The notes under the pieces are model-generated. The model had not been told where the DNA came from. It did not search any database and was given only the letters and a program-made list of their open reading frames with translations. 64,000 nt of DNA from Pseudobdellovibrionaceae bacterium (GTDB lineage Bacteria; Bdellovibrionota; Bdellovibrionia; Bdellovibrionales; Bdellovibrionaceae). The DNA is taken from the NCBI GenBank assembly GCA_019637915.1, contig JAHBUV010000001.1, forward strand, positions 806,001-870,000, in the 5' to 3' direction. Within the stretch, counting starts at the first letter, position 1. Every line of letters starts with the position of its first letter. Made by a program: the position numbers and the translations under genes. Shown in pieces: positions 1-64,000 of this stretch.

Positions 1-12
1 TTTCTTGTTCAT
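1..12 (-). CDS. start of an unidentified gene running off the left edge
   Basis: An ATG on the minus strand at 12 opens a frame reading M-N-K-K before the window ends. A purine-rich Shine-Dalgarno sequence (GGGGAG) lies 7 bases upstream, which is the only support. Nothing about function can be said. It would lie downstream of the S41 protease gene on the same strand, separated by about 135 bases. Confidence 0.35.
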
Positions 13-146
13 CCGCATTCTCCCCTGACGGCATTCATCACGTCTCGACATTGAACGTTCTTGCGAGCTTCATGCCGGGCCGGACACCCTTCTTTTCGAC
101 CTGACCGGCGAGAAACTGTACAGCTGCCGGAGTTTTGTTTGACGTC

Positions 147-1427
147 TCAGTTTGAGAGGCTTTTGCCGTTCTCATTCCGGGACGGGGCGCGCGGCTCCTT
201 CTTTTCGCCGTCGCGGCGGAGGTCGAGCCAGGCCTGGTCGACCCAATTGTCGCGTCCCCGCCTCAGGTCCGCGAGGTTGTAATAAAACGCCCGGTCGACG
301 CGCACCCCCTCGGACTCCAGGCGGCGGCCGCGGCGGCTCTGGTAGACGGCCTCGGGGATCGACAACCGCCAGTCCTCGCCCAGCTCCGGCAGCGGGTACC
401 ACACCCCCACCAGCAGCTGCCCCGAGGACGTGATGCCGAACACGCGCGCGTCCACGTAGTCCCGCAGGGCCTGCGTCACCATCTCGGCGGTGGAGGCGGT
501 GGCGCTGTCGATCAGGACGGCGACGCGCCCGGTGACGCAGCCATAATCAGAATATGTTTTCATGTGAACGACGTCGGAGCGGTCCATGACCTCGAGCTGC
601 CCCTCGTCCGACAGGTCGTCCGGCAGTTCCTCCTGCAGGAGGCGCCCCGACCGGGGTTTGTAGAGGTAGCCGATGTCCTGCCGCCCGCACATGAACGACG
701 ACAGGAAACGCAGGCCGGCGACGAAATTCCCGCCGGAGTTGCCGCGCAGATCAAGGACGATGCGGCGTTTGTCATGGAGGGAGAGCGCCTGGCGGCGCCA
801 TTCCTCCGCCCCGAAAAATTCCGCGCGGAACGACGGCACCCGCAACAGGGCGGTGTCGCGGTCGAGGGATTCGATGCGCACGCGCTCATCCAGCTGCAGG
901 GGCGCGGGCCAGATCTCGACCTCGAGATCGCGCCCGCCGCGGTTCAGGCTGAACGAGCCGCCCACGACGCGGGCGATCTCCGGCGCCGGATGCTCGCCCT
1001 GCACGCGGCGGATGACGTCGCCGAACCTCACGCCGGCTTTTTGCGCCGGCGATCCCGGTTCGACTTTCAGGACGACCAGCTCCCCGTCGACGAACTCGCT
1101 GTCGATGCCGGTCTGGCGGTCCTCGCCGGCCCAGGCGCGACGGACCTCATCGGGATGGTACAGATTCAGGTGCGACACGTTCAGCGACGCCATCAGGGCG
1201 CGCAGATCCCGGGCGAGCTGCTCGGGAAGCGTGTCCGCCGTCACCAGGGCGGCGCGCGCGCGGCAACGGGAACCCCAATCGCCGAGGTCTTTGGCGTCGA
1301 GATAAATGCGTTTTTCAACGAGATCGCAGATGCGGGCATAGGCGTTCGGCGAATGCCGGTCGATGAAGAGACCGAAGGTCACTCCCGCGCAGAACAGAGT
1401 GAAAAGAAACGCCGCGATGACTTTCAT
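147..1427 (-). CDS. secreted PDZ-containing S41 family peptidase
   Basis: A 426-aa protein with an N-terminal hydrophobic signal segment (residues 1-22), a PDZ domain around residues 105-165 (GSPAQKAGVRFGD) and a C-terminal-processing-protease (S41) fold: LDLRGNSGG around 227-235 and ATASTAEM around 312-319, where the Ser in TAS is the expected nucleophile. S41 enzymes cleave exported proteins near their C termini in the periplasm. In CtpA/Tsp enzymes a Lys follows in a TxGK motif; here the matching stretch reads TSSGQ, so the Lys is replaced. Either this is a non-Lys S41 subclass or activity is altered. It is the first gene downstream of a strong bidirectional terminator and seems to have its own promoter. 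Confidence 0.85.
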   Translation of the reverse strand: MKVIAAFLFTLFCAGVTFGLFIDRHSPNAYARICDLVEKRIYLDAKDLGDWGSRCRARAALVTADTLPEQLARDLRALMASLNVSHLNLYHPDEVRRAWAGEDRQTGIDSEFVDGELVVLKVEPGSPAQKAGVRFGDVIRRVQGEHPAPEIARVVGGSFSLNRGGRDLEVEIWPAPLQLDERVRIESLDRDTALLRVPSFRAEFFGAEEWRRQALSLHDKRRIVLDLRGNSGGNFVAGLRFLSSFMCGRQDIGYLYKPRSGRLLQEELPDDLSDEGQLEVMDRSDVVHMKTYSDYGCVTGRVAVLIDSATASTAEMVTQALRDYVDARVFGITSSGQLLVGVWYPLPELGEDWRLSIPEAVYQSRRGRRLESEGVRVDRAFYYNLADLRRGRDNWVDQAWLDLRRDGEKKEPRAPSRNENGKSLSN

Positions 1428-1433
1428 GCCATG

Positions 1434-1465
1434 AAAAAAGCCGGCGCCTGGGCGCCGGCTTTTTT
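1434..1465 (-). terminator. bidirectional intrinsic terminator
   Basis: A GC-only stem (GCCGGCGCC with its complement) is flanked by six A on one side and six T on the other, so it can work in both directions. On the minus strand it ends transcription of the Fis-type gene just upstream and isolates the S41 protease gene. Confidence 0.85.
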
Positions 1466-1483
1466 ACTCCCAGGGAGGGACGA

Positions 1484-1921
1484 TCAGGCGGCCTGCTTCT
1501 TCTTGCGGGCGGCCGAGGGATCGATTTGGTATTGCTTCACTTTGCGGTACAAGGTCGCGCGGCCGATGCCGAGGGCCTTGGCGGCTTCCGTGAGGTTGCC
1601 TTTGTACTGGCCGATGGCGTCCTCGATGGCGCGGGCCTCGAGGTCCTCCATCTTCTGAACACGCGGCTCGACGCCGTTGCCACCCATGGGGAAGGGCACG
1701 ACATTGCTGCCGACCGGGTTGCTGTTCATCGGGTTGTTGCCCGAGGACAGAGCCGGCATGCCGGCCGAAAGTTGCTGGCGGAAAAAGACGTTGTCCAGTC
1801 CTTCACGCCATTGTGACGGGGAATAAACCTGAAAAGTGACATCGTGGTTTTCCCAGTATTTCCGAGCTTGCTCGATCGTTTCATGGTTCTCACTGACCAT
1901 GACCAGAATCGTACGCGACAT
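1484..1921 (-). CDS. small Fis-type helix-turn-helix DNA-binding protein
   Basis: The C-terminal 45 residues are a Fis-family helix-turn-helix (NLTEAAKALGIGRATLYRK), the DNA-binding module normally found at the end of NtrC-type sigma54 activators, followed by a basic tail (ARKKKQAA). There is no AAA+ ATPase domain. The N-terminal about 60 residues (MSRTILVMVSEN) look like a diverged receiver-type alpha/beta fold, and a Gly/Pro/Asn-rich linker joins the two. The start at 1921 is chosen over an in-frame extension to 2062 because a GGGGAGGA ribosome-binding site lies 5 bases before this ATG. Protein 145 aa. Probable nucleoid-type or repressor regulator; targets unknown. Confidence 0.75.
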   Translation of the reverse strand: MSRTILVMVSENHETIEQARKYWENHDVTFQVYSPSQWREGLDNVFFRQQLSAGMPALSSGNNPMNSNPVGSNVVPFPMGGNGVEPRVQKMEDLEARAIEDAIGQYKGNLTEAAKALGIGRATLYRKVKQYQIDPSAARKKKQAA

Positions 1922-2107
1922 TATCGTCCTCCCCATTTTGAGACGTCTAAAAGATTTGTCATGCTGACTCCCCTCTATCGGCGACCCATTGTGAGAATGA
2001 AGGGGTGTCTCAAAAAAAATTTTCGAAGCTCCCAACAAGCGGGATTCATTGGGTATTTTCAATCATCTTGACAAAGCACCGGCCCCTGGACGGGGGTCCG
2101 GGAAGGC

Positions 2108-4345
2108 TCAAGGCGGAGGGGCGAGCGAAAGCGCCGGACGGGTCGCGGGCGTCGCCCGGGCCGAGAGGATCTTTCGCGAATAGGATTCGACAACGTTGAT
2201 GAGCTCGGCGCGGTTGATCGGTTTCGTCAGGTAATCGTCGAAGCCCACGCGCAGCGCCTGCTCTTTTTCATCGCGCATGGCGTGCGCCGTGAGGGCGATG
2301 ATCGGCCGGCTGAAACCCTTGGTGCGCAGCAGTTGCATGGCTTCGAAGCCGTCCATGCGGGGCATCTGGATGTCCATGAGGATGATGTGATAGTCGCCGC
2401 GCATGGCCTCTTCCACGCCGGCCAGCCCGTCGTTGCACGAGATCACTTCCGCGCCGTTCATGCCGAGGATGATCTTCACGAGCATCTGATTGTCGATGGC
2501 GTCCTCCACCAGCAGAACGCGCGTGCCCTTCAAACGCTCCGACTTCACCACCGGGCGGTTGTGGCTTTCGCGGGGCACGCGGTCCGCCAGATCGACGATG
2601 GGCGCCTTGGCGCGCTCGACGTTCAGGCGCAGCTCGAAAACGCTCCCCTGCCCCGGCGCCGTCGAGACCAGGTACAGATCCCCGTTCAGCAGCATGGCCA
2701 GGCGGCGCGACAGCACGAGCCCCAGGCCCGTGCCGCCGAAACGGCGCGCCGTCGAGGCGTCCGCCTGGGTGAAGGGGTTGAAAAGCCTTTCCTGGTGGCG
2801 GGGCTCGATGCCGATGCCCGTGTCCTCCACCTCGAAAAAGAGATCGACGTTGTTCTTGTTGGGGATCTCTTTGGCGCGCACGCGCAGGCGGACGAAACCG
2901 TGATCGGTGAACTTGATGGCGTTGCCGATCAGATTCATCAGCACCTGCCGCAGGCGCACGGGATCGCTCTTGATGGCGCCCGGCAGGTGCGGGTCCATCT
3001 CGAGCAGGAAGCGGATCTGTTTCTGCACGGCCTTGAGGCTGAAGTTCTCCTTCAGGTCCTCGAGCAGCGAGATCAAACTGAATTCAATGTGCTCGACGTC
3101 GAGTTTGCCCGCCTCCACCTTCGACAGATCGAGGATGTCGTCCACCAAACGCGCCAGCACCTGGGAGTTGTGCCGGATCTTGTGCAGGTACTTTTCCTTG
3201 TCCTCGGAGGTGGCGTCGTTGGACAAAGCCAGGTCGACGAAACCAAGGACGATTCCCAGGGGCGTGCGGATCTCGTGGCTCATGTTGGCGAGGAACCGGC
3301 TCTTCGCCTGGTTCGCCAGCTCCACGTCGCGCTCGCGCATCTTGCGGGCCGTGATGTCCACCGAAATGCCGACCATGCCCTTCACCCGCCCGCGCTCATT
3401 GAGGATCGGCGTGTAAGCGGTCTCGAACCAGCGATCGTCGACGCTGTTTTCCGCCTTCAGCATGCGGCCGCTCAAGGCCTGGCGCACGGGATCCGTGAGA
3501 TCGGGCCGGCTCCAGAACTCGTCGAAGTAATTCTTGCCGCGGAACTCCCGCGACGGCCGGCCGAGGAACTGCGCCCCCTGCCCCTCCGCCATCGTGCAGA
3601 AGCCCGCCGAATCCAGGGCCCACATCACCACGGGAGAGTTGTTGAGCAGGACCATCATGCGCTCTTCGCTCTCCCGCAGGGAGCGCGAGGCGGTTTCCTG
3701 GTTGCGGCGGTCCTGCCGCCAGATCACGAACGTCAGGATCAGCATGAACAGATCGAGCGCCGTCAGGGCGACGGTCGAAGCGACCAGGGCGCGCCGGTCC
3801 GAGGAGGCCTGCTTGTCCCGCTGCTGCAGCAAAGCGGTCTCCTCCTCGACGAGATTGACGAAATAGGCGCGCAGATTGTCTTTCTCGAGATCGCCCTTCA
3901 GGCTGTCCAGGGTGGCCTGGCTGGGCCCGTGCTTTTCACGCAAGCGTCTTTCCACCGTCTGGCGCATTCGTTCCGTGACGCGGCTCAAGCTGCCTTCCAG
4001 TTGCGGCACCATGCCGTTGGAAAGCGATCCCTCCATCAGCACGTCCCGCATCTGCGCGAAGGCCGTCATCAGCCGGCCCTCCGCCTTCAGGTACTGCTTG
4101 AGATCCTGGCTGTCCCCGGACAGCAGGTAATCCCGCTGTTTGACCTCGGCCTCTTTCAGGCGAAAGAGAAAACGGCCGCTCAATATAATGATGTTCTGCT
4201 TGCCGCGGACCTGCGAGCCGATGACTTCGGCGGAATTGATGCTTCGGGCAAAAACGAAAACGTTGAGAATCAACAGCAAAGGAACCAGGACGAACAACCC
4301 CCGCAAAAAGGGTGTCAGATCACGCGGGCGGGGGACACAGTCCAT
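2108..4345 (-). CDS. CHASE3-PAS hybrid sensor histidine kinase with receiver domain
   Basis: The order is transmembrane helix (about 14-34), an all-helical periplasmic CHASE3-like sensor, second transmembrane helix (about 188-210), PAS domain (about 225-345), HisKA with MSHEIRTPLG (phospho-acceptor His near 357), HATPase with DTGIGI and GGTGLGL, and a C-terminal receiver whose Asp sits in LMDIQMPRMDG. The C-terminal receiver implies phosphorelay to an unlinked phosphotransfer protein. The start at 4345 has AAGGAG just upstream; the longer frame to 4420 lacks a site. No cognate regulator is adjacent except the small Fis-type gene downstream, so a functional link to that is only a guess. Confidence 0.9.
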   Translation of the reverse strand: MDCVPRPRDLTPFLRGLFVLVPLLLILNVFVFARSINSAEVIGSQVRGKQNIIILSGRFLFRLKEAEVKQRDYLLSGDSQDLKQYLKAEGRLMTAFAQMRDVLMEGSLSNGMVPQLEGSLSRVTERMRQTVERRLREKHGPSQATLDSLKGDLEKDNLRAYFVNLVEEETALLQQRDKQASSDRRALVASTVALTALDLFMLILTFVIWRQDRRNQETASRSLRESEERMMVLLNNSPVVMWALDSAGFCTMAEGQGAQFLGRPSREFRGKNYFDEFWSRPDLTDPVRQALSGRMLKAENSVDDRWFETAYTPILNERGRVKGMVGISVDITARKMRERDVELANQAKSRFLANMSHEIRTPLGIVLGFVDLALSNDATSEDKEKYLHKIRHNSQVLARLVDDILDLSKVEAGKLDVEHIEFSLISLLEDLKENFSLKAVQKQIRFLLEMDPHLPGAIKSDPVRLRQVLMNLIGNAIKFTDHGFVRLRVRAKEIPNKNNVDLFFEVEDTGIGIEPRHQERLFNPFTQADASTARRFGGTGLGLVLSRRLAMLLNGDLYLVSTAPGQGSVFELRLNVERAKAPIVDLADRVPRESHNRPVVKSERLKGTRVLLVEDAIDNQMLVKIILGMNGAEVISCNDGLAGVEEAMRGDYHIILMDIQMPRMDGFEAMQLLRTKGFSRPIIALTAHAMRDEKEQALRVGFDDYLTKPINRAELINVVESYSRKILSARATPATRPALSLAPPP

Positions 4346-4441
4346 AAAGCTCCTTCTCTTGCGGCCAAAGGAGACTACATAAATCAGAATCTGTTTGCCA
4401 GCAAGTGACCGAAACGTCACAACATAAAAAGAAAAATAAAT

Positions 4442-4472
4442 AAAAAACCCCTGAAATTTGTCAGGGGTTTTT
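4442..4472. terminator. bidirectional intrinsic terminator
   Basis: A perfect 7-bp stem (CCCCTGA/TCAGGGG) with a 6-base loop is flanked by A6 and T5. It follows the unknown gene at 4526-5005 on the minus strand and separates it from the kinase gene. Confidence 0.85.
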
Positions 4473-4525
4473 ATTGATCTCTTCAGGATTTTTCAGAATC
4501 CCCGGAGGCCCGCGGGCAGGGGTTT

Positions 4526-5005
4526 TCAGCGCCGTCCCGACTTGATCTTCACCTGGAGTTTGGAGATCAGGTGCACGGCCATTTTTTCCTGCACTTTGCA
4601 CATCTTCAGTTCGTCGCGGCGGTACGAGCGCTGCGACGGGGTCAAGGTCCCCGTTTCCAATTCCATTTCATAGTCCAGCTTCGCGGAACGGATGCCTTCC
4701 AGTTCCTTGGTCTGCTGTTTGAACAGTTTGGTCACGCCGGACAGGGGGGCGACTTCGATCCACTCCTCTTTGCCGCGGTACCAACTGACCATCCGCAAAA
4801 AACGGGCTTTGTTCTTCGCCAGGGTGAAGCGCGGATACTGGTCCTCGCTCAGCTCGAGGATGTTGTCGATCTCATCGAGGTTCAAGTCCTCTTCTTCGTC
4901 ATTGATGCTGGGAACGGCGGTCGACGGATTGAGGTGAACCGCGGCCTGGCCGAGATTTTGTTCCACATGGTTCTCAGGATTCATCATTTCGTCGTTGTCG
5001 AACAC
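4526..5005 (-). CDS. hypothetical cytoplasmic protein, GTG start
   Basis: A 159-aa soluble protein with no recognised family. The first about 60 residues are acidic (EEEDLNLDEIDNILEL); the rest is basic and helical with several Lys/Arg/Glu heptad-like stretches (SAKLDYEMELETG), ending in KIKSGRR. The start is a GTG at 5005, supported by GGGGAGG 8 bases upstream; the longer frame to 5089 has no binding site and would place the promoter inside the gene. It has its own promoter upstream and a strong terminator downstream, so it is a single-gene transcription unit. Function unknown. Confidence 0.7.
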   Translation of the reverse strand: MFDNDEMMNPENHVEQNLGQAAVHLNPSTAVPSINDEEEDLNLDEIDNILELSEDQYPRFTLAKNKARFLRMVSWYRGKEEWIEVAPLSGVTKLFKQQTKELEGIRSAKLDYEMELETGTLTPSQRSYRRDELKMCKVQEKMAVHLISKLQVKIKSGRR

Positions 5006-5051
5006 GGATCGAACCTCCCCATTACAAGTACCCAATGCTTCAGAGCACTCC

Positions 5052-5081
5052 CTTATACAACAGAGGGGGGAGATGACACAA
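5052..5081 (-). promoter_or_regulatory. sigma70-like promoter with overlapping inverted repeat
   Basis: On the minus strand a -35-like TTGTGT (5081-5076) and a -10-like TATAAG (5057-5052) are 18 bases apart, pointing at the GTG-start gene at 5005. An inverted repeat ATGACA-5 nt-TGTCAT (5073-5089) covers the -35 box and could be an operator. The -10 match is good, the -35 match is weak. Confidence 0.45.
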
Positions 5082-5119
5082 GATGTCATTGTGGTGAAAA
5101 TCTTACTCTGAAAAAGCGC

Positions 5120-6274
5120 TCACATCGCGCTGCTTTGATTTCGCGTCTCGAACTCTCGGATCAGCGAGTTGATGCGATGACGGGCGCGGTAGCGTTGAAA
5201 AAAAGGCAATTCATCGTGGCGCAGATGCAGCTCCACCACTTGGCCTCGAGACAATCTCTCTTTTTGTTGCCGGTGAAAGACCGTGTCCTTCGCCGTGTAC
5301 AACAGATGCTTCTGGTTGGCGGGCAGAAAAAGATACACGTTGAAGTCGACGTTCTCGTCCGCCACCAGATCCTGCACGCGGATCTTCACCATGCCGGAGA
5401 GAGCGGTTTCGCCCAGCAACGCGCTGACCTCGCCGGCGGGGAAAAAGGCCATGGCGATCTCCCGCCCTTCGTGCACGGCCTTCTTCAGGAACTCGGCGTA
5501 GTCGGCGGCCCAGCTCTCGAAATTCACGCGACGGATCTTCATCGCGAAGGAATTCCCCAGGGGGCGCGGCGACGCGCCGTTGTCATTCAGGAAACGCTGG
5601 AGGTTCTCGCGCACCAGCTCCATGAATTCCTCATCCAGGCGATGGTCCCCGGCCATGGCGGTGAGCAGATAGCCCGAGAACTGCTCCGACTCGATGGCGA
5701 TGCAGGACACGTTCGTGGTGGGGCCGGTCAGGAACTCGCGGGCCGGCGCCCCCGCCTTCGGCAGACAGGCGTCCAGGGCCTGGCTCACGCCGCGGGATAA
5801 AACCGACTCCTCCCCGCGCGCCGCCCAATTCAAAGTCTTGCCGAATCCGGGCAGGGCGCGATTCACGGAGCGCTGGAAGATCTCGGCCTGCATCTCTTTC
5901 TGCCGCAGGTCCTTTTGATGGCGGTTCACCACGCGCTCGATGGACGGGCCGGTCAGGGGCGGCTGGATGCGGAAAGGGTGATCGATCTGTACCAGACGGC
6001 GGTAGTTCTCGATGTTGTTGGTCTCGGCGAAATAAATCACGCACACGAAGGGGCAGGTCTGCTTGAGCAGGCGGTGCAGGCCCTGGGTCTTGCGGTTGCC
6101 GTGCTCGACGCTGATCATGAAATACGACACCCGGCGCTCCACCACGAGGCGCAGGGCCTCGCGCTCATCGCCCGTGACCAGGACCGCCCAGCCGCGGTTC
6201 ACGAGGAACTGCTCCGCCGGGGTCACCGCGGACGGCGAGGCGGATAAAATGATGAGCGTTTGTGAAACATCCAT
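5120..6274 (-). CDS. receiver-like N-terminal domain protein of unknown function
   Basis: A 384-aa soluble protein. Residues 1-120 resemble a response-regulator receiver fold (SQTLIILSASPSAV start, alternating beta/alpha), but the usual acidic pocket and phospho-Asp are not obvious, so it is probably a pseudo-receiver. The remaining 260 residues match no family I recognise; they contain a beta-rich C-terminal part (VKIRVQDLVADENVDFNVYL) that could be PilZ-like in fold, although the RxxxR/DxSxxG signature is not seen. It is divergently oriented from the large secreted-protein gene at 6538, sharing a 263-base intergenic region in which no convincing promoter could be picked. Confidence 0.6.
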   Translation of the reverse strand: MDVSQTLIILSASPSAVTPAEQFLVNRGWAVLVTGDEREALRLVVERRVSYFMISVEHGNRKTQGLHRLLKQTCPFVCVIYFAETNNIENYRRLVQIDHPFRIQPPLTGPSIERVVNRHQKDLRQKEMQAEIFQRSVNRALPGFGKTLNWAARGEESVLSRGVSQALDACLPKAGAPAREFLTGPTTNVSCIAIESEQFSGYLLTAMAGDHRLDEEFMELVRENLQRFLNDNGASPRPLGNSFAMKIRRVNFESWAADYAEFLKKAVHEGREIAMAFFPAGEVSALLGETALSGMVKIRVQDLVADENVDFNVYLFLPANQKHLLYTAKDTVFHRQQKERLSRGQVVELHLRHDELPFFQRYRARHRINSLIREFETRNQSSAM

Positions 6275-6537
6275 GCTTTCTTAACGGCAGGACAGCGGTC
6301 GGGCCCCAGTCCTGTTCGCTCTTCCCGACTCAAGGCGAGGACCAGGACCGCGTCAAAACGCCCAAAAATTCGACAATGCTGGCCAGCGAAGATCGTCACC
6401 GCCGCCGCCGCGCCCGCCCCGCCTGCAATACACCGCCCGATGAAGGCCCGAAAGACTGGCACTGATCCTGCTGGGAAGGAGCCGGAGCAAAAGATCCACA
6501 GGGTTTGCACGTGAAAACCCCCTGACAGGAGTCCTCG

Positions 6538-8874
6538 ATGAAACGGGTTCATTTTTTGGTTCGCGCCCTCGTGTCGCTGTCCATGGTGACAGGCAGCCTG
6601 CCCTCCACCGCCGCGGCCGCGGGGGGCGTTGACGGCGTTGAGTTTCAACCGATCCCGGTGAACATCAACAACCGCTGCAGCACCATGATCCTGAAAGGCA
6701 CCAACAAATACAAAGGTTACGCCTTCAAGATGCCCAAGGTGATGCTGTCGGTTGACAAGAACCTCGAGGACCTCTTCGAGATCATCCCGCGCGGCAACGG
6801 CCAGTACACCCTGCGCTTCGGGTTGTACTTCCCGCTGAAGGACGACGCCGTCGAACTCAACCGCGAACGCTCGAACCTGGTTCTGAACTCCTGCAAGGAC
6901 GACATCATCCTCGCCGAGCTGAACGAAATGGACCAGCGCCAGGCCGCCCGCGAGGGCCGCAAAGCCAGCGAGCGCGACGGCCACGGCACCATTTACCAGG
7001 ACAAGATCGTCGAGCTCTCCCCCCTGCCGGTGTCGGCGGTGGAGGTCTCGATCAACGGTTTCCAGGGCATGACCAAAACCGTGGGCGTCATCGACGGCAA
7101 CCTGCTGAGCTACCAGAACTCCGACCTGGTCGTCGACTTCGCCATCCCCGATGAACAGACCTACGAAGAGATCAAGTCGCACCTCACGGGCCGCATCGGT
7201 CTGTCGGTGAACATCCGCATGTACTTCTCGGCGCGATCCACCAACGGGCGCGTCGACATCCAGCTGAACACCAACAACATGGCCCGCAGCCTCGAGGCCG
7301 CCGCCAACGCCTCCCTGGGCCTGAAGGATCCGACCGGCCTCGCCAACATCCCGATCGGCGACGCCGATCTGCGCGCCTACCTCGCCAAAGCCATGGCCGA
7401 GTCGAACGTCAACCTGCGCACGGAGGAAGGCGACAACGAGGCCTTCAACCGCCTGTCCTACCAGCTGATCGAACGCATCGTCTCGCAGGTGCCGGCCCTG
7501 CCGCAGATCCCGGGCTCCTCGTGGAACCCGAATTCCTGCATCAACAATCCGGGCGGTTACGGCTGCAACAACGGCGGCGGCTGGGGCTCCAGCTTTCCCA
7601 GCACCGGCACGGGCTGGGGCGGCGGCACCTCCGGCGATCCCGGCAGCGCCAGCAACGGCACGCTCATGACGCCGCCGCCGCCCTCGGTGGGCACGCCGGG
7701 TCCGGTCCTGGGCAAGAAAACCACGCCGACGCCGCAGCCGGATCCGACCGGCGGCTGGGGATTGCCGGGCACCACCAACCCCGCGCCGCAACCGGCACCC
7801 GCGCCCGGATCGGGCAACAACGGCCGCTTCTTCTACCTGGGCGGCGTCCTGAACGCCCTCCGCCAGATGCAGAACATCAATCTGAGCTGGGAGAACATGG
7901 GCAAAAAAGAAACCCAGTCCTACACGGAGAACGTCGTCGTGCGCGGCGCGATCCCGGATCCGGGTTACAAAACCCTGTACGCGGTCGCCGACGACACGCA
8001 AGGCGCGAGCTACACGGGCTACATCAAGGCCGGTCAACAAATCGTATTGAAAATCCCGTCGCAGCGCCAGCTGGTGACCTCTTACGACAAACGCGTCCAG
8101 TACCTTTCGAAGGACGAGATCCGCCGCCAGGGCCTGACGCCCTACTTCGGCTTCCTGCAAGAGGCCGTGTCGAAGAACCTGCTGCAGGAAACCATCGACC
8201 GCGAGAACGGCGGCTACGTCGCCGTCTACCGCTACAACCAGGGATCCAACGCCGTGTCGCGCTGGTGGAAAGCCACCTGGGACGGCCTCGACATGACCCC
8301 GTGGAACTTCTACTGGGGCGAGGCAGAGCTGCGCCGCCGCACGTCCATGCGGCCGCCGATGGATCTGGCCCTCTCGGAAAGCGACCTGAGCCGCCTGCCC
8401 TTGCGGGTCATGTTCTCGGAGCTGGGAACGCGCTTCAACATGGCGGACCTCACCAAAGAGACGGCGCGCTGGAGCGGACGTTACGAGGACGATCAGATCG
8501 TCCTCACCGCGAAACGCGATCTCGGTTTCATGACCATCCGCAACTACGACAAGGTGGAGGCGCCGAACCGCCTGGTGGAGAAATACCTCTTCGAGGTGAA
8601 AGAGCCGGTGGTGAAAACCCGGGACGCCGCCCAGAGCAGCCTGTCGAGCCGTCGCCAGTACAACTGGGTGAAATACTCGAACGGCACGGACAACGGCGTG
8701 GAAAAAGTCGGCGAGCCGGACCTCACCCCCTTCCGCATCACCAAGAGCGTCTACGTCGTGCTGGTGAAAGTCGGAGAGGCCGGCGGGACCGCGCAGGACT
8801 CCCAGCAGTTGCAGGAGATCAAGACCACGATCACGCCGAAGACGGATTTCTCGCCGGTGCAGCGCCTGCACTGA
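6538..8874 (+). CDS. large secreted protein of unknown function with Gly/Pro linker
   Basis: A 778-aa exported protein: signal peptide (residues 1-28, ending AAAAG), an N-terminal domain (about 30-330) with few Cys, a low-complexity Gly/Ser/Pro linker (about 335-430, many GG and PQP runs) and a C-terminal domain (about 430-778) rich in aromatic and charged residues. One pair of Cys (ILNSC, RCST) and another pair at the linker boundary (NSC, GC) may form disulfides. No catalytic motif or named family was recognised. AGGAG lies 8 bases before the ATG. The gene stands alone between a divergent gene and a convergent cytochrome gene. A predator-type surface or periplasmic protein is possible, but that is not shown. 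Confidence 0.75.
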   Translation: MKRVHFLVRALVSLSMVTGSLPSTAAAAGGVDGVEFQPIPVNINNRCSTMILKGTNKYKGYAFKMPKVMLSVDKNLEDLFEIIPRGNGQYTLRFGLYFPLKDDAVELNRERSNLVLNSCKDDIILAELNEMDQRQAAREGRKASERDGHGTIYQDKIVELSPLPVSAVEVSINGFQGMTKTVGVIDGNLLSYQNSDLVVDFAIPDEQTYEEIKSHLTGRIGLSVNIRMYFSARSTNGRVDIQLNTNNMARSLEAAANASLGLKDPTGLANIPIGDADLRAYLAKAMAESNVNLRTEEGDNEAFNRLSYQLIERIVSQVPALPQIPGSSWNPNSCINNPGGYGCNNGGGWGSSFPSTGTGWGGGTSGDPGSASNGTLMTPPPPSVGTPGPVLGKKTTPTPQPDPTGGWGLPGTTNPAPQPAPAPGSGNNGRFFYLGGVLNALRQMQNINLSWENMGKKETQSYTENVVVRGAIPDPGYKTLYAVADDTQGASYTGYIKAGQQIVLKIPSQRQLVTSYDKRVQYLSKDEIRRQGLTPYFGFLQEAVSKNLLQETIDRENGGYVAVYRYNQGSNAVSRWWKATWDGLDMTPWNFYWGEAELRRRTSMRPPMDLALSESDLSRLPLRVMFSELGTRFNMADLTKETARWSGRYEDDQIVLTAKRDLGFMTIRNYDKVEAPNRLVEKYLFEVKEPVVKTRDAAQSSLSSRRQYNWVKYSNGTDNGVEKVGEPDLTPFRITKSVYVVLVKVGEAGGTAQDSQQLQEIKTTITPKTDFSPVQRLH

Positions 8875-8937
8875 GGCTCAACGGGCCGCCCGAGTTTTTT
8901 GCCTCCCCCGGGCGGCGGGACACTGCCTTGACGGCGG

Positions 8938-10617
8938 TCACAGCGTCTTCAGGAACTCCACCAGCGCCCTTTTCTGCCGGGCGCTGAGGAGTTCACGGCC
9001 CCGCTCCAGGAAAATCCCCTCGTCATGCCCCTCCCGCCCCATTCCGGCGCGGCGGGTGTCGTAAAGAAATTCTTTTTTCCTCCACGCGGCCGGCACTTTC
9101 TCGCCCTGGGGATAACCGTTGCATTCGGCGTCGAAGTCGCGCCGCCGGTCCCGGGCTTCACCCGCGTAATAGCTCACGGGCCGCTGCGATGAGCGCGTCA
9201 GGACGGCGCAAAGGCTGGGGGCTGAATTGTGGTGGAAGTACGGCCAGCGCGCCCAGATGCCCACCAGGGGCGGCGGCACATAGCCCTTTTGCGCCTGAAT
9301 GACGGTGCCGTGACGGCGGGAGATCTCCAGCTGATTGAGCCGCTCGAGGGATTTCATGCCCTCGTGACGGAAGGGGTCCGTGCCCACGTCGATGACCGGC
9401 GTCTGGCGGTGGTAAATGACCTGCGTGGTGCGCAGGCGCTCCGCCAGGGGGGCTTGATCGAAGGCCGGCTGATCCCAGGCCTTTTCATAGACGCCGTGAC
9501 AGCGGGCGCAGGTGAGCCGGTAGACGCCCTGCCCTTCTTTCGCCAAAGGCAGATCGAGTTGTTCCGCCGGGAAAAAATCCGTCCAGCGCGGGGCCTCGGC
9601 GGAAAACACCGCCGTGGTCAGCTCGCGGATGACGTCGTCGTTGCGGCTCAGCCAATGATTGATCCGATCCAGATCCGCGCCGCGGCCGATCTCGTTCCAC
9701 AGGAGATTGGTGAAGATCGGGTTGCCGCTGATCACCGAGCCGTCCGAGAGCCAGCGGTTTTTGTATTTCAAATTCCACCACACGGCGGGCTTGCTGTCGG
9801 CGGGGCGCGAGTCGAGGAGATCGGCGCGCGGGCGCGCTTGCCAGCGGGGGTTTTTGCCGGCCATGGCGTCTTCATTCCTCTTGTTCAGCGACAGCGCGAC
9901 CTGCGCCAGCGAGGTGTCCAACCCCAAAGTCAGGGGACGCTTCACTCCCACGGAGGCGAGGTTGCGCACGGCCTCGTCCAGCAAGGCCACCTCCGCCGGC
10001 GTCGCGCGGAAAAGGCTCGAGAAGGCGCTGGACCGGTAGTAATGAGCCGCCCAGGCCGAGCGCCGGAATGTTTCGTTGGCCCGCGGGAAACGAGTGCTCA
10101 TTCCCAGAACGGTCTTGCCGAACAGATTCCCGGCGTGGCAGGCGGCGCAACTCAGGGTGAAGCCGGTGGCGCCGGCGCGCTCCACCAGTCCCAATCCCAT
10201 CAAGGTGTCGGGACGTCGACCGCCCGGGTAGGGAACGGCGTAAACGCCTTGATCCTCCGGGCGCGGGTAAGGCTGCAGGCCGATCCAGGAAAACAGATCG
10301 TTCATCGAGTCGACGCGGGCGAAGCGCTGAAACAAACTTTGTAGGATCAAACGCAAAGGATCGGCCGGCGATTCCTCGATGAACCGCCGCACCGGTTCGT
10401 AAGGCGGCAGCAGGCCCGTCACGTCGACGGGATAAATCTGCGCGTGCAGACGCCCCGCCTCGACCGCCCGGTCCCGATCGGCCTCATTCAGGAGATAAGG
10501 ATTCGAACGACCACCCGGCGGGATTGACGCCGTCAGACTCCAGTCCGGCTCCGCGCTCCAACTCAGTGAGCACCCCAGCGATGAGAGAATCATCGCCAAA
10601 ACCATCCGTGATTTCAT
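8938..10617 (-). CDS. secreted di-heme c-type cytochrome, RoxA / cytochrome c peroxidase-like
   Basis: A 559-aa exported protein with signal peptide (residues 1-22) and two c-heme attachment motifs, CAACH (about 155) and CARCH (about 385). The stretch PPLVGIWARWPYFHHN-SAPSL near 455-475 is the hallmark of the RoxA/di-heme cytochrome c peroxidase superfamily, whose members oxidise or oxygenate substrates in the periplasm using a low-potential and a high-potential heme. Which substrate is used cannot be told; peroxidase, oxygenase (RoxA-type) and thiol-oxidoreductase relatives all share this architecture. The start at 10617 begins the signal peptide. It is divergently transcribed from the flavin monooxygenase gene with about 120 bases between the starts. 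Confidence 0.8.
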   Translation of the reverse strand: MKSRMVLAMILSSLGCSLSWSAEPDWSLTASIPPGGRSNPYLLNEADRDRAVEAGRLHAQIYPVDVTGLLPPYEPVRRFIEESPADPLRLILQSLFQRFARVDSMNDLFSWIGLQPYPRPEDQGVYAVPYPGGRRPDTLMGLGLVERAGATGFTLSCAACHAGNLFGKTVLGMSTRFPRANETFRRSAWAAHYYRSSAFSSLFRATPAEVALLDEAVRNLASVGVKRPLTLGLDTSLAQVALSLNKRNEDAMAGKNPRWQARPRADLLDSRPADSKPAVWWNLKYKNRWLSDGSVISGNPIFTNLLWNEIGRGADLDRINHWLSRNDDVIRELTTAVFSAEAPRWTDFFPAEQLDLPLAKEGQGVYRLTCARCHGVYEKAWDQPAFDQAPLAERLRTTQVIYHRQTPVIDVGTDPFRHEGMKSLERLNQLEISRRHGTVIQAQKGYVPPPLVGIWARWPYFHHNSAPSLCAVLTRSSQRPVSYYAGEARDRRRDFDAECNGYPQGEKVPAAWRKKEFLYDTRRAGMGREGHDEGIFLERGRELLSARQKRALVEFLKTL

Positions 10618-10740
10618 GCTTCCATGTTCCCAAGATGATTTCGCGAAGGCCAACTTTCTTTTCAAAAAACAAGGCCGCCTTGCGTCCAAGCCCCGTCACG
10701 GCTTTTGACGTGGGGAAACGAAAGTGTTGCGATCACGCCC

Positions 10741-12324
10741 ATGATGGAACACGCGGAGACGGACGTTTTGATCGTGGGCGCCGGCCCGACCGGCCTGATG
10801 ATGGCGAGCCAGCTGGCCCGGCACGGCGTGCGTTTTCAAATCATCGACCGGCAGACGGACCGCTCGAAGGAGTCGCGCGCCCTGGTCATTCACGCCCGCT
10901 CCCTCGAGCTGCTGCAGAATCTGGGGCTGTCGGAGAGTTTCCTGAAAACCGGCCGTCCCTCCATCGGCCTGGAGATCTACACCAACGGGCAGAAGCGCGT
11001 GCAGGCCGACTTCGGCGACATCGGGGCCAAGGACACGCCCTTTCCGTTCATTTTTTTCCTCTCCCAGGCCGAAACCGAACGCCTGCTGCGGGAGGATCTG
11101 AAATCCCGCGGCGTGGACATCGAGCAGCCGGCGGAGCTGCTGTCTTTCGCCAGCTCCGACCAGGGCGTGGTCGCGCAGGTGCGCGGCGCGGACCAGGTCG
11201 TTCGCGAAGTGCGCAGCCGCTATCTGATCGGCTGCGACGGGGCCCACAGCCCGGTTCGCCATGCACTGAACCTGCCCTTCCCCGGCGCGCCTTACGCCGA
11301 GGATTTTCTCCTGGCCGACGTCGAGGTCAAATGGCCCTTCGAGCAGGACCGACTGCTGCTTTTTTTGACCGCCGACGGAGTGCTCGCGCACTTTCCCCTG
11401 ACCTCCCGCCTCAGTCGTTTGATCTTGACCGCGGGGCTTCGCCGGGAGGACGCGCCGACCGAGCCCGGCCTGGACGAGATCACCGCCAAAACCGAATCCT
11501 TCACCGGCGTGAAAGCGCGTTTGTCGAATCCGCAATGGCTGTCGCGTTTTCGATTGCACCACCGGGCCGTGCCCCGCTATCGCGTCGGCCCGGTTTTCCT
11601 GGCGGGGGACGCCGCCCACATCCACAGCCCCGCCGGTGGCCAGGGCATGAACACCGGCCTGCAGGACGCCGCCAATCTCGCCTGGAAAATCGCCTGGGTG
11701 CTGAAAGGCGCGAACCCCGATCTTCTGGACAGCTATCACGGCGAGCGCCACCGCATCGCGGAGATCCTGCTGAAAACCACGGACCGTCTTTTCCGTGGAG
11801 CGGCCTCGCAGTCCCGGCTCGGCCGGTTTTTCCGGGTCAACCTGGCGCCGCTTTTCGTGAAATTCATGCTGTCAAACGAGAACCGCCGGCGCCGCGCTTT
11901 CCGTCGGATCTCGCAATTGGCGATTCATTACCATCCCGGCGCTTTCGTCGCGGAGGACGACGAGAACGCCGACGAGTTCTTTCAAAAAGGCCCGAAGGCC
12001 GGGGCGCGGGCGCCGGACGCCCCGCTGGATGGGGGAACTCTTTTCAACGCCATGAAAGCGCCGAAGGCTCATGTTCTGTTTTTCTCCCCGTCTGCAAAGC
12101 CGCCGCCGCTGCCCGATCATCTGCAATCCTTGATCGAAACCCACACGCTGTCCCGGACGCCGGGCCGCGAGACGCTGTTCGAGCGCTACGGCGTCAGCGA
12201 CTCCGCGATTTATTTCATCCGTCCCGATGGCCACGTCGGCTATCGCACGCCGGGATCGGACTGGCACGGACTGAGGCTCTACCTCGAGCGCTTTTTCCCC
12301 GCCGCCGCCGTGACGGGCCCTTGA
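10741..12324 (+). CDS. FAD-dependent aromatic-type monooxygenase (PHBH fold)
   Basis: Class A flavin monooxygenase of about 527 aa. The N-terminal Rossmann dinucleotide motif is GAGPTGL (residues 13-19); DGAHSPVR near 165 is the second FAD/NADPH motif (usually DGxxSxVR); GDAAHIHSPAGGQGMN near 285 is the GD motif followed by the HxxxPxGGQGMN loop typical of phenol-hydroxylase-type enzymes. A C-terminal about 110-residue thioredoxin-like domain is present, as in phenol hydroxylases and aromatic polyketide hydroxylases (MhpA, PgaE). NAD(P)H-dependent ring hydroxylation is the family role; the substrate is unknown. ATG 10741 chosen because the Rossmann motif begins a few residues later; no strong binding site is visible. 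Confidence 0.85.
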   Translation: MMEHAETDVLIVGAGPTGLMMASQLARHGVRFQIIDRQTDRSKESRALVIHARSLELLQNLGLSESFLKTGRPSIGLEIYTNGQKRVQADFGDIGAKDTPFPFIFFLSQAETERLLREDLKSRGVDIEQPAELLSFASSDQGVVAQVRGADQVVREVRSRYLIGCDGAHSPVRHALNLPFPGAPYAEDFLLADVEVKWPFEQDRLLLFLTADGVLAHFPLTSRLSRLILTAGLRREDAPTEPGLDEITAKTESFTGVKARLSNPQWLSRFRLHHRAVPRYRVGPVFLAGDAAHIHSPAGGQGMNTGLQDAANLAWKIAWVLKGANPDLLDSYHGERHRIAEILLKTTDRLFRGAASQSRLGRFFRVNLAPLFVKFMLSNENRRRRAFRRISQLAIHYHPGAFVAEDDENADEFFQKGPKAGARAPDAPLDGGTLFNAMKAPKAHVLFFSPSAKPPPLPDHLQSLIETHTLSRTPGRETLFERYGVSDSAIYFIRPDGHVGYRTPGSDWHGLRLYLERFFPAAAVTGP

Positions 12325-12372
12325 CGCTTCCGCCTTGCTTTCCGGCGAGGCCCTGCTGTAGATTGCGCCCAC

Positions 12373-13716
12373 ATGCAATCTCTCAAATTCTCCGATCTGA
12401 AGCTGAACGAAGCCTTGCAGCGTGCCGTCGCCGAATCCGGCTACACCACGCCCACCCCCATTCAAGGTCAGGCCATCCCCCACTTGCTGGAAGGCCGCGA
12501 TCTGTTGGGATGCGCGCAAACCGGGACGGGCAAGACGGCGGCCTTCGCCCTGCCGATCCTGCACCGTCTGGCGGAACATCCCCGGCGCCTGGAGCCGAAA
12601 CAAACCCGCGTGCTCGTGCTGTCCCCGACCCGCGAGCTGGCCATTCAGATTCACGACAGCTTCCGCGTGTACGGCAAGCACATGCGCCTGAAAAGCGCCG
12701 TCATTTTCGGCGGCGTCAGCCAGCACTCTCAAGTGCAGGCCCTGCACCACGGCGTGGACATCCTGATCGCGACGCCGGGCCGCCTGCTGGATCTGATCCA
12801 ACAACGCCACGTGGGCTTGGGCCGCGTCGAGATTCTGGTCCTCGATGAGGCCGACCGCATGCTCGACATGGGTTTCCTGCCCGACATCCGCAAGATCCTT
12901 CCCCTGCTGCCGCCGAAGCGCCAGAATCTTTTCTTTTCGGCCACCCTGCCGAAGGACATCCAGAGACTCGCCGACTCTTTGCTGCACGACCCGGTCCGCG
13001 TCGAAGTGACGCCCGTGTCGTCGACGGCGGAGAAAGTCGAGCAGTCGGTGATGTACGTCGACCGCGCGAAGAAGCGCGACCTGCTGCGCGTGCTGCTGAA
13101 GGACCGCGAGTTCCAGAAGGTCATCGTCTTCACGCGCACCAAACACGGCGCCAACCGCGTCGTCGAGAGCCTGGTGAAGAACAACATCCCGGCGGAAGCC
13201 ATTCACGGCAACAAATCCCAAAACGCGCGCCAACGCGCGCTCGAGAACCTGCGCAGCGGCCGCATCCGCGCCCTGATCGCCACCGACGTCGCCGCCCGGG
13301 GCATCGACATCGATGAGATCTCCCACGTCATCAATTACGAGCTGCCGAACGACTCCGAAAGTTACGTGCATCGCATCGGCCGCACGGCCCGCGCCGGCGC
13401 CCAAGGGGTGGCAATCTCCTTCTGCGACGCCGAAGAGCGCGCCTTCCTGCGCGACATCGAAAAACTCATCGGCCGCAGCATCCCGGTGATCACCGACCAC
13501 CCCTACCACTCCGAGGAAATCGCGCAGAGCCGCGTTCTTTCGAAAGGCAAAGCCAAGGCCCTCATCGAAGGTCGCGAGGATCACGACCGCGCGCCCCGCC
13601 CCGGCGGCGGCCGCGGCGGTCGCGGGCGCCCTGGAGGGGGAGGCGGCGGCGGCGGCGGGAACCGACGCCGGCGCTTCCACGGCCGCGGCGGATCCAAGCC
13701 CGCGCCGTCGAAATAA
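12373..13716 (+). CDS. rhlE: DEAD-box ATP-dependent RNA helicase RhlE
   Basis: All helicase motifs are present: Q-motif TPTPIQ, motif I AQTGTGKT, Ia PTRELA, Ib TPGR, II DEAD ([13 protein letters not shown]), III SAT, and C-terminal motifs with TDVAARGID and [10 protein letters not shown]. At 447 aa with a short Gly/Arg-rich tail (from about residue 405, [13 protein letters not shown]) it fits the RhlE subgroup, which remodels RNA in ribosome assembly and the degradosome. No good ribosome-binding site precedes ATG 12373, but the helicase homology starts immediately ([14 protein letters not shown]). Confidence 0.92.
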
Positions 13717-13753
13717 ATTTATTTTCATGATCTCTCGACTGAAATAGTTTGCT

Positions 13754-13786
13754 CCCGCAAAGTCCCGTCCAGAGCGACTTTGCGGG
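13754..13786. repeat. perfect 11-bp inverted repeat between rhlE and the next gene
   Basis: CCCGCAAAGTC at 13754-13764 and its exact complement at 13776-13786 enclose an 11-base loop. There is no T-run on either side, so it is not a standard terminator; it may be a factor-dependent terminator, an RNA processing site for rhlE mRNA, or an operator for the downstream secreted-protein gene. Confidence 0.6.
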
Positions 13787-13932
13787 CAGGACTGGATCGG
13801 TCCTACGTCCAGATTTTCGTCGTGAAATCGTCTCAAGACGTTTTCATCATCTCCTTTTTTGACCGCCGTGCGCGGACATGGTCGGATTTTCTTATCCACA
13901 AAAAAAAGACTCAATCCGACAAGGAGGTCGAG

Positions 13933-14595
13933 ATGTCGAGAGCTTTCTCTCTCATGGCAGCCGCATTGATGATCCTGGGCGCCGGCGCGGCCGGGGCCCG
14001 AACGAACGAGGACACCCTCCTCGACACCACCGTGCGCAGCTATGAAGCCACCACCACCGTCATTCTCCATCCCGTGACCACGGGTGAAAACGGCGCCACG
14101 GAGGAACTGACCCTGGAAATCCCGGCGGGCAGTTACCTGACCGAGATCGAAACCCGTCGCGGCGCCGACGGCGTGGACTACACGCGCGTCGGACTGGACA
14201 CCGACGCCGTCAACCTGCCCTCGGATTTCTGGCTGCGCTCGAGCGAGCTGCTGCAATCCGGGCTGCGCCTGGATATCGGCAGCCTGCGCGGCATGACCTA
14301 CTGCTACCGCTACGTGAAACTCTATCTGCTGAAAAAGGGCATGGTGAAGGTCTACCTGCCCGGCGGTTCCGCCTGGATGGCGAAGAACACCCTGCCCAAG
14401 CACGGCTTCGTCAAAGTGAAGCGCGGCCCGCAGAATCCGAAGGTCAACGACGTCTGCGTTTACTCCGGCGGCCCCAGCGGTCACGGCCACATCGAGGTGC
14501 GCGCCCCGCAAGGCTGGTACTACGGCTACGGCTACAGCGCCAAGCCGATCTCGCGCAACGGCCGTCCCCTGATCGCCTGCTACGCCAAGCGCTGA
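13933..14595 (+). CDS. secreted papain-like (NlpC/P60 or CHAP-like) protein
   Basis: A 220-aa exported protein with signal peptide (residues 1-22). The C-terminal half has a Cys at the start of a helix (MTYCYRYVKLYL, about 118) and a later GHGHIEV (about 180) followed by a Tyr-rich stretch, the Cys-then-His order of papain-like NlpC/P60/CHAP peptidoglycan peptidases. That assignment is inference from motif order, not a clear family match. The start is fixed by a perfect AAGGAGG 5 bases upstream at 13921-13927. A clean terminator follows, so it is a single-gene unit. The expected role would be cell-wall hydrolysis or remodelling in the periplasm or outside the cell. Confidence 0.75.
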   Translation: MSRAFSLMAAALMILGAGAAGARTNEDTLLDTTVRSYEATTTVILHPVTTGENGATEELTLEIPAGSYLTEIETRRGADGVDYTRVGLDTDAVNLPSDFWLRSSELLQSGLRLDIGSLRGMTYCYRYVKLYLLKKGMVKVYLPGGSAWMAKNTLPKHGFVKVKRGPQNPKVNDVCVYSGGPSGHGHIEVRAPQGWYYGYGYSAKPISRNGRPLIACYAKR

Positions 14596-14615
14596 GCGTT
14601 GTTTTCTGTCATTTC

Positions 14616-14648
14616 CCAAAAACCCCGATCCGGCATCGGGGTTTTTTT
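14616..14648 (+). terminator. intrinsic terminator
   Basis: A 7-bp stem (CCCCGAT/ATCGGGG) with loop CCGGC is followed by seven T, 20 bases after the stop codon of the papain-like gene. Confidence 0.88.
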
Positions 14649-14752
14649 ATTTCTCCGGGCGCGTTCGTCAGGATTTCTTCCAAACCTCCCTCCCGGTTTC
14701 CATCCTCCGGGGTGCTTGGGCATACTGCCGGCAGCATGAAGGAGGAACAGAA

Positions 14753-14980
14753 ATGGCCAGCAAGACCGCCAATCGTCCCAAGCCTCACGAAGACGACAAC
14801 CAACCCATCCCGCCGGAACAGCGCCCTCCGGAACCGAAGATCCCGCCCGACACCGACACCAGACCCCGCTATTTCGCGGAAGAGTCGGGTAAAACCAAGG
14901 ACACCGGCAAGGACGTCCCGGGCGCCAACTCGACGGTGGAGCCCCAAGCCCCCCGCGTCGACGAGACCGTGAACCCCTGA
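14753..14980 (+). CDS. small Pro-rich hypothetical protein
   Basis: A 75-aa hydrophilic protein, rich in Pro, Asp, Lys and Thr, with no predicted structure (PPEQRPPEPKIPPDTDT). It is likely intrinsically disordered. AAGGAGG lies 7 bases upstream of the ATG, and terminators lie on both sides, so it is an independent small transcription unit. No family recognised. An overlapping frame starting at 14712 is judged a shadow because it lacks a binding site. Confidence 0.65.
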   Translation: MASKTANRPKPHEDDNQPIPPEQRPPEPKIPPDTDTRPRYFAEESGKTKDTGKDVPGANSTVEPQAPRVDETVNP

Positions 14981-15008
14981 AAGGTCCGCGACATCCGGTA
15001 AAATTGTC

Positions 15009-15040
15009 AGGCCCGCCCGCCAGGGCGGGCCTTATTATTT
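15009..15040 (+). terminator. intrinsic terminator
   Basis: A 10-bp stem (AGGCCCGCCC and complement) with a 4-base loop is followed by the T-rich stretch TTATTATTT, just downstream of the small Pro-rich gene. Confidence 0.82.
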
Positions 15041-15066
15041 CTGGCGGCCCGGCGGGTCCGGGCGCA

Positions 15067-15095
15067 TTGACGGACTCGATGTCTTGGTTTATTCC
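15067..15095 (+). promoter_or_regulatory. probable sigma70-type promoter
   Basis: TTGACG (15067-15072) and TATTCC (15090-15095) are separated by 17 bases and sit about 30 bases before the start of the small secreted-protein gene. The -35 is strong and the -10 only half matches, but position and spacing fit. Confidence 0.45.
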
Positions 15096-15125
15096 CTCCC
15101 AGCACTTCAAGACACAGGAGAACCC

Positions 15126-15557
15126 ATGAAAAAGCTGATTTTGACCGCCGTCCTGTCCCTGATCTCGGCCGCCGCCTTGGCCGACGAACCGGTCTTTATC
15201 CAATCGAACTGCGAATTCGGCGACAACGGCCCCCAAGTCGGCTTCAGCGTCAGCCGCGACCTCCTGCCCGTCGGTGACGGCGGCCACGCCATCGTCGTGC
15301 GCTCCACCCTGAAAGTGGCCAACCAGGACATCCCCGCCGTCGGCCAGAAATGCGCCATCCGCGTCCGCGTCGGCACCATCACGGGTTACTCCTGCGTTCA
15401 CCAGACGGCCTCGGGCGTCCGCTACGAAATCGCCCCCACCATCAACTTCGAAGGCAACAACGTGACCTCCGCCAACATCGTCGTGTGGGACGGCAACACC
15501 CCCTCCGCCATCCTCCGCAGCAGCAAATGCGATCTGGCGCCGACGCAGGCTCAGTGA
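15126..15557 (+). CDS. small secreted protein of unknown function
   Basis: A 143-aa protein with a signal peptide (MKKLILTAVLSLISAAALA) and a mature beta-rich domain with four Cys (SNC, QKC, YSC, SKC), which could form two disulfides. ACAGGAG precedes the ATG by 6 bases. It has its own likely promoter and a terminator, so is monocistronic. The composition recalls small periplasmic beta-sandwich proteins common in Bdellovibrio-type genomes; no function assigned. Confidence 0.75.
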   Translation: MKKLILTAVLSLISAAALADEPVFIQSNCEFGDNGPQVGFSVSRDLLPVGDGGHAIVVRSTLKVANQDIPAVGQKCAIRVRVGTITGYSCVHQTASGVRYEIAPTINFEGNNVTSANIVVWDGNTPSAILRSSKCDLAPTQAQ

Positions 15558-15579
15558 GCGAACACGACAGTTGAACGTC

Positions 15580-15612
15580 AAAAAAAACCCGCGCCGAAAG
15601 CGCGGGTTTTTT
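15580..15612. terminator. intrinsic terminator between convergent genes
   Basis: AAAAAAACCCGCGC-loop-GCGCGGGTTTTTT is symmetrical, so it can end transcription of the plus-strand secreted-protein gene and of the minus-strand metallopeptidase gene that converge here. Confidence 0.88.
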
Positions 15613-15670
15613 CATTCCCCTCGATTTTCAAAACCGGTTCTCCGTCCACCTCCCCCCGCCGCGGGCCCTT

Positions 15671-16477
15671 TCAGTCCGGCTTGAACCAGCAACGCGGGCG
15701 CAGTCCCTCCGCGTTGCCACAGCGAACGGCCATGGGGTCGTTGAAATCAAAAAGCAACGGGAGCGAACTGCGGCACAAGGCTCCCGCCACCGCCGTGTCC
15801 AGACGGCACTGGCGCGAGGGATAAAAGAAGGCATTGGTTCTCTCCACCCGCTCTTCGCTGGGTGTTTCGACCGAGATCGGGAAGTCTTTGACGAGGAGGA
15901 GCATGTTCAGCCCGGCGAGAATCGTCCTCTGGCAAACCAGCGACTCCGCGGAGAGCCGCCCCCAGGTCCGCTCGCACTTTTCTCGAACCGCGGGCGGGAC
16001 CGGCGCCTTGCCGAGAAAACTCCCATGATCCTGCCCCGCCACGATCCGGCGGAAGCACGCGGAGGCGGCGTAATAGTCCGACTGCCCCTCGGCGCTGAAA
16101 AAACTCAATCCGTCCGGCGCGCTCTCTTCGGGCGAATCGAAGGGGTGGGCCTTGCGGGGCGCTCCCGCGAAGAAATGCCCCAACTCATGGCATAAGACGA
16201 AACGCAGACCATCCTCGCTCAAACGCGGGCTGCGGAGGAGGCCCCCATGAATCTCAATCCACAGGAGGTCTTTGTCCCGATGGGCGCTGGCCACGACCGA
16301 CACGCTGTCATGGATCACCCGCGTTTCCAGGCGAAGCCGCATGGACTCCGCCGCCGGCTGATAAACGCGGTTCATGTCCTCCAGGACCACGGGGAGAAAA
16401 TCGGAAGAGGCGAGAGCGAGGCCTCCCCAGAAAGGCAGCAAGAAGCCGGCCATGAGGACTGTTTTAAGGAATGACAA
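15671..16477 (-). CDS. secreted HExxH zinc metallopeptidase (M48-like)
   Basis: A 268-aa exported protein. The zinc-binding helix HELGHF is near residue 122, and about 35 residues later EGQSDYYA matches the Glu-zincin third ligand pattern (ExxxD) seen in M48 peptidases. Six or more Cys in the C-terminal part suggest disulfides. The chosen start is TTG at 16477, because AAGGAG lies 9 bases upstream and it opens directly into a good signal peptide (SFLKTVLMAGFLLPFWGG); a GTG start 18 codons earlier would weaken the signal. It would degrade proteins in the periplasm. Fold class is firm; membership in M48 proper is inferred. Confidence 0.75.
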   Translation of the reverse strand: MSFLKTVLMAGFLLPFWGGLALASSDFLPVVLEDMNRVYQPAAESMRLRLETRVIHDSVSVVASAHRDKDLLWIEIHGGLLRSPRLSEDGLRFVLCHELGHFFAGAPRKAHPFDSPEESAPDGLSFFSAEGQSDYYAASACFRRIVAGQDHGSFLGKAPVPPAVREKCERTWGRLSAESLVCQRTILAGLNMLLLVKDFPISVETPSEERVERTNAFFYPSRQCRLDTAVAGALCRSSLPLLFDFNDPMAVRCGNAEGLRPRCWFKPD

Positions 16478-16882
16478 AATCACCTTCTCCTTGAGAGAGC
16501 GCGCCAATGAAAACGTCAAAAAAGTCGACACAAGGACTTTTCGGGGATCTCCGCGTCGCCCCCATTCGATTCCATGAAAGCACGCCTTCCAGCGAAAGAA
16601 AAAAGCAAAAACAGGGCCGGCCCTGATCGGCCTGAGGCAAGGAAACTGTGACCCTCACTCCTGCATGTGGTCCCAGAAATGCAAATCGCTCTGATCAGGT
16701 TCCTCAAAGGCTCCCCCCTCTTCAGATGGAGGCCGGGCAATGTCTTCCAATCCGAAAACCGGAGAGACGATCCCCAACGTGACCGCTCCGGCCCACATCG
16801 GATGATCTGAAGGCTTAAAGCCAATGGTTACCAGTACTTAGGGCGGAAAAAACCCATGTTATTCTGTCGATGGAGATTGATC
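16478..16882. other. 405-base gene-free stretch at the left border of the accessory region
   Basis: No convincing gene was found. It holds the upstream region of the metallopeptidase gene and a 14-bp palindrome CAGGGCCGGCCCTG at 16612-16625. A 102-codon minus-strand frame (16516-16824) has no binding site and no protein-like pattern. The GC content drops toward its right end, where the PIN gene pair begins. No repeat of the tRNA-Arg 3' end was found here. Confidence 0.5.
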
Positions 16883-17074
16883 ATGACTGACAAGAAAAAA
16901 GCGACTCAATCAATTAAGACTTTGGCGGAAGATTTGCGCAAATTCCGCGAAAGCAGGCGGAAGTTCACCCCAGAGCGGATCAAAGAATTGAACGAACTTT
17001 TAGAGGGACCTTCTGAAAAGACCAAATTGGGGGACGACCAGAAAAGCGCCCGTCCACTGGAAAAGGAAGCGTAA
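16883..17074 (+). CDS. small partner of the PIN-domain gene, possible antitoxin
   Basis: A 63-aa highly charged helical protein (MTDKKKATQSIKTL, then RKFRESRRKFTPERIKELNELL) directly upstream of a PIN-domain gene, six bases apart. Small charged proteins in this position are typical antitoxins of VapBC-like pairs, but no AbrB, RHH or Phd DNA-binding fold could be recognised. GGAG lies 7 bases before ATG 16883. The antitoxin role is inferred from context alone. Confidence 0.55.
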   Translation: MTDKKKATQSIKTLAEDLRKFRESRRKFTPERIKELNELLEGPSEKTKLGDDQKSARPLEKEA

Positions 17075-17080
17075 AAACCC

Positions 17081-17854
17081 ATGGGAAAAGTCGTTCCGTT
17101 TTCAAATATGGAGAATTTCGTTAATGGATTGCGGTCGAAAGGTGACATCGTTCGAGTCATTCTTGATACAAACGTCCTTATCGCCGCTTCTTATGAAGTC
17201 AAAGTCACGCACGAAGAGATCACGGATTTGATTCACAGGCTTCAAATTCTCGGAGTCGAGATGTATGCAACTGTCACGACAAAAGCGGAATTCATGGAAT
17301 TCTATCGTCGATTGATGCTAACGGAGGCGTTGGCAGACTTGTTAGATGCGGAGTCCAAAGTCAGGGTTCCCAAAGCCGCCTTTGAGGAAATCAGAAAAGC
17401 CTACGCGAGCATCAAGTCGAAACAGGCTCGAGACGGGAGTGATCCGATTTTCAATGACAATCAGATCAAGCAGATCAAATCCGAATTCTCGGCAGGCAGC
17501 CACTCGGGACATATTGGCTGGTTGAAATTTTGCAGCGATTGCCTCAAAGGCTACGTCGAATTTTTTGAGCGGCAGTTGATGGAGCGCGGGATCTCGTACC
17601 TCAGTCCGAACGATTCGACTCAAGCGAGTCTCTTTATCAGGAGGCTCGAATGGCCCGTTGCTGCCGCGCTGGTGGAAAAGAGCGGACTCTCAGTTTCGGA
17701 TGCGATGATCCTCAATATGCTGAATAGCTCCATTTGTCAGTTTTCCATGAGCCTGGATTTTGACTTCGGTTTCGCTGTCCGCGCCGACACCGACTCGAAG
17801 GATGTCCTGATGCCCGATCGCCTTGAGCGGGAATACCGGCACTATCATTTTTGA
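17081..17854 (+). CDS. PIN-domain protein (putative ribonuclease)
   Basis: A 257-aa protein with PIN hallmarks: an N-terminal strand ending in the first acidic residue (RVILDTNVLIAAS, about 24-36), a middle Glu (TKAEFMEF, about 69), and a late SDAMILNML (about 207) and SLDFDFGFAV (about 228) giving the remaining Asp. PIN domains are Mg-dependent RNases, commonly VapC toxins. At 257 aa it is nearly twice a normal VapC (about 130-140), with an insertion of about 100 residues between the second and third acidic motifs. The lower GC and preceding small gene support a transferred toxin-antitoxin pair. Confidence 0.7.
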   Translation: MGKVVPFSNMENFVNGLRSKGDIVRVILDTNVLIAASYEVKVTHEEITDLIHRLQILGVEMYATVTTKAEFMEFYRRLMLTEALADLLDAESKVRVPKAAFEEIRKAYASIKSKQARDGSDPIFNDNQIKQIKSEFSAGSHSGHIGWLKFCSDCLKGYVEFFERQLMERGISYLSPNDSTQASLFIRRLEWPVAAALVEKSGLSVSDAMILNMLNSSICQFSMSLDFDFGFAVRADTDSKDVLMPDRLEREYRHYHF

Positions 17855-18035
17855 AAACTCAATCAGAATCACTCGGCTCTCAACATTTCTCCAGTTTGAA
17901 GGCAGGATCACGCCTGGAGGGCCGATCTTGAGATGCCTCAACCAACTGGACTCATGAAGCAAATTTTTTTGATTTCCACGGAGGCCGTCTCTATCATCAG
18001 GAAAACGACATTTCTTCATCGCTCTTGGGGCCAAT

Positions 18036-19019
18036 ATGAAAAGAAGGGACTTCCTGAAGCGCGGGGCTTTTTTCGGCGGAACGGGCGTTTTCGCGACTTT
18101 GGGTTCCCTGCCTCATGCCGTCGCGCAGATAATGCCTTTCGGATTCTGGAGAAAAAAAAGCGTCCCCGTCGTGTCTTCCGTTTTTTGCGTCACTGCCCTG
18201 GGAAGCGGCGCCGCGGCCACTTCACCGGACGGGATCACCTGGACCACGCGCACCCTGCCCACTCCCTCCGGCTTTGGGTACATCGCTCGGTGGAACGGCT
18301 CGATTTTCTGCGCGCTCGACGTCTATTCCACGAATTGCGCGACATCGTCGAACGGCGTGAGCTGGACTCAAGGGACTCTCCCCTCCACCAGCAGTTGGAT
18401 GGGTCTGGCCTGGGACGGCACCAGATTTTGCACTGTGGCCAGCGGTTCTGATAAAGCCGCCACATCCACGGACGGCCTGACGTGGACCGCGCAAACCCTG
18501 CCCTCTTCCGCAGATTGGTTCAACATCGCCTTTAACGGAACGAGATTCGTCACGATCAAGAGCGATGCCACGTCCGCTCAGGCCGCTTATTCGAGCAATG
18601 GCGCCTCTTGGACGGCGGTGACCTTGCCGGGCCCCGCCTCCGCGCAATCATTCTATGTCGTGGCCAATGGCAGCAAGTTCGTCGCGATCTCAGACACCCA
18701 GGTCCAGATGAGCTCGGCGGATGGGATCACCTGGTCGAAGACCACCGCCCCCCTCAACAACGTGAAGGCGTTCACCTCGAACGGGACGATTTTCTGCGCG
18801 ATCACCCATGGATCCAATCAATCAGCGACCAGCACCGATGGCATCACCTGGACAACGGGAACGATGCCGTCGACGGCCGACTGGACCTCCGTCGCCTGGA
18901 ACGGCAGCACCTTCTGTGCCGTGGCCATCGACTCCAACAAAGCGGCCACATCGACGGACGGCCTCAATTGGACGGCACGAACCCTGCCAGCCACAGAATC
19001 CTGGTGGTGCATCACTTAA
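18036..19019 (+). CDS. Tat-exported seven-repeat beta-propeller protein
   Basis: A 327-aa protein with a twin-arginine signal (MKRRDFLKRGAFFGG), so exported folded. The mature part is seven repeats of about 40 residues with the pattern WNGxxFCAxAxxSxxAATSxDGxTWTxxTLP, resembling sialidase Asp-box/BNR blades (SxDGxxW). Seven repeats fit a seven-bladed propeller, with the truncated last repeat (WWCIT) likely closed by the N-terminal strand VSSVFCV. Glycan or protein binding is plausible; sialidase catalytic residues were not seen. It lies in the accessory region with no clear operon partner, and the ribosome-binding site is poor. Confidence 0.75.
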   Translation: MKRRDFLKRGAFFGGTGVFATLGSLPHAVAQIMPFGFWRKKSVPVVSSVFCVTALGSGAAATSPDGITWTTRTLPTPSGFGYIARWNGSIFCALDVYSTNCATSSNGVSWTQGTLPSTSSWMGLAWDGTRFCTVASGSDKAATSTDGLTWTAQTLPSSADWFNIAFNGTRFVTIKSDATSAQAAYSSNGASWTAVTLPGPASAQSFYVVANGSKFVAISDTQVQMSSADGITWSKTTAPLNNVKAFTSNGTIFCAITHGSNQSATSTDGITWTTGTMPSTADWTSVAWNGSTFCAVAIDSNKAATSTDGLNWTARTLPATESWWCIT

Positions 19020-19032
19020 CCCGAGGGTAGTT

Positions 19033-19182
19033 TCCTGGCGGAAAGAACAGATCGACCTAGCCGAGCTGGCACGTTTGCGCTGGGTCGAGAAATGGAGATA
19101 CGAGCGGCTGGCCGAACATTTTAAGATTGGGCGGACGACTATTCGTCATTTCCTGCGACAGATTCAAAACAACCCACCACTC
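19033..19182 (+). pseudogene. helix-turn-helix remnant without a start codon
   Basis: Immediately after the propeller gene an open stretch encodes LAELARLRWVEKWRYERLA and then EHFKIGRTTIRHFLRQ, a good helix-turn-helix of the kind found in recombinases and small repressors. In this frame no ATG, GTG or TTG precedes the motif after the propeller stop, except as part of the overlapping propeller gene. It is therefore best read as the broken C-terminal part of a transposase, recombinase or regulator gene. Confidence 0.4.
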
Positions 19183-19264
19183 GGCGGGCTTTCGACCCGC
19201 CACCTATCATACGCGACGAATAGGAAAGCCTTTCCACCCATTTACAATTTCGCGTTCATAAAAA

Positions 19265-19296
19265 TTGACAAAACGTGTACGTTGTCATATCATATG
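19265..19296 (+). promoter_or_regulatory. strong sigma70 promoter with two operator-like palindromes
   Basis: TTGACA (19265-19270), 17 bases, then TATCAT (19288-19293): a near-consensus promoter, the best in the window. Inside the spacer lies AACGT-GT-ACGTT (19272-19283), and CATAT-C-ATATG (19286-19296) covers the -10. The predicted start point is near 19300, next to the toxin ATG at 19301. Palindromes here suit autorepression by the downstream antitoxin. Confidence 0.75.
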
Positions 19297-19300
19297 GATG

Positions 19301-19567
19301 ATGAAATCGTGGGCCTGGAAACCTGAAAAGAATGATCTTTTAAAGGAGATGGGACGTCCTTGTTTCGAGGACGTTCTGGAGGCCTTGGCGGAGGGTGGCT
19401 TTCGCGATGTCTTAATCAACCCCAACTATCCCGATCAAAAAATCCTGATCGTGATGATCGACAACTATGCTCATGCGGTGCCCTTCAAGGAAACGACGGA
19501 CTTGTTTTTCTTGTTCACGGTGTACCCATCCAGGGCCTACCAGAAACAATACGGAGGCAAAAAATGA
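19301..19567 (+). CDS. BrnT-like toxin of a type II toxin-antitoxin pair
   Basis: An 88-aa protein starting WAWKPEKNDLLK, followed by CFEDVLEAL and a central strand KILIVMIDNYAHAVPF, ending in VYPSRAYQKQY. This matches the BrnT-like RelE/ParE-fold toxin family, which cleaves mRNA. It precedes a CopG/BrnA-type antitoxin gene with which it overlaps by 4 bases (ATGA), the standard toxin-first order for this family. No ribosome-binding site precedes ATG 19298 or 19301, and the promoter places the transcript start right at the ATG, so translation may be leaderless. Confidence 0.82.
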   Translation: MKSWAWKPEKNDLLKEMGRPCFEDVLEALAEGGFRDVLINPNYPDQKILIVMIDNYAHAVPFKETTDLFFLFTVYPSRAYQKQYGGKK

Positions 19568-19899
19568 AAAAGAGGACCAGCGTTAAACTGAGCGCGGAGG
19601 AAAAGCGACTGGAATCTGAAATCGAGCGCGGCGAATGGACATCCATCCCCAGCAAAGAGCTTCGTAAGCTTGGATCGGAAATGGTTGAAGCCGCCCGAGC
19701 CCAAAGTAAAGAGGCGCGGGTAAACCTGCGCCTAAATCACGAAGATGTCGAAAAGATCCGGCAAAAGGCGAAACAAGAAGGCATTCCCTATCAAACGCTG
19801 ATTGGGAGCGTGCTGCACAAGTACGCCACGGATCAACTCTTGGACGAAAAAGCCATTGAAGTGGTCATGCGAAAGCTCAGCAAAAAAGCTGTCGGCTAA
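19564..19899 (+). CDS. CopG-type (BrnA-like) antitoxin
   Basis: A 111-aa protein. The N-terminal part has SAEEKRLESEIERGEW, and residues about 55-95 form the ribbon-helix-helix ARVNLRLNHEDVEKIRQKA-KQEGIPYQTLIGSVLHKY, the signature of CopG-family antitoxins paired with BrnT-like toxins. It should bind the toxin and the palindromes over the promoter. GGAGG lies 6 bases before the ATG, and the ATG overlaps the toxin stop, so translation is coupled with an additional strong site that favours antitoxin excess. Confidence 0.85.
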   Translation: MKKRTSVKLSAEEKRLESEIERGEWTSIPSKELRKLGSEMVEAARAQSKEARVNLRLNHEDVEKIRQKAKQEGIPYQTLIGSVLHKYATDQLLDEKAIEVVMRKLSKKAVG

Positions 19900-19900
19900 T

Positions 19901-20497
19901 ATGAATTGGGAATGGGCATGTGGTTTTGGAATAGATCCGGGCTGGGGAACAGTGATCGGCGGTGGCTTCGTCATGGTGGCCGCATGGCAGGCCACACGGC
20001 AGGCCGAGAAACAGCGGCGTGTTGAGCTTCATGAGCGGCAAAATAGTATGAAGGTCGCTATTACTTCGGAGGTCCGCCTTGTCGCCAAACAAATCAGAGA
20101 TAGAAAATGGGCTTCCAACCTTCAAGAGGCAATTTCTAGGTGGGACGCTCTGAGGGCAGTCCCGGGCATGAGTGGTCCTGTACTCTACACTCCGCTGGGT
20201 CGAAAGTTCGTTAGAATTTACGAAGCGAATCTTCCAAATATCGCGATGCTCGGAAAACACACTCACGATGTGGCAGAATTTTATGCGCGCATTGAGGCCG
20301 CCATTGAGATTAATGAGCTTCTAAAGGATCTTGCGGCCGGGAAAGGGCCGGATCTTGGAGCCGCCGAAAATACACTTGAGCTAATGAAAATATTGAGGCG
20401 AATGCTTTCGGAACTGGACGAATTTGGGGAGCTTTTAGCAAAAGTTCTCGAGTCTTCGGTAGCTCAAGGCCAACCCGAAAAGCGCGAATCTCGATAA
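19901..20497 (+). CDS. hypothetical protein with one N-terminal membrane helix
   Basis: A 198-aa protein with an N-terminal hydrophobic segment (GWGTVIGGGFVMVAAWQA, about 14-31) followed by a charged, mostly helical cytoplasmic-type domain (RQAEKQRRVELHERQNS). It starts one base after the antitoxin stop, so it may be the third gene of the toxin-antitoxin transcript. No family recognised. Single-helix anchored helical proteins of this kind are frequent cargo of accessory regions. No good ribosome-binding site is seen, which is consistent with coupling to the upstream gene. Confidence 0.6.
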   Translation: MNWEWACGFGIDPGWGTVIGGGFVMVAAWQATRQAEKQRRVELHERQNSMKVAITSEVRLVAKQIRDRKWASNLQEAISRWDALRAVPGMSGPVLYTPLGRKFVRIYEANLPNIAMLGKHTHDVAEFYARIEAAIEINELLKDLAAGKGPDLGAAENTLELMKILRRMLSELDEFGELLAKVLESSVAQGQPEKRESR

Positions 20498-20515
20498 CCC
20501 TGAATCGGGAGCTGC

Positions 20516-20734
20516 TCAAATCTTTACCGCATTCTTTACCATAACGACGATTCGTTCCGTAGTGCCCGACCTCGTTCCTTCCAGGCGCTCCCATACGTAC
20601 TGATTATTCTCATCGACGGCAGGGGAGCCAAATTTGGTTATGTTAGTCAATTTATAGAGGAAATTGCCGGCCTCATCGTAGGCCGCTACACTGCCCCCTT
20701 CGATCAAGTCTCGGCCATTTTGGTCCTTCCACAT
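20516..20734 (-). CDS. small hypothetical protein, last gene of the subtilase operon
   Basis: A 72-aa soluble protein with beta-type patterning (GGSVAAYDEAGNFLYKL, ERIVVMVKN). No signal peptide. GGAGG lies 9 bases before the ATG, and only 17 bases separate it from the stop of the giant protease gene, so it is probably co-transcribed. It could protect the producing cell or be an unrelated accessory gene; nothing in the sequence decides. Confidence 0.6.
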   Translation of the reverse strand: MWKDQNGRDLIEGGSVAAYDEAGNFLYKLTNITKFGSPAVDENNQYVWERLEGTRSGTTERIVVMVKNAVKI

Positions 20735-20751
20735 TTTTAGCCACCTCCGTT

Positions 20752-23700
20752 TTAGAAAAGAACAAACGAATTCACTGACGAAGTAGTGCCGTAAGTAGTC
20801 CCGTCACCGAATTGGCCGAGTAAGCGTTTGCCCCAGCATTGAAGCGTGGCTGACGTCGACAAGCTGCACGAATGGTTTTCACCCAGAGCAACGTTCGCCG
20901 ATGAGGAAATACCGGCAACATCCCAAGAAGAAACGTAATTCATACTGGTCAGACCAGCGCCGAGTTGGCCGAAACCATTCGCACCCCAACATTTAATGAT
21001 GCCGCCCGTTGTTCTCGCGCAGGAGTGAAAGCCACCAGATGAAATTTGATCGACGCCCGAAGTAATTCCGTAAACTTGTGCTGGGGCCGATTGATCGACG
21101 GCACCCGTGTCATTGTTTCCTAGCTGACCGGAGCCATTCTCTCCCCAACACATCACATTCCCTGATGATTGAAGAGCGCACGAATGCCAATATCCACACG
21201 AAACTGAAACCACATTACTTATGGAAGGTGTGGTCGCCGTGCTCCAAGTGTTCGCCGAGCCACCACCCAACTGACCGCTGTCGTTGCGTCCCCAGCACGC
21301 CACGCCACCGCCAGAAAGACGTGCGCAAGAATGATATAGGCCAGTTGATACGCTGGTTGCCGTTGTTACGCCGGATACCTGTTGAGGGCTCGTGACTGGC
21401 GCCGTAGTAGTTGAGCCATTCCCCAGTTGTCCGTAGTTATTTTGTCCCCAGCAATAAACATATCCATTTGATAGGACCGCACAAGAGTGATAGCCTCCAG
21501 AAGAAATGTCTACGACGGTACCTGAAAGACCGACCACATCTGTGGGGGTGCTTCGGTCGCTCGTGTCCCCAGTGCTCAGCTCGCCGTTGAAATTGCGGCC
21601 CCAACACTTGATGCCACCCGATGTGGTCCGAACGCACGTGTGATACTGACCTGCGGATATCTGGGCTACTTGGCCATTGAGAGACGAAATTTCGCGAAAA
21701 CGGTCGAACCCAAGATCATTTCCGAGGAAGTTGTTTCCTAGACCCAGCTGACCATTACCATCCTTTCCAGTACACCAAACGGAGCCGTTGTTTTTAACTA
21801 CGCAGGTATGGTTTTCGCCAGATACCGATGTTGAAATTCCAGTAAGCAATGACGTGTATTTCGTAGTGTTGGGTAGACTGTCTCCTCCAGCTTGATTATT
21901 TCCGAGCTCACCCTCAGATCGCTTCCCCCAACATTTTATGGACCCGTCAACCTTCACCCCACAGGCGAAGGAAAATCCAACACGCACAAGAACTACATCT
22001 TGAGTCAGACCTGAAATATCTTGAGCGGATGGTGTGCTAGCAACAAGCGTGGTGGAATCAAGCAGATTATTTACCGGAGAACCCCAGCACTGCAATTTAC
22101 CAGAGCTATTAATCGCACACGATGCAACGTCTCCCAATCCATATTGCTTAAATCCCGCAACTGAAGAAACTGTCGATGGCGTCAGACTATTTACTGTCGA
22201 ACCGTTGGCGAGCTGATAATATTGATTCCATCCCCAGCATTTCGTTGACGTCGACGTTGTTGCGCAGGTCGAAAAACTCGATGTTTGGATATCATCAACT
22301 CCCGAAATCAATCCGACAACATCAACGGGCAGGCTTGAGTCCGCCGTGGAGTTATTGCCTAACTGCCCATTTACGTTATGGCCCCAACATTTAACCCCGC
22401 CAGAGGACAGCAAAGCGCATATGTGCCCGCCACGAGATGCAGATATTTTAACTGCCGTTGAAATGCCAGGCACATTCACCGGAGTGCTTGAGTCAGAAGA
22501 TGCGCCGTTGCCAAGAGATCCCACTCCACCAAATCCCCAACATCTGATGGAACCTATACTGAGAAGGGCACAAGAAAACTCATAGCCACTTGATACCTGG
22601 GTTGCTGTAGTGATACCGCTAACTTGAACCGGAATGGATGAGTTTGTCGTAGAGCCGTTTCCAAGACTTCCGGATTCGTTGTTTCCCCAGCACCAAACTG
22701 TGCCGTCTGATTTTACAGCGCATGTATGGTTAGAACCAGCTGCTACGCTAATGGCTCCTGAATTTAAACCGGATACAGTTATAGGCGAATTTCTGGTCGT
22801 AGTTGAGTTGTCCCCTAATTGGCCAGATGTATTGCGTCCCCAACATTTCACCGCACCATTATTGATCCCACAGGCGTGGTTGTCCCCGACGCTCAGAACT
22901 TCATGAAATTTATCAATGTAAATTATCGTAAATGTTGCGGAGCTGCTGGTGTTGCCCGCAAGATCCGTGAGCGTGTAAGTGAAAGTCTTTTTTCCTGTTG
23001 GACCTGTGATCGTATATGAAATTGTAAGTTCGCCAGAAGCATTACAAGTTGCACTGCCAACCGTAATACCTGAAGCGGAAGTGACATTGACCGTTGAACT
23101 TGCTTCGCAGGTTCCGGTCAAAATGCCTGTTGTGGAGTTGACGACGGAATTATTTGCTAAACTTGTGATGGAGGCGATCGGCGGAGTGGTATCTACAATC
23201 CACGGTTTTGAAACAATTCCCGAAACATTCTCTGAGCTATCCACAGCTCTGAGATTTAGAAAGTACATTACCCCGCTGGTTAGCGTCAGACCAGTTGCCG
23301 AGAAGGAAGTAAGCAACCCAAGCGGTGTCCATTCTCGAATGGAGGTGCCGCCGCTCGTTGTTCCTACCGAAAATTCATATCGGATCACGTCTGATGATGT
23401 ACTTGCAGTAAATGAGGCCGATGGGGAAGACGATGTAGAATTGAAATATTGGGCCATTGTGAGTCCGCTCGGAGGAGTAGGAGGCGCTATATCCCCGGAA
23501 GAAGGGTTCTTGTGCCCGTAGACATTGATTGCCCAACCTACGAGATTTCCCGCTCCGCCAGCAGTCCCATCAATTACTTTTAATGTCCAATTTCCCAACG
23601 ATTGCTCACCGAGAAAAGCGTTACTCAAAAGGGTGGCGTCATAAGTCATCGAGGTATTGCGGATTATTCCGCTGTTAATATTCAAAAGAATACTTTTAGT

Positions 23701-25515
23701 TCCGGATGGTGACGTCAGCTCGACCCCCAAGTCCGAAATATATGGATGGGTAGTCCCAAACTTAACCTGTACCGCCTCAACAACGAAGTTATGCCGGACA
23801 TTAATAGAAGAACTTGTGCCCGTGGCCGAGTTATCAGGAATCGCTTGAGAAATAGAGCCGGAAGAATAGAACCAATTTCCGCTGGTGGATTGAGTCATGA
23901 GTAGAGGACTCAACGTGGCCAGATAGTTTTTGGCCAGGGTGACTGCGCTATCAGCGTTCACTCGACCGAAGCCATACCAATTATGAAACCAAAACCCAGC
24001 AGCGTTTTGAACCCATCCTTGCTGGTAGGTATGGCCCGCAAGGTTATATCCGTATTCATGATTCGTGTTTCCTGCGGTGGGGTCGGTCCTTGTTGCGGTA
24101 GAAGCCAAGATATATTTCACATCGCGCCAGGTGAGATTTGGATTTGCTTCGAGGATTAATGCTATCACGCCGCTAGTTACTGGAGCTGCCGAGGACGTAC
24201 CGTTCATTGTTGACGTGTAACTGCAGTTTCCATTTAAGGATGAGCTATTCTCAAAGCTATTCAGGGGAGCAATCAGTGTTGAAGATAGACCTTTATTGCA
24301 TCCCTGAATATCAGTGGTCATGATGGCGGGATCGGAATCGCCATACTCGCCTCCCGGAGCAGAGACCCAAATGTTACTGCCGGGAGAGCTGTAGCTTGAT
24401 CGCTTTCCCTTCGCATTGAGTGCGCCGACAATAATTATATCTGGTGTGGTGTTCTCGGAACTACCTAAGTTAGAATTGCCAAGAAATGAGCACGCATAAT
24501 TTCCGCCACCAAGAGATACTGAAATTGGACAATTTGCTGACGCGTCCGATTGAGTTAGAAATGGAGCCTGAGATGGACAGATATCGTCATACTCATTACC
24601 GGCGGATTTGACATAGATCGAGCCTTTCCCACTGCGCTGGCTCGTTGTGCCGTGTCTGAGTTGGGCGAAATAGGTGGGGTTATCGTCTTTAGGCAGGAAT
24701 GGAGTGCCACCATAGCTATAGTTGAATACATCGAAATTGCCGCTGGCTTGATCTATTGTTGCCGCTGTGCTTTGTGACGTTCCGATAAATCGAAGACCCG
24801 CAATTTTTGCGTTTGGCGCAACTCCTCGCCCCCCTTTTCCGTTCCATCCAACGGCGCCGATAATGCCCGCTACGGCGGTTCCATGTCCGACATGACCATC
24901 TGTCGTACTTGTCGGGGTGGGATTGCCTAAATAGGGCGCACTCAAGTCATAATTCTTTGAGGCGCCAGAGATGATATTCGCGGCAAGATCCTCATGCGCA
25001 ATTTCAACGCCAGAGTCACTGACCGCGATTTTGACGACACTTCCCGTAATGCCATCAAGGATTGCCTGGGATTGATTGATGTCACTGCCGGTAATTCCAA
25101 TATTTGTGGCAAAATTGGATTGGCCGACATTCTTTAAATGCCATTGATATTTTCTTAGGGGATCCCCATTAACCGTCACAGCGTATGGCCCAAGCGTCTC
25201 GACGGTTCCATCGTCTCTGGTAATAAGGATTTTTAAGTTCGAAATATTCGTGTTGTCATCTGGAACTCCGCCAATAGTCTTCGTTGAAGAATTATACGCC
25301 ATCCAGTTTGGGGCATTCTGAAGACTGACTGTACTTACTGAAGATACGGATGAGAGGTCGATTGAGTATCGCTTATCTTGATAGGCAACTCCAGGGACAG
25401 TAATTGTCGGTGGTGATGCCGGCGGGGTAAACGAATTCGCACTCATTCCACCGCCGCCGCACGCGGATAACATGAGTAGCCATAAAATAAAGGTTAGCCG
25501 CGACGACCTTCTCAT
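20752..25515 (-). CDS. giant lipoprotein subtilase (S8, kexin-like) with 14 RCC1 repeats
   Basis: A 1587-aa protein. A lipoprotein signal ends at LMLSAC (Cys19), followed by GGGG. Residues about 35-125 form an Ig/cadherin-like domain. The S8 catalytic domain carries Asp167 (VSDSGVE), His211 (VGHGTAVAG), oxyanion Asn307 (SAGNE) and Ser441 (NGTSSAAP), and is followed by a P/homoB domain (about 545-680) as in kexin-type proteases, then two Ig-like segments. From about residue 875 to the end there are 14 RCC1 repeats, each with HxCAxxxxGxVxCWGxNxxGQLGxG and thus a Cys pair, enough for two seven-bladed propellers. No propeptide is present in this protein. The gene is clearly AT-richer than its surroundings. 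Confidence 0.88.
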   Translation of the reverse strand: MRRSSRLTFILWLLMLSACGGGGMSANSFTPPASPPTITVPGVAYQDKRYSIDLSSVSSVSTVSLQNAPNWMAYNSSTKTIGGVPDDNTNISNLKILITRDDGTVETLGPYAVTVNGDPLRKYQWHLKNVGQSNFATNIGITGSDINQSQAILDGITGSVVKIAVSDSGVEIAHEDLAANIISGASKNYDLSAPYLGNPTPTSTTDGHVGHGTAVAGIIGAVGWNGKGGRGVAPNAKIAGLRFIGTSQSTAATIDQASGNFDVFNYSYGGTPFLPKDDNPTYFAQLRHGTTSQRSGKGSIYVKSAGNEYDDICPSQAPFLTQSDASANCPISVSLGGGNYACSFLGNSNLGSSENTTPDIIIVGALNAKGKRSSYSSPGSNIWVSAPGGEYGDSDPAIMTTDIQGCNKGLSSTLIAPLNSFENSSSLNGNCSYTSTMNGTSSAAPVTSGVIALILEANPNLTWRDVKYILASTATRTDPTAGNTNHEYGYNLAGHTYQQGWVQNAAGFWFHNWYGFGRVNADSAVTLAKNYLATLSPLLMTQSTSGNWFYSSGSISQAIPDNSATGTSSSINVRHNFVVEAVQVKFGTTHPYISDLGVELTSPSGTKSILLNINSGIIRNTSMTYDATLLSNAFLGEQSLGNWTLKVIDGTAGGAGNLVGWAINVYGHKNPSSGDIAPPTPPSGLTMAQYFNSTSSSPSASFTASTSSDVIRYEFSVGTTSGGTSIREWTPLGLLTSFSATGLTLTSGVMYFLNLRAVDSSENVSGIVSKPWIVDTTPPIASITSLANNSVVNSTTGILTGTCEASSTVNVTSASGITVGSATCNASGELTISYTITGPTGKKTFTYTLTDLAGNTSSSATFTIIYIDKFHEVLSVGDNHACGINNGAVKCWGRNTSGQLGDNSTTTRNSPITVSGLNSGAISVAAGSNHTCAVKSDGTVWCWGNNESGSLGNGSTTNSSIPVQVSGITTATQVSSGYEFSCALLSIGSIRCWGFGGVGSLGNGASSDSSTPVNVPGISTAVKISASRGGHICALLSSGGVKCWGHNVNGQLGNNSTADSSLPVDVVGLISGVDDIQTSSFSTCATTSTSTKCWGWNQYYQLANGSTVNSLTPSTVSSVAGFKQYGLGDVASCAINSSGKLQCWGSPVNNLLDSTTLVASTPSAQDISGLTQDVVLVRVGFSFACGVKVDGSIKCWGKRSEGELGNNQAGGDSLPNTTKYTSLLTGISTSVSGENHTCVVKNNGSVWCTGKDGNGQLGLGNNFLGNDLGFDRFREISSLNGQVAQISAGQYHTCVRTTSGGIKCWGRNFNGELSTGDTSDRSTPTDVVGLSGTVVDISSGGYHSCAVLSNGYVYCWGQNNYGQLGNGSTTTAPVTSPQQVSGVTTATSVSTGLYHSCARLSGGGVACWGRNDSGQLGGGSANTWSTATTPSISNVVSVSCGYWHSCALQSSGNVMCWGENGSGQLGNNDTGAVDQSAPAQVYGITSGVDQISSGGFHSCARTTGGIIKCWGANGFGQLGAGLTSMNYVSSWDVAGISSSANVALGENHSCSLSTSATLQCWGKRLLGQFGDGTTYGTTSSVNSFVLF

Positions 25516-26231
25516 TTAGTCGTCGCCCCCTTTCCCAAAATCTCTAAAGTTACTTTCGAAACTCGAGGATCGGCTCGCAGAGATGCTTCCACACGAAAGA
25601 GATTCTGGCCGCTTCTAGCTTGAAGAATCGCTGTGTTAATCTGAGGAGCCAAGTATGTAACTTCGAGGTCCAAGGATTTGGCAATAGCGTCTGCCTCACC
25701 AAGATCGTCATGAATTTCTATGACGAAAGCTCCGGTAATGACTTTTTTCTCAACCCCCAGTCGGTCAGTTACGACAAATAAAGCATCACTATCAAAGGCT
25801 CCAAAATCATTTCTGGGGACAGACAAAGTCGAGAGGCTGTACCCATCTGGAGAACTTGTGTTGCTTGAACCATCTATTTTTTTTGCCGCTAGTAACCTAA
25901 GCCAGACATAGGGTGCGCCATTCAAATGGACGATATCATCATCTTTCTTACCTCTTTTCTTTATTGAAGTCCGATTCTTTTCGATCAATCTGGCTTTTGT
26001 ACGATTTTTCCTCTGCGATGCTGGCTCTCGTGAGATATCCGGAACGGCGAGAGTCGGAGCTTCATTTTGGAATGACTTGAAAACGACCGCTCCGTTTGCC
26101 ACAGCGGGAGTCAGTTTTAAACTTGTTTCTCGTTGAGTGACTTCGACGCTTCTTGATCGCCAGAATAAATAGAAACCAGCAAGAACAATTACGAGAGCGG
26201 CTGATTTCCTAATAAAATGACTTCGATTCAA
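25512..26231 (-). CDS. membrane-anchored protein with subtilisin-propeptide (I9)-like C-terminal domain
   Basis: A 239-aa protein: N-terminal membrane anchor (AALVIVLAGFYLFW, about 11-24), a basic Lys/Arg-rich linker (about 70-95), a middle segment, and a C-terminal about 72 residues predicted as beta-alpha-beta-beta-alpha-beta: FVIEIHDDLGEADAIAKSL, EVTYLAPQINTAILQA, LFRVEASLRADPRVSKVTL. That order and the ADPRVxxV ending match the propeptide/inhibitor I9 fold of subtilases. It overlaps the protease gene by 4 bases (ATGA), and the protease lacks such a domain, so a trans-acting chaperone or inhibitor is inferred. TTG start with GAGGAG 6 bases upstream. Confidence 0.7.
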   Translation of the reverse strand: MNRSHFIRKSAALVIVLAGFYLFWRSRSVEVTQRETSLKLTPAVANGAVVFKSFQNEAPTLAVPDISREPASQRKNRTKARLIEKNRTSIKKRGKKDDDIVHLNGAPYVWLRLLAAKKIDGSSNTSSPDGYSLSTLSVPRNDFGAFDSDALFVVTDRLGVEKKVITGAFVIEIHDDLGEADAIAKSLDLEVTYLAPQINTAILQARSGQNLFRVEASLRADPRVSKVTLEILGKGATTK

Positions 26232-26349
26232 AAGTTTCTCCTCTTTCGGCGCCCCGCCCGCGAGCGCAGAACACCTCCTCCTATCGGTCTTTCAGGGAAG
26301 AACATTAGTGCTTACACCATGTTGTTTATACGAAGTGCCGAACACTATC

Positions 26350-26368
26350 CCCAATTTGTAGAATTGGG
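26350..26368. promoter_or_regulatory. inverted repeat overlapping the ribosome-binding region of the XRE gene
   Basis: CCCAATT-TGTAG-AATTGGG is a perfect 7-bp inverted repeat. Its right arm runs into GGGAG, the ribosome-binding site of the XRE gene. It could be the regulator's own operator, or a hairpin hiding the binding site in the mRNA. Confidence 0.6.
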
Positions 26369-26376
26369 AGCTGGAA

Positions 26377-26640
26377 ATGGCTGAAAATGAGACACGCACT
26401 AGACGGAAGAAGATTGATGATAAGGACCTAAAGCGGGTAATGGATCGTGTTGCCCAAAATATATGTCGCCTAAGGAGAGCAAAAAATCTGAGCCAACAAG
26501 TATTGGCAACCTCCGCAGGGATTGCCACTACAACCCTGTCTGACATTGAACGAGGACAGGCTCACAACTTGAAACTTTCAACACTTGTATCCTTGGCGCG
26601 CCAACTAGATCTGAAAGATATTACTGAATTATTGACGTAA
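26377..26640 (+). CDS. XRE-family transcriptional regulator
   Basis: An 87-aa protein that is essentially one HTH_3 domain: NICRLRRAKNLSQQVLATSAG and TTLSDIERGQ are the recognition region. It is divergent from the subtilase operon (starts 26231 and 26377, 145 bases apart), so it is the natural candidate for controlling that operon and itself. The ATG at 26377 has GGGAG 6 bases upstream, inside an inverted repeat. No adjacent methylase or endonuclease gene is present, so it is not an obvious restriction-modification C protein. Confidence 0.85.
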   Translation: MAENETRTRRKKIDDKDLKRVMDRVAQNICRLRRAKNLSQQVLATSAGIATTTLSDIERGQAHNLKLSTLVSLARQLDLKDITELLT

Positions 26641-26691
26641 AATTTTAACGACGATTCGGGAAATCTGAATCCCTTCCGGCCTGAGACTTTT

Positions 26692-26720
26692 GTTCGGAAT
26701 TCCGAACGGCTGAGTTCAGC
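26692..26720. repeat. two adjacent palindromes downstream of the XRE gene
   Basis: GTTCGGAATTCCGAAC (26692-26707) is a perfect 16-bp palindrome, and GCTGA-GT-TCAGC (26709-26720) follows one base later. A copy of the CCGAAC half-site occurs at 26338-26343 in the promoter region of the XRE gene. These look like protein-binding sites rather than a terminator, since no T-run follows. Confidence 0.55.
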
Positions 26721-26792
26721 AATCTCTGAAACTTCGTTAAATTCATTCTTCCGCTCAGCGATCTCTGGCAAAGCCAGGTCGACGCGGAGTTC

Positions 26793-27011
26793 ATGACCGG
26801 ACAGCAGCTCTCGTCGCTCGCCTCATGGAATTTCTCGGCGGCCTTAAAGGCGGTGGATAGGCATATTCCGGATGGCATGACACGGATTCGCGGCGTGCTC
26901 CATACCGTAACGATTGGTTATGAGGTGGACCTCAATCTGAAGCCGGAAGAGTGTTACGAACCCACCGCTTTCAAAATTTTCAAAAGACGCCGGTTCGAAA
27001 AGATTGACTAA
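26793..27011 (+). CDS. small hypothetical ORF abutting tRNA-Arg
   Basis: A 72-codon frame ending with its TAA at 27009-27011, one base before the encoded CCA of the tRNA on the other strand. The frame stays open about 20 codons upstream of the ATG without another good start, and the binding site (GGAG, 3 bases away) is too close. The translation looks protein-like (NFSAALKAVDRHIPDG), so it may be the tail of a broken gene at the edge of the accessory region. No family recognised. Confidence 0.35.
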   Translation: MTGQQLSSLASWNFSAALKAVDRHIPDGMTRIRGVLHTVTIGYEVDLNLKPEECYEPTAFKIFKRRRFEKID

Positions 27012-27087
27012 TGGTGGGGCCGGCAGGACTCGAACCTGCAACCAACCGGTTCGAAGCCGGGTATTCTATCCATTGAACTACGGCCCC
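27012..27087 (-). tRNA. tRNA-Arg (anticodon UCG)
   Basis: A complete cloverleaf on the minus strand: acceptor GGGGCCG/CGGCCCC, D-arm GTTC/GAAT, anticodon loop CTTCGAA giving anticodon TCG, T-arm GCAGG-TTCGAGT-CCTGC, discriminator A and encoded CCA. Anticodon TCG reads CGA. It forms the right border of the accessory region, a common integration target, though no duplicated 3' end was found. Confidence 0.95.
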
Positions 27088-27111
27088 ACGCTGGAATTGC
27101 TTGAGGACCGA

Positions 27112-27774
27112 TTATTCTTTGATTTGCAGGTGATTGCCAAGCTCGTCCGTGAGTCCTGCCTGGCGCGGCAGAGGTTTTTGCAGGGATTCGCCGATCTGGC
27201 GGATGCCCTGCGTGAGGGCGACGCCCCAGCTTTCGTTTTTCAAGCGGCGGGCCAGGTCACTGACCCAGGCGTCGACATCAGCCGGTTGCACGATGCCGGC
27301 CAGGCCCTCGTCGTGCAGCAGAACCACTTTGCGCTCCATCAACGAGACGAACAGCAAAAGGCCGCGGCGTTCCTCGGTGCGGGTCATTTTCAAAGCCATG
27401 AACTCCGACCAGGCCCGGCGCCGCACTTGCAGCTCCTCATCCATGTCGGGGATCAACAGGCGCTGCAACCGGTGCGAACGCGACAGCGGGAAAGAGATCA
27501 AGGCGAAGAACAACATCGCCAAAGGCACGTACAAAGCGCCGTCATGGGCGCTCACCCAATCATGAAAGGGCCACAGCACGATCAGCAAGGTCAGCGAAAG
27601 AATCAGCGTGATGGTCAAGGGCAGGTGACCGATGACGCTCGAGCGGCGCACGATCATGGGCACGATCTCGGCGGACACGCGGCTTTCGAACTCGCGCACC
27701 GCCGCTTCAATGTGGGCCAGGTCGGCCTCGAAAAGAAACGACTTCAACCAACGGGGGATCTTTTCACCAGCCAC
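27112..27774 (-). CDS. TPM-domain membrane protein
   Basis: A 220-aa protein with N-terminal and C-terminal helical segments flanking two membrane helices (LPLTITLILSLTLLIVLWPF and YVPLAMLFFALISFPL). The regions FLFEADLAHIEAAVREFES-RVSAEIVP and GIVQPADVDAWVSDLA match the TPM-domain pattern (COG3762-like). Start: GTG at 27774 with a GGAGGAG site upstream, overlapping the stop of the preceding TPM gene by 11 bases; the long frame to 27903 is an artefact of the Gly-rich end of that gene. Third gene of the lemA operon; role in envelope maintenance is presumed. Confidence 0.75.
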   Translation of the reverse strand: MAGEKIPRWLKSFLFEADLAHIEAAVREFESRVSAEIVPMIVRRSSVIGHLPLTITLILSLTLLIVLWPFHDWVSAHDGALYVPLAMLFFALISFPLSRSHRLQRLLIPDMDEELQVRRRAWSEFMALKMTRTEERRGLLLFVSLMERKVVLLHDEGLAGIVQPADVDAWVSDLARRLKNESWGVALTQGIRQIGESLQKPLPRQAGLTDELGNHLQIKE

Positions 27775-28519
27775 TGGACGCTCCTCCTCCGGCTCCGGAG
27801 CCGCCGCCACCGGACCAGCCCCCGCCTCCTCCACCGCCCCAACCGCCGCCGCCACCCCAGCCTCCGCCCATGGGTCCACCCCAGGACGAATAGCCGCGGC
27901 CACGGCCCAAACGACGGCCGGGAACGCCGCCGTAGCTGAGCTCGCGCACGAAAAGGATGAAGAGGATCAAAATGCCGAGACCCAAAAAGATGACGAAGTC
28001 CTTCCAGGTGGGCTGGCCCGACTCCGCCAGAGGAGCCGTGGCGGCGAACTCCTCATCCGCCAGATGCAGGATCTCGCTCACGCCCACCATCACGCCGTCG
28101 GAGTAGCGCTTGGCGCGGAACAGAGGCACCACCTGATCGGAGAGGATGCGCTTCGCCACCACGTCGGGGATGGCGCCCTCGAGCCCGCGGCCCACTTCGA
28201 TGCGCATTTTCTTGTCGCGGAAGGCGATGAAGAACAGCACGCCGTTGTTGCGGTCCTGGCGACCGAGCTTCCACTGATCGAACAAGCGGATCGTCACCTC
28301 CTCGAGGGGCGTGCCGTCCAGGCTGTCGACGATGACCACCTGCAATTGCGCCTTGCCGCGCTCGTGGAAGGTGCGCAGGGTCTCATCCAGGCGCGCGCGA
28401 TCCGAAGGCGAAAGGATTCCCGCCTCGTCGATCACCGGGCCGGTCAAGGCCGGCGCCTGGAACTGGGCCTGAGCGGAGACGCCGATCCACAGCGCCCCGA
28501 TCGCCAACAGCCAACGCAT
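27764..28519 (-). CDS. TPM-domain (YgcG-like) exported membrane protein
   Basis: A 251-aa protein: signal peptide (residues 1-19), TPM domain (about 28-160, with VIDEAGILSPSDRARLDETL and RNNGVLFFIAFRDKKMRIEVGRG split over it), a membrane helix (about 178-196) and a Gly/Ser/Trp-rich tail (GGGGWGGGGGGGWSGGGG) ending SSGW. This architecture is that of YgcG/TPM proteins which accompany LemA and may act in envelope stress or photosystem-like repair. Start overlaps the LemA stop (ATGA). Confidence 0.88.
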   Translation of the reverse strand: MRWLLAIGALWIGVSAQAQFQAPALTGPVIDEAGILSPSDRARLDETLRTFHERGKAQLQVVIVDSLDGTPLEEVTIRLFDQWKLGRQDRNNGVLFFIAFRDKKMRIEVGRGLEGAIPDVVAKRILSDQVVPLFRAKRYSDGVMVGVSEILHLADEEFAATAPLAESGQPTWKDFVIFLGLGILILFILFVRELSYGGVPGRRLGRGRGYSSWGGPMGGGWGGGGGWGGGGGGGWSGGGGSGAGGGASSGW

Positions 28520-29127
28520 CAGAAATTCACCGCGGGGGCTTTTTCGACTTTGCCTTTTTCGTCTTCAGCCACGTCCCACTGGGGCATTTTCTCGTGGTGA
28601 TAGAGAATGGAATTCGTCCAGCTGGTCGGCGGCACCGTCACCAGATTGTTGAACTGCTTCACCGTTTCGATATAGCGGTTGCGCGCCACCGTGATGCGGT
28701 TTTCCGTGCCTTCGAGCTGCGCCTGCAGATCGCGGAAGTTCTCGTTGGCTTTGAGGTTCGGGTACTGCTCGCTCACCATCATCAGACGTCCCAGGGCCTG
28801 GGACAAACCGCCTTGAGCGGCCTGCCACTGGCGGATCTGTTCCGGCGTCGCTTTGGACGGATCGATCTGGATCTGCGTCGCTTTGGCGCGCGCTTCCATC
28901 ACGCCCGTCAGCGTTTCCTGCTCGTGCTTGGCGTAACCCTTCACCACGTTCACGAGGTTCGGCACCAGGTCGGCGCGGCGTTTGTATTGGTTGGCGATCT
29001 CCGCGAAGGAAGCGTCCACTTCGTTCTTCGCCTGAGGAATGCTTTGAATGCCGCAGCCGCTGAGACCCGTGGCAAAAACGGCCAGAACCAAACCCAGAGC
29101 GTATTTTTTGAGCAAGCTTTGTTTCAT
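28519..29127 (-). CDS. lemA: LemA family lipoprotein
   Basis: A 202-aa LemA protein with a lipoprotein signal (GLSGC, Cys near residue 26), the family's long helical bundle (QYKRRADLVPNLVNVVKGY, RYIETVKQFNNLV) and a short charged tail. GAGGAGG precedes the ATG. LemA-TPM pairs are widespread; the function is not settled. First gene of a three-gene overlapping operon. Confidence 0.92.
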   Translation of the reverse strand: MKQSLLKKYALGLVLAVFATGLSGCGIQSIPQAKNEVDASFAEIANQYKRRADLVPNLVNVVKGYAKHEQETLTGVMEARAKATQIQIDPSKATPEQIRQWQAAQGGLSQALGRLMMVSEQYPNLKANENFRDLQAQLEGTENRITVARNRYIETVKQFNNLVTVPPTSWTNSILYHHEKMPQWDVAEDEKGKVEKAPAVNF

Positions 29128-29238
29128 TCTTTCCTCCTCGGAAATCGTTTCGAATTTAGCGGACTTCCCGGAGGCTCACAATCAAAACTGGAACCCGGAA
29201 GATTGACTTTCCGCGTAGAGAGGCCCCATGCTGACAGC

Positions 29239-30807
29239 GTGTCAGACTCCTCCTCCCTCAAACTGCGTTTTCAAGATGACGGCGACCTGCTGTTTGTCGA
29301 AAAAATCACGGGCTTCAACACCCATGCCCCGGACGCGGGGAAACGGGGTTTGTTGGAGCTCCTGGAGGCGCAAACCGGCCGCAAGCTCTTCGTGGTGCAC
29401 CGCCTGGACAAGGAAACCTCCGGCGCCATGGTTTTCGCGCAAAGCAAAGAGGCCGCCGCGGACATGGCGGCGCTTTTTGAAAAGCACCTGGTGCGCAAGC
29501 GCTACCTGCTCCTGACCGACAGGCGGCGATCGGAAGAAACCTTCACGGCCGCCTCGCGCATCGAGAAAAAAGGCGCGAGCTTCGTCAGCGATCCGAATTC
29601 GAAAGACCCGAACTCCCGCACGCTTTTCCGCAAATTGAAAAGCCTGAAGATCGGCGACCTCTGGGAGGCCCTGCCCGAAACCGGCAAGCCCCATCAGATC
29701 CGCCTGCACGCCACCGACCGCGGCATTCCCATTCTGGGCGATGCCGAGCACGGCGGCAGCCCCTTCGCGCGCCTTTGCCTGCACTCCAAATTTCTCGGCT
29801 TCAACTGGCGGGGCGCTGAAAAAACCTTTGAGGCCTCAACCCCGGCCTGGAGCAACGACCTCGAGGCCCCTCAAGCGCAGTTCCTGGACGCCGTTCAATC
29901 GCGCAGCCATCTGTTCGACCTGTCCCGCTTCGGGGACGAGTGCCTGCGCCTCGCCCATCAGGAACTGGCCTTCTGCCGCGTGGATCAATTCGGACCGCAG
30001 CTGTGGGTCTACTGGTATGCCGAAGCGGATCCTTCCGCGGATTTCCTGAAATTCCTGGCTCTCGTCTCCCAAACCGCGAAGAAATCCATCTTCGTCCGCC
30101 ACATGCACAACCGCGGTCGCGATCCCAATCGCCAGGACGCCTGGCTCATCGGCGATGTGCAGGATGTCTGGCAGGCCCGCGAAAACGGCGTGCGCTTCGA
30201 GCTGCGCACCGACTCCGGCCAGTCGCCGGGCTTGTTCCTCGACCAGCGCGAGAACCGCCGGTGGGTGCGCCGGAACTCCGGCGATCGCAAAGTGCTGAAT
30301 CTTTTTTCCTACACCGGCGGCTTTTCCGTGAACGCCGCTCTCGGCGGCGCCGACGAGGTCTGCACCGTCGATGTCAGCGGCAAGTTCAATGACTGGACGA
30401 TGAGGAACTTCGAGATCAACAGCCTCGATCCCCGACAGCCTTTGAAGTACGAGTTCTGGAACCAGGATTGCCTCTTGTTCCTGAAAGGCGCCGCGAAGCG
30501 CGGCCGCAAGTGGGATCTCATCATCTGCGATCCCCCCTCTTTCGGCCGCTCCAAGGAAGGCACTTTCCAGATCCAGCGCCAGCTGCCGCCGCTGCTGGAT
30601 CTCTGCCTGTCCTGCCTGGAGAAAAACGGCCGTCTGCTTTTTTCCTCGAACTACGAAGGCTGGACCCTGGAAGACCTGCGCCAACAGATCCTCGTCAACC
30701 GCTCCACCCACCAGATCGCCATCGAGCCGACCCCGCCGGCCTCCCTCGACTTCGAGAGGCCCGACACCGAGCCCCTGATGAAAAGCCTCATCTTGGTGAA
30801 ACGCTAG
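29239..30807 (+). CDS. fusion of an RluA-type pseudouridine synthase and an RlmI-like methyltransferase
   Basis: A 522-aa two-domain protein. Residues about 1-200 are an RluA-family pseudouridine synthase with HRLDKETSG (catalytic Asp), RKRYLLL and TGKPHQIRLHA. Residues about 210-522 are a class I methyltransferase of the RlmI/RlmK type: a PUA-less N-terminal subdomain, motif I LNLFSYTGGFSVNAAL, VDVSG as motif II and IICDPPSFGRS as motif IV. Both halves look intact, so uridine isomerisation and 23S rRNA-type cytosine/guanine methylation might be carried out by one polypeptide. GTG 29239 is the best start but lacks a strong binding site; further in-frame upstream codons are open. Confidence 0.85.
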   Translation: MSDSSSLKLRFQDDGDLLFVEKITGFNTHAPDAGKRGLLELLEAQTGRKLFVVHRLDKETSGAMVFAQSKEAAADMAALFEKHLVRKRYLLLTDRRRSEETFTAASRIEKKGASFVSDPNSKDPNSRTLFRKLKSLKIGDLWEALPETGKPHQIRLHATDRGIPILGDAEHGGSPFARLCLHSKFLGFNWRGAEKTFEASTPAWSNDLEAPQAQFLDAVQSRSHLFDLSRFGDECLRLAHQELAFCRVDQFGPQLWVYWYAEADPSADFLKFLALVSQTAKKSIFVRHMHNRGRDPNRQDAWLIGDVQDVWQARENGVRFELRTDSGQSPGLFLDQRENRRWVRRNSGDRKVLNLFSYTGGFSVNAALGGADEVCTVDVSGKFNDWTMRNFEINSLDPRQPLKYEFWNQDCLLFLKGAAKRGRKWDLIICDPPSFGRSKEGTFQIQRQLPPLLDLCLSCLEKNGRLLFSSNYEGWTLEDLRQQILVNRSTHQIAIEPTPPASLDFERPDTEPLMKSLILVKR

Positions 30808-30811
30808 CGAA

Positions 30812-31321
30812 TCAATACAAGCGCGACAGGGCCATGGAGAAGCGGCCCGGGGCGTAGGCGGCCAGGCGCTCGCGGCGCAGGGTTTGGAATTCTTTTTCGC
30901 CGTTGGCGGCGCTGGCGTAGGGGAAGATGGCGATGCCGCCGCGGGGGGTGAACTCGCCGATGACTTCGATGTAGCGGGGCTTCATCAGCGCCGCGAGGTC
31001 GTCGCAGATGGTCTGCACGCAGTCCTCGTGGAAATCGCCGTGATTGCGGAAACCGAAGAGGTAGAGCTTCAGGGATTTGCTCTCGACCATCTTGTCGGCG
31101 GCGATGTAGTTGATGAAGATCTTGGCGAAATCCGGCTGGCCCGTCTTCGGGCACAGGCTGGTGAATTCCGTGCACACCAGGGTCGTCCAGGCGACGCTTC
31201 CGGGATTTTTATTGTCGAAGGCCTCCAGCAGATCAGGGCTGTACGCGGACGAATAGTCCGTCCGCTCGGAACCCAAAGAGAACTTCGCCAATTCTTTCTT
31301 GCCGCGACCGCGTTTTTTCAC
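30812..31321 (-). CDS. queF: NADPH-dependent 7-cyano-7-deazaguanine reductase QueF
   Basis: A 169-aa short-form (unimodular) QueF reducing preQ0 to preQ1 in queuosine synthesis. The active-site Cys is in [12 protein letters not shown] and the substrate-binding motif [22 protein letters not shown] is intact. GTG start at 31321 with AGAGG 6 bases upstream. A long inverted repeat lies in the leader. The gene is convergent with the RluA fusion gene, 4 bases apart. Other queuosine genes are not in the window. Confidence 0.93.
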
Positions 31322-31330
31322 TGCTGACCT

Positions 31331-31364
31331 CTTTTCCGGGGTTTAGCCCCGGGCCCCGGAAAAG
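31331..31364. repeat. 11-bp inverted repeat in the queF leader
   Basis: CTTTTCCGGGG (31331-31341) and its complement (31354-31364) are separated by 12 bases that themselves allow an alternative 6-bp stem (CCGGGG/CCCCGG). On the queF mRNA the structure ends right at the AGAGG ribosome-binding site. The sequence does not match a preQ1 riboswitch. Confidence 0.6.
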
Positions 31365-31472
31365 TCATGTCGAAAGAATCGACAACCGGGTGCTTTTGAC
31401 CTGTCGCGATCCTGACAGTTGGAACCCCTCCCCCGCCATGAGAAAACTTCCCGGTCGGGAAGGAGAAAACGC

Positions 31473-31940
31473 GTGAAAAAGTCGGTGATCCTGAGCGCTT
31501 CACTGCTCCTGATCGGGCTGTCGGCCTGCGCGCCCGCCCGCAACCGTCCGCAGGCCTCGTCACTCCCGTCCCCCGAGCTGAGCGTCCCGGACTCCCGGAA
31601 AAAAAGCGAAACCACCGCGAGCCCGCAAACCCCCTCCTCCCCGGAGGAAGCCGCCGCCGAAGGAACCGCCGAAGCGCCGACGGCCCCCGTGGAAGCGTGC
31701 CCGCCGGCCGTGCTCGGGCTCATCCATCAAATTGACCGCCTGGCCAAAAGTTACGCCCAGTCCGGCTCGTCCCTGGAGATCGCCCCCTTGCGCGCCGCCT
31801 GCCACGAATTGCTCGCGCGGCTGGGAACGTCCAGTTGCCGCCTGGACAAACACCCCCTGGGGGGCCGAGTGAATTTCAACGTGAAAAGCGTGGCGTCCGT
31901 TTGCGACGTCGCCGAACGGATCGACGCCGGCGCCGAGTGA
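31473..31940 (+). CDS. hypothetical lipoprotein
   Basis: A 155-aa lipoprotein with GLSAC lipobox (Cys19). A disordered Ser/Pro/Ala/Glu-rich segment (residues about 20-75) is followed by a small helical domain with four Cys (EACPP, RAACH, TSSC, VASVC). GTG start with AAGGAG 7 bases upstream. It diverges from queF and converges on the TrmH-type gene with one base between stops. No family recognised. Confidence 0.75.
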   Translation: MKKSVILSASLLLIGLSACAPARNRPQASSLPSPELSVPDSRKKSETTASPQTPSSPEEAAAEGTAEAPTAPVEACPPAVLGLIHQIDRLAKSYAQSGSSLEIAPLRAACHELLARLGTSSCRLDKHPLGGRVNFNVKSVASVCDVAERIDAGAE

Positions 31941-31941
31941 T

Positions 31942-32667
31942 TCAGGCGCGCTGAGTGCCGCCGCCGCCCGCGCCGAACTTCTGGCGCAGGACATCCTCCG
32001 CGGAATCCTGAGTGCGCAAATAATAATAAGCGGCGAGAATCGCCTGCTGCTCCTCCGTCAGATCGCCGTTGCGCCCGCGCCGCAGCTCGCGGTCGCGCAG
32101 GATCTGGAACAGGCTCAATGCGCCGGCCACCGAGATATTGAAGCTCTGCACGAAGCCCGTCATCGGAATGACCACCACCTCATCGGCGGCCTCGATCATC
32201 TCGGCGCTGACGCCGTCTTTCTCATTGCCCAGGACCAGGGCGCTCGGGCGCGAGAAATCCACGTCCGTGATGCTCTTGGCGCGGTCCGTGAGGGCCGTCA
32301 CCACCAGGCGCTTGCCCTGGCGCTTGAGCTCCGTCACCGCCTCGCGGGTGGATTTCCACTTGCGGGCCTCCACCCACTTGTCGGCCCCTTGAGTGACCCG
32401 GTTCGCCTCTTTGAATTTTTCCTGCGTCTCGATGACGTGGAAATTCGCGAAGCCCAGGCCTTCCGCCGTGCGCATGACGGCGGAGACGTTGCCGCGATCG
32501 TAAATGCCCTCGAGCACCACGGCGACGTCGAAGCAACGGTTCTTCACGACCTCGTGGATGCGCTCGCGGCGCGAGGCCGTGAGCAAAGGGCCCACCGTCT
32601 CGAGCACGAGGCGGTGGTCGATCTTCAAACCGGCATCGATGGGGATCCGCGCTTCAAAGGGAAACAT
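31942..32667 (-). CDS. TrmH/SpoU family RNA 2'-O-methyltransferase
   Basis: A 241-aa SPOUT methyltransferase: motif 1 NVSAVMRTAEGLGF, motif 2 LVLGNEKDGVS and motif 3 IPMTGFVQSFNISVAGAL forming the trefoil-knot SAM site. The motif-3 sequence is closest to tRNA Gm18 methyltransferase TrmH, so a tRNA target is likelier than rRNA. Start ATG 32667 overlaps the acyl-CoA dehydrogenase stop by 4 bases (ATGA), so translation is coupled even though the functions are unrelated. C-terminal Gly-rich tail FGAGGGGTQRA. Confidence 0.87.
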   Translation of the reverse strand: MFPFEARIPIDAGLKIDHRLVLETVGPLLTASRRERIHEVVKNRCFDVAVVLEGIYDRGNVSAVMRTAEGLGFANFHVIETQEKFKEANRVTQGADKWVEARKWKSTREAVTELKRQGKRLVVTALTDRAKSITDVDFSRPSALVLGNEKDGVSAEMIEAADEVVVIPMTGFVQSFNISVAGALSLFQILRDRELRRGRNGDLTEEQQAILAAYYYLRTQDSAEDVLRQKFGAGGGGTQRA

Positions 32668-33875
32668 CAGCGCTGAATCAGTTCCGGCTGCTTGGCCAGG
32701 TCGCGCGTGATGTTCTTTTGATGGGCTTCGATGGTGCCGCCGCCGATTTCGAGCAGCTTGGCGTCGCGCCACAGGCGCTCGACGACGTACTCGCCGACGT
32801 AGCCGTAACCGCCCAGCACCTGGATGGCGCGGTCCGCGACGTTTTTCGCCATGGTGGTGGCGACGAGCTTCACCCCGTCGCTGTCGGCGCGGTTGCCCTC
32901 TTTGTTGAGGTCCATGCGGCGGGCGGTTTCATACACGTAGGCCCGCGCCGCTTTGTACTCGGCGTAGGAATTGGCGATGTAGGTCTGGATCTGGCCGAAG
33001 TGGCTGAGCGGCTTGCCGAAGGACTCGCGCTCCTGCGAGTAGCGGTTCATGATCTCCAGCGAACGACGGGCGATGCCGAGGGACATGGCCGCCAGGGTGA
33101 GACGCTCGAGCTCGAGGTTGCGCATCATGTGCAGGACGCTGTCGCCCTCATGGCCCACCAGGTTGTTCAGGGGCGTGTGGCAGTCCTGGAACACCAGTTC
33201 GGCGGTGTTGGAGGCGCGCATGCCGAGCTTGTCGTGGATCTTCTGACCGACGGCGAAGCCCGGGGCGGTTTTTTCGACGACGAAAGTCGACAGTTGCGGC
33301 CGGCCGTTCTTCTCGCCGGTCTTGGCGTAGACCCAGATGAAATCGCAGGGCGTGCGTTTTTCATCGATGGTGCCGTTGGTGATCCACATCTTGCGGCCGT
33401 TGATCACCCAGTCATCGCCTTTTTTCACCGCGGTCGTCTGCATGCCCAGCACGTCGGTGCCCACCGCGGGCTCCGACATGGCCATGGAGCCGACCCATTC
33501 GCCGGAGCAAAGCCTCGGCAGGTATTTTTTCTTCTGTTCCTCGCCGCCGTTCACGGCGAGGTTGTTCACGGCCAGCATCGAGTGCGCGAGGTACGCGAGG
33601 CAGAAACCCGGATCCGAGGCCGAGAGCTCCTCGTGCACGATCACGGCCGCCGTCGCGTCCAGGCCCGATCCGCCGTACTCCTCCGGCACCGTGATGCCGA
33701 GCAATCCGAGCTCGCCGAGTTTGCGGAACAGGGGCAGGTTGAATTCCTCTTTGCGGTCATATTCATGAGCTTGGGGTTCGACCTCGGCTTCCGTGAAAGC
33801 GCGCACCGTTTCACGCAGCATGCCGTGCTCGGGAGTGGGGTTGTACAGATCGAATTCTTTCCAGCTGAATGACAT
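32667..33875 (-). CDS. acyl-CoA dehydrogenase, isovaleryl-CoA dehydrogenase-like
   Basis: A 402-aa flavoenzyme with the family motifs AMSEPAVGTD, WITNG, and the C-terminal GGYGYVGEYVVERLWRD followed by EIGGGTIEAHQ. The usual catalytic Glu of short/medium-chain enzymes (YEGT) is Gly here, but LELERLTLA carries the Glu at the position used by isovaleryl-CoA dehydrogenase, pointing to branched-chain (leucine) oxidation. AAGGAG lies 5 bases before ATG 33875. Divergent from the cinA-like gene. Confidence 0.9.
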   Translation of the reverse strand: MSFSWKEFDLYNPTPEHGMLRETVRAFTEAEVEPQAHEYDRKEEFNLPLFRKLGELGLLGITVPEEYGGSGLDATAAVIVHEELSASDPGFCLAYLAHSMLAVNNLAVNGGEEQKKKYLPRLCSGEWVGSMAMSEPAVGTDVLGMQTTAVKKGDDWVINGRKMWITNGTIDEKRTPCDFIWVYAKTGEKNGRPQLSTFVVEKTAPGFAVGQKIHDKLGMRASNTAELVFQDCHTPLNNLVGHEGDSVLHMMRNLELERLTLAAMSLGIARRSLEIMNRYSQERESFGKPLSHFGQIQTYIANSYAEYKAARAYVYETARRMDLNKEGNRADSDGVKLVATTMAKNVADRAIQVLGGYGYVGEYVVERLWRDAKLLEIGGGTIEAHQKNITRDLAKQPELIQR

Positions 33876-33969
33876 GATTTCTCCTTCGAAGAAGGTCTGT
33901 TTTCCTTGCCCCGGCCAGAGCAGGCAAGCATCATTGCTGACGCGCCGTACTACATGGAAAGATGGAGGG

Positions 33970-35097
33970 ATGAAATCAGTGATTTTGGCAGTGGGAACCG
34001 AGCTCACCGACGGACAGATCCTCAATCGCAACGCCGGCTGGTTGTCGAACCGCTTGAAGGCCTTGGGCGCGCGCACCACCTGGCACCTGAGCGTGCCCGA
34101 CGATCACGCCCTGATCCTCGAGGCGCTGGATCTGGCCGCGCGCCACGGGGAGATGATTTTCATCACGGGCGGGCTGGGACCCACCACGGATGACTTCACC
34201 CGCGAGCTCGTGGCGCAATGGACCGGTTCGCCCCTGGAGTTCCATGAAGATTCCTGGCGGCACATCCAGCAGCGCCTGAGCGAACGCCATTATCCCGTGC
34301 AGGACATGCAGCGCCAGCAGTGCTATTTCCCGCGCGGCGCCGTCGTGCTGACCAACCGCGAGGGCACGGCCAACGCCTTCCGCCTGCGGGCGCGCGATCG
34401 CGAGCTCGTCGTTCTCCCCGGCCCGCCCCGCGAGGTCGAGGCCGTCTGGGACGATCACCTGCGGGACTGGCTCAAGCAAACTGGCCGGGACCTGGATCCC
34501 CTGATCACGCGCTCCTGGGACGTGGTGGGCCTGGGGGAATCCCAGGTCGCCGCCATCACCGAGCCCCTGGCCGGGGGGCGCGGCCTCGAGCTCGGCTACC
34601 GCGTGCACCTCCCCTACGTGGAATTCAAAATCACCCACCCGCGGTCGCAAACGGCGCGAACCGAAGACGTGGTGCGCTCGGTGGAAGCGGCCCTGAACGC
34701 CTGGACCCTCGCCCGCGACGGCGAGGACGTGGCGCGGCTCTTCGCGCGCCGCCTGCAAGACACCGCCTCGGTGGATTTCGTCGATGAAGTCAGCGGTTCG
34801 TTTCTTTTGCAACGCCTGACGGCGCCTTTGCGGGAAACCTGGGCGCGCTCCGCCTGGGCCTGGCGCTCGCGCGGCGGGAACCAAGAGGCTGAAAAACAAT
34901 TCTGGCTGCGGCCGGTGAACGAATTCGCCGCCCGCGCCGGCTGCCGGTGGGACGGACAGACGCAAGAGCTGCTGCTGGAGGCTCCGATGCGCTCGCCCCT
35001 CATGGCCGAACGCCGTCAGCAGTATTTCGCGGAGGCCGCCATCGCCTTCTGGGTTCAGGCGCAGCCGACGGTGAAGCCGCAATTCGAGCAGCGGTAG
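33970..35097 (+). CDS. CinA-like protein (molybdopterin-binding-fold domain)
   Basis: A 375-aa protein. The first about 170 residues are the CinA/MoaB-like domain: [37 protein letters not shown] and [10 protein letters not shown]. Members hydrolyse ADP-ribose or related nucleotides. The usual C-terminal nicotinamide-nucleotide amidase domain of CinA is not recognised; instead about 200 residues of a diverged region follow. ATG at 33970. Its 3' end overlaps the antisense nrdJ 3' end by 43 bases. Confidence 0.83.
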
Positions 35098-37325
35098 CAT
35101 CCCGAATGCAGCTCCGTGGGCGAACCGCACTCCGGGCACTTCACGAAGGGATTCTCGGTGGGGGCGGTCTTCGCCGCGGACAAAGGCTGGGCGCCTTTGC
35201 TGCCGTCACGGTACACCGCCACCGACTTCAATCCCAACTCCCAGGAACGCCAGAACACCTGCGCCAGATCCTCCGCCGTCGCGCTGGCGGGCAGATTGAC
35301 GGTCTTCGAGATCGCGCCGCTCAGGAAAGGCTGCACCGCCGCCATCATCGACAGATGCGCCTGCGGCGACAAAGCGCCCGGCCCGGTCGCGCAGGAGAAA
35401 ATCAGACGGTTCTCGGGACGCAGATCCGCGCAGAACGCCAGGCTGTTGTGATCGCGCACGTACTGCAGGATGCGCAGGATCCGCGGTGAATCGTAACCCA
35501 GGCGGCGCAGGGCCGGCTCCACCGAGCGGTTGATGATCTCGACCTCGCCGCCACCGGCGAGTTTCTTGCGTTTCAGGAGGGAAAAATCCGGCTCGATGCC
35601 GGTGGTGTCGCAGTCCATGAACAAACCGATCGTGCCCGTCGGCGCGATGACCGTGGCCTGGGCGTTGCGCACGCCTTTGCCGGCGGCGGCGGATTTCACG
35701 ACGCCCGCCCAGAGTTCCGTGGTGAGGGATCTCAACTCCGGCGGCAGGCGCGACCAGGAGATGCCCTGCAAGGCCGCCTGGTGTTTTTTGAGGACCTTCA
35801 CCAGGCTCGCGCGGTTTTTCCTGAATTCCGGGAAGGCCCCCTTGACGGCGGCGATCTCGGCGCTGGTCGCGTAAGCCGTGCCCGACAAAAGCGCCGTGAG
35901 CGCCCCCGCCCAGGCGCGGCCCTCGTCGCTGTCATAGGCGATGCCCTCGCGCATCAGCATGGAACCGAGATTGGCGAAACCCAGCCCCAGGGGCCGGTAA
36001 TCGTGGGAATTGCGCGCGATCAGTTCCGTCGGGTAGCTGGCGTAATCGACGAGGATCTCCTGCGCCAGGAACATCACGCGGGCCGTGTGGCGATAGCCCT
36101 CGAGATCGAAGGTGCCCTCGTCATCGAAGAATTTCGCGAGATTCAGGGACGACAGGTTGCAGGCGCTGTCATCGAGGAACATGTACTCCGAACAGGGGTT
36201 GCTGCCGTGGATGGCGCCGCCCGCGGGACAGGTGTGCCAGCGGTTGGCGGTGTCGTGGAACTGCACGCCCGGATCGGCGCAGGCCCAGGCGGCGCGCGCG
36301 ATGCGGTCCCACAATTCGCGGGCGGGAAAACGCCGGATGACCCGGCCGTCGCCGCGCGCCCGCAGTCCCCACTCCTCGTTCTTCTCGACGGCCTTCATGA
36401 AGCGGTCGGTGACCCGCACGGAGTTGTTGGCGTTCTGGCCCGACACGGTCTTGTAAGCGGCCCCTTCGAAATCCCCGGGCCAGCCCGCCGCGATCAGGGC
36501 CTGGGCTTTTTTCTCCTCGTTCATCTTCCAATCGATGAACTCGGGCACCTCCGGGTGATCGATGTCGACGACCACCATCTTGGCGGCGCGCCGGGTGGTA
36601 CCGCCGGATTTGATGGCGCCGGCGCCGCGATCCAGCACCTCCAGAAAGGAAATCAGTCCCGACGAGGTGCCACCGCTCTGCAGTTCCTCGTAACGGCTGC
36701 GCAAGGAGGAAAAATTCGTGCCCGTGCCCGAACCGTACTTGAACAGGCGGGCCTCGGTTTTCGCGAGTTCGAAAATCCCCTCGATGCTGTCGTCGATGCG
36801 CTGGATGAAACAGGCCGAGCACTGCGGCCGCTCGTAGGCGTTGTCGACGCGGCGGACGGTTTTTTTCTTCGCGTCCCAGGCGTACAGGCAGTTGTTCGAG
36901 ACGAGCTTGTATTTTTCCCACAGGCCGGCGTTGAACCACACCGGGCTGTTGAAGGCCGCCCGTTGCGTCCACAGGATGTAGCGCAGCTCCTCGGCGAAAG
37001 CCTCGAGGTCCTTTTTCGTGGCGAAGTAACCGCCCTGGCGGCGGGCCGCGCCGACCACGGCCTCGACGACGCGGTCGACGAGGACGCGCAGGGAGTTTTC
37101 CTTTTTGCGCAGGCCCGTCTTGCGGAAATAACGGCTGGCGGCGATCTCGATGGCGAGCTGCGACCAGGAGGCCGGCGCCTCGATGCCCTTCATCTCGAAA
37201 TGAATGGTGCCGTCGCGGTCACGAATGACGGCGTCGGCCTTTTTCCATTCGATCAGAACGTGAGCCTCGCGGCCCTGAGTGAAAATGCGGGGGATCCGGA
37301 GGCCTTTTGCGACTCGTCTTGCCAT
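35055..37325 (-). CDS. nrdJ: class II (adenosylcobalamin-dependent) ribonucleotide reductase
   Basis: A 756-aa B12-dependent reductase, independent of oxygen. Recognisable motifs: [11 protein letters not shown], active-site region with SNNCLY and [62 protein letters not shown] and a C-terminal zinc ribbon ([14 protein letters not shown]) carrying the redox Cys. Start ATG 37325 only 30 bases from the divergent cysteine-desulfurase start and without a clear binding site; the family's N-terminal [10 protein letters not shown] supports it. Requires imported or made cobalamin. Confidence 0.95.
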
Positions 37326-37355
37326 CCTCGGGATTTTAGTGAGAGAAAAGATCCC

Positions 37356-38555
37356 ATGCAACCCGAAGTGACTCAGGCCGGAAAACAGCCCGACAAGATG
37401 GATCGCATCTATCTTGATTACAACGCCACGACCCCTTTGGATCCCCGCGTCTTTGACGTGATGAAGCCTTATTTCCTCGAGCACTTCGGCAACCCCGCCA
37501 GCGGCCAGCACGCCTGGGGCTGGACGGCGGAGGCCGCCGTCACGAAAGCCCGCGACCAGGTCGCCGCCCTCCTCGGCGCCCAAGTCCATGAAGTTTATTT
37601 CACCTCCGGCGCCACCGAGGGCAACAACTGGGCCCTGTTCGGCCTGTTCCACCAGATCCGCGCCGAGAACCCGGGCGCGCCCATTCACGTGCTGACCAGC
37701 GCCGTCGAGCACAGCTCCGTCATGAACGCCGCGCGGGCTTTGCGGGAGCTCGGCGCCGAAGTGGATTTCCTGCCGGTGAACTCCCTGGGCCAGGTCGAGC
37801 CCGACACCGTCGCCCGCGCCCTCAAACCGCACACGCGGCTCTTGTCCTTCATCTGGGTGAACAACGAGATCGGCAGCGTCAATCCGATCCATGAAATCGG
37901 CCGCCTGGCGAAGAACAATCAAATTTATTTTCATACCGACGCCACCCAGGCCGTCGGCAAGGTGGCCGTGGATGTCGACGCCGCCGGCGTCGACATGCTG
38001 ACGCTTTCCGGGCACAAAATCTACGGCCCCAAAGGCGTCGGCGCCTTTTACCTGCGCGAACGCCGCCCCCACGTCACGATCAAGCCGCTCTTTTTCGGCG
38101 GCGGCCATGAAAAAGGCCTGCGCTCGGGCACCGTCAACGTGCCCGGCGTCGCTGGCCTCGGCGCGGCCTGCGAAATCCTGCGCCATGAGATGCGCGAGGA
38201 GAATGAGCGCGTGACCGGACTGCGCGAGCGCCTGTGGTCGCGCCTGCAGGCCGCCCTGCCGGCCTTGCGCCTGAACGGGCCCGAGCACGAGCGCTCGCCG
38301 ATCAATCTCTCCCTCACCCTGCCGGGCCGCCCGGTGGACCGCGCCCTGCCGAAACTGCAAAAACTCGGTTTTTCGACGGGCAGCGCCTGCAGCGCGGGCC
38401 GCGTGTCGGTCAGCCACGTGCTTTCGGGCTTGGGCCTCAGCGAGGCCGACGCCGCCTGCACCCTGCGCCTCTCTCTGGGACGGTGGACCACGGCCGAGGA
38501 AGTCGACCGCGCCGCCGAGATCCTGATCAGCGCCTTTGGCTCAGATCGAATATAA
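37356..38555 (+). CDS. cysteine desulfurase (NifS/IscS type)
   Basis: A 399-aa PLP enzyme: [13 protein letters not shown] at the N terminus, [23 protein letters not shown]-Lys in [10 protein letters not shown], and the persulfide Cys in STGSACSAG. It supplies sulfur for Fe-S clusters or thio-modifications. ATG 37356 or the ATG at 37398 just before DRIYLDYN are both possible starts; neither has a strong binding site. Followed 88 bases later by an IscA-type gene, consistent with Fe-S assembly. Confidence 0.93.
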
Positions 38556-38643
38556 GCCGCTTTCAGATCCTTGGACGGCCCCGCCGGGGATTCCCGCCCA
38601 GGACCTTTTGTGGTAGGCTGGGGTCAAGCCCGAGGAGTCCGCC

Positions 38644-38970
38644 GTGATTCAAATCACCGAAACCGCCGCCAAAAAAATCGCCAACCTCAAATCCGAGGAA
38701 GGGCGCGAGGACGTCGCTTTCCTGCGCGTCGAGGTGAAAAAGGGCGGTTGCTCCGGACTCTCTTACAAAATGGATTTCGACACCCAGGAGCGCGCCGGGG
38801 ACAAGTTCTTCGAGAGCTTCGGCCAGCGCATCGCCGTCGACCCGCAAAGTTTCATGTACCTGATCGGCATGACCCTGGATTACTCCGGCGGTTTGAACGG
38901 CCGGGGCTTCGTCTTCAACAATCCCAACGCCAGCAAGAACTGCGGTTGCGGATCCAGCTTCAACGTCTGA
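38644..38970 (+). CDS. A-type iron-sulfur carrier (IscA/ErpA family)
   Basis: A 108-aa HesB/IscA-family protein with the three Cys of the family: KKGGCSGLSY and the C-terminal NCGCGSSF. It accepts and transfers Fe-S clusters. GTG start with GAGGAG 6 bases upstream. Pairs with the cysteine desulfurase gene immediately upstream. Which of IscA, ErpA or SufA it replaces cannot be decided. Confidence 0.92.
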   Translation: MIQITETAAKKIANLKSEEGREDVAFLRVEVKKGGCSGLSYKMDFDTQERAGDKFFESFGQRIAVDPQSFMYLIGMTLDYSGGLNGRGFVFNNPNASKNCGCGSSFNV

Positions 38971-38972
38971 TG

Positions 38973-39779
38973 TCAGGCGGCTTTCGACAAACGCAGGAAT
39001 TCGGAGATGGCGATCGCCACTTCATCCGGCTTTGAACGGCTGAGGATGTGCCCTCCCGCCGCCCAGGTCAGGGCCTGGCCGGCGCGGCTGAGCATGGCGA
39101 AATCGCGGTAAGAGTCCTCCGTGAACAACGGATCGTCCTGACTCCAGATCATCAGCGTGGACGCCTGGTTCTGCTCGAGGCGCTTCTCCCAGAACTTCCA
39201 GTCCTCGCTGCGCAGGATCCAGGCGAAGTGCGCCACCAGGTCGGCGACGAAGGCGAGCTTGCGCCCCTTCAGCCGCGCCAGGGGACCGGCCATCTCGCGG
39301 TCCGGGCGGAAGATCTCGACGGCGGTTTTCAGGAAAGCCTCGCCGATGGGCGTTTCAAACGTGCGCAGCACGGATTTCACGCTCATGGGCAGCACGAAAA
39401 AATACCTGAGCTCGGGACGGCGGAAATGGTTCACCGGGTGCGGCACCAGGGGATTCAATAAAACCAGTCGATCGACCAGGGCGGGGCGCTGCAGGGCCAG
39501 GCCCCAGGCCACCATGCCGCCGAAGCTCATGCCGGCCACGCTGACTCTCTCCCCCGGGAAGTTCGCCTCGATGAAGTTGCCCACGTGCTCGATGATCATC
39601 GGGAACAGTAGGCGGTTCTGGGACATGTACAAATGCGACAGATTGGGGACGACGACGCGGTAGGAATCGCGCAGGCGCTCGACGACGCCGTCCCATTGCA
39701 TGACGCTCCCGCCATAGCCATGCAACAAAATCAGAATAGGCCCTTGTCCGTGTTCACGGAACGGAATCTTGTGGGACAT
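38973..39779 (-). CDS. alpha/beta hydrolase
   Basis: A 268-aa alpha/beta-hydrolase fold protein: oxyanion LLHGYGGS, nucleophile elbow AGMSFGGM, acid in WSQDDPLF and terminal His in AGGHILSRS. The family includes esterases, lipases and C-C hydrolases; the substrate is unknown. It lies between the IscA-type gene (2-base convergent gap) and the ferredoxin gene on the same strand, 27 bases downstream of it. Confidence 0.85.
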   Translation of the reverse strand: MSHKIPFREHGQGPILILLHGYGGSVMQWDGVVERLRDSYRVVVPNLSHLYMSQNRLLFPMIIEHVGNFIEANFPGERVSVAGMSFGGMVAWGLALQRPALVDRLVLLNPLVPHPVNHFRRPELRYFFVLPMSVKSVLRTFETPIGEAFLKTAVEIFRPDREMAGPLARLKGRKLAFVADLVAHFAWILRSEDWKFWEKRLEQNQASTLMIWSQDDPLFTEDSYRDFAMLSRAGQALTWAAGGHILSRSKPDEVAIAISEFLRLSKAA

Positions 39780-39806
39780 CTCCCCGATGGATCGGCAAAA
39801 CGGGGG

Positions 39807-40385
39807 TCAGGATTGAGTGGTGTCCTTGGGACCTCGACCTTTATTTCGCCCGCCGCCGCGGCCACCGCGGTTGCCGCCACGACCTTCGCCCTGACGTTGC
39901 CCCCCGCCCTCGCCGCCGCCGCCTTTTTTGCGGGCTTGCTGGCGGTTCGAGGCGGGCGGAGCGGAGGCATCGCCGGCCGTTTCGGGCGCGACCTCGATCC
40001 GTTCGTTCAGAATCATCGTGTCGATGACCGCCTTGGATTCGCTGATGGAGCGCGAGGATTTGAAACCGCGGATGTTCTTGCGGGCCGCCTCCTCGCTCTT
40101 CACCTGCTCGCTGAGATCGATGGTGACGTCGCCGAAGCAGCGCACCTGACAAGCGAGACGGCGGCTTTCGAGCTGCCAGCTGGTGCCGATCAGGTTCAGT
40201 TCGGCCTTCGACGGGGGCAGGAGGTTCGACTCCCCCGAGACGACCTTCACGCGGCACTCGGCGCAGATGAGCTTGCCCTTGCAGATCGACGAGATCTCGA
40301 CGTTGTTCTCGAGCGCCGCCTGCAGCAGGGTTTTTTCCGGCGAAATCGGGATCTCGATATTTTGAGGAACGAATTTCACTTTCAT
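39807..40385 (-). CDS. adrenodoxin-type [2Fe-2S] ferredoxin with Arg/Gly-rich tail
   Basis: A 192-aa protein. Residues 1-100 are a [2Fe-2S] ferredoxin with CKGKLICAEC (C-x5-C-x2-C, adrenodoxin spacing) and the fourth Cys in RLACQVRC. Residues about 140-192 are an unusual low-complexity tail (KKGGGGEGGGQRQ, GRGGNRGGRGGGRNKGRG), similar to RGG RNA-binding tails such as that of the RhlE gene in this window. The gene is 7 bases downstream of tyrS and likely in its operon with RNase Y. An RNA- or nucleoid-associated electron carrier is conceivable but unproven. Confidence 0.85.
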   Translation of the reverse strand: MKVKFVPQNIEIPISPEKTLLQAALENNVEISSICKGKLICAECRVKVVSGESNLLPPSKAELNLIGTSWQLESRRLACQVRCFGDVTIDLSEQVKSEEAARKNIRGFKSSRSISESKAVIDTMILNERIEVAPETAGDASAPPASNRQQARKKGGGGEGGGQRQGEGRGGNRGGRGGGRNKGRGPKDTTQS

Positions 40386-40392
40386 AGGATCC

Positions 40393-41616
40393 TCACGACA
40401 CCACGATTTTGACGAATTTCTTTTTCCCGGCCTTCAGCACGAAGGCGCGGCCGGCCTCGAGATCGATCTTCAAACGGGCGTCGCCGATTTTCTCGCCGTC
40501 GATCTGCACGCCGCCGCCGGTGATCAGGCGCTGCGCCTCCCCGTTCGAGGCGGCGAGCCCCGTCCGCACCATGAGGGCGGTCAACGCCACGCCCTTGTCG
40601 GGCACGACGGGGTACTCCGGCACGTCATCCGGCAATCCCTTGTCGACGAAGATGCGGTTGAATTCCTCTTCCGCCTGGTCGGCGGCCGCGGACGAATGGA
40701 AGCGCGCCACCAGGTATTTCGCCAGCTGCACCTTGAGGGTGCGCGGGTGCAGGCGCCCCTCGCCCATCTCGAATTTCATGCGGTCCAGTTCCGTCCCGCT
40801 GATCTCGGTGAGCAGCTCGTAGTAACGGAACATCAATTCATCCGACACCCGCATGGTTTTGCCGAACATGTCCTTCGGCGAATCCACGACGGAGATGTAG
40901 TTGTCCAAAGACTTCGACATCTTGTTCACGCCGTCCAGGCCCTCGAGGATGGGCATGGTCAGGATGCACTGGGCCTCCTGGCCGTAGGCCGGCTGGATGT
41001 CGCGGCCGACCAGCAGGTTGAATTTCTGATCGGTGCCGCCCAACTCCATGTCGGACTTCAAAGCGACGGAGTCGTAACCTTGGGTCAGCGGGTACAGGAA
41101 TTCATGGATGGCGATGGGCGTGTTGGACTTGTAGCGCTTGGTGAAATCGTCGCGCTCGATCATGCGCGCCACCGTGTACTGGGAGGCGAGGCGGATGAAA
41201 TCCGCGGCGCTGAACTTGTCCATCCAGGTCGAGTTGTAGACGATCTCGGTCTTTTCCGGGTCGAGGATCTTGAATATCTGTTTGGCGTAGGTCTTGGCGT
41301 TCTCCTCGATCTCCTCGCGGCTGAGGATGGGCCGGGTGGCGTTCTTGCCCGAAGGGTCGCCGATCATGGCGGTGAAATCGCCGATCAGGAACAAAATCCT
41401 GTGCCCCAGATCCTGGAAGGTCTTGAGCTTGTTGATCACCACGGTGTGGCCCAAATGAATGTCCGGCCGCGTGGGATCCGCCCCGAACTTGATGCGCAAA
41501 GGCTGGTTCTTGTCCTTCGAGCGCTTGAGCTTTCGGACGAGATCCGCCTCGCTCAAGACGTCGACGGCGCCGAACTTGATCCGCGCCAGTTGTTCCTGGG
41601 GATCCAGGAAACTCAT
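40393..41616 (-). CDS. tyrS: tyrosyl-tRNA synthetase
   Basis: A 407-aa class I synthetase with HLGHTVVI (HIGH motif), KMSKS, and a C-terminal S4 RNA-binding domain. The motif pattern ([21 protein letters not shown]) fits the TyrZ-like bacterial group. GGAG is 8 bases before the ATG, which overlaps the RNase Y stop (ATGA). It charges tRNA-Tyr in the cytoplasm. Confidence 0.95.
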
Positions 41617-43178
41617 CGGGCGTGCTCCACGGCGCGGGTTTGACGGACCACCGTGACCTTGACCTGACCGGCCTGCGGCACTTCACGCTCGATCTTGCGG
41701 GCGATGTCCCGGGACAGCATGGTGGCGAGGTCATCGGTCACGCGGCTGCTCTCGACGAGCACGCGGATGTCCTTGCCGGCCTGCAGGGCGAAGGTTTTCA
41801 GGACGCCGTCGAAGCCGTTGCCGATGCTCTCGAGATCCTCGAGGCGGTGGATGTAATTGTCCATCTGCGGGCGGCGCGCCCCCGGACGGGACACGGCCAA
41901 AAGATAAGCGGCGTGCACGATCCACGCGAGGGTCGACACCGGCTTCTCGTCGCCCTGATGGGTGCGGATGGCCTGCACGACCTCTTCGATCTCGCCGTAT
42001 TTTTTCGCCACCTCGGCGCCGACGTGGGTGTAACCGCCCTCCGTCGTGTGCTCGACCGCGAGGCCGACGTTGTGAAGCAGACCGGCGCGGCGCGCGAGCT
42101 TGACGTTGACGCCCAACTCGCCGGCGAGGAGACCGGCGATGTTCGCCACTTCGCGGGCCTGGTTGAGGGCGTTGTGCGCGTGCGTCTGACGGTACTTGAG
42201 GCTGCCCACGAGCTTCATCAGTTCCTGATGCAGGTTCGGCAGGCCCAATTCGACGGCGGTGCGTTCGCCTTCCTCTTTGATCGACTTCATCAGCTCCGTG
42301 CGCTGTTTCTCAGCCACTTCCTCGATGCGCGCCGGGTGGACGCGGCCGTCCTCCATGAGCTTTTCGATGGTGCGCTTGGCGAGTTCGCGGCGGACCGGAT
42401 CGAAGCCGGAGATCACGACCGCTTCCGGCGTGTCGTCGACGATCAGATCGACGCCGCACATGGCTTCGAGGGTGCGGATGTTGCGGCCCTCACGGCCGAT
42501 GATCTTGCCCTTCATCTCGTCGTTGGCGAGCGCCATGACGGTGACCGTGCGCTCCGAGGTGTACTCCGAAGCGAAACGCGACAGGGCCTGGCTCAGGATG
42601 CGGCGGGCGCGGCGGTCGGATTCTTTTTGCGCCTCGTCCTCGATCTTGGCGATGAGCTTGTTGGCTTCGCTCTTGGCCTCCTCGGTGAGGGCCTCGAGCA
42701 ATTGGCGGCGGGCTTCCTCCGCCGTCATGGCGGCGACGGACTCGAGCTTGCGCTTCAGGGCGTCCACCTGCTCGTCGTTTTTCTTTTCCAATTCCTTGAG
42801 CCGGTTTTCCGCGATGGCGATTTTCTCCTCGCGGTCCTTCAGCTGGCCGAGGTAGCGCTCGTTGTCCTCGGTCTTCGCCTTGAACTGATCGTCGATCTCC
42901 TTCAGGCGGCGCTCGAGCTGCTGCTCCTTGTTTTTGACCTGGGTTTTTTGCTTGTGGATGTCCTGCTCGACGTTCTTGCGGGCGCGGACCTCGAAATCCT
43001 TGGCGCGGTTCTCGGAATCTTTCTTCAGCTTCGCCGCTTCGGATTTGGCGCGATTGATGATGCGCTCGGCTTCGACCTTGGCGGATTTTTTCGAATTCGA
43101 GTCCTGGATGCGTTTCACCAGGAAAACCCCCACCCCGCCCAACACCAAGCCGACGATCGCGGCAATCAACATTTCCAT
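41613..43178 (-). CDS. rny: ribonuclease Y
   Basis: A 521-aa membrane-anchored endoribonuclease: N-terminal helix ([19 protein letters not shown]), long coiled coil (about 30-200), KH domain with [10 protein letters not shown] and an HD domain with LLHNVG and HTxHVGxE ([15 protein letters not shown]). RNase Y starts mRNA decay in bacteria lacking RNase E. ATG 43178 chosen because GGAGG lies 8 bases upstream; its binding site is inside the end of the 5-FCL gene, one base apart. Confidence 0.95.
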
Positions 43179-43179
43179 T

Positions 43180-43749
43180 TCAAATTCCTCCGCACACAAT
43201 CACGGTCTGATCCGTGACGACCGCATTCATTGTCACATCCCAGTCCTCGTCCGGCAGGGCCGGAACGATCTGGCAGGCGTGGGCGACGCCCACTTTGCAG
43301 CCCGGGAAGGCGGCGAGAGTCCGGTCGTAAAACCCCGCTCCCCGTCCCAGTCGTCGTCCCTCGCGATCGAAGGCCAGGCCCGGCACCAAAACGCCGGTGA
43401 GCCGCGACACCTCGATCCGTTCGCTGGAAGCCGGTGGTTGTTCCAAACCGTGGCGTCCTTTTTCAAAGACGTCGCCGCGGTGGAAAACCAGGGACTCGCC
43501 CTCCAGGCGCGGGTACACCCACTCCACTCCGGGCGGCGCTTCGCGCGGTGGCGAAGCCTCGAAACCGAAGGGGCGGTAGGAGGCCCACAGGCCAGGCCGC
43601 GAAGAGAGGAATCCCCACAGATTCCCCTGCAGGCGTTCGCGCAGGAAGAGGCTGTCTTCCGGGCGCAAAAGCCCCAGACGCTTTTTCATTTCCAGGCGCA
43701 GACGCTTTTTGGCGTTCCGCAATTCCGGAGGTGAAAAAACGAACGGCAT
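43180..43749 (-). CDS. 5-formyltetrahydrofolate cyclo-ligase
   Basis: A 189-aa 5-FCL family protein (YgfA-like) with LVPGLAFDREGRRLGRGAGFYDR, the ATP/folate-binding signature, converting 5-formyl-THF to methenyl-THF. It follows zapA as in many bacteria, where a 6S RNA often sits between them; here the gap is only 8 bases and holds no such RNA. GAGG 6 bases before ATG 43749. Confidence 0.9.
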   Translation of the reverse strand: MPFVFSPPELRNAKKRLRLEMKKRLGLLRPEDSLFLRERLQGNLWGFLSSRPGLWASYRPFGFEASPPREAPPGVEWVYPRLEGESLVFHRGDVFEKGRHGLEQPPASSERIEVSRLTGVLVPGLAFDREGRRLGRGAGFYDRTLAAFPGCKVGVAHACQIVPALPDEDWDVTMNAVVTDQTVIVCGGI

Positions 43750-43757
43750 GGCGAGCC

Positions 43758-44078
43758 TCACAGACCCGCGGATTTCGCTCCTTTGGAATTCTCGAGTTCG
43801 ACGGAGAGCTTGAGGATCTTTTCCTCGACCCTTTCAAGCTCCCGATGGGCTTTGCGTTTCAGCAGGATCAGTTCCTCCGCGACATTGAGAGCCGTCAGGA
43901 CGGCGGCGTTCTGGAAGGAACCGTTTTTGGTGACAGTCATGGCGACATTCATCTTGTCGTTCACGAAATCGACAAGCTCTTGAACGGTGGCATCGTCATG
44001 GGACGTGCGCAGTTTGTAAGGGACCCCGGCAATCAGAAAATCGTATGTTTTTTTATCTGAAGCCTTCGTTGAGTCCAA
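43758..44078 (-). CDS. zapA: cell division protein ZapA-like
   Basis: About 106 aa: N-terminal beta-hairpin (TYDFLIAGVPYKLRTS), central helix with DKMNVAMTVTKNGSFQ and a long C-terminal coiled coil (EELILLKRKAHRELERVEEKI). ZapA tetramers bundle FtsZ filaments. Start TTG 44078 inferred from GAGG 5 bases upstream; no ATG is near enough to the fold. It precedes the 5-FCL gene, the usual partner. Confidence 0.8.
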   Translation of the reverse strand: MDSTKASDKKTYDFLIAGVPYKLRTSHDDATVQELVDFVNDKMNVAMTVTKNGSFQNAAVLTALNVAEELILLKRKAHRELERVEEKILKLSVELENSKGAKSAGL

Positions 44079-44208
44079 GCCAACCTCACTGACGCATCCG
44101 CTGCGTGCCCGTTCGCGATGAATCGCGGTCAATCCTCAAGCAATCGTTAAGCCATTCAAAACTCTGGAAAATTCCAAAAGGAAATCCAGCAACGATCGTA
44201 CTTGAGGC

Positions 44209-44835
44209 TTATCTCTTGAGGCAAGTGCAGATGCTGCCGACATCCTTTTTGTCTTCGCATGTCAGAAGGTTCCGCCCCCCGTTCTCCTCCAGCTTCAGCT
44301 CGAGCGTCTTGGTGAGATCCTTGCGGGCGGTGAGTTTGAGCCCTTTAAGCTTTGTGTCAACCTGAAGGCTTTCATCACGCTCGATGACCCCCTTGCCGAC
44401 CACCGACATCACTTCCGCCAAAGTCAGGTTCTGTCTTTTCAAAGCGGCATCTTCCCAAACCTGCGTGGTGCCTGTTTCCGACAGCGTTTCCCACAAAGCG
44501 TTCCAGCGCGTGACGCCCTGGACCTCGGTCGGGCTCTCCAGCTTCACGCGGCGCAGAACGGCGCCTTTGTCGCGGAACTGCAAGGTGCGGCTCAGGGTCT
44601 GGGACTTCTGAGTGAGGTAGACATCATTGATGCGCTCAGCCAGCAGGCGCAGATCCACCCGGTAGGCCAAGCGTGGATCCTCCAGGGCGGGATAGCATTT
44701 CAAAACCGCCTCATAGGACACCGAGACCGGTTTTTTGTGGGTGCGGACGGTCGGCGCCGGCGCATCCACCGAAGGCGCGGCGAGAACCGCAACCGCGAAA
44801 AAAAGAGGGATCATCGCCGTGAGCAGGCCCATCAT
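44209..44835 (-). CDS. secreted protein of unknown function
   Basis: About 208 aa with a signal peptide (MGLLTAMIPLFFAVAVLAAP) and a mature domain of alternating charged strands (KPVSVSYEAVLKCYPAL, TEVQGVTRWNALWE) ending in CTCLKR. Three or four Cys in the C-terminal part. Start taken at ATG 44835, with an adjacent ATG at 44832. Divergent from the secreted gene at 44936. No family recognised. Confidence 0.65.
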   Translation of the reverse strand: MMGLLTAMIPLFFAVAVLAAPSVDAPAPTVRTHKKPVSVSYEAVLKCYPALEDPRLAYRVDLRLLAERINDVYLTQKSQTLSRTLQFRDKGAVLRRVKLESPTEVQGVTRWNALWETLSETGTTQVWEDAALKRQNLTLAEVMSVVGKGVIERDESLQVDTKLKGLKLTARKDLTKTLELKLEENGGRNLLTCEDKKDVGSICTCLKR

Positions 44836-44935
44836 GCGGCCATCGTTCCCGATCCCCCGACCCTTGTCCAGTCCGGAGCGAAGCGACTCAATTTTATCCG
44901 TCTCCTTCCGATCAGTCCGGGGTGGAGGCACTTTG

Positions 44936-45646
44936 ATGAAACAACTCCTCATTTCTTTTTTGTGTCTGACGATGGCCCTGCCGACGACGGCCGCAACCGC
45001 GCCCAAGTCCAAGGAAGTGGAAGCGATTCAGCGCTTCTTCCGCCAAGTCGATCAGCCGGAAGCACGTTCGTACCGCCAAATGCTGCAAACCATGAAGCCT
45101 TACGCCCCCCGAGAGATCGTCGAACACATGGAGAGCAAACTGAAAGAGCGCCTGGACGAGCAGTTCCCGCCTTACAAACTCTTCGACAAAGGCGACCATC
45201 TCGAATTGAAGTTCGGCATGGGCCGGAACGTCGAAGTTCTCTCTTTGCTGAAAAAAGACCCCAAAGTCTTCGCCCGCCTGCGCGGCGTGGACATCCTGCA
45301 CGCGGACGTGGCCCACGGCTGGAACCTGATCCGCAAAATCGAATCCGCCTTCGACCCGAAGCCGAAATCCGGCAAGGCCGCCCTGCTGTGGATCGAGAGC
45401 GCCCACGCTTTCGACTGGGCCCTTTTCGGCGGCCTGGCGATTCTCGCCGGCGGCATCGGTTACGGGTTGTATTCCCTGTCGCGCTCGAAAGTGAAACTGG
45501 ACGTGCCGCAGAACTTCACGGTCACCGGCAACGTCAACGTGCCGACGTCCTACTCCCTCGATGTTCCGCAGAACTACAACGTGGACACCAACCACAGCTT
45601 CACGCTGCCGCAACTCGATAAGCTGCTGCCGGGCGGCCAGAAGTAA
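44936..45646 (+). CDS. secreted or membrane protein of unknown function
   Basis: A 236-aa protein: signal peptide (MKQLLISFLCLTMALPTTAA), a charged helical domain (EAIQRFFRQVDQPEARS), a membrane helix near residue 160 (LFGGLAILAGGIGYGLYS) and a C-terminal beta-type tail with DVPQNFTV and DVPQNYNV repeats. GGAGG 7 bases upstream. It converges with ftsY with three bases between the stop codons. Function unknown. Confidence 0.7.
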   Translation: MKQLLISFLCLTMALPTTAATAPKSKEVEAIQRFFRQVDQPEARSYRQMLQTMKPYAPREIVEHMESKLKERLDEQFPPYKLFDKGDHLELKFGMGRNVEVLSLLKKDPKVFARLRGVDILHADVAHGWNLIRKIESAFDPKPKSGKAALLWIESAHAFDWALFGGLAILAGGIGYGLYSLSRSKVKLDVPQNFTVTGNVNVPTSYSLDVPQNYNVDTNHSFTLPQLDKLLPGGQK

Positions 45647-45649
45647 GGC

Positions 45650-46780
45650 TTAAACTCCCAGAATCGAGTCGACGTACTCGCGGGCGGAGAAGGGGCGCAG
45701 ATCGCGCACCCTTTCGCCGACGCCGATCATTTTCACCGGAATGCCGAGCTCATCCACCAGGCCGATGGCGACGCCGCCCTTGGCGGTGCCGTCCATCTTG
45801 GTGAGGATGGCGCCCGTCAATCCCAGGGCTTTGTGAAACTCGCGGGCCTGCACGAGGGCGTTCTGCCCGGAGTTGGCGTCGAGCACGATGATCACCTCGT
45901 GGGGAAGGGCGGCATCCTGCTTTTGCAGGACGCGTTTCACCTTTTTGAGTTCCTCCATGAGGTTCGCCTGCGTGTGCAGGCGCCCGGCGGTGTCGATCAG
46001 CACAACGTCGTAGTTCTGCGCGCGGGCCTTGGCCACGGCGTCGAAGGCGACGGCGGCCGGATCGCTGACGTTCTCGGGATGGAAGATCTCGACCTGGGCG
46101 CGCTCCGTCCAGACCTTGAGCTGCGCGCCGGCGGCGGCGCGGAAGGTGTCGCCGGCGGCGACGAGCACGCGGCGGCCCTCATTGGCGAAGCGCGAGGCGA
46201 TCTTGCCGATGCTGGTGGTCTTGCCGGCGCCGTTCACGCCGACGATCATGAACACCGTCGGGCCTTGCGAGGCCGACTTCAATTGCGCCAGGGGTTTTTC
46301 CGTCGACACTTCCAGAGGACCGGCGGCGGAAAAAATCTCGAGGATGCGGGACTTCAGGGCGTCGCGCACGGAGGAAGGATCGCGGATCTCTTTGCGGGAG
46401 AGCTTGCCGCCGATGGTCTCCATCAGGTCCTGCACGGTCTTCGGCCCGAGGTCGCTCGTGTAGAGAACCTCCTCGATGTCCTCGAGAGCGGTGTTCTCGC
46501 CCTGGCTCGCGAACAGGCTGCGGAGGCGGCCGAAGAAATTCTCCTCGGTCTTGCGCAGGGCCGCCTTCAAATCAACGTCCTGCTCCAGCGCGATCGGCTC
46601 TTCCGGCGCCGGCACCGGCGTCACGTCCCGCGCCTCCACCGGCGGCGGCAGAGTCTCTTCCGGACGGCGCCGTTTCAACTGACTCATCACCAGCACGCCG
46701 ATGATGATGAACAGCAACAGGCCGATCAGACCGAACAACAGATAAATGGCTTCTTGATGGGAAGGCGACATCACGGACAT
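45650..46780 (-). CDS. ftsY: signal recognition particle receptor FtsY with membrane helix
   Basis: About 376 aa. Complete NG domain: GVNGAGKTTSIGKIA (P-loop), DTFRAAA, DTAGRLHTQ, TKMDGTAKGG. FtsY docks SRP-ribosome complexes to the membrane. Here the N terminus is a transmembrane helix (IYLLFGLIGLLLFIIIGVLVM) followed by a short acidic linker, unlike the long acidic A domain of E. coli but as in some actinobacteria. Start ATG 46780 or 46771; neither has a clear ribosome-binding site, and a strong hairpin sits between smc and ftsY. Confidence 0.93.
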   Translation of the reverse strand: MSVMSPSHQEAIYLLFGLIGLLLFIIIGVLVMSQLKRRRPEETLPPPVEARDVTPVPAPEEPIALEQDVDLKAALRKTEENFFGRLRSLFASQGENTALEDIEEVLYTSDLGPKTVQDLMETIGGKLSRKEIRDPSSVRDALKSRILEIFSAAGPLEVSTEKPLAQLKSASQGPTVFMIVGVNGAGKTTSIGKIASRFANEGRRVLVAAGDTFRAAAGAQLKVWTERAQVEIFHPENVSDPAAVAFDAVAKARAQNYDVVLIDTAGRLHTQANLMEELKKVKRVLQKQDAALPHEVIIVLDANSGQNALVQAREFHKALGLTGAILTKMDGTAKGGVAIGLVDELGIPVKMIGVGERVRDLRPFSAREYVDSILGV

Positions 46781-46820
46781 GGGCACTACATAATGGATGC
46801 CGCCCTGTTTGGGTAACGAC

Positions 46821-46842
46821 GATGCGGCCTTCGCCGCATCGC
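46821..46842. repeat. perfect stem-loop between smc and ftsY
   Basis: CGATGCGGC and its complement flank a 4-base loop (GAAG on the mRNA sense). It lies 3 bases after the smc stop and 40 bases before ftsY. Without a T-run it is not a terminator; an RNA processing or stability element is likelier. Confidence 0.6.
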
Positions 46843-46844
46843 TT

Positions 46845-49800
46845 CTATCTGAGGTCCGCCAGATTGACGGAGACCATCGTGGACACGCCACGCTCCTGCA
46901 TGGTCACGCCATACAAGCGGCCCGCCACTTCCATGGTGTGCTTGTTGTGGGTGACGCAGATGATCTGCGAGCGCTTCGCCATTTCGCGGACCAGGTCGTT
47001 GAAACGGAAAACGTTGGCGTCATCCAAAGGCGCGTCCACCTCATCCAGCAGACAGTAGGGCGAGGGCTTCACCAGGAAGATGGCGAACACGAGCGAGACG
47101 GCGGTCAGGGCCTTTTCGCCCCCCGACATCAGGGTCACGTTCTGCATCTTCTTGCCCGGGGGCTTGGCGATGATCTCGATCCCCATCTCCTGCTTTTCCG
47201 GGTCCTCGTGCAGCTCGAGACGGGCTTCGCCGCCGCCGAACAGCACCGGGAAGACGCGCTGGAAACGCTCGTTGACCAGGTCGAAGGTCTCTTTGAAGCG
47301 CTTCGAGCAGATCCTGTTGATGCGGTCGATGACCCGCTTCAGCTGCTCTTTGGCCTCGGTGAGGTCGTTGTGCTGCTGGGTCAGGAACTCGTAGCGCTTG
47401 GCGGTCTCCTCGTACTCCTCGATGGCGGAGAGGTTCACTTCGCCGATCTTGCCCAGGCGCTCGCGCAGCTCTTTCAATTGAGCCTCGGCGGCGACGGGGT
47501 CCTCCTCGCGGCCTTCGTACTTGGTGATGATCTCGGGCAAAAGCAGCATGTAGCGCTCGCGGATCTGATCGACCAGGTACTGCTCTTTCAGTTTCGCCTG
47601 CTCCAGCTTCAGATTGGCCTCGTTCATGCGGCTCTGGCGCTCGTTGCGGGCGCGCTGGCTGTTCAAGGCGCTCTCTTCCATCTCGCGGACGGTGGCGGCC
47701 AGACGCTCGTACTCGTCCTTGGCCAGGGCCACTTGCTGGCGGAGCTGTTCCACCTCGTCCAGCAGGCGTTCGAATTCGATCTTGCGTTCTTCCAGGGCCA
47801 GTTGCGACTCGGTCATTTTGGCCGAGTTCTGCTCGCTCTCCTCGCTCATGCGGGACAGCTGGCCCTCGAGTTCGTTGACCTGGCGGGTGACCATGTCGAG
47901 CTGGCGCTGCACGCCCTGGTACTCGGAGGACTTCGAGGCCGACTTCACCTGCAATTCGGTGACTTCGTTCTGCAGGCCCTCGAAACCCAGACGGGTCGAC
48001 ACCAGCTCCTCGTTCAAACGCTCGACCTCGGACTCGAGCTCGGCCTTTTTCAGGCGGTTCTCCTCGAGGCTCGCGTTCAACTCCGTCAGGCGCTCGTCCT
48101 GGGCGTTGGCTTGCTCTTCCAGACGGCGGGCCTCGCGCTCCTGGCGCTCGACGGCGTTCTGGGCGTTGCCGAGCTCGTGCTCGGCGCGCTCGAGGTCCTT
48201 CTTGAGGCCGGCGACCTTGATCTCCTGCTCGATGCGGCGTTTTTGCGCGCCCTCGAAATCGTTCACGACGTTTTCAAGCTGCTCTTCGGTCTTGCGCAAA
48301 GAGGCTTGCGCCAGGGCGAGCTTTCCGGCCCATTCATTTTTCTTGTCGGTGAGTTCCTTGATTTCCCGACGGCGCTTCAACACGCCGGATTCGGCCCCTT
48401 CCGAAGCCCCCCCGGTCAGCACGCCGTCGGCGGACAGCACATCGCCATCGGCCGTCACGAAGGTCCATCCCGGATGCTCCGGGCGCAGGGCGAGGGCCGC
48501 GCGGATCGAGTCCACCACCGCCACGCCGTCCAAAAGATAATCCACGGAGTCGCGGTACTTGTCGCTGGAGCGGACCACGTCCTTCAACAGCGCGACCACG
48601 CCCTCGCCGGCCGGGACCGAGGCGAGACCGCCGCGACCGGCGCCCTCGGTGAGGAAACTGGAACGACCGGCTTTGCTGTCCTTCAGGTAGGACACGGCCT
48701 CCACGGCCTTGCCGCTGTCGGTGGACAACAGCATCTGCAGGCGTGAGCCCAGGGCGGCCTCCATGGCGACTTCGTAGTCGGAGGGCACTTCCACCACTTC
48801 CGAGACCGGGCGGAAATGCTCGACGACGCTGCCGTCGGCGCTGACCTCCGTCCATTTGGTCTTCTGCCAGAGCATGACGTTCTTCACGCCCTCTTCGAAG
48901 CCCTCGAAGTTGTTGTGCAGGTTCTCCAGGCCGTAAAGCAGGGAGGTCACTTCGTTCAATTGATCCTTGAAAGCGTCCACTTCCTGGCGCTTTTGGGTCG
49001 CCGCCTCGCCGAGGACGCGGCGGTTGGCCTCGAAGGAGTCCACATCGCTCGCCAGGTCCAGGTGCAGCTGGCGCTCTTTCTCGAGGTCCTTGAAGACGCG
49101 GTTGCGGCGCTCTTCGAACTCGTGCTTTTTCTCGCGCAGCTCGGTGAGCACGGCCTGCTCGTTGGCGGCGCGCTCGCGCAGGTCATCGACCTGCGAGCTC
49201 ATCGATTGGGCGCGGGCCTCGAGGGAGGACACGCTCTGCCCCATGGCGAAGAGATCGCGGCGCTTGGCGGTGAGCTCTTCATCCACTTCGCTGATGCGGG
49301 CCTGAGCGGACTGGAAGATCTGGTTCTTTTCGGCGTACAAGGAGGACGAACCTTCGGATTCGCCCCGCAGTTCCTCGACTTGCGCCTGGAACTGGGCCTG
49401 GTCGCGTTTCAGGAGTTCCAGGCGGGCCTGCTGCTCCTGCAGCAGATTGCCGGTCATCACCTCATTGCGACGGGCCTGTTCGATCTCGAAACGCAGCTCC
49501 TGGATGGCCATTTCGGCCTTCTGGGCGCCGGATTGTTTCTCGTAGAAATTCTGCTGCAGGACCTCGGCGGACTTCTCTTTTTCCAGCAGCTGCAAGCGCA
49601 TCGTTTCCAGATCGGATTGCAGCTGCGCGAGGTTCGCCTCCCCTTCCACTTCCATGGACTGGGCTTCGTTGAAGATGGCTTGCGCCTCGTCGGCCGCGGC
49701 GCGCAGGTCGACGAACTGGCGGCTCGACAGCCACAGATCCAGATCCTCCACCTGGTTTTTCAGATTGCGGTAACGCTCGGCCCGCTGGGCCTGACGCTGC

Positions 49801-50419
49801 AAGGAATCGATCTGGCGCTTCAGTTCGCCGACGATGTCCTGCAAACGCACCAGGTTCTGGTCGGTGGATTGCAGTTTGCGCTGCGATTCTTTTTTGCGGG
49901 CCTTGAACTTGGTGATCCCGGCGGCCTCTTCGATGAGGTGACGGCGGTCTTCCGGCTTGGCCGTGATGATCTTGCCGATCATGCCTTGCTGGATGATCGA
50001 GAAGCCCTTGGAGCCGGCGCCGGTGTCCATGAAGACTTCCTGCACGTCCTTCAGACGGGCCGGTTCTTTGTTGATGAAATACTCGCCCTCGCCGTTGCGG
50101 TGCAGGCGACGGGTCAGCATGATCTCGGAGTGCTTCAGGTAGCGGGCCGGGAAAGGGCCGCCGTCGTTTTCCAGGGTCAGGGACACTTCGCACATGCCCA
50201 GGGGCGCATAGCCCTCGGCCCCGGCGAAGATGACGTCCGTCATGGCGCTGCCGCGCAGTTCCTTGGCGGACATCTCCCCCATCACCCACAGCAGGGCGTC
50301 GACGATGTTGGATTTGCCGCAACCGTTGGGACCGACGATGCCGGTGATGCCGGCGTCAAACTGAATGACCGTGCGATCCTTGAAAGATTTGAAGCCAACG
50401 AGCTCAAGCTTTTTGATTC

Positions 50420-50423
<4 letters not shown>
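46845..50423 (-). CDS. smc: chromosome segregation ATPase SMC
   Basis: A 1192-aa SMC: Walker A GPNGCGKSNIVDAL at the N terminus, two long coiled coils around the hinge (about 500-670, with LTGGASEGAES), signature LMSGGEKALTA and Walker B CLLDEVDAPLDDAN at the C terminus. Compacts and segregates the chromosome with ScpAB, which are not in the window. TTG start at 50423, overlapping the PPDK stop by 4 bases, with AAGG 7 bases upstream. Gene order smc-ftsY is conserved in Gram-positives too. Confidence 0.96.
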
Positions 50424-53137
<2,714 letters not shown>

Positions 53138-53175
53138 GCTCCCCCCAAGGGAAAAAAGTTGGCGGCGACTTCGTT

Positions 53176-54522
53176 TCAGTTCGCCGAGAAGTTTTTCAGT
53201 TTGGCCGCGACGTAGGCGTTGAGCTGGGTCATGTTGACGCGCTCCTGCTGCATGGTCTCGCGGTGACGGACCGTGACGGCGCCGTCATTCAGGCTGTCAA
53301 AGTCCACCGTGCAGCAAAACGGCGTGCCGATCTCGTCCTGACGGCGGTAGCGCTTGCCGATGGAACCGGCCTCGTCGTACTGCACGTCGAAATCCTCGGC
53401 CAGCTGCGCGCGCAGTTTTTCCGCCGGGCCCGCCAGCTCCTCTTTTTTCGACAGCGGCAGGACCGCCGCCTTGATCGGCGCGATCTCCGGATGCAGTCCC
53501 AGCACGACGCGCACGTCCTCGCCCTTTTCGCTGGTGGTGATCTCCTCGCGGTAGGCGTCGCAGAGGAAAGCCAGGAACAGGCGGTCGCAACCCACGGCGG
53601 TTTCGATGACGTAAGGGATGAATTTCTCCTTCGTCGCCTCGTCGAAGTACTCCAGGGACTTGCCGGAGAACTTCATGTGCTGGGTGAGGTCGAAGTCGCC
53701 GCGGTTGTGGATGCCCTCGAGCTCCGAGAAACCCATGGGGAACCGGTAGTGCACGTCCACCGCCGCCTTGGCGTAGTGGGCGAGCTCGCCCTCGCCGTGG
53801 GGATGGAATTCGAGGTTGTCGGTCTTGATGCCGTACTTCTTGTAGAAGCCCCAGCGGATCTCCTTCCACATCTCGAAGAACTGCGCGTCCGTGCCCGGCT
53901 TGACGAAGAATTGCATCTCCATCTGCTCGAACTCGCGGGTGCGGAAGATGAAGTTGCCCGGCGTGATCTCGTTGCGGAAGGACTTGCCGATGGCGGCGAT
54001 GCCGAAGGGCACTTTGTAGCGCGAGCTCTGCTGGCAATTCAGGAAGTTCACGAAATGCCCTTGCGCCGTCTCCGGGCGCAGGTAGACGACGCTGCCGGAA
54101 TCCTCGACGGGGCCCATGTGGGTCTTGAACATCAGGTTGAACTGGCGGGGCTCCGACAGGTTTTTCGAGCCGCAGTTCGGGCACTTCTTGTCCTTGAGGT
54201 AGGACTCGGTGTTGTCGGCGCGGAAACGCGTCTTGCACTCTTTGCAGTCCACCAGGGGATCGCTGAAGCCGTCGACGTGGCCCGAGGCCTTCCACACCAT
54301 CGGGTGCATGAGGATCGAGGCGTCGAGGCCGACGATGTCCTGGCGGCGGGTCATGGCGTTCCACCAGGCGCGCTTCACGTTCAGCTTCATCAGGGAACCG
54401 AGCGGACCGTAATCCCAGCAGCTGCCGAGACCGCCGTAGATCTCCGAGCTTTGGAAAACAAAACCACGGCGCTTGCTGAGACTGACGAGGGTGTTCAAGT
54501 CCTCGAGATACTTGATTTTCAT
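53176..54522 (-). CDS. glyS: glycyl-tRNA synthetase, alpha2 type
   Basis: A 448-aa class II synthetase of the dimeric (eukaryote/archaeon-like) type rather than the alpha2beta2 enzyme: [17 protein letters not shown], zinc-binding CKECKTRF and [18 protein letters not shown] motif, SFRNEITP motif 2 and the C-terminal anticodon-binding domain. AGGAG is 7 bases before ATG 54522. 38 bases separate it from PPDK downstream on the same strand. Confidence 0.95.
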
Positions 54523-54671
54523 TCCGGCTCTCCTGAGGGATGGATGGGGTCCCTTCATGGCTACCGCCGGACTTTGGTCGCGTCAAGAAATGCGAGCTGC
54601 GCTAGAGCTCAAACTCCTGAGGAATTCAAAGGGTTTAGGGGGAAATCTAACGCGATGTGATGGATGTTTTC

Positions 54672-55658
54672 TCAGAACAGCAGGGCGTGCAAACGCTTGC
54701 GCAAAGCCGGGTCCAGAGTGGTTTCGCGCTCATAACGCTCAAAAAGCAGGCGCAGTCGCGCCTCGATGTGCTGGGGCCCGTCGCTCGCCTCGGCCAGAAG
54801 CTCATCGAGGTCGTCGGCCACATGGAGCACTTGCGCCAACGGGTGCACGGCCTCGCCGATCAGGGCGGTGGGATAACCGTTGCCGCTGAACTCCTCATGG
54901 TGCTGCAGGATCATCGACTCCATCAGCTTCGAGACATTGATGCCGCGACTGCGCAGCAGATCCAACGAGCCTTGGGGGTGGAGCTTCAACAAGGCCCGCG
55001 ACACCGTGCCGAGCTCGCGGTACTTGTGCGCCTCGGTGATCACCGACACCGGCAGCTGCGTGAGGCCGACGTCGTGCATGAGTCCCGCCAGGCCGACTTC
55101 GACCAGGGTGCGCTGATCCTGGATGCCCAGGCCCACCACCAGCATGATGGTCAACGAGGCCACGTGCAGCGGATGGCGCTGGAAGTCCGTCCCCGTCTGC
55201 GCGAGCTTGGCGAATTTCAGGAACAGCGTCTGGCGGTTGACGAAGCCCTCGCTGGCGATGTCGCTCACGAAGTGGGTGACGAAATCGCCCATGCTGTGCA
55301 GGAGCTCGCGGGCGTCGGTGACGTTTTCCTGCGAAAAAGCGTTGGAGAGCATGCGGCCGGCAGCCTCCTGCATTTTGCGCGAATCGGCGGGCTTTTTCGA
55401 CAGCAGGTCGAGGAACTGGCGCGTGACGTACTCGAGGTAGCGTTCGTAATGGTCCTTGGGGACGAAGAAGTTCAGCTGCCGCGAAGACACCTTGTCGAAC
55501 TTCTCCTGGTCCAGGGTGCTGCCCTCGCGGCGGTAAAGGATCACCCGGTTCGTCACCGGCAGGCGCACGAACAGATCGAACGGCAAAGCCGATTCGGGTC
55601 GCAACTCGAACGAGGGAATCGCGATCAGGTTTTCGATCGGAGACGCGGCGCTGATCAT
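54672..55658 (-). CDS. HD-GYP domain protein, putative c-di-GMP phosphodiesterase
   Basis: About 328 aa. The C-terminal half is an HD-GYP domain: HPLHVASL, LMHDVGLTQLP, LKLHPQGS, ILQHHEEFSGNGYP (HHExxxGxGYP) and VLHVADDLDEL, so the metal site and GYP motif look intact. The N-terminal about 110 residues form a beta-rich sensor-like domain (LPFDLFVRLP, QLNFFVPKDHYERYL). HD-GYP proteins hydrolyse c-di-GMP. A c-di-GMP riboswitch RNA lies 3 kb away. Start ATG 55658 with AAGGAAGG upstream. Confidence 0.88.
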   Translation of the reverse strand: MISAASPIENLIAIPSFELRPESALPFDLFVRLPVTNRVILYRREGSTLDQEKFDKVSSRQLNFFVPKDHYERYLEYVTRQFLDLLSKKPADSRKMQEAAGRMLSNAFSQENVTDARELLHSMGDFVTHFVSDIASEGFVNRQTLFLKFAKLAQTGTDFQRHPLHVASLTIMLVVGLGIQDQRTLVEVGLAGLMHDVGLTQLPVSVITEAHKYRELGTVSRALLKLHPQGSLDLLRSRGINVSKLMESMILQHHEEFSGNGYPTALIGEAVHPLAQVLHVADDLDELLAEASDGPQHIEARLRLLFERYERETTLDPALRKRLHALLF

Positions 55659-55741
55659 CACCTTCCTTATCGGAAGAATTCGCCGAAAACCACAGACTTG
55701 CGTCGAGAAAAGGCTGGTTCCCGGGGGCGCTCTGTCCCACA

Positions 55742-56101
55742 ATGGGATTCATGATGAAAGAGTCGATCTTCCTGACCTTTTCCGCCCTGGCCCTGATTCT
55801 GCTGGTGACCCCGGCGGCCCAGACCGAATCCGTTCGCGACATCAAAGCGGGCGACGCGCAGGTGCGCGAGCAGATGCTGCAGATCACGAAGGAGCTGGGC
55901 ACCACCTGCACCCAGTGCCACAACGTCAACGACTTCAAGCATCCCGGCAAAGCGGAGTTCGGCGTCGCCGCCAAACACATGAAGCTCGTCGCGGTCATGA
56001 AGGCGAACGGTTTTGACGGCCGCGGCGGTCCCGAAGCGAATTGCTACATGTGCCACCGCGGCGCCTTGAAACCGCCGGCGAAGATGCCGGCCGCGCCATG
56101 A
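55742..56101 (+). CDS. small exported di-heme-motif cytochrome c
   Basis: About 119 aa with a signal or anchor helix (IFLTFSALALILLVTPAAQ) and two c-heme motifs, CTQCH and CYMCHRG. The spacing and the CHRG ending match the photosynthetic-reaction-centre-like multiheme cytochrome family found in many non-photosynthetic bacteria, probably an electron-transfer protein. ATG 55742 or the ATG pair at 55751/55754 may be the start; no binding site is obvious. Its stop overlaps the next start (ATGA). Confidence 0.82.
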   Translation: MGFMMKESIFLTFSALALILLVTPAAQTESVRDIKAGDAQVREQMLQITKELGTTCTQCHNVNDFKHPGKAEFGVAAKHMKLVAVMKANGFDGRGGPEANCYMCHRGALKPPAKMPAAP

Positions 56102-56826
56102 GCCTGATTTTCCCCGCGCTGCGCGCGGCTTTCCGGTTGTTCTTCCACCCCCGCATCCTGCGCGTCGTGATCGGCCTGCCGGTCCTGTCCTTGTTCCTCT
56201 GGGGAGCGGTGTTTTACTTCACCTGGACGCCGATCACCGGCGCGCTGACGGCGTGGCTCGGCGGCGGCTGGCTCGAGCAGAAATCGCTGGCCTGGTTCTC
56301 CTGGTCGGCGGCGGACATCGGCCGGGGCGGCGGGTTCGTTCTCGCGCTGATCCTGTTTTTCCCCCTGTCCTACGTCACGACCCTCGTCCTGACGTCGCTG
56401 TTCGTGGCGCCCCTCGTGCAATCTTTTTTGTTGAAGAACGAATTTCCGGGGCTCGAGCGCCGGCGCGGCGGCAGCCTCTCCGGCGGCGTCGGCAACACCC
56501 TCGCGGCGGGGACCCTCTACCTGCTGCTCTTCGCGCTGACCCTGCCGCTGTGGCTCCTGCCCGGCGGCGCCGTCGTCGTGCCGGTGGTCCTGACCGCCTG
56601 GCTCAACCGCCGCGTGCTCACCTACGACCTCCTGCAGGACGTGGCGAGCGACGAGGAGCGCCGGCGCCTGCAGCGGGATTTCGGCGGGCCTCTGTTCCTG
56701 ATGTGCCTCGCGCTCGCTTTTTTGTCCCTGGTGCCGGGCCTGGGATTTTTCCTGCCCGTGTGGTCGACCCTCGCGCTGGGATGGTTCTGCGACGCGGCCC
56801 TGGCGCGCACGCGCCGGCCCTCGTGA
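56098..56826 (+). CDS. EI24/CysZ-like membrane protein
   Basis: A 242-aa protein with several hydrophobic helices (RVVIGLPVLSLFLWG, LALILFFPLSYVTTLVLTSLF, TLPLWLLPGGAVVVPVVL, SLVPGLGFFLPVWSTLALGW). The pattern, including the FVAPLVQSF amphipathic stretch and PGLGFFLPVW near the end, is that of EI24-domain/CysZ-type proteins, some of which import sulfate. Translationally coupled to the cytochrome gene. Converges with the next gene with no spacer. Confidence 0.8.
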   Translation: MSLIFPALRAAFRLFFHPRILRVVIGLPVLSLFLWGAVFYFTWTPITGALTAWLGGGWLEQKSLAWFSWSAADIGRGGGFVLALILFFPLSYVTTLVLTSLFVAPLVQSFLLKNEFPGLERRRGGSLSGGVGNTLAAGTLYLLLFALTLPLWLLPGGAVVVPVVLTAWLNRRVLTYDLLQDVASDEERRRLQRDFGGPLFLMCLALAFLSLVPGLGFFLPVWSTLALGWFCDAALARTRRPS

Positions 56827-57240
56827 TCACAGCTTTTTGAGAATGGCCTGATAGGCGGCTTCGTAGAATTCGAGCTCGCCCTTGTCGGCGTGGCGGATCA
56901 GCTGCTGGTACCTCTCGGTGACCAGCGGCAGGCTCGCCCCGGCGGGCAGGCCGAGAACCGCGTAAGCGTCCCAGTCGTGACCGTTGTAGAGGAAAAGAAC
57001 ATTCAGGTTTTTGGCCCGTCGCACCCGGGCCTCGCGCTCTTCCAGGCCGGCGTCGCGGGACGGCGGCGCCGCGGGTTTTTCGGCGGGCGGCGGCGTCTCG
57101 GAAAGCGGGGCGTCCCCGTCCCGCTCTTTCAGGTTCAAGCGCGTGGGTCGAGAACCGCCTCCCCGGCGGGAAGACAGGAACCAGACGACGAAAGCCAGCC
57201 CGGCAACGAGATTCAGTAAGAAAAAGAGTTGGCTGTTCAC
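56827..57240 (-). CDS. membrane-anchored J-domain-like protein
   Basis: A 137-aa protein: N-terminal membrane helix (QLFFLLNLVAGLAFVVWFL), a disordered Pro/Ala-rich linker (about 25-75) and a C-terminal about 50 residues resembling a J domain (DAYAVLGLPAGASLPLVTERYQQL, then EFYEAAYQAILKKL). The HPD tripeptide of DnaJ proteins is absent; the loop reads RHADKG. GTG start. A degenerate co-chaperone or scaffolding role is a guess. Confidence 0.65.
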   Translation of the reverse strand: MNSQLFFLLNLVAGLAFVVWFLSSRRGGGSRPTRLNLKERDGDAPLSETPPPAEKPAAPPSRDAGLEEREARVRRAKNLNVLFLYNGHDWDAYAVLGLPAGASLPLVTERYQQLIRHADKGELEFYEAAYQAILKKL

Positions 57241-57324
57241 CCAAATTCAATTATTCGATACGGCCGCGAGCCATGCAAGGTCCCGGTCCAGGGTCCCGAG
57301 GCAAAAAAGGACGAAAGGATTTTC

Positions 57325-58125
57325 ATGAATCAACCCCACTCCACCCCTTTCGACCAGCAACGTCCCATCCCCGGCGTGAAGAACATCATCGCGGTCAGCT
57401 CCGGCAAGGGCGGCGTCGGCAAGAGCACGGTGTCCGTGAACCTCGCGCTGGCGCTCTCCAAAAAAAACAAAGTGGGATTGCTTGACGCCGACATCTACGG
57501 CCCGAGCCTGCCCCGCCTCACTGGGACTTTGAACCAGAAACCTGTCATATCGCAGGATCAGAAGCTCGAGCCCCTCGTCCGCCACAACGTCAAACTGATG
57601 AGCATCGGCTTCATCGTCGACGAGGGCGCCGCCGTCGTCTGGCGCGGTCCCATGCTCTTCAAAGCCATGGACCAGTTCCTGCGCGACGTGAAGTGGGGCG
57701 AACTCGATTACCTCATCATCGATCTGCCTCCGGGCACGGGCGACGTGCAGCTGTCGCTGGCGCAGAAAGTTCCCGTGGCGGGATCGGTGATCGTGAGCAC
57801 CCCTCAGAACATCGCCCTCGCCGACGTGAAAAAAGCCGTCGACATGTGGCAGAGAACGGGGGTTCCGCTGCTCGGCCTCGTCGAGAACATGGCGTGGATG
57901 CGCAACCCGGCGAACAACGAGAAGATCCAGCTCTTCCCGCGCGGCGAGATGGATTCCTACCTCGACGCCAAGGGACTGCCCAAACTCGTGCAGGTGCCCT
58001 TCGATCCGAGCGTCGGCCTGGCCGGCGAAGCGGGCGTGCCCGTCGTCGAAAGCCATCCGCAAGGCGAGGAAGCGAAGGCCTTCTTCACCCTGGCCGAACG
58101 CGTGCGCGAACTCGTTCCTTCATAA
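57325..58125 (+). CDS. Mrp/NBP35-type P-loop ATPase lacking CxxC
   Basis: A 266-aa MinD-like ATPase of the Mrp/ApbC family: GKGGVGKSTVSVNLA (deviant Walker A), DADIYGPSLPRL, DLPPGTGDVQLSL. Family members carry Fe-S clusters to target proteins using a CxxC after the ENM motif. Here that stretch is ENMAWMRNPANNEK and has no Cys, nor is there a DUF59 N-terminal domain. The ATPase motifs are complete, so cluster binding may be lost or supplied otherwise. AAAGGA precedes ATG 57325. Confidence 0.88.
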   Translation: MNQPHSTPFDQQRPIPGVKNIIAVSSGKGGVGKSTVSVNLALALSKKNKVGLLDADIYGPSLPRLTGTLNQKPVISQDQKLEPLVRHNVKLMSIGFIVDEGAAVVWRGPMLFKAMDQFLRDVKWGELDYLIIDLPPGTGDVQLSLAQKVPVAGSVIVSTPQNIALADVKKAVDMWQRTGVPLLGLVENMAWMRNPANNEKIQLFPRGEMDSYLDAKGLPKLVQVPFDPSVGLAGEAGVPVVESHPQGEEAKAFFTLAERVRELVPS

Positions 58126-58470
58126 TCTTTTAAAAAACGCCTGACTTCAGAACAGTCGACCCGCGTTTCGTCCCAGCCTGAGACAAGTGCGCGATATGAT
58201 TTGAGAATATCGACCATCACCCTTGTGGCCACGACCTTGGTCGGGTTAGCCTGTCCCTATCGCACCAAGGTCCGTACATGGAAGCTCTGGACCGGCGAAA
58301 AGGGAGGATCGGATGAGACGTCGGAAATTCGACCATCGCGACAAGTCACCGAAGTGAAGATGCGTCACCAGGATTGCAAAAGCGCCGGGTCCGTCCGGCA
58401 GCGAAATGACGGACATCAACGAAAACGATTGAACCAAAAATACAAAGGAGGTTCCTTCGAATAGTTTGAT
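58126..58470 (+). other. 345-base gene-free stretch before the c-di-GMP RNA
   Basis: No convincing gene. It contains several short inverted repeats: CGATAT/ATATCG (58194-58213), GGTCC/GGACC around 58270-58295, and a perfect GTGGCCAC. These could belong to a structured RNA but no known family was matched. A TTG-initiated 87-codon frame (58201-58464) has a lipobox-like LVGLAC but no ribosome-binding site. Near its end, AAAA-15 nt-TTCGAATA (58437-58463) weakly resembles a sigma28 promoter placing a start near 58471. Confidence 0.4.
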
Positions 58471-58489
58471 TCTTTAAGGATTCGTCCTT

Positions 58490-58577
58490 CCTTTGCCTCA
58501 AGGCAAACCGCGTGAAAGCGCGGGACGCAAAGCTAGAGGGGCTCACCGGGCAACCGAAGCCAGCCAGCTGCCAAAGG
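58490..58577 (+). promoter_or_regulatory. cyclic-di-GMP-I (GEMM-I) riboswitch aptamer
   Basis: P1 is CCTTTG (58490-58495) with CAAAGG (58572-58577). P2 contains the consensus GGCAAACC, a stem closed by a GAAA tetraloop (58514-58517) and then GGGACGCAAAGC (58522-58533), all matching the GEMM-I core. P3 follows with GGCT/AGCC and an inner CGG-GCAA-CCG hairpin. The tetraloop-receptor arrangement is as in known aptamers that bind one c-di-GMP. Confidence 0.9.
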
Positions 58578-58611
58578 TAATAGAGTCACCGGAGGAATAC
58601 TGAGGTGGACA

Positions 58612-58662
58612 ATGGAAGGAAAGATTCAAAAATATATCATGGATTGGTTTCATTCCCCTTAG
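58612..58662 (+). CDS. possible 16-codon ORF inside the riboswitch RNA
   Basis: ATG 58612 with GAGG 6 bases upstream opens a 16-codon frame (MEGKIQKYIMDWFHSP) ending at TAG 58662, between the aptamer and the terminator hairpin. The peptide would be small and amphipathic. It may be chance, since the RNA could be wholly non-coding; the good binding site is the only support. Confidence 0.25.
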   Translation: MEGKIQKYIMDWFHSP

Positions 58663-58763
58663 CCTGCGTGGTTTTTACGGAAGAATCCCGCAGGCACCTT
58701 ATAAGGACCTGAGAGCGAGGGGAAATTTTTTAAGAATCAGAAATCGTTGATCGATCATCGTTG

Positions 58764-58797
58764 AAACCCGCTGTCCACCAGCGGGTTTCCTTTTTTC
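58764..58797 (+). terminator. intrinsic terminator of the c-di-GMP RNA
   Basis: A perfect 10-bp stem (AAACCCGCTG and complement) with loop TCCAC is followed by CCTTTTTTCC. It is a strong terminator about 190 bases after the aptamer. Confidence 0.9.
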
Positions 58798-58825
58798 CGG
58801 CGCGGTCACGTCCCGCGCGGGCCCT

Positions 58826-59116
58826 TCAGGGCGACCCGCCGTCCTTCGACGCGCGGTTCTTGTCGACGATGGCCACGATGATCAGGATGAAGGCCAGGAG
58901 CCGCAGCACGTAGATCGCGCTGCGGGCCTCGTACTCCTGAGGAGTGCCCATCAGCAGCAGGCGTTCCAGGGACATCAGCCAGAAAGCGACGGCGAACAGA
59001 AGGAGCAGACGGTCCCCCGTCCTCCGGTAGTACTTGTAAAAATACAGTCCGATCACCGCGCAGACCATGGTGATGGCGCCGAACAGGAAAAAGCCAAAAG
59101 GTGTCACCACAAACAT
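58826..59116 (-). CDS. small membrane protein, DUF5985-like
   Basis: A 96-aa protein with three membrane helices (FGFFLFGAITMVCAVIGLYF, LLLLFAVAFWLMSLERLLL, YVLRLLAFILIIVAIVDKNR). The YYRRTGDRLLLLFAVAFW pattern and LRLLAFxxIIxAIVDKNR ending match DUF5985. The start at 59116 is preferred to 59122 because AGGAG is 6 bases upstream of it. Last gene of the five-gene signalling operon, often paired with a second such protein. Confidence 0.75.
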   Translation of the reverse strand: MFVVTPFGFFLFGAITMVCAVIGLYFYKYYRRTGDRLLLLFAVAFWLMSLERLLLMGTPQEYEARSAIYVLRLLAFILIIVAIVDKNRASKDGGSP

Positions 59117-59125
59117 TCCCATCTC

Positions 59126-59383
59126 CTAGCTCGTCTCCCAAATGAAGCCGTACAACAGGATGCACAACCCCCCCAGGAGGACAAACGAACGCGGCAGGAC
59201 CAGATTGATCGTGGGTCCGGTCAAAAGATCCACGAACAGCATCACGTTGTTCAGGAAAATGGCGACGAAGCAGATCGTCGTCCACAGCAGGAAACGGCTT
59301 TTCGCCTTCATGTACGCGCGCCACTGCAAAAGGGCGCACACGCAACTCGTCAAAGCGCAAAGGATGTAAATGAGATACGACAT
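59126..59383 (-). CDS. small membrane protein, DUF5985-like
   Basis: An 85-aa protein with three hydrophobic helices (LIYILCALTSCVCALLQW, LLWTTICFVAIFLNNVMLFVD split over two, FVLLGGLCILLYGFIWE). RAYMKAKSRFLLW and NNVMLFVDL match the second member of DUF5985 pairs. ATG 59383 with AGAGG 7 bases upstream; in-frame start codons at 59386 and 59389 also exist. It overlaps the winged-helix gene's stop region. Confidence 0.72.
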   Translation of the reverse strand: MSYLIYILCALTSCVCALLQWRAYMKAKSRFLLWTTICFVAIFLNNVMLFVDLLTGPTINLVLPRSFVLLGGLCILLYGFIWETS

Positions 59384-59385
59384 CA

Positions 59386-59759
59386 TCAATCCTCTTTCCT
59401 GATCTTGAAGGCGTCTGCGAAAGACCGGATGGACGGGTCCACCGGCGATTCATAAATAAACCCGATAATGGTCACCCGTCGACTGGAATATTGAGAGGCG
59501 AGTTCGCCCACGGTCTCCCGCAAAGAAGGGGTTTTCGGGGCGTAACTGTACGAGGCCCCCGCCCCTTCGGCCTGCAACAACCCGAAGCTCGCGAGGGCCT
59601 CAAGATGGTGGGTCGCGATGGTGGGGTTGCTGCGCAACTCGCGGCTGACCTCCTCCGCGGACCAGGGCCGGTCCTCGCGCGAGCGCAGGAGAAGCAGGAC
59701 CTCCAGGCGCCCGACGGAATCGATGTAACGGCTGATGAACCTCTTCATTTCCTCTTCGG

Positions 59760-59763
<4 letters not shown>
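59386..59763 (-). CDS. winged-helix transcriptional regulator-like protein
   Basis: A 125-aa protein with a winged helix at residues about 10-75 (RLEVLLLLRSREDRPWSAEEV, then SNPTIATHHLEALASFGLLQ, SYSYAP as wing). The C-terminal about 45 residues are helical and extended (SSRRVTIIGFIYESPVDP). Probably a DNA-binding regulator, though a protein-binding winged helix cannot be excluded. Start overlaps the stop of the upstream kinase gene (ATGA). Confidence 0.75.
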
Positions 59764-61828
<2,065 letters not shown>

Positions 61829-61832
<4 letters not shown>

Positions 61833-64000
61833 GTGGCCTCTTCCTGCTGTTTCTGCTCAAGCCACTGGTGCATGACCGCCAGCAGCTTGCTTTCATCCAC
61901 GGGTTTCGTCACGTAGTCCGAAGCGCCCGCGGCCAGGCATTTCTCGCGATCCCCTTTCATGGCTTTCGCCGTCAGGGAAATGATGGGCAGGTTCAGGAAC
62001 TCGCTCATCTCGCGGATGCGTCCGATCGCCTCCAACCCGTCCATCTCGGGCATCATGGTGTCCATCAGGACCAGGTCCGTGTCCTCGTTCTCGCTCAGGA
62101 CCTTCAGGCCCTGACGGCCGTTCTCGGCGTAGATCACCTGCATGCCGTGGGCCTTCAGCACCGTCGACAGGGCGAAGATGTTGCGCATGTCATCGTCGAC
62201 GATCAGCACCTTGCGGCCCGTGAAGTCCGCGTTGAGCGGCAGAGGCATGGCGCGGATGGGCTCCGTTTCGCTGCGGCGATCGGCGATGAACCCGTCCGAA
62301 CCGATGTACTTCTGCGGCAGGAAGAGGCGGAAGGTGCTGCCTTGGCCGGGCACGCTCTCCACTTCGATGATGCCGCCGAGCAGGCGCGCGATTTCGCGGC
62401 TGATCGTGAGGCCCAGGCCCGTGCCGCCGTATTTGCGGCTGGTGGTGCCGTCGGCCTGCTGGAAGGCCTCGAAGATGAGCTTCTGTTTGTCCGTCGGGAT
62501 CCCGATCCCGGTGTCGGTGACGCTGAAGACCAGCACGTTTTTGCTGTGGTTCAGGGTGTCGAGCGGGTAATCGCCGCGGTTCTGGGCCAGGCTGATCGAC
62601 AGGCCGACGCGGCCCTTGTCCGTGAACTTGAAGGCGTTCGACAGCAGGTTCTTGAGGATCTGCTGCAGGCGGTTCTCGTCCGTGAACATCTTGATCGGCA
62701 CTTCCGGCGACTTCTCGATGACGAAATCGAGGTTCTTGTGCTCGGCGACCGGGCGGAAGGTCTGCTCCAGGTAGTCGATGACCGAGAGCATTCGCACGTC
62801 CTTCGGATCCACCGGCATTTTCCCGGCTTCGACCTTGGACAGATCGAGGATCTCGTTGATCAGGGCCAAGAGGTCCTGACCGGCGGAGTTCACCGTCGAG
62901 GCGTACTTCACCTGTTCGCCGGTGAGGTTGCCGTCCTTGTTCTCGGCCAGGGTCTTCGACAGGATCAACAGGCTGTTCAGCGGCGTGCGCAGCTCGTGGG
63001 ACATGTTCGCCAGGAACTCCGACTTGTACTTCGAGATGAGGGACAGCTGCTCGGCTTTTTCCTCGAGCGAACGGCTGGCGAGCTCGACCTCGTTGTTTTT
63101 GACCTCGAGCAGTTTGGCTTTGTCCTCGAGCTCCTTGGCCTGGGCCTCGAGTTCGGCGTTGGACCGTTTCAGCTCCTGCAGGAGCTCTTCCGTCCGCATG
63201 CTCGAGGAGATCATGTTCAGGATCACGCCGATGGAGTCCATCAGCTGATCGAGGAAGTTGATGTAGTTCTGCGTGAAGGGCTTGGTCGAAGCGAGCTCGA
63301 TCACCGCCTTCAGCTCCCCTTCGAAGAGAACCGGCATGACGATGACGTTGACGGCTTTGACCTGCACCAGGGCCGATTCGATGGTCACGACGTTTTCCGC
63401 CGGCGACCCCAGCAGGATGCGTTTCTTCTCGAAAGCGCACTGGCCGACCAGGCCTTCCTTCAGGCGGTAGCGGTTCGAAACGCTGCGACGCTCGGTGAAG
63501 GCGTAGCTGGCGATGAGGTTCAGCAACGGCACGTCGTTGTCGCTTTCCAGCATGAAGAAAGCGCCTTGGTGCGCGTCCACCAAAGGCGTCAGTTCGCTCA
63601 TGATCAATTGCGCGACGGAGGTGATGCTGCGCTGACCCTGCATCATGCCGGAGAACTTCGCGAGGTTGGTTTTCAGCCAGTCCTGCTCGGTGTTCTTCTG
63701 GGTGGTGTCCTTCAGGTTCCCGATCATCTGGTTGATGTTGTCTTTCAGGGCCGCGACCTCCCCTTGGGCGTCGACGGTGATCTGACGGGTCAAATCCCCT
63801 TTGGTCACCGCGGTGGACACCTCGGCGATGGCGCGGACCTGGGTGGTCAGGTTGCCGGCCAGCTGGTTCACGTTGTCGGTGAGATCCTTCCAGGTTCCCG
63901 AAGCGCCCGGCACTTTCGCCTGACCGCCGAGTTTCCCTTCGATCCCCACCTCGCGGGCCACCGTGGTCACCTGATCGGCGAAAGTCCGCAAGGTGTCGGT
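61829..64000 (-). CDS. HAMP-repeat/GAF hybrid histidine kinase, N terminus beyond the window
   Basis: At least 723 residues, open at the right edge. Visible order: HAMP-type repeats ([20 protein letters not shown] and [14 protein letters not shown]), a GAF domain (about 115-265, [22 protein letters not shown]), coiled coil ([17 protein letters not shown]), HisKA with [10 protein letters not shown], HATPase with DTGIGI and GGTGLGL, and a C-terminal receiver (DTMMPEMDG). HAMP-array kinases of this type (Nik1/TcsA-like) sense osmotic or other cytoplasmic cues. First visible gene of the operon. Confidence 0.9.

Follow-up and report, generated by a model that had tools for sequence, protein, structure and literature searches.

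A c-di-GMP-I RNA of merRNA type from a GC-richer relative of Bdellovibrio, with candidate micro-ORFs on both sides of its aptamer

Short translated ORFs within small structured RNAs are known from dual-function small RNAs and from leader-peptide (uORF) RNAs. An RNA at the locus described here shares this layout, with translation predicted, and differs from them in that a metabolite aptamer is added and no main ORF is regulated. Compared with the c-di-GMP-I (GEMM-I) riboswitches of family RF01051, it has an aptamer above the gathering score with the invariant core, while no conventional gene is controlled and micro-ORFs flank the aptamer on both sides. The closest described system is the merRNA of Bdellovibrio bacteriovorus HD100 (Karunker et al. 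2013, PMC3627812), whose abundance in attack phase roughly equals that of all mRNAs combined. According to that paper, the merRNA riboswitch is followed by no conserved ORF, and merRNA was not found outside Bdellovibrio; the sponge role that it proposed for the RNA was stated speculation resting on abundance and ligand affinity (PMC3627812).

In the window, by which we mean the whole 64,000-nucleotide stretch analysed from a Pseudobdellovibrionaceae bacterium, a covariance-model search places an RF01051 match at 58492-58575 on the plus strand (66.4 bits, E 8.7e-11; gathering score 35), and a whole-genome search returned this single copy in the 3.32-Mb source genome. The initial annotation had read a GEMM-I core from the letters and proposed an RF01051 search as a check; the search bears it out, and GGCAAACC (58502-58509), the GAAA loop (58514-58517), GGACGCAAAGC (58523-58533) and P1 (CCTTTG/CAAAGG, 58490-58495/58572-58577) all lie where it placed them. 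On folding, a 338-nt region was more stable than 100 of 100 shuffles (z -4.4). Judged from its sequence, the aptamer is real and is predicted to bind c-di-GMP. The genome encodes four GGDEF domains, which indicate c-di-GMP synthesis and a possible supply of ligand.

A 3,782,950-bp genome that we took as HD100 likewise holds a single RF01051 match, at 1073868-1073951 on the minus strand. This match lies inside merRNA, since the published 445-nt RNA spans 1073741-1074185 on that strand (PMC3627812). In the source genome as in HD100, mrp precedes the aptamer in the same orientation, separated from it by 370 nt in the window and 452 nt in HD100. The two loci are further alike in having a conserved leader, a P0 helix, two short ORFs (sORF1 and sORF2) at matching positions and the first terminator hairpin. 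They differ in that the genome here is GC-richer (window 60%, HD100 locus 51%), the first terminator has a decayed U-tract, a second terminator is present, and the ORFs are longer (14 versus 12 codons for sORF1 and 16 versus 14 for sORF2). With an aptamer RNA at the matching locus and with conserved flanks, the locus is, by sequence comparison, an orthologue of Bdellovibrio merRNA, and the suggestion in the initial annotation of a merRNA-type RNA beside mrp in a GC-richer relative holds.

Because this is a genuine merRNA orthologue, the kind of RNA is already known. The novelty lies in its conservation as a single copy across the order, together with conserved micro-ORFs that oppose the non-coding label. 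In RF01051 searches of the family, the aptamer was present once in each of 59 out of 66 genomes (among those of high quality, in 50 of 53) and in 20 of 20 genera, and it occurred once per genome in 89/141 genomes of the order and 91/144 of the class. On these matches, the range of merRNA is wider than Bdellovibrio and the 2013 statement is revised; such conservation makes merRNA a core feature of the group. Massive attack-phase-specific expression like that of merRNA may occur in the source organism too, where a promoter-like block is conserved.

That block, CCTTGGTC-N4-TAGCCT, lies at 58235-58252 (+), with the -10-like hexamer TAGCCT at 58247-58252. It recurs in 18 loci from several genera, compared with 2 in reversed controls, and its HD100 counterpart is ACTTTGGTCGAGCTATCCT / CTTTGGTCGAGCTATCCT. 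By its mapped ends, the HD100 RNA extends 234 nt upstream of the aptamer and about 127 nt beyond it. Judged from the HD100 5' end and the promoter-like block, the transcript is expected to start at about 58259-58268, some 210 nt further upstream than the initial annotation had put it. Its boundaries of 58471-58797 were thus too narrow: the mapped HD100 transcript and the conserved elements point to about 58260 to 58695/58796. An ORF of 87 aa at 58201-58464 was rejected as spurious, having no Pfam match and beginning before the expected transcript start.

At the 3' end, the terminator-1 hairpin (58662-58695, +) is homologous to the HD100 transcript end, and its stem carries compensatory changes on both sides in an alignment of 18 family members. 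The U-tract that follows (58696-58706) has decayed here to ACCUUAUAAGG; a same-genus relative (L102) keeps CACTTTTTT. Terminator 2 (58763-58796, +) has 11 pairs, 7 of them G-C, and then CTTTTTT. The initial annotation was correct that the RNA has its own terminator, strong by form at 58763-58796, but there is a second, and the homologue of the HD100 end is the one at 58662-58695. A terminator scan gave 4 terminator-like sites overall, against 3.5 in shuffles. Comparison with relatives led us to reject terminator 2 as the transcript end and to regard it only as a backup; in the source genome, with the terminator-1 U-tract decayed, termination probably falls to it. The RNA would most likely be about 440-540 nt long and independently transcribed; it has a single genomic copy and one c-di-GMP-I aptamer.

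The gene upstream, mrp (57325-58125, +), encodes an Mrp/NUBPL-type P-loop ATPase (Pfam PF10609, E 1.2e-91) and lies outside the RNA. In 44 of 89 loci, HD100 included, mrp precedes the RNA in the same orientation, which would suit a standard riboswitch acting in cis on a conventional gene, either one downstream reached by readthrough or mrp itself with the aptamer as a 3'UTR element. This is very improbable: mrp has the opposite orientation in 3 of the 89 loci and in 42 does not occur within the flanks that were fetched, the next large ORF 3' of the RNA is oriented towards it in 63 of 83 relatives, and a 5' end of its own was mapped for the HD100 RNA (PMC3627812). In the window, too, the minus strand carries the next large ORFs. 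Two adjacent small DUF5985 proteins are encoded at 58826-59389 (-), beside an HTH regulator (59386-59763) and hybrid histidine kinases.

Between the promoter-like block and the aptamer lies sORF1 (58313-58357, +), whose 14 codons read MRRRKFDHRDKSPK before the stop and which is preceded by a Shine-Dalgarno (SD) sequence, AGGGAGG, at 58301-58307. The HD100 counterpart, MRTHEHHDDELK and a stop, has 12 codons and falls within the mapped transcript, at about 1,074,121-1,074,082 on the minus strand. We detected sORF1 in 62 of 89 loci (43/59 in family f1, 7/8 in f10, 11/15 in f4 and 1/1 in f2) and did not find it in 27; as controls, neither the reverse complements nor 880 shuffles yielded any. Substitutions were scored between sister sequences, in 21 pairs that did not overlap and whose members had equal lengths, with the expectation obtained by placing the same changes at random. 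They fell at codon positions 1, 2 and 3 in the proportions 31/30/73 (n=134), and 69 of the 134 were synonymous where 38.7 +- 4.8 were expected. With the last five codons, which had been used in the search, left out, 43 of 96 were synonymous (24.2 +- 3.9 expected), and the identical test showed no synonymous excess in frames +1 and +2 or in flanking 42-nt stretches. Starts (ATG, GTG, TTG) and stops (TGA, TAG, TAA) are swapped among relatives. A synonymous bias in one frame, an SD, and a conserved start and stop are what is looked for in a micro-ORF, and together they are strong evidence, at the level of sequence, for the predicted translation of sORF1 under protein-level selection.

The downstream micro-ORF, sORF2 (58612-58662, +), has 16 codons, MEGKIQKYIMDWFHSP and a stop that adjoins terminator 1. 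Its SD, CTGAGGTG at 58600-58607 (+), sits inside a short CACC..GGTG hairpin and takes the forms GAGGUG, GGAGUG and GCGGUG in relatives; HD100 has a 14-codon version, MEGTNTYKDWFHSP and a stop, at about 1,073,832-1,073,788 (minus strand). With the start picked by homology or SD position and not by frame, the frame from the start to a conserved TTTCATTCCCC end is intact in 51 of 55 scored family loci and broken in three or four genomes. Length changes inferred on the RNA tree point the same way, 22 of 25 events being multiples of 3 (p = 2.3e-8 versus one third), and the SD-ATG is retained although start position and length vary. The synonymous bias of sORF2 is not significant (26/99 versus 20.4 expected, p = 0.09), and the ORF is absent from family f4, though P0-like pairing persists there. 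The "no downstream gene" of the initial annotation holds for conventional genes, with the next ORF convergent in most relatives, but it overlooked this conserved 16-codon ORF; and its view that only structured RNA and a terminator accompany the aptamer gives way to two micro-ORFs with signs of reading-frame selection, the 14-codon one having been missed as well. The frame constraint on sORF2 also departs from the "no conserved ORF downstream" by which merRNA was described. As the published HD100 RNA departs from it in the same way, it is the description of merRNA, and not the membership of this locus, that changes.

Within sORF2 lies a nearly invariant 17-nt block, GATTGGTTTCATTCCCC (58641-58657, +): the only exception in an alignment of 18 sequences of the family, drawn from several genera, is a changed first base in one of them. 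The block is conserved at synonymous sites and all codon positions too, which suggests a second, RNA-level constraint. An RNA-level role would overlap or replace coding in sORF2, because the tail is conserved at synonymous sites. One such role would be that of a trans-acting antisense RNA with the invariant GAUUGGUUUCAUUCCCC as seed, for which conservation at all codon positions across genera speaks. It is very improbable: no conserved complementary site turned up in the six genomes searched, and matches besides the locus itself are mostly 3-mismatch ones in unrelated places. From its sequence, sORF2 appears to be a genuine micro-ORF under constraint that shares its stretch with an RNA element, and is less certain than sORF1.

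The start codon of sORF2 is overlapped by the 3' strand of P0, GGAAGGA (58614-58620, +), whose covarying partner is UCCUUCC (58485-58491, +) in the 5' flank of P1. Across 24 distinct family rows, P0 pairs in 95% of cells, and one of its pairs occurs as C-G, A-U and U-A. Both partners have changed in 7 cells, compared with 1.9 in shuffles, and every slid register scores lower. Support for P0 is real but narrow, because only one pair varies widely. RNAalifold independently predicts P0, stacked on an anti-P1 hairpin (UUUGCC-UCAA-GGCAAA), and pairing of each flank with its own tail was better than with permuted flanks in 25 groups (p about 0.014). A small hairpin, AAGGA-UUCG-UCCUU (58476-58489, +), read from the sequence and the alignment, overlaps the P0 5' strand. 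A pairing of the aptamer P3 (GCUAnAGGGG:CCCCUUAGC) with the tail was rejected; it is good in some genomes, has a mean z of only -0.84 and is lost in others.

Forcing the aptamer P1 in the models cut the probability of P0 from 0.32 to 0.05 on average, with lower values in 38 of 42 sequences. We propose that the aptamer may place the adjacent sORF2 under ligand control. The modelled accessibility of the sORF2 start is nearly equal between the two states (0.39 versus 0.37, p = 0.05), so the direction of the switch is no more than a proposal.

The most likely reading, at about even odds, is that the locus is a c-di-GMP-sensing mini-mRNA of micro-ORFs, possibly also a ligand buffer, and not a purely non-coding RNA. 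Transcription would begin at a promoter of its own behind mrp, and sORF1 would be translated into a 14-residue peptide. The outer helices of the aptamer (P1, P0 and anti-P1) would meet the start of sORF2, which ends at the terminator. With c-di-GMP bound, P1 (CCUUUG/CAAAGG) would form, taking the CC used by P0 and also the UUUG used by the anti-P1 hairpin. P0 would then weaken and the accessibility of the sORF2 start could change, probably so that translation rises. At a level of transcription like that in HD100, the RNA would also bind much c-di-GMP, purpose or not. A riboswitch with a micro-ORF as its sole target would be a rare arrangement. More tentatively, and at somewhat worse than even chances, the top "non-coding" RNA of attack-phase Bdellovibrio would itself be a c-di-GMP-controlled mini-mRNA that encodes conserved micro-peptides, one or two in number and 7-24 residues long, and would possibly be the predator's most heavily transcribed coding unit, conserved across Bdellovibrionales. 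Peptides so made would be among its most highly transcribed products before attack. Our literature search found no Bdellovibrio ribosome-profiling data.

There are at least two other ways to view an aptamer RNA with short ORFs. The RNA could be a non-coding reservoir, abundant enough to soak up c-di-GMP in attack phase and release it on prey contact, with the sORFs incidental. The abundance of merRNA in HD100, which matches that of all attack-phase mRNAs (PMC3627812), would fit such a use, as would the finding that nearly every genome of the family has one aptamer and lacks a conventional target gene for it. A pure sponge, however, needs neither the strong coding signature of sORF1 nor the frame constraint on sORF2, and one aptamer per long RNA would make an uneconomical one. 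We know of no measured binding or c-di-GMP change, and we consider a reservoir unlikely, though the likeliest of the rival readings. The sponge model is neither backed nor ruled against here. The model has stood as speculation for merRNA function since 2013, and the micro-ORFs flanking the aptamer make the role of merRNA directly testable.

Alternatively, the sORFs could act in cis, loading or stalling ribosomes and thereby protecting the RNA or tuning its fold, with the peptides themselves inert. Proline stalling of ribosomes is established, and proline-rich C-termini stand at the stops across families: sORF1 ends in DPPPK or DPPPE in other families, or in PPK, and sORF2 in SP. The stop of sORF2 also adjoins the terminator, and an orphan SD without a start codon is present in most loci. 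In the window this is AAAGGAGGT (58444-58452, +), a near-perfect SD-like sequence between sORF1 and the aptamer; [AG]AGGAGG occupies this position in 58 of 88 loci, with ATG or GTG next in only 2. The conservation of sORF1, however, covers residues away from the stop, as its synonymous excess without the last five codons indicates, and in the window sORF1 ends in DKSPK, which is not a strong stall motif. We regard such a cis role as rather improbable, though less so than the riboswitch and antisense roles considered above; the preferred reading remains the c-di-GMP-sensing mini-mRNA.

A short-leader version is seen in family f6 (L008, L025 and L100), where the aptamer comes directly after the promoter. 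A micro-ORF with a perfect AAGGAGG SD and an ATG runs into the terminator there, in an arrangement that resembles sORF2, and the terminator loop of L008 and L025 contains 9 or more C.
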